Assembly (NCBI GenBank): GCA_007127665.1 | Contig: SKYY01000200.1 | Location: forward strand, 1-12,312 | From: Balneolales bacterium | GTDB lineage: Bacteria; Bacteroidota; Rhodothermia; Balneolales; Natronogracilivirgulaceae | Length of the DNA: 12,312 nucleotides | Reading direction: 5' to 3' | Shown here: one piece after another, positions 1 to 12,312 of the stretch | Layout of the letters: every line of letters starts with the position of its first letter | Position numbering within the stretch: position 1 is the stretch's first letter | Position numbers and translations under genes: made by a program | The notes under the pieces: generated by a model | Databases searched by the model: none | What the model saw: the letters and a program-made list of their open reading frames with translations, nothing else | What the model was told of the DNA's origin: nothing

Positions 1-541
1 AGCCATGGCAGTATGGACAATGATAAACCCCATTTCCCCATAAAGCTTCCAGCCCCGGGATGTCCAGAAGATCATCGGTGACGCCGCCGGCGAAAACAAG
101 CGACTGGCCCCGGAATTTTCGTCCATCAGAAAGAGAAACTGAAAAAACATCTTCTTCCTTTTCGACGGAATTAACATGGCCGGCAAGATGCGTGAGATAT
201 TCTTTGTACTGGGTAAGCTGATTGCGTGCCTCCCCGAGAATTTCCTTCGGATTGTGGCCATCACGACTGAATACGTTATTGGCTTGGGGAGAAGTACGGT
301 TTCTGGGTTGTCCCTCATCGATCACCAGAACGGATCTTCTGCATCTTCCAAGCCCCATCGCAGCAGACAGCCCCGCGAAACTTCCCCCGATAATCAGGAC
401 ATCGTACATTTTTCCGGGATCGGCCGAATCGTCAAAAGCATATTGTAAATCCGAAACAGGTATCCGCTCATTTGAGAAGGGTATCTGAAAAATGGCTCCA
501 AATCCCAAAGCGGTTGTTTTGATGAAGGATTTGCGATTCAT
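1..541 (-). CDS. Thioredoxin-reductase-like FAD/NAD(P) oxidoreductase, 3' part outside window
   Basis: This open frame starts at ATG 541 and runs off the left edge, leaving 180 codons visible. From residue 45 it reads MYDVLIIGGSFAGLSAAMGL, the Rossmann FAD-binding motif GxGxxG in its GGSFAGLSA form. An acidic turn (VLVIDEGQPRN) follows, then a family-typical FAGGVTDDLLDIPGLE stretch. The last codons give HCPYCHG (residues 174-180), the CxxC redox disulfide of thioredoxin-reductase-like enzymes. Homologues usually begin at the MYDVLI position, which would be ATG 409. Here a 44-residue extension precedes it, with an N-terminus (NRKSFIKTTALGFGAIF) that resembles a Tat signal but has RK instead of RR. 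Family members pass electrons from NAD(P)H through FAD to a disulfide; the substrate is unknown. Start 541 is preferred because the leader is coherent, but no clear ribosome binding site decides it. Family assignment is firm; export is inferred. Confidence 0.88.
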   Translation of the reverse strand, partial: MNRKSFIKTTALGFGAIFQIPFSNERIPVSDLQYAFDDSADPGKMYDVLIIGGSFAGLSAAMGLGRCRRSVLVIDEGQPRNRTSPQANNVFSRDGHNPKEILGEARNQLTQYKEYLTHLAGHVNSVEKEEDVFSVSLSDGRKFRGQSLVFAGGVTDDLLDIPGLEALWGNGVYHCPYCHG

Positions 542-692
542 AGTATTCAGGATATGATTTGCAGTTCAGGATTTTTTTCGCGATAGTACGTCTGTTTTTG
601 ATTGTGCTGGAAGCATTGGGCATTTTTGCCATTACTTATACTTAGGAAAGCGGAAGTGAGAAAATGCCAACGAACCCGGTAATGCCCTTAGA

Positions 693-1397
693 CTAAGATT
701 CCCATTGAGGCCAGGGGTCTTTAAAAAAGCCTCCCCGGTGGTACATATCAATTTCATCATCGGCACAAAGACTTTTTTCAAGTTTCTTTTGAAGTTCCTG
801 TTTGTCCATGTATTGACCGATAAAGACAAGTTCATTAAGGCGGTCTCCAAAATCTTTGGTCCATCGGCCCTTAATTCTCTCCTCATTAGCCTGAAAGGCC
901 GGGTGTTGATTCCGCTCAATTTTGGGTAGAGAATCCCACCAAACCCCTGCAGGTTCGGCCTTGATGGAGCGGCCTGCCTGGCTCCAGTTGATGGCTATAT
1001 CGGGTCTGGATGCGATCCACAATAATCCTTTTGAGCGCACAATATTCGGGGGCAGGTTATTTGTTATGAGGTCCCAGAGTCTTTCAGGATGAAAAGGACG
1101 CGGTGTCTGAAATACCAGTGAACTAATCCCGTATTCCTCCGTTTCCGGGGTATGCTCATTTTCAAGCTCTTTGATCCAACCAGCAGATTCTGAGGTGGTT
1201 TCGTAATCAAAAAGGCGGGTATTCAGTACGTCCGATAAAGGGACATCAGAGTAAACCGTTCGTATGATTTTCGCTTCCGGGTTTAACTTTTTTACAGCTG
1301 CTTTAAGGCCTTCCTTGTTGTGAAGAATATGATGTAACAGTGTAGTTTTCCCTGAACCGAGAAAACCACTTAAAACAGTGACGGGTAAGCGGTTCAT
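693..1397 (-). CDS. COG0523/CobW-type protein with an internally deleted GTPase domain
   Basis: The protein has 234 residues. It opens with a classical COG0523 (G3E GTPase, CobW/YciC/ZNG1-like) start, [18 protein letters not shown], which includes the P-loop at residues 11-18. After EGLKAAV (29-35) it jumps straight to [12 protein letters not shown], a segment that in full-length relatives follows the guanine-recognition motif. The C-terminal part is complete and typical: [20 protein letters not shown] (85-104), [14 protein letters not shown], a WSQAG motif, and [11 protein letters not shown] near 184-194. Absent are the CxCC metal-binding motif, the Walker B/ESTG region and the NKxD guanine-specificity motif. 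Family members are usually near 400 residues, so roughly 160 appear lost in frame. Relatives are GTP-dependent metal chaperones or insertases, often zinc-linked; this form probably cannot hydrolyse GTP normally. The frame is otherwise intact with no stop. It could be a functional short form, a decaying gene or an assembly collapse. Two Fur-like boxes lie upstream. Confidence 0.85.
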
Positions 1398-1401
1398 GTG
1401 T

Positions 1402-1491
1402 TTAAAATTTTGGATTCATATCGTCACATTGAGCAATCATGGAAATAATCATGAGCTTGTCTTTCCGAAACATCGGCCATGAATGTTTCAT
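1402..1491 (-). CDS. Possible 29-residue leader ORF before the CobW-like gene
   Basis: Downstream of the predicted transcription start, an ATG at 1491 opens a 29-codon frame ([20 protein letters not shown], ending CDDMNPKF). Its TAA lies 4 bases before the ATG of the CobW-like gene, in a different frame. That spacing would allow translational coupling. The peptide contains one cysteine, one histidine and several methionines, but matches no family I recognise. No Shine-Dalgarno sequence precedes it, though that is common here. It may be chance, since a leader of about 125 nt can easily contain such a frame. The longer frame overlapping this region in another phase looks spurious because it runs across the promoter. 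Confidence 0.25.
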
Positions 1492-1515
1492 CAGACCAGA
1501 TTGAGGAGGTGTATG

Positions 1516-1530
1516 CGCAATTGAGTTGCA
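1516..1530. promoter_or_regulatory. Fur-family-like box A (over the -7 element)
   Basis: The 15-base site CGCAATT-G-AGTTGCA has 5 of 7 arm positions paired. Its right half is identical to the perfect box at 9970-9984, and the identity extends into the flanking bases (AGTTGCAAATATA). It overlaps the -7 element of the CobW-gene promoter. Short palindromes of this shape are typical of Fur/Zur-type dimeric repressors. The regulator itself is not in this window, so the protein and metal are inferred. Confidence 0.55.
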
Positions 1531-1560
1531 AATATAATCTGTCAATAATACAATAGCAAC
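1516..1560 (-). promoter_or_regulatory. Bacteroidetes-type promoter of the CobW-like gene
   Basis: On the minus strand the -7 element reads TATATTTG (plus 1529-1536), an exact match to the Bacteroidetes TAnnTTTG consensus. Twenty bases upstream lies GTTG (plus 1557-1560), three of four matches to the -33 TTTG element. Transcription should begin near 1523, giving a leader of about 125 nt before ATG 1397. The two elements fall inside two separate palindromes, which suggests repression by occlusion. Confidence 0.6.
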
Positions 1561-1569
1561 TTTGTTGCA
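1555..1569. promoter_or_regulatory. Fur-family-like box B (over the -33 element)
   Basis: AGCAACTTTGTTGCA contains a GCAAC-TTT-GTTGC inverted repeat with five perfectly paired positions. Its centre is 39 bases from the centre of box A, close to four helical turns, so two dimers could bind the same DNA face. The -33 GTTG element is part of the palindrome. With box A it covers both promoter elements of the CobW-like gene. Confidence 0.55.
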
Positions 1570-1670
1570 ATAAATAGGTCAAAGGGGACTGACTTTTCTT
1601 TGGAACCTGTTTCGTTGTGTCGCAAAGCATAGAAATACATAGTGTTGTCGTCAGAAGTGTGGCAAGAGCT

Positions 1671-3086
1671 TCACGTTTTGTCTGCTGCAAAAAAATAAAG
1701 TCCCTTTTTTAAAACAAAACCGAGAAGGAGCACAATCACGCCGAAAAAAGCTCCGGTGCCGGTATATGTCAGGCTGGAATAGAGCATGTAGATACATGCA
1801 GCGAGAAACAACAGAGCAGGGAGGGGATAGAGTGGAATATTCTGCTTGTATCCTGCTTCGGAATTCTGATACTGGAGTTTGAACAAGCCGATGATTACCA
1901 TCAGTATAAAAAACCAGAAAACGGGAGCGGTGAAGTCAACAACAGCGGAAAGGTTGTCGGATGACAATGTGCCGGCAGCAAGAAGAATGAGGGCAACAAA
2001 ACCCTGGACAGCAAGTGCATGACCAGGCGTGTCTCTCCTTTCATTCCATTTGCCGACCAAACGAAATTCGGGATAGTCACGGCCAAGGGCAAAAAGGGAA
2101 CGAGAACCTGTTATAATGGTAGCGTTTGCGGTTGAAATGGCTGCAATGATTATTATGGATACAATCACTGCAGATCCAAGCTGGCCGAACAGCGCTTCGC
2201 TCAATTCTTGCCCTGGTGCTGCTGAATTTCTCAGGCCATCCAACCCCATAATGTGAATGTAAGCAAGATTAATTCCAACATACAAAAGGGTTATCAGAAT
2301 CACCGAACCGGTCAGTACTCTTCCAATAGTTTGTCTGGCGTTTCTTAATTCCCCGGTAAGGTAAGCGGCTTCATTCCAGCCTCCGAATGTCAGGAGCACG
2401 AAGATCATGGCTAAACCCGGCATGCTAACGGACCAGTCAGTGACCTGACCAGGAGTGAGCAACACGCCGTTGTGACCTTCCCCGGAATTATGAAAAAGGG
2501 CGGTGAGACATAGTGTAATTAGCGCACCGATTACCAGAGCGGCCAACAGGTTCTGAATTTTACTGGATTGTCGCGTACCACTCATGTTAATCACTGTCAG
2601 CACGATGACCAATAAGGCTGCATATATGGTGTTGCTGTTAGCGCCTAAATTTGCAATAGAAGTGGCATAATCACCAAAAATAAGCGCAACAAGTGCAAGT
2701 GAGCCGGTTTGAATGACACTGACTCTGCCCCAGGCGAACAGGTATGCCGTTGATGGCCCTATGCTTCTGCGAAGAAAGGTGTATTCTCCACCGCTATCCG
2801 GCATTCGCATGGAGAGAGCGGCGTAGCACAATGATCCGGAAAAAGCAATAATCCCGCCGGCAATCCAGAAAAGTATGAAGTCAGCTTCGTTAGCGGCATG
2901 ACCGGCAACTATTGACGGAAGCCTGAATATGCCAACACCAATCACCATCCCAATTAATACCGCAACAGCACTGAAGCTGCCCATTCTGCGATATTCAGGC
3001 GTTTTATCAGGCGTGATAGCCGACTTGTTCATCTGTTTAAAATTTTTCATTTGATCACGTGCCATTCCATAACCAGATTTACTCAT
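1671..3086 (-). CDS. APC-superfamily amino acid permease
   Basis: This 471-residue polytopic membrane protein has about 12 hydrophobic segments. The first carries the broken-helix motif IGMVIGVGIFRLPS (residues 45-58), where APC transporters bind the amino and carboxyl groups of the substrate. MPDSGGEYTFLRRSIG (95-110) is the conserved loop of the APC/LAT group. FGGWNEAAYLTGELRN (234-249) is the usual mid-protein motif. The likely role is uptake or exchange of an amino acid at the inner membrane; specificity cannot be read from the sequence. Start 3086 is the most upstream ATG. AGGAG lies only 1-2 bases before it, so MARDQ (3065), MKNFK (3050) or MNKSA (3029) are possible. About 150 bases separate it from the upstream barrel gene. 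I see no clear promoter of its own, so readthrough from the receptor locus is possible. Confidence 0.9.
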   Translation of the reverse strand: MSKSGYGMARDQMKNFKQMNKSAITPDKTPEYRRMGSFSAVAVLIGMVIGVGIFRLPSIVAGHAANEADFILFWIAGGIIAFSGSLCYAALSMRMPDSGGEYTFLRRSIGPSTAYLFAWGRVSVIQTGSLALVALIFGDYATSIANLGANSNTIYAALLVIVLTVINMSGTRQSSKIQNLLAALVIGALITLCLTALFHNSGEGHNGVLLTPGQVTDWSVSMPGLAMIFVLLTFGGWNEAAYLTGELRNARQTIGRVLTGSVILITLLYVGINLAYIHIMGLDGLRNSAAPGQELSEALFGQLGSAVIVSIIIIAAISTANATIITGSRSLFALGRDYPEFRLVGKWNERRDTPGHALAVQGFVALILLAAGTLSSDNLSAVVDFTAPVFWFFILMVIIGLFKLQYQNSEAGYKQNIPLYPLPALLFLAACIYMLYSSLTYTGTGAFFGVIVLLLGFVLKKGLYFFAADKT

Positions 3087-3236
3087 GCTCCTGAGCGTCC
3101 CGGTGTCATCCGCAGAATCTCAGGTTCCTTTCAAAGTGCCTTGGGGATGTTACTCTGCAGATGGAGCGATTGCGTGATGAACTGTACTCTTTAGCACAAA
3201 CGCTTTGGTTCGGGCACTGTGCACTCGCATCAGGAG

Positions 3237-4748
3237 TCATAGTGCAAGTGTCAAAGATACCGAAATGCCATATTGCAACCGTTTCGGACTAAAACCGTCT
3301 TGCGGGTGGATTGAAACAAATGTGTCTGCCGCGACACCGATATCAGAAGCTCCAATTGCAAAAAACCTTCCAATCGTAGAAGAGAGTGTTGCAATATTTT
3401 GCTCCCACAAGAGAAAGTCGGGAAGAAAAATTCTACGGGCGGCCTCATTCGTCGATCTGGCGTTCAGTCTGTTCTCTAATGGGATGTAGTATTTCACCCT
3501 GATTCCAAGAAGGCTGGATTGTGTAGATCTTGCCAGGTTCGCGTCAACCGACAGCAGGGTCAGTAACCTGTCGGATGCAGAAACAATATCCTCAAGGTCA
3601 TATAGATCAAAGTTGGCGCGTAGCTTCAAAGAGATTCTGTCTGTTTTCGAATTACTCAGCCATGTGTTATTAAAGAAAGCCTGACCTCTGAAGTGGGTAA
3701 GGAGAACATTTTTCCCGTTCAGAAAGGGATCGATTCCATCACCGGATGTCCAATAGCTTCTCAGCCCGAACTCACGGGATCTGTTTTCCAGGGATTGATA
3801 GAATGTCACGCCTGATGAAAGTGTAAATGTATTCCATTCGCCGGTAGGCACGGGGTTACTGATGCCGGTGCTTGCGTTTTCCGTGGATGCAGAAACATCA
3901 AGGAAAGAAACAAGGCTCACATCGCTCCTTCTTATATGCACCTGGATCCCCCCACCGAATGTGTTTTCAGAATATGCCCGAGAAGCAGAGTTGAAGGTGG
4001 TCTGATTGAACGTCTCAATCCCTCTGAGGATCAGGACATAGGTATCCAATTGATTAAAAAAGCCAAGTTCCTGCTCTTCCTTTTTACCCTGGAATGAGCC
4101 GCTGATTCCGAGGTTGACGTTATCAGAAAAGTTGATATTCAGGCCTTTTCTGATGAAATAACGGTTATAAGTGAACATAGGCCTTTCTGCATTTTTGCGG
4201 GCACCTTGCATAACCTCATAGGCAACGGAATATCCAACCCTGAGCTTCTGAAAAAGAATGGGTGAAGCCGCGCTTGATTTTAGGAGTATGTGCATGTTGT
4301 CCCAGTCACCACCGGTTGTGTCGACCCATTGGTAGGGATTGTTTGTACGGACCGGTGCATGGTTTCGATAAAACACGTTCCCGTGATTCGTCTGAGAAAG
4401 CAGTACATCTCCAAGCAGCATCCAGCTGCCGATATTCTGCGTGCCTTTTGCATGGAAAAACCCTCCTGTAATTTGCTCTGGCTCTCTTACAGCTTGCAGG
4501 TCACCACTGCTGAAAAAGCCCGCGGCCTGCAACTGCCCGGTGCTGGATATTCCGGCTTCGGGAAGTCCTGCAGCATTGCCAGCCTCTCTCCATATTCCGG
4601 CGAGGGTGTCAGGAGTGAGTGAAATGCTGGTGGGCAGGTAGTTTTCTCGAACGGAAAATTGCCCCTGAGCCTGGTGGGGTATCGAGACACTGAGAAGTAG
4701 TAAGCAAACTGTCGTTACGAATGAAAGATGCTTCGGAATCGACTGCAT
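3237..4748 (-). CDS. DUF6850-like outer-membrane beta-barrel protein
   Basis: The mature protein is rich in alternating polar/hydrophobic strands with aromatic residues, has no long hydrophobic helix after the leader, and ends ISVSLTLAL, as expected of an outer-membrane barrel. The leader MQSIPKHLSFVTT plus a CLLLLSVSI core and a QAQGQ cleavage region defines the start chosen here (4748, 503 residues). In-frame ATGs at 4772 and 4805 would add 8 or 19 residues. An ATG at 4967 would overlap the preceding gene by 92 bases and is unlikely. WREAGNAAGLPE and GGFFHAKGTQNIGSWMLLGD resemble the DUF6850 family, which in Bacteroidota sits beside DUF4876 and TonB-receptor genes, as here. Function is unknown; a surface partner or substrate channel for the receptor is inferred. 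It is last in the locus, behind a hairpin that could lower its expression. Confidence 0.8.
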   Translation of the reverse strand: MQSIPKHLSFVTTVCLLLLSVSIPHQAQGQFSVRENYLPTSISLTPDTLAGIWREAGNAAGLPEAGISSTGQLQAAGFFSSGDLQAVREPEQITGGFFHAKGTQNIGSWMLLGDVLLSQTNHGNVFYRNHAPVRTNNPYQWVDTTGGDWDNMHILLKSSAASPILFQKLRVGYSVAYEVMQGARKNAERPMFTYNRYFIRKGLNINFSDNVNLGISGSFQGKKEEQELGFFNQLDTYVLILRGIETFNQTTFNSASRAYSENTFGGGIQVHIRRSDVSLVSFLDVSASTENASTGISNPVPTGEWNTFTLSSGVTFYQSLENRSREFGLRSYWTSGDGIDPFLNGKNVLLTHFRGQAFFNNTWLSNSKTDRISLKLRANFDLYDLEDIVSASDRLLTLLSVDANLARSTQSSLLGIRVKYYIPLENRLNARSTNEAARRIFLPDFLLWEQNIATLSSTIGRFFAIGASDIGVAADTFVSIHPQDGFSPKRLQYGISVSLTLAL

Positions 4749-4827
4749 TGGGTTGTAGCGGTGACGCGGCATAGCGGAATACCCTGAAGGCATTGATGGT
4801 TTCATTGAGGCGCATGCCCGGAAAGAA

Positions 4828-4860
4828 ATGTCCCGGAGCCGGTTCAAGACTCCGGGACAT
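4828..4860 (-). terminator. Perfect 11-bp hairpin between DUF4876 and DUF6850 genes, possible attenuator
   Basis: ATGTCCCGGAG at 4828-4838 is exactly complementary to CTCCGGGACAT at 4850-4860, with an 11-base loop. It begins 15 bases after the DUF4876 stop codon. On the minus-strand transcript the stem is followed by UUUCUUUCC, a broken U-tract. It may be a weak terminator or an mRNA-stabilising stem that sets a lower level of the downstream barrel. It also argues that DUF6850 translation starts after the hairpin. Confidence 0.5.
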
Positions 4861-4875
4861 GTTGTAGGGTTTGGG

Positions 4876-6096
4876 TCAATCAAATGATCCGGGTGTTGGC
4901 GGTGTGATAATCTCAAAATCCTCTGTCGTGTTACCGGTGTTTCTGAGAATCCTTCTTCCATCCACAATACGATCGGTTTTTCTTCTCGCGCTTTCGGAAG
5001 TGTAGGTCCCGGATGCGCTTACAAACCCTGCGTCAAGAGCAAGGGGGATACGTTTAAAATCACCACTTTGCGGGTTTTGCAGGGCTTCAAATGCGTCGAT
5101 TACCTGATCGATAGGTAACTTTATCCTTGGGGGGATTTGGGGAGGAAAGTCGGGGATGGGAACCTGTTCAAGGGCATCGAAATCATCCACACGGAAAATA
5201 ACTATGGCTGGTCCAAATACAGGTACGAGCCAGGTGAAGCCACCCGTGAAATAAATGCGCTCCATGTTGGTAACATTGGGATTATCAATGTCCCTGTCAT
5301 CATCCCGCTGGTTGTACGTTTCAAAATCGGCATCGCCCAGATTAACCGGACTGTTTGGGTTAAGGTCAGGGTTGTTTCGGTGATCCTGTGCTGTCTGAGC
5401 GATGATAAAACTTTCCCCTGGCTGAATGGGATGGTCGGTTCCGGAGCCGGGAACTCTCCAAACACTGTTCAGATATACGTGGTCCTGATCCGCCTGAAAA
5501 GGAGTTGGCTGAGTATTTGGGTTAATCTGTCCGGAGGGGCCGAAAATATCGGCGATATAGAGACCGTCTGCGTACAATACTTCGTTGGAGTTATTGAAAA
5601 TTTCATGAAATTGATCATTGAAGTAATTTCCTCCTGCAGGGTTCTTTGACCCGGTGTAGTAGACTTCCTTGATTACAAAATTTCCGAGCGCAGATGCCCG
5701 TAAGGCAAGTTCGACTGGGGAGTCGGGTTCTGTTGTGAAGTTCTGGTTGCTCAGGCTTGTGGAGAGCGTGGCCTCTTCTGCATAACCGGCAAGCGTAAGC
5801 ATTTCTTCCGCTGACAATGTAACTTCAGCGCGTACGTCATACCGGCCCGGGATAAGGCCTTCAAAAAGAACCAGTCCGTTTTCGTCGGATGTAAGGTTTT
5901 GCTCGTCGCCCCTTTCGACGCTGGTGAGGGTCACAACCGCTTCGGGAGCAAATGACTCAGAAAATTCATCGGGGAAAAGGACCTGGAATCGAAGATCGAT
6001 ATTTGAGATTCCGGAATCACTGTCGCATGCCCCGGGCAAAAAGCCGGCGAATGCAATCAATGTCAGGATGGACAGTGCAAGTATTTTGTTTTTCAT
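4876..6096 (-). CDS. DUF4876-family lipoprotein
   Basis: The protein has 406 residues. The leader MKNKILALSILTLIAFAGFL ends in PGAC, with the lipid cysteine at residue 24 followed by DSDSG, an acidic tail like the surface-export signals of Bacteroidota lipoproteins. Residues about 33-130 look like an Ig/carboxypeptidase-regulatory beta domain (AVVTLTSVERGDEQNLTSDE, then GLVLFEGLIPGRYDVRA). From residue 139 the family signature appears: NFVIKEVYYTGSKNPAGGNY and DQFHEIFNNSNEVLYADGLY. This resembles the DUF4876 core and, loosely, a lamin-tail fold. DUF4876 proteins have no established biochemical role but typically accompany a TonB-dependent receptor and DUF6850 barrel. Probable placement is the outer leaflet as a receptor accessory or ligand-binding lid. 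A tandem 19-bp repeat lies just before its start. Confidence 0.85.
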   Translation of the reverse strand: MKNKILALSILTLIAFAGFLPGACDSDSGISNIDLRFQVLFPDEFSESFAPEAVVTLTSVERGDEQNLTSDENGLVLFEGLIPGRYDVRAEVTLSAEEMLTLAGYAEEATLSTSLSNQNFTTEPDSPVELALRASALGNFVIKEVYYTGSKNPAGGNYFNDQFHEIFNNSNEVLYADGLYIADIFGPSGQINPNTQPTPFQADQDHVYLNSVWRVPGSGTDHPIQPGESFIIAQTAQDHRNNPDLNPNSPVNLGDADFETYNQRDDDRDIDNPNVTNMERIYFTGGFTWLVPVFGPAIVIFRVDDFDALEQVPIPDFPPQIPPRIKLPIDQVIDAFEALQNPQSGDFKRIPLALDAGFVSASGTYTSESARRKTDRIVDGRRILRNTGNTTEDFEIITPPTPGSFD

Positions 6097-6106
6097 TTTT
6101 TTGGTG

Positions 6107-6144
6107 TTTAGCAGGATTAGTAAGATTTAGCAGGATTAGTAAGG
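6107..6144. repeat. Tandem duplication of a 19-bp unit before the DUF4876 gene
   Basis: Two adjacent copies of TTTAGCAGGATTAGTAAG plus one base (6107-6125 and 6126-6144) differ only at the final position (A versus G). They end 11 bases upstream of the DUF4876 start codon. Such a short perfect tandem repeat could expand or contract by slippage and change the leader length. Confidence 0.9.
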
Positions 6145-6290
6145 ACAGAATCAACTCACATGGCAGGATCTGGTTATCGCCAATGAGTCAGCCAGTGACA
6201 GGCATATTTGTAGCGCTTCGCGATTTTAGGTTCCATTCGTGATTTTCAGTTTATGGGTTATCGAGTTCATGATTAGGTGAATAAGGGTAC
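6145..6290. other. Intergenic spacer between receptor and DUF4876 genes
   Basis: Together with the tandem repeat, about 194 bases separate the TonB-receptor stop from the DUF4876 start. I see no TTTG/TAnnTTTG promoter, no Fur-like palindrome and no strong terminator here. Readthrough from the upstream receptor is therefore the simplest explanation for expression of the two downstream genes, but an undetected promoter cannot be excluded. Confidence 0.4.
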
Positions 6291-9026
6291 TTATGGGCTA
6301 ATTAAGTGGGGAACTCTGATCGAGAAGTTGAAGCCAAAAAAAAGCGGAGGGTTTCTACGAACAAAAGCCCCGCTTCGACGGCTTTCGTAAAGAGGACGGG
6401 AAAAGAAAACGTTGTTTACAAAAAATGAGGCTTGAATATTGTTACCGAACGCCTTGCTGACTCTTACATTGAACAGCCAAAGCGGGGGCGGACGCTCCGT
6501 AAGCAGGAACGAGTCGCTAACCCGTCTCATCAGGTCTTCATATTCATCGTCACCCCTCTGGCTTTCAGGGATCATCACGCGATCCCCTTCGCGAGTTATA
6601 TAACCCAGCGGTGAGAGCATTACATCGTCTCTCCAGTCTGCATCAATCCAAAGCGCCTGAGCCAACCAGGAGACCACTACACCAGCATCAGGAATGTGAT
6701 GAACCATGCGCAAGCTTGTTGAAAAACGCTGCCGGGTTACGGTTTCTCTTCCGTAGATACCTATTCGTTGTGGCGTAGTCGAAGTAAAAAGCTTGTCGGT
6801 ATCAATCATGACTCCTGTATCACCAGAGCTCGTCTGAACCCAAGCGCCGCTCAGGGCAATGGTTGAAATGGCCCGCATACGAGTGTCCAAAGTTACATCC
6901 AGTTCCAGACCCAAATTTTCTGTTTGGCGCGTGTTGGCGGGGAGGTCATAAGCACCCAGAAAAACTCGTTGATCTGCCGGTTCAGGATTCAATATCGGCG
7001 GACTTCCGGCCGGAAAGGAGATCGCTTCAAATGTATGGAATCTGACTGGGTGAACATTGCGCGTAAAGCCATAGGCACCGTCCGTATTTTCAATGTATCC
7101 GGTAATCCCGGCGGTCAGGTAGTCTTTTTCTAAGAAGAAACCAACCTCATATTTGTCAGAGGTATATGATCTCATCTGGCTGTTGTCCGGCTCAACAACG
7201 GCAGTTGTAATTATCACAAGCCGTTCATTCGGATCGGTCGAAAAATTTGCAAAGTTTACGACGTCGAAAAAACGTGGGCCGGGGTACAGAAAGTTGAGGG
7301 GTGGAGCCTTGGCCGTTTTCCCATACGCACCGCGTATGTGCAAGTCATTTAGTATTTCAAACGAGGCATTCAGTCTTGGGGCCAGAACGGTGCCAAATTT
7401 GCCACTTGTCAGGGATGTGGGAGAAACATTGTCATAACGCAACCCTGCCTGTATCATGAACAACCGACTCGAAAAGTATCTTGCCACTCTGTGTTCGGCA
7501 TACCCAGAAAGTATGTTCAGAGATGGTATGTCGTCGAAAGAGCGTGGGCGGTCGCCAACAGAATAGTTCTGCCTTGGGGGTTTTAGAACATCGAACTGTC
7601 TTCCCGAACCGCGGTTAGAATCGTGTTTCCACTCGACCCCTGCCAGTGTGATATTTACGGAATTACCCAGCACAATCTCATTCCGGTATTCAAATCTGCT
7701 GTAGAAATTCAGGGGATTGCCTTCCACAGTTGTTTCATTTCGATACTGAGTGGTGCCAAATGTTCCGGTGATGGTGGTATCGGTGAGAGCATCTGATAAC
7801 GGAAACAGACCAAAACGGGTGATGTTCTCGGCATAAAATCCGCGCTGCTGCCGATAAGTGGAACTTGCGTCAAATGAAAGGCGATGCCTGCGGTCACTTC
7901 CGAGTGCAAGGCTAAGGTTGACACTGGAGCGGACAAACTGGTCCTGTGCATCTCTGACCCTCTGACTGACTTCATCTTGCGGATCAACGCGACGCTCATC
8001 CAACAGTCTGCCTGCCGCCAGCCTTGCATTCAGTCTTAGTCTCTGTTCAGATAGCCAGGAGCGGCTATACCCGGTCTGCAGACCTATTCTGTTAAATCTG
8101 TCAAGGTTTTGTCTCGGGTCAGAATAAGATTGAGTGATGTTTCCTGCGACATGGTAACCCGGTCTGATGTTCCCGTCACCAAAACCGGCTGAAAAGCCAA
8201 TATCGGTCATGTTTGGGTTTAAACTGACTTTCAACTCCGGCAACATATAGCCGGCACGCGTAGTGACAATCACGGCGCCGGTAGTAATGTCGCCATAGCG
8301 TGCTGAAGGAACACCCTGAATCACTTCAATCGATTGGATGATGTCGGGGGAAATCTCCCTGAGATCGGTACCGCGTCCGGCAACGGATGCAAATGGTGGA
8401 AGTGAGCCCGGCGCACTGTTCAAGATGGTGACATCATCCTGGAGGTTTGCATTATTCGAGAGCGGAGACCCATCCACAATGATGCCGGTACCCAGTGCAT
8501 TTGCCCTTATGGCGTCAGACGTAGTGGGAGCCTGTCTGAGAAGGCTTTGTCTCGGAGAGGACAGGCTTGGAGTGCCGGAAAGCTGGCCTGGTAGCAGTTC
8601 AAATAAATCGGCCAGGCTGGATGCCTGCAGGTGTTGAATTGCCTCGCGGGAGATGCGGCTTACAGATCCCGGCTGGTTGATATCAAGTCCCCTGCGCGCT
8701 GTGATTTGAACTTCATCTCCGCGAATGATGGCATAGTCAAGGTAAATGGAAATCTCAGTGATTTCTGTTGCGTGATCAATAGTTATTCTGCGTTCCGAGG
8801 ATTCCATACCCAGGTGGGATACATACAGAGAATGAACCCCGGGTGCGACCTTGATGCACAATCTTCCATCAATGTCGGTTACCCTGTGAATGTCGGCCTC
8901 ACGAAAGTGAACAACAGCATTCGGCACCTGAGAACCATCAACAGCAAACCGGACCTCTATGCAGAGCTGATTCTGTTGATCTGTCACATGAAAAAAGGAC
9001 AATAAGAGGAAAAAGATTAAATACAT
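6291..9026 (-). CDS. TonB-dependent outer-membrane receptor
   Basis: The protein has 911 residues. A short signal peptide (residues 1 to about 18) is followed by a carboxypeptidase-regulatory-like domain at about 20-97 (VPNAVVHFREAD, DIDGRLCIKVAPGVHSLYVS). A TonB-box-like GDEVQITA (103-110) leads into the plug, about 104-258, with GTGIIVDGSPLSNNANLQ and IQSIEVIQGVPSARYGDITT. The rest is a 22-strand-type barrel with repeated aromatic strands. Such receptors import scarce ligands (metal chelates, vitamins, glycans) across the outer membrane using TonB-ExbBD energy. The plug segment GRGTDLREIS resembles receptors found with DUF4876 genes. The last residues, VPHLISP, lack the usual terminal aromatic, although FGFNFSIRV just before could serve as the final strand. 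There is no SusD-like partner, so this is not a classical glycan locus. It lies 45 bases after the upstream lipoprotein gene, indicating co-transcription. A metal-linked ligand is suggested only by the promoter palindrome. Confidence 0.92.
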   Translation of the reverse strand: MYLIFFLLLSFFHVTDQQNQLCIEVRFAVDGSQVPNAVVHFREADIHRVTDIDGRLCIKVAPGVHSLYVSHLGMESSERRITIDHATEITEISIYLDYAIIRGDEVQITARRGLDINQPGSVSRISREAIQHLQASSLADLFELLPGQLSGTPSLSSPRQSLLRQAPTTSDAIRANALGTGIIVDGSPLSNNANLQDDVTILNSAPGSLPPFASVAGRGTDLREISPDIIQSIEVIQGVPSARYGDITTGAVIVTTRAGYMLPELKVSLNPNMTDIGFSAGFGDGNIRPGYHVAGNITQSYSDPRQNLDRFNRIGLQTGYSRSWLSEQRLRLNARLAAGRLLDERRVDPQDEVSQRVRDAQDQFVRSSVNLSLALGSDRRHRLSFDASSTYRQQRGFYAENITRFGLFPLSDALTDTTITGTFGTTQYRNETTVEGNPLNFYSRFEYRNEIVLGNSVNITLAGVEWKHDSNRGSGRQFDVLKPPRQNYSVGDRPRSFDDIPSLNILSGYAEHRVARYFSSRLFMIQAGLRYDNVSPTSLTSGKFGTVLAPRLNASFEILNDLHIRGAYGKTAKAPPLNFLYPGPRFFDVVNFANFSTDPNERLVIITTAVVEPDNSQMRSYTSDKYEVGFFLEKDYLTAGITGYIENTDGAYGFTRNVHPVRFHTFEAISFPAGSPPILNPEPADQRVFLGAYDLPANTRQTENLGLELDVTLDTRMRAISTIALSGAWVQTSSGDTGVMIDTDKLFTSTTPQRIGIYGRETVTRQRFSTSLRMVHHIPDAGVVVSWLAQALWIDADWRDDVMLSPLGYITREGDRVMIPESQRGDDEYEDLMRRVSDSFLLTERPPPLWLFNVRVSKAFGNNIQASFFVNNVFFSRPLYESRRSGAFVRRNPPLFFGFNFSIRVPHLISP

Positions 9027-9071
9027 TGTGTTTCCCGGCTCGGTCTGTACATACAGATAAATTACATCAGC

Positions 9072-9947
9072 TCAGTATATTGCGGTTTCACGCATTTGGA
9101 AAAAGCGCAGAAATTCAGCTGCTCTGAAGGTGCTGTCCGGTTCATAAAACGAAGATGAATGCTCGTTAAAAAGCCGGACGTTTTCCGCTGCCGCATCATA
9201 TATTCGCAGATCTGCTTCGTTTCTTGTATGACCTTTTTCCACAGCATAGACGAATCTGCCAGACTGACCACTCACAACGGGCAACGACAGGAAGTCTCTC
9301 TCGACAAATTCTCCGGTTTCATCTTGATGAGCCGCTGATGCCACAAAAAAATCAACAGCATGTGAAGGATAACCGTAGAGGTAGCCATAGCCCCTGAACC
9401 TGTCAAGCATGCTTTCAAATTCTATGGTCTGGATGAGGGTCTCTGGGTTTGCACCAGGCGTAAAAGCCCATTTGGACCAGAAATCAGGGTTCTCATCAAG
9501 CATTCTGTCTACGGCATCAGCCCTGAAAACACGCAGTTGCACATGCCTTTTGCCATTAAATACATTCCGGAACGGGAAAAGGCCTGCCCGCAAATCATCG
9601 CACTGAAACGCATCGGTGATCCTGTTAAGCTGCGAAAAAGTTTCCATAAAACGCTCTGACCCCATAATGATCATATCGGAATGAATGGAGTCCGGCTCTT
9701 CCAGGTAGAATGGGAAAGCCATGACATCACTCATCGGTTTGAGATCGGAAATAAGTGTGTGCAAGGCTTCATTTTGAAGCCCGACATAAAGAATGGAGTC
9801 GGCTAGCATAAGGTCCTCTTGCTCCAACCCCGAAAAATCAAAACAGGTAGGATCAAGGGTGCTGGGAGGCGGGTCGGATTCAATTATTCTTTCTTTTGTC
9901 TGACAGGAGAAAAGAAACAGAAAGACAATTACGTAAGTGAGGCGCAT
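9072..9947 (-). CDS. Small lipoprotein of unknown function, first gene of the receptor locus
   Basis: The protein has 291 residues from ATG 9947. MRLTYVIVFLFLFSC is a lipoprotein leader with lipobox LFSC and lipid cysteine at 15. An in-frame ATG at 9974 would fall inside the operator and at the predicted transcription start, so it is rejected. The mature part has no repeats or transmembrane helices. Notable are CDD (116-118), a block HVQLRVFRADAVDRML (135-150), and GYGYLYGYPSHAVDFFV (186-202), the most family-like segment, where His195 and Asp199 stand in an aromatic patch. Two cysteines (35, 116) could pair. I recognise no named domain. As the promoter-proximal gene before a TonB receptor, it could be a periplasmic-side or surface ligand-binding or processing component. 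This is inferred from position alone. Confidence 0.82.
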   Translation of the reverse strand: MRLTYVIVFLFLFSCQTKERIIESDPPPSTLDPTCFDFSGLEQEDLMLADSILYVGLQNEALHTLISDLKPMSDVMAFPFYLEEPDSIHSDMIIMGSERFMETFSQLNRITDAFQCDDLRAGLFPFRNVFNGKRHVQLRVFRADAVDRMLDENPDFWSKWAFTPGANPETLIQTIEFESMLDRFRGYGYLYGYPSHAVDFFVASAAHQDETGEFVERDFLSLPVVSGQSGRFVYAVEKGHTRNEADLRIYDAAAENVRLFNEHSSSFYEPDSTFRAAEFLRFFQMRETAIY

Positions 9948-9969
9948 GTGAATCAATTTATGGTTATTG

Positions 9970-9984
9970 TGCAACTAAGTTGCA
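9970..9984. promoter_or_regulatory. Perfect Fur-family-like palindrome (box C)
   Basis: TGCAACT-A-AGTTGCA is a perfect 7-1-7 inverted repeat. It overlaps the -7 element of the receptor-locus promoter and the predicted transcription start. With its right flank it shares the 13-base block AGTTGCAAATATA with box A before the CobW-like gene 8.4 kb away. Perfect symmetry and placement fit a dimeric repressor of the Fur/Zur type; which member is inferred. Confidence 0.65.
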
Positions 9985-10014
9985 AATATACAAACTTGAA
10001 TCCATTGCCCCAAA
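9983..10014 (-). promoter_or_regulatory. Bacteroidetes-type promoter of the receptor locus
   Basis: On the minus strand, TTTG (plus 10011-10014) is followed after exactly 20 bases by TATATTTG (plus 9983-9990). Both match the Bacteroidetes -33 TTTG and -7 TAnnTTTG consensus without mismatch. Transcription should start near 9977, giving a leader of about 30 nt to ATG 9947. This supports that start codon. Confidence 0.7.
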
Positions 10015-10078
10015 AATTTTCGGGAGGTAAAAATTTGCAGTGTTCTTTGATGAACATAGACGCTTCGAAGTGCAGACT

Positions 10079-10111
10079 ATTGAAAAAAAACCAGGGATAT
10101 CGGTACATTTC
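10079..10111 (+). promoter_or_regulatory. Possible promoter of the divergent secreted-protein gene
   Basis: ATTG (10079-10082), a 21-base spacer, then TACATTTC (10104-10111) match the Bacteroidetes pattern with one mismatch in each element. Transcription would begin near 10117, just upstream of the candidate start codons at 10141 and 10159. No Fur-like palindrome overlaps it, so this gene is probably not under the same control. Confidence 0.35.
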
Positions 10112-10158
10112 CAACACCTATGAATTGCTTCCAACCGCAAATGCTCAGGATCACTGTA

Positions 10159-11043
10159 ATGCCGACAGCTGTTCTTCGTTCGACGAAATTTCTTTTGTTC
10201 CTGCTTCTGGTCTTTTGGACCGCCGGTGCGCACCTCATGGCGCAGCAGCTACGTTTGCCGGATCGACCAGCTGATGCTCCAACGGGCTCCGAATTCAGGG
10301 ATCAGATCCGATTTCTCGCCCTTGCCGCACGGGAAAAGGCAATTTTAGAACAGATTTTGGCGGGCAATGTCCCCGCTTTCCTGCGTGAGCTGGTCCCGGT
10401 TTCCGTCAGCGGGACAGCAGGCGGTGAAACACTGGAAGCCACCTATTTCGTGACACCCGACTATCTGGCCGTGGGCAGCGATGACGACTATTTCCTCATC
10501 CCCATGACGCCGATACTGGCGCAGCGCATCGCCAACGCAACAGGTACCAGAATGCCTACCCGCCGCATGGTTGACCAGATCTGGCAGGCGGCCCCGCTCA
10601 AGCTGTCGCCCCGTCCGATTCCGCCAAGTGATCAGATGACCACCATACCGGTGATGTACGAGCACCATCTGATGGTTTGGGAGCAGCGGGAGCCGGCGCT
10701 GGATGATCATCCGCCCGGAACATTGGTCGCCGGTCACAAGAAAGACGTGGTCATATCCAACCGGATTTTCAACCAGCCGCCTCCGGGACGTGTGGTGATC
10801 TACGGCTGGCATCAACGAAACGGTTCGCCGATCCAACCGCTCTACAGCGGCCACTCTGAGACCTACGCCGACTACAGCCACGGCATCCGGCTGGTGCTTG
10901 ATTCGATTACCGTCAACGGCCAGCCCATGCAGGTCCGTGATGTGCTGCAGCACCATGAGCGGCATGTGCTGCTCAGCGACGAGGGGCTTATCCCGCAGCC
11001 ATTCTACCCCACCGGCGAGCTGTTCGAGGCGCCCGATACATGA
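10159..11043 (+). CDS. Secreted protein of unknown function, G+C-rich
   Basis: From ATG 10159 the product has 294 residues. MPTAVLRSTKFLLFLLLVFW forms a signal peptide, with likely cleavage after HLMA before QQLRLPDR. AGGA eight bases upstream favours this start over ATGs at 10141 and 10120, which would only lengthen the n-region. The mature part opens with a helical stretch (SEFRDQIRFLALAAREKAIL), then a beta-rich VPVSVSGTAGG domain. Its most distinctive segment is VVIYGWHQRNGSPIQPLYSG followed by HSETYADYSHGIRLV, a His/Asp/Tyr-rich motif that looks like an active or binding site. I recognise no named family; a periplasmic or extracellular hydrolase is a guess. G+C is about 60% in sampled lines against about 50% in neighbours, suggesting separate ancestry or different codon selection. 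It is the only plus-strand gene, divergent from the receptor locus and convergent with the porin-like gene. Confidence 0.82.
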   Translation: MPTAVLRSTKFLLFLLLVFWTAGAHLMAQQLRLPDRPADAPTGSEFRDQIRFLALAAREKAILEQILAGNVPAFLRELVPVSVSGTAGGETLEATYFVTPDYLAVGSDDDYFLIPMTPILAQRIANATGTRMPTRRMVDQIWQAAPLKLSPRPIPPSDQMTTIPVMYEHHLMVWEQREPALDDHPPGTLVAGHKKDVVISNRIFNQPPPGRVVIYGWHQRNGSPIQPLYSGHSETYADYSHGIRLVLDSITVNGQPMQVRDVLQHHERHVLLSDEGLIPQPFYPTGELFEAPDT

Positions 11044-11125
11044 GGTGTGTTGGGGGTGGATGCGGGGAGGCTGCACGCTTCCACTATTTCCGCGGGTTTC
11101 TGCTATTTCTACTCGGTTCCTGGGA

Positions 11126-12312
11126 TCAGAAAAACAGCCAGGCGCTCAGCAAAAGGCGCACATTGGTAACCGGTTCAGCATCCGATACCGCTCCATCGGG
11201 CTGGATTGTTCCGTATGCCGCGGTAGTGATGTCGGTCTCCAGGGAAAAGCGCACAGATCCTGATTGCACCTGGAATCTTGGGGCAATTCTGTACAGATGG
11301 TCAACATCGGCACCACGGGAATAACCGGGAACAACCTGCACATCTTCTCCGGAAGTGCCAAGGTTCTTCGAGTATCCTGTAAACAGCGCCAGCTCATATC
11401 GGGTCTTGTCTGCATCGCCCATGAAACCGGTTGTAAATTCGTGCCACAGACCAAGTGTCTGGTATGGATGGACCCGTGATCCGACGGCAGATCGTGCCAC
11501 GCCACCGAGCATGGTCTGGTCCATCAGGTTCTCACCATAGATGACATAGGATTTACTTGTGATGACACCAACCGGGATATTCAGAAAACCAAAATAGCTC
11601 TGGCTGTCGACCGGATCCAGTGTTTGAGGGTCGATATCCAGTCTCTTGAAATCCACTCCGAATCCACCCAGAATATCACCGGCTTTGACCTGAAGTTGTG
11701 CGTGGAGGTTCGGAATGGCTGAGTTTCTCAAGGATGCGGTGCCGCCGGGACCGGTGAAATCCCGTTGTGACACGGCAGCAACCAAACCGGTAAACGGTCC
11801 GGCAGTGCGCGTGAGTCGGACCTGGGGGTTTCTGGAAAATGCCTGAAAGGGTGCACCAGTAGAAAAAGAAACAGTTCCAGGGAATGATTGGGCAATAAAT
11901 AGGGGATGCCAAGTTTGCCCAACCAGCAAGCTTGTCTTGTTCCAATCCAGCCTGACCCAGGCGTGTCGCAACCTGAGGGTATTAATATTGCCCTCTGTGG
12001 AACCGAAAAATGCTGTTTCAACCAGGCCCGTTGTACGCGCGCCGAATGCATCCGGGCCGCTGATCCGGGCCAAAAGACGCGTTTGGATTGCGATGATGTT
12101 GAACTGCGTGTTGCGGTTGATATCGTTTCCCGCTTCATCAAGCACCTTGTTCATGGGAAAGAGCATGAACTGACCATCACGAGCAGAGACGGTATTCCGG
12201 GTATCCTGATACATATCCGTTTTTACAAAACCTGAAAAAGTTACACCGGTCTCCTGTGCGCGGACGGGATTATGTGACAGGATGAAACCGAGGATTGCCA
12301 GGGTTAAAATCC
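11126..12312 (-). CDS. Porin-like outer-membrane beta-barrel, 5' end outside window
   Basis: The frame stays open to the right edge, showing 394 residues. The visible N-terminus is a signal-peptide core (ILTLAILGFILSHNPVRAQ) and then VTFSGFVKTDMYQDTRNTVS, a first barrel strand typical of porins that resemble the DcaP group. Further on come LRLRHAWVRLDWNKTSLLVG and GQTWHPLFIAQSFPGTVSF, and the chain ends VRLLLSAWLFF, with the terminal phenylalanine recognised by the BAM machinery. The likely role is passive diffusion of small solutes across the outer membrane. The internal ATG at 12214 is not the start because the signal peptide lies upstream of it. The gene converges on the plus-strand gene with 82 bases between stops and no strong terminator visible. 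Substrate is unknown. Confidence 0.85.
   Translation of the reverse strand, partial: ILTLAILGFILSHNPVRAQETGVTFSGFVKTDMYQDTRNTVSARDGQFMLFPMNKVLDEAGNDINRNTQFNIIAIQTRLLARISGPDAFGARTTGLVETAFFGSTEGNINTLRLRHAWVRLDWNKTSLLVGQTWHPLFIAQSFPGTVSFSTGAPFQAFSRNPQVRLTRTAGPFTGLVAAVSQRDFTGPGGTASLRNSAIPNLHAQLQVKAGDILGGFGVDFKRLDIDPQTLDPVDSQSYFGFLNIPVGVITSKSYVIYGENLMDQTMLGGVARSAVGSRVHPYQTLGLWHEFTTGFMGDADKTRYELALFTGYSKNLGTSGEDVQVVPGYSRGADVDHLYRIAPRFQVQSGSVRFSLETDITTAAYGTIQPDGAVSDAEPVTNVRLLLSAWLFF

Follow-up and report, generated by a model that had tools for sequence, protein, structure and literature searches.

We propose that a perfect 15-bp palindrome on the promoter of an outer-membrane operon from a Balneolales bacterium is a Zur-type operator, at which a zinc-loaded dimer would repress transcription. 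On this reading, which we regard as likely given the sequence comparisons below, the operon running from the gene of a 291-aa lipoprotein (here lipo291) to that of an amino-acid permease, together with a nearby CobW gene, would be derepressed at low zinc, and the operon would import zinc. The window, that is the whole 12,312-nucleotide stretch of DNA analysed, contains the operon, the CobW gene and three boxes of this type.

The operator, TGCAACTAAGTTGCA, occupies positions 9970–9984 and reads TGCAACT-A-AGTTGCA, with flawless 7-1-7 symmetry. Immediately adjoining it on the minus strand is an exact Bacteroidota-type promoter, TTTG-N20-TATATTTG (10014..9983), the final TG of whose -7 element is common to the palindrome, so that the predicted Zur box spans from these two bases across the predicted transcription start, with the first gene beginning at 9947. 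With the -7 box occupying -12 to -5, its position in Flavobacterium psychrophilum (PMC9723704, available text), this start falls at ~9978, a small correction to the 5' end near 9977 suggested by the sequence-only reading, whose description of a perfect palindrome overlapping an exact TTTG-N20 promoter was otherwise borne out. That reading had also noted 13 bases identical to those of the CobW box, and these are present: positions 1514–1536 and 9968–9990 match at 87% over 23 nt, both ending in the common AGTTGCAAATATA. Its claim that the promoter drives the receptor locus holds in that the promoter lies ahead of the operon, but the first gene is the lipoprotein (9072–9947) and not the receptor.

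Several comparisons indicate that these sites exceed chance expectation. The sequence TGCAACTNAGTTGCA occurs exactly once in the 1.41 Mb of the organism's own genome and, with up to two mismatches, at five places versus one for the reversed control; TGCAACNNNGTTGCA occurs once, its reversed control not at all. A matrix built from 16 sites preceding FUR-family genes of other genomes, with no window site included, gave its two best window scores at 1552 (25.5) and 9967 (23.9), both above the maximum of 19.7 reached in 300 first-order Markov shuffles of the window. A third site, at 1513, scored 8.5, which is not significant alone, and the case for it therefore rests on its spacing and its position on a promoter. 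The promoter consensus by itself is not enriched, TTG-N19-21-TAnnTTTG having 32 matches in the own genome versus 53 for the reversed control; one of the 32, at the regulator gene discussed below, takes in the start codon of that gene, and we do not count it as a promoter. Within the window, both strands together yield only two matches, and both are the box-bearing promoters.

The second of these promoters belongs to the CobW/COG0523 gene (693–1397, minus strand), where TTG-N20-TATATTTG (1529–1559, minus strand) lies between and inside two boxes. The upstream box, AGCAACTTTGTTGCA (1555–1569), covers the -33 TTG, and the downstream box, CGCAATTGAGTTGCA (1516–1530), covers the -7 element and is the site with the weak matrix score of 8.5. 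The starts of the two boxes are 39 bp apart, and exactly this spacing recurs in genomes G009, G242 and G003 and at loci L112 and L120 (each contig is counted once, L113 coinciding with G242:C7 and L112 with G306:C5); exceptions are L218, with a 45-bp pair, and L215 and L150, each with a single box. The best NCBIfam model for the protein is the ZigA zinc chaperone, with 248.4 bits for the window copy and 536.5 bits for the G009 copy, both below the cut-off of 600, and we therefore term it ZigA-like only. Compared with the G009 copy, the window gene is shorter by ~166 residues, an in-frame gap in the GTPase domain just after Walker A that may be either a true deletion or an assembly artefact. 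As a separate observation, an FAD/NAD(P)-binding oxidoreductase gene lies beside CobW near these boxes in three loci (L080:6767-8071, L095:1419-2633 and L218:517-1719).

A candidate for the protein that binds these boxes is encoded elsewhere in the same genome. In this assembly (G000), which is 51% complete, only one FUR-family gene was found; it encodes a 143-aa protein on another contig (G000:C3:2486-2917, minus strand), and a one-mismatch palindrome, TGCAATAGAGTTGCA (G000:C3, 2937–2951), lies directly upstream of it. Across 20 genomes of the family, TGCAACNNNGTTGCA has 24 exact sites in 19 genomes, versus none for the reversed control. When these 24 positions were compared with 34 FUR-family hits, an exact box stood within 120 bp upstream of such a hit in 16 of the 20 genomes, and all 16 were weakly scoring, divergent members; the strongly scoring hits, 13 in 12 genomes (E < 1e-27), all lacked an exact box upstream. 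Besides these 16 regulator sites, two precede the lipo291 operon (in the window and G009), two precede CobW (G009 and G003) and four are of other kinds, namely one before a small membrane protein of G003:C1 and three with no clear target (G002:C17; G003:C225, next to a nucleotidyltransferase gene; and G014:C85). In G003, a divergent regulator gene is present but box-less. The divergent protein retains the FUR-family CXXC pairs, and H69, H95, H97 and C108 are invariant among 10 sequences; judged from known Zur structures, a cysteine in the sensing region may favour zinc. An exact box also lies 16 bp (L096:8034, in G003) and 52 bp (L224:3053, in G306) before a small cytidylyltransferase-like gene, an unexpected possible target of the regulator.

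The association extends to other families of the order. Among 85 sampled genomes the exact pattern occurred in 27 and the reversed control in 5, with a marked partition by family: 17/17 genomes of families f1, f2 and f4 together, 10/67 of f3 and 0/1 of f45. Given the low frequency in f3, three genomes of which carry the reversed control, single f3 sites may be due to chance. We read 20 box regions in families outside f1, and a homologue of the regulator lay at the box in 11 of them (L214, L216, L217, L219, L221, L225 and L228–L232; E from 2e-45 to 6e-8). MerC was also detected, by phmmer or Pfam, in nine of these 11, L232 having none and L231 lying outside the MerC scan. CobW was found in three regions (L215, L218 and L226), and the remaining six (L213, L220, L222, L223, L224 and L227) have neither in clear form, with MerC nearby in L223. 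In G210, five boxes lie within ~11 kb around genes for the regulator, MerC, GTP cyclohydrolase I and a TonB receptor, and box-preceded TonB receptors also occur at L097 and L124. The zinc-related genes associated with the box are CobW, GTP cyclohydrolase I, MerC and TonB receptors. GTP cyclohydrolase I is a zinc enzyme, and in other bacteria paralogues of it are under Zur control; the FolE enzymes of C. metallidurans have reportedly been the subject of one study.

Downstream of the operator lies the predicted operon. On the minus strand, from 9947 to 693, lipo291 (9072–9947) is followed by a 911-aa TonB-dependent receptor with CarboxypepD_reg, plug and barrel domains (6291–9026), a 406-aa DUF4876 protein (4876–6096), a 518-aa DUF6850 protein (3237–4793; start codon uncertain), an APC-family amino-acid permease (1671–3086), which is the candidate inner-membrane partner, and then CobW with its own promoter; the successive intergenic gaps are 45, 194, 82, 150 and 273 bp. 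The DUF6850 protein is predicted to form an outer-membrane-type beta-barrel (pLDDT 80.8). The lipoprotein matched no family in Pfam or NCBIfam, and its confident structure model (pLDDT 90.6) had no clear relative in the PDB; a protein search gathered 114 proteins, itself included, and homologues come from records assigned to several phyla, among them Balneolota, Bacteroidota and Chlorobiota. Permease homologues have a box of their own in G242, G306 (the L112 locus) and L120. A 13-pair hairpin between DUF4876 and DUF6850 (4860–4828, minus strand) could lower expression of the downstream genes, so a single continuous operon transcript is not certain. On the other side of the promoter, the divergent plus-strand gene at 10120–11043 encodes 307 aa versus 729 aa in G009, where the protein ends in a T9SS sorting domain; alongside CobW (693–1397), it is the second gene on the contig that looks cut short.

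The sequence-only reading had suggested looking for the palindrome at orthologous DUF4876 loci, where its absence would count against that reading; it proved to be present in one class of loci only. DUF4876 is present in 5/20 family genomes and in 22/247 genomes of a phylum sample. Of 33 loci, 30 were read and surveyed with the pattern TGCAAY-N3-RTTGCA; nine carry a lipo291 homologue and 21 have none in the stretch read. In all seven evaluable lipo291-linked loci (those of the nine with upstream DNA present) a box precedes the operon, 23 to ~270 bp from the first start codon, whereas none of the 20 evaluable loci lacking lipo291 has a box anywhere in the stretch. G242 holds both kinds, one box-bearing and lipo291-linked, the other box-less. 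A cultured Balneolales strain, Cyclonatronum proteinivorum (G131), also carries the locus. In a tree of 49 DUF4876 proteins, most lipo291-linked rows fall in a 24-row clade (96/91), within which an inner clade of 18 rows (100/97) holds every box-bearing locus, the window included; four further lipo291-linked rows lie in another clade, and the labels require two changes on the tree. Rows that entered from the lipo291 genome scan carry lipo291 by construction, and 7 of the 26 non-duplicate named loci were left out.

That scan, made with a lipo291 alignment, returned 65 named loci, which together contain 47 boxes versus no reversed-control matches, although chance may explain a few that lie in GC-rich genomes (L161, L162, L167 and L168). 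Twenty-eight named loci bear a TonB receptor and do not repeat genomes already read. Among the 27 examined for a box within 600 bp of the operon, five had one (L112, L120, L150, L153 and L155) and 22 did not; the 28th, L134, had no box in its whole stretch. The box-less loci come from Bacteroidales, Prolixibacteraceae, Sphingobacteriales, Gemmatimonadales, Faecalibacter and one Cytophagales record (L147), as well as from Chlorobiota-, Ignavibacteria- and Kapaibacterium-type records. Taken with the seven of seven against none of 20, these absences limit the link to Balneolota and some Cytophagia/Chitinophagia-type Bacteroidota, and do not extend it to DUF4876 at large. Across the 65 loci, lipo291 directly adjoins an APC permease in 13 and CobW in eight, the latter including Planctomycetota and Fimbriimonadaceae records. 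Single loci in Fimbriimonadaceae, Pirellulaceae and Phycisphaeraceae records (L160, L162 and L169), where the lipo291 homologue adjoins CobW (L160, L162) or a weak FUR-family match (L169), suggest that its link to zinc may reach well past Bacteroidota. Independently of the box, the motif GTCTAAA lies 79–121 bp before the receptor in four of the 20 box-less DUF4876 loci (L015, L072, L076 and L081, as an inverted pair in L081) and in one of the seven box-bearing loci (L080, at -311); it is perhaps the site of another regulator.

The proposal that one regulator serves both the receptor/DUF4876/DUF6850 locus and CobW is supported by these data, since the palindrome precedes both in the window genome, G009, G242, L112 and L120, and also precedes the divergent FUR-family gene in 16/20 family genomes. 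It could be argued that the palindrome arose by chance or acts as a regulator-free transcript hairpin: a 7-1-7 inverted repeat could fold into a short hairpin, and the box at 1555 is one of nine terminator-like stems in a setting where 9.7 are expected. We give this explanation almost no weight, as the palindrome is conserved base by base across genomes while its position relative to the promoter varies, some boxes lie on the -33 side, where they would not be transcribed, and the reversed control pattern is absent from the 20 family genomes. A palindrome by itself does not name its protein, and a different dimeric regulator with no relation to the FUR-family gene could bind it. This seems improbable in view of the placement of the box within 120 bp upstream of that gene in so many family genomes, the usual sign of autoregulation, and of the FUR-family gene at the box in 11 of 20 regions from other families of the order.

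A further question is which metal the FUR-family protein senses. An operator of the same protein, but of Fur, Mur or PerR type, sensing iron, manganese or peroxide, with an operon taking up iron, would fit some of the data. The NCBIfam models give the regulator no higher score for Zur than for its relatives, with 42.7 bits for PerR, 39.1 for Fur and 37.4 for Zur, all below the cut-off of every FUR-kind model (167 for the Zur model NF008646), and in the PDB comparison PerR and Fur rank slightly above Zur. The targeted TonB receptors might act on iron, and DUF4876/TonB operons are induced by iron depletion, 20.8–214.5 fold in P. gingivalis and 36.7–128 fold in B. thetaiotaomicron (PMC10434189, available text). 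Loci of the ZnuA family are also mostly box-less: of 17 hits in 16 genomes, 12 loci were read, and two have a degenerate box within two mismatches (matrix scores 18.6 and 16.6) while ten have none; in longer stretches of nine such loci the scores were 18.6, 16.6 and 12.2, the other six lacking a score of 10. The ZnuA family also includes other metal-binding proteins, and control of znuABC by Zur is usual but not universal. Against the iron-type alternative, a strongly scoring FUR paralogue, the natural iron regulator, is present in 12/20 family genomes, and none of its 13 copies has the exact box; the targets include CobW, MerC and GTP cyclohydrolase I, and the scanned box neighbours contain no typical iron gene; and iron-type DUF4876 loci, if they resemble the 20 without lipo291, are box-less. 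The box consensus also equals ATGCAACNNNGTTGCAT, which a 2004 computational prediction placed as the Zur site before znuABC-zur in two Desulfovibrio genomes (PMC545781, available text). Together, the placement of the box before a FUR-family gene, its targets, among them the ZigA-like CobW that adjoins lipo291 in eight of the 65 named loci, and the Desulfovibrio consensus make a Zur-type regulator with zinc as its metal the best-supported reading, and we consider the iron-type alternative unlikely.

Under the Zur-type model, we infer that the zinc-bound dimer of the 143-aa divergent protein would sit on the -7 element and the start before lipo291 and block RNA polymerase. Zinc shortage would release the repressor, allowing lipo291, the TonB receptor, DUF4876, DUF6850 and the APC permease to be transcribed together with CobW. 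At CobW, two dimers covering both promoter elements may impose tighter control, and at the regulator gene the box, which seems from the consensus to overlap the -33 side, could provide negative feedback. What the sequences themselves establish is the operator, where it lies on the promoter and before the regulator gene, its conservation and the targets in common; protein binding, the role of zinc as co-repressor, repression rather than activation, and transport by the operon are our interpretation. Zinc would enter, probably complexed to an organic ligand, with the receptor and accessory surface proteins acting at the outer membrane and the APC permease as the candidate inner-membrane step. 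A more tentative extension, which we hold as a possibility less probable than its opposite, is that the locus forms a complete zinc-ligand uptake route, with an amino-acid-like ligand complex, a paired outer-membrane machine, an amino-acid-type permease replacing ZnuABC and lipo291 as a widespread family of zinc-starvation lipoproteins.

These findings offer a testable zinc-uptake role for the uncharacterised DUF4876 and DUF6850 proteins and for an unnamed lipoprotein found in several phyla, and they give Balneolota and part of Bacteroidota a predicted Zur operator. The word 'Bacteroid' does not occur in the available main text of a Zur review (PMC6103462). The literature searched contained no description of such a zinc-ligand uptake route and no Zur link for the DUF4876 subfamily or the lipo291 family. 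The division of DUF4876 loci into box-bearing and box-less types may explain the iron-responsive appearance of published DUF4876 operons, and the name 'ferric uptake regulator', which public records give to relatives of the regulator, may be misleading.

The operator itself is of an already known kind; what is new is a candidate zinc-uptake locus containing an unnamed lipoprotein family. A close parallel is znuABC-zur of Desulfovibrio (PMC545781, available text), with which it shares the palindrome ATGCAACNNNGTTGCAT, a FUR-family gene in the target unit and a site upstream of the operon. The likeness is one of site and gene context rather than of compared regulator proteins, and the target there is the ZnuABC transporter, whereas here, in another phylum, it is a TonB/DUF4876/lipoprotein/permease locus, CobW and a regulator–MerC unit. 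ZigA, a COG0523 zinc metallochaperone GTPase (NCBIfam NF038288), is the best-scoring family for the CobW proteins of the window and G009, but both lie below its equivalog cut-off, and in the window copy most of the GTPase domain is missing. The P. gingivalis PG1019-22 and B. thetaiotaomicron BT3625-33 operons likewise combine a TonB receptor with DUF4876 proteins and are induced by metal depletion; in that work, whose available text names no operator, iron was the variable, and both operons lie outside our 49-protein DUF4876 sample (PMC10434189). In Caulobacter crescentus, a zinc-limitation regulator, Zur, likewise controls outer-membrane TonB receptors (PMC4176598, available text); in the locus described here, the receptor lies together with lipo291, DUF4876, a DUF6850 barrel and an APC permease.
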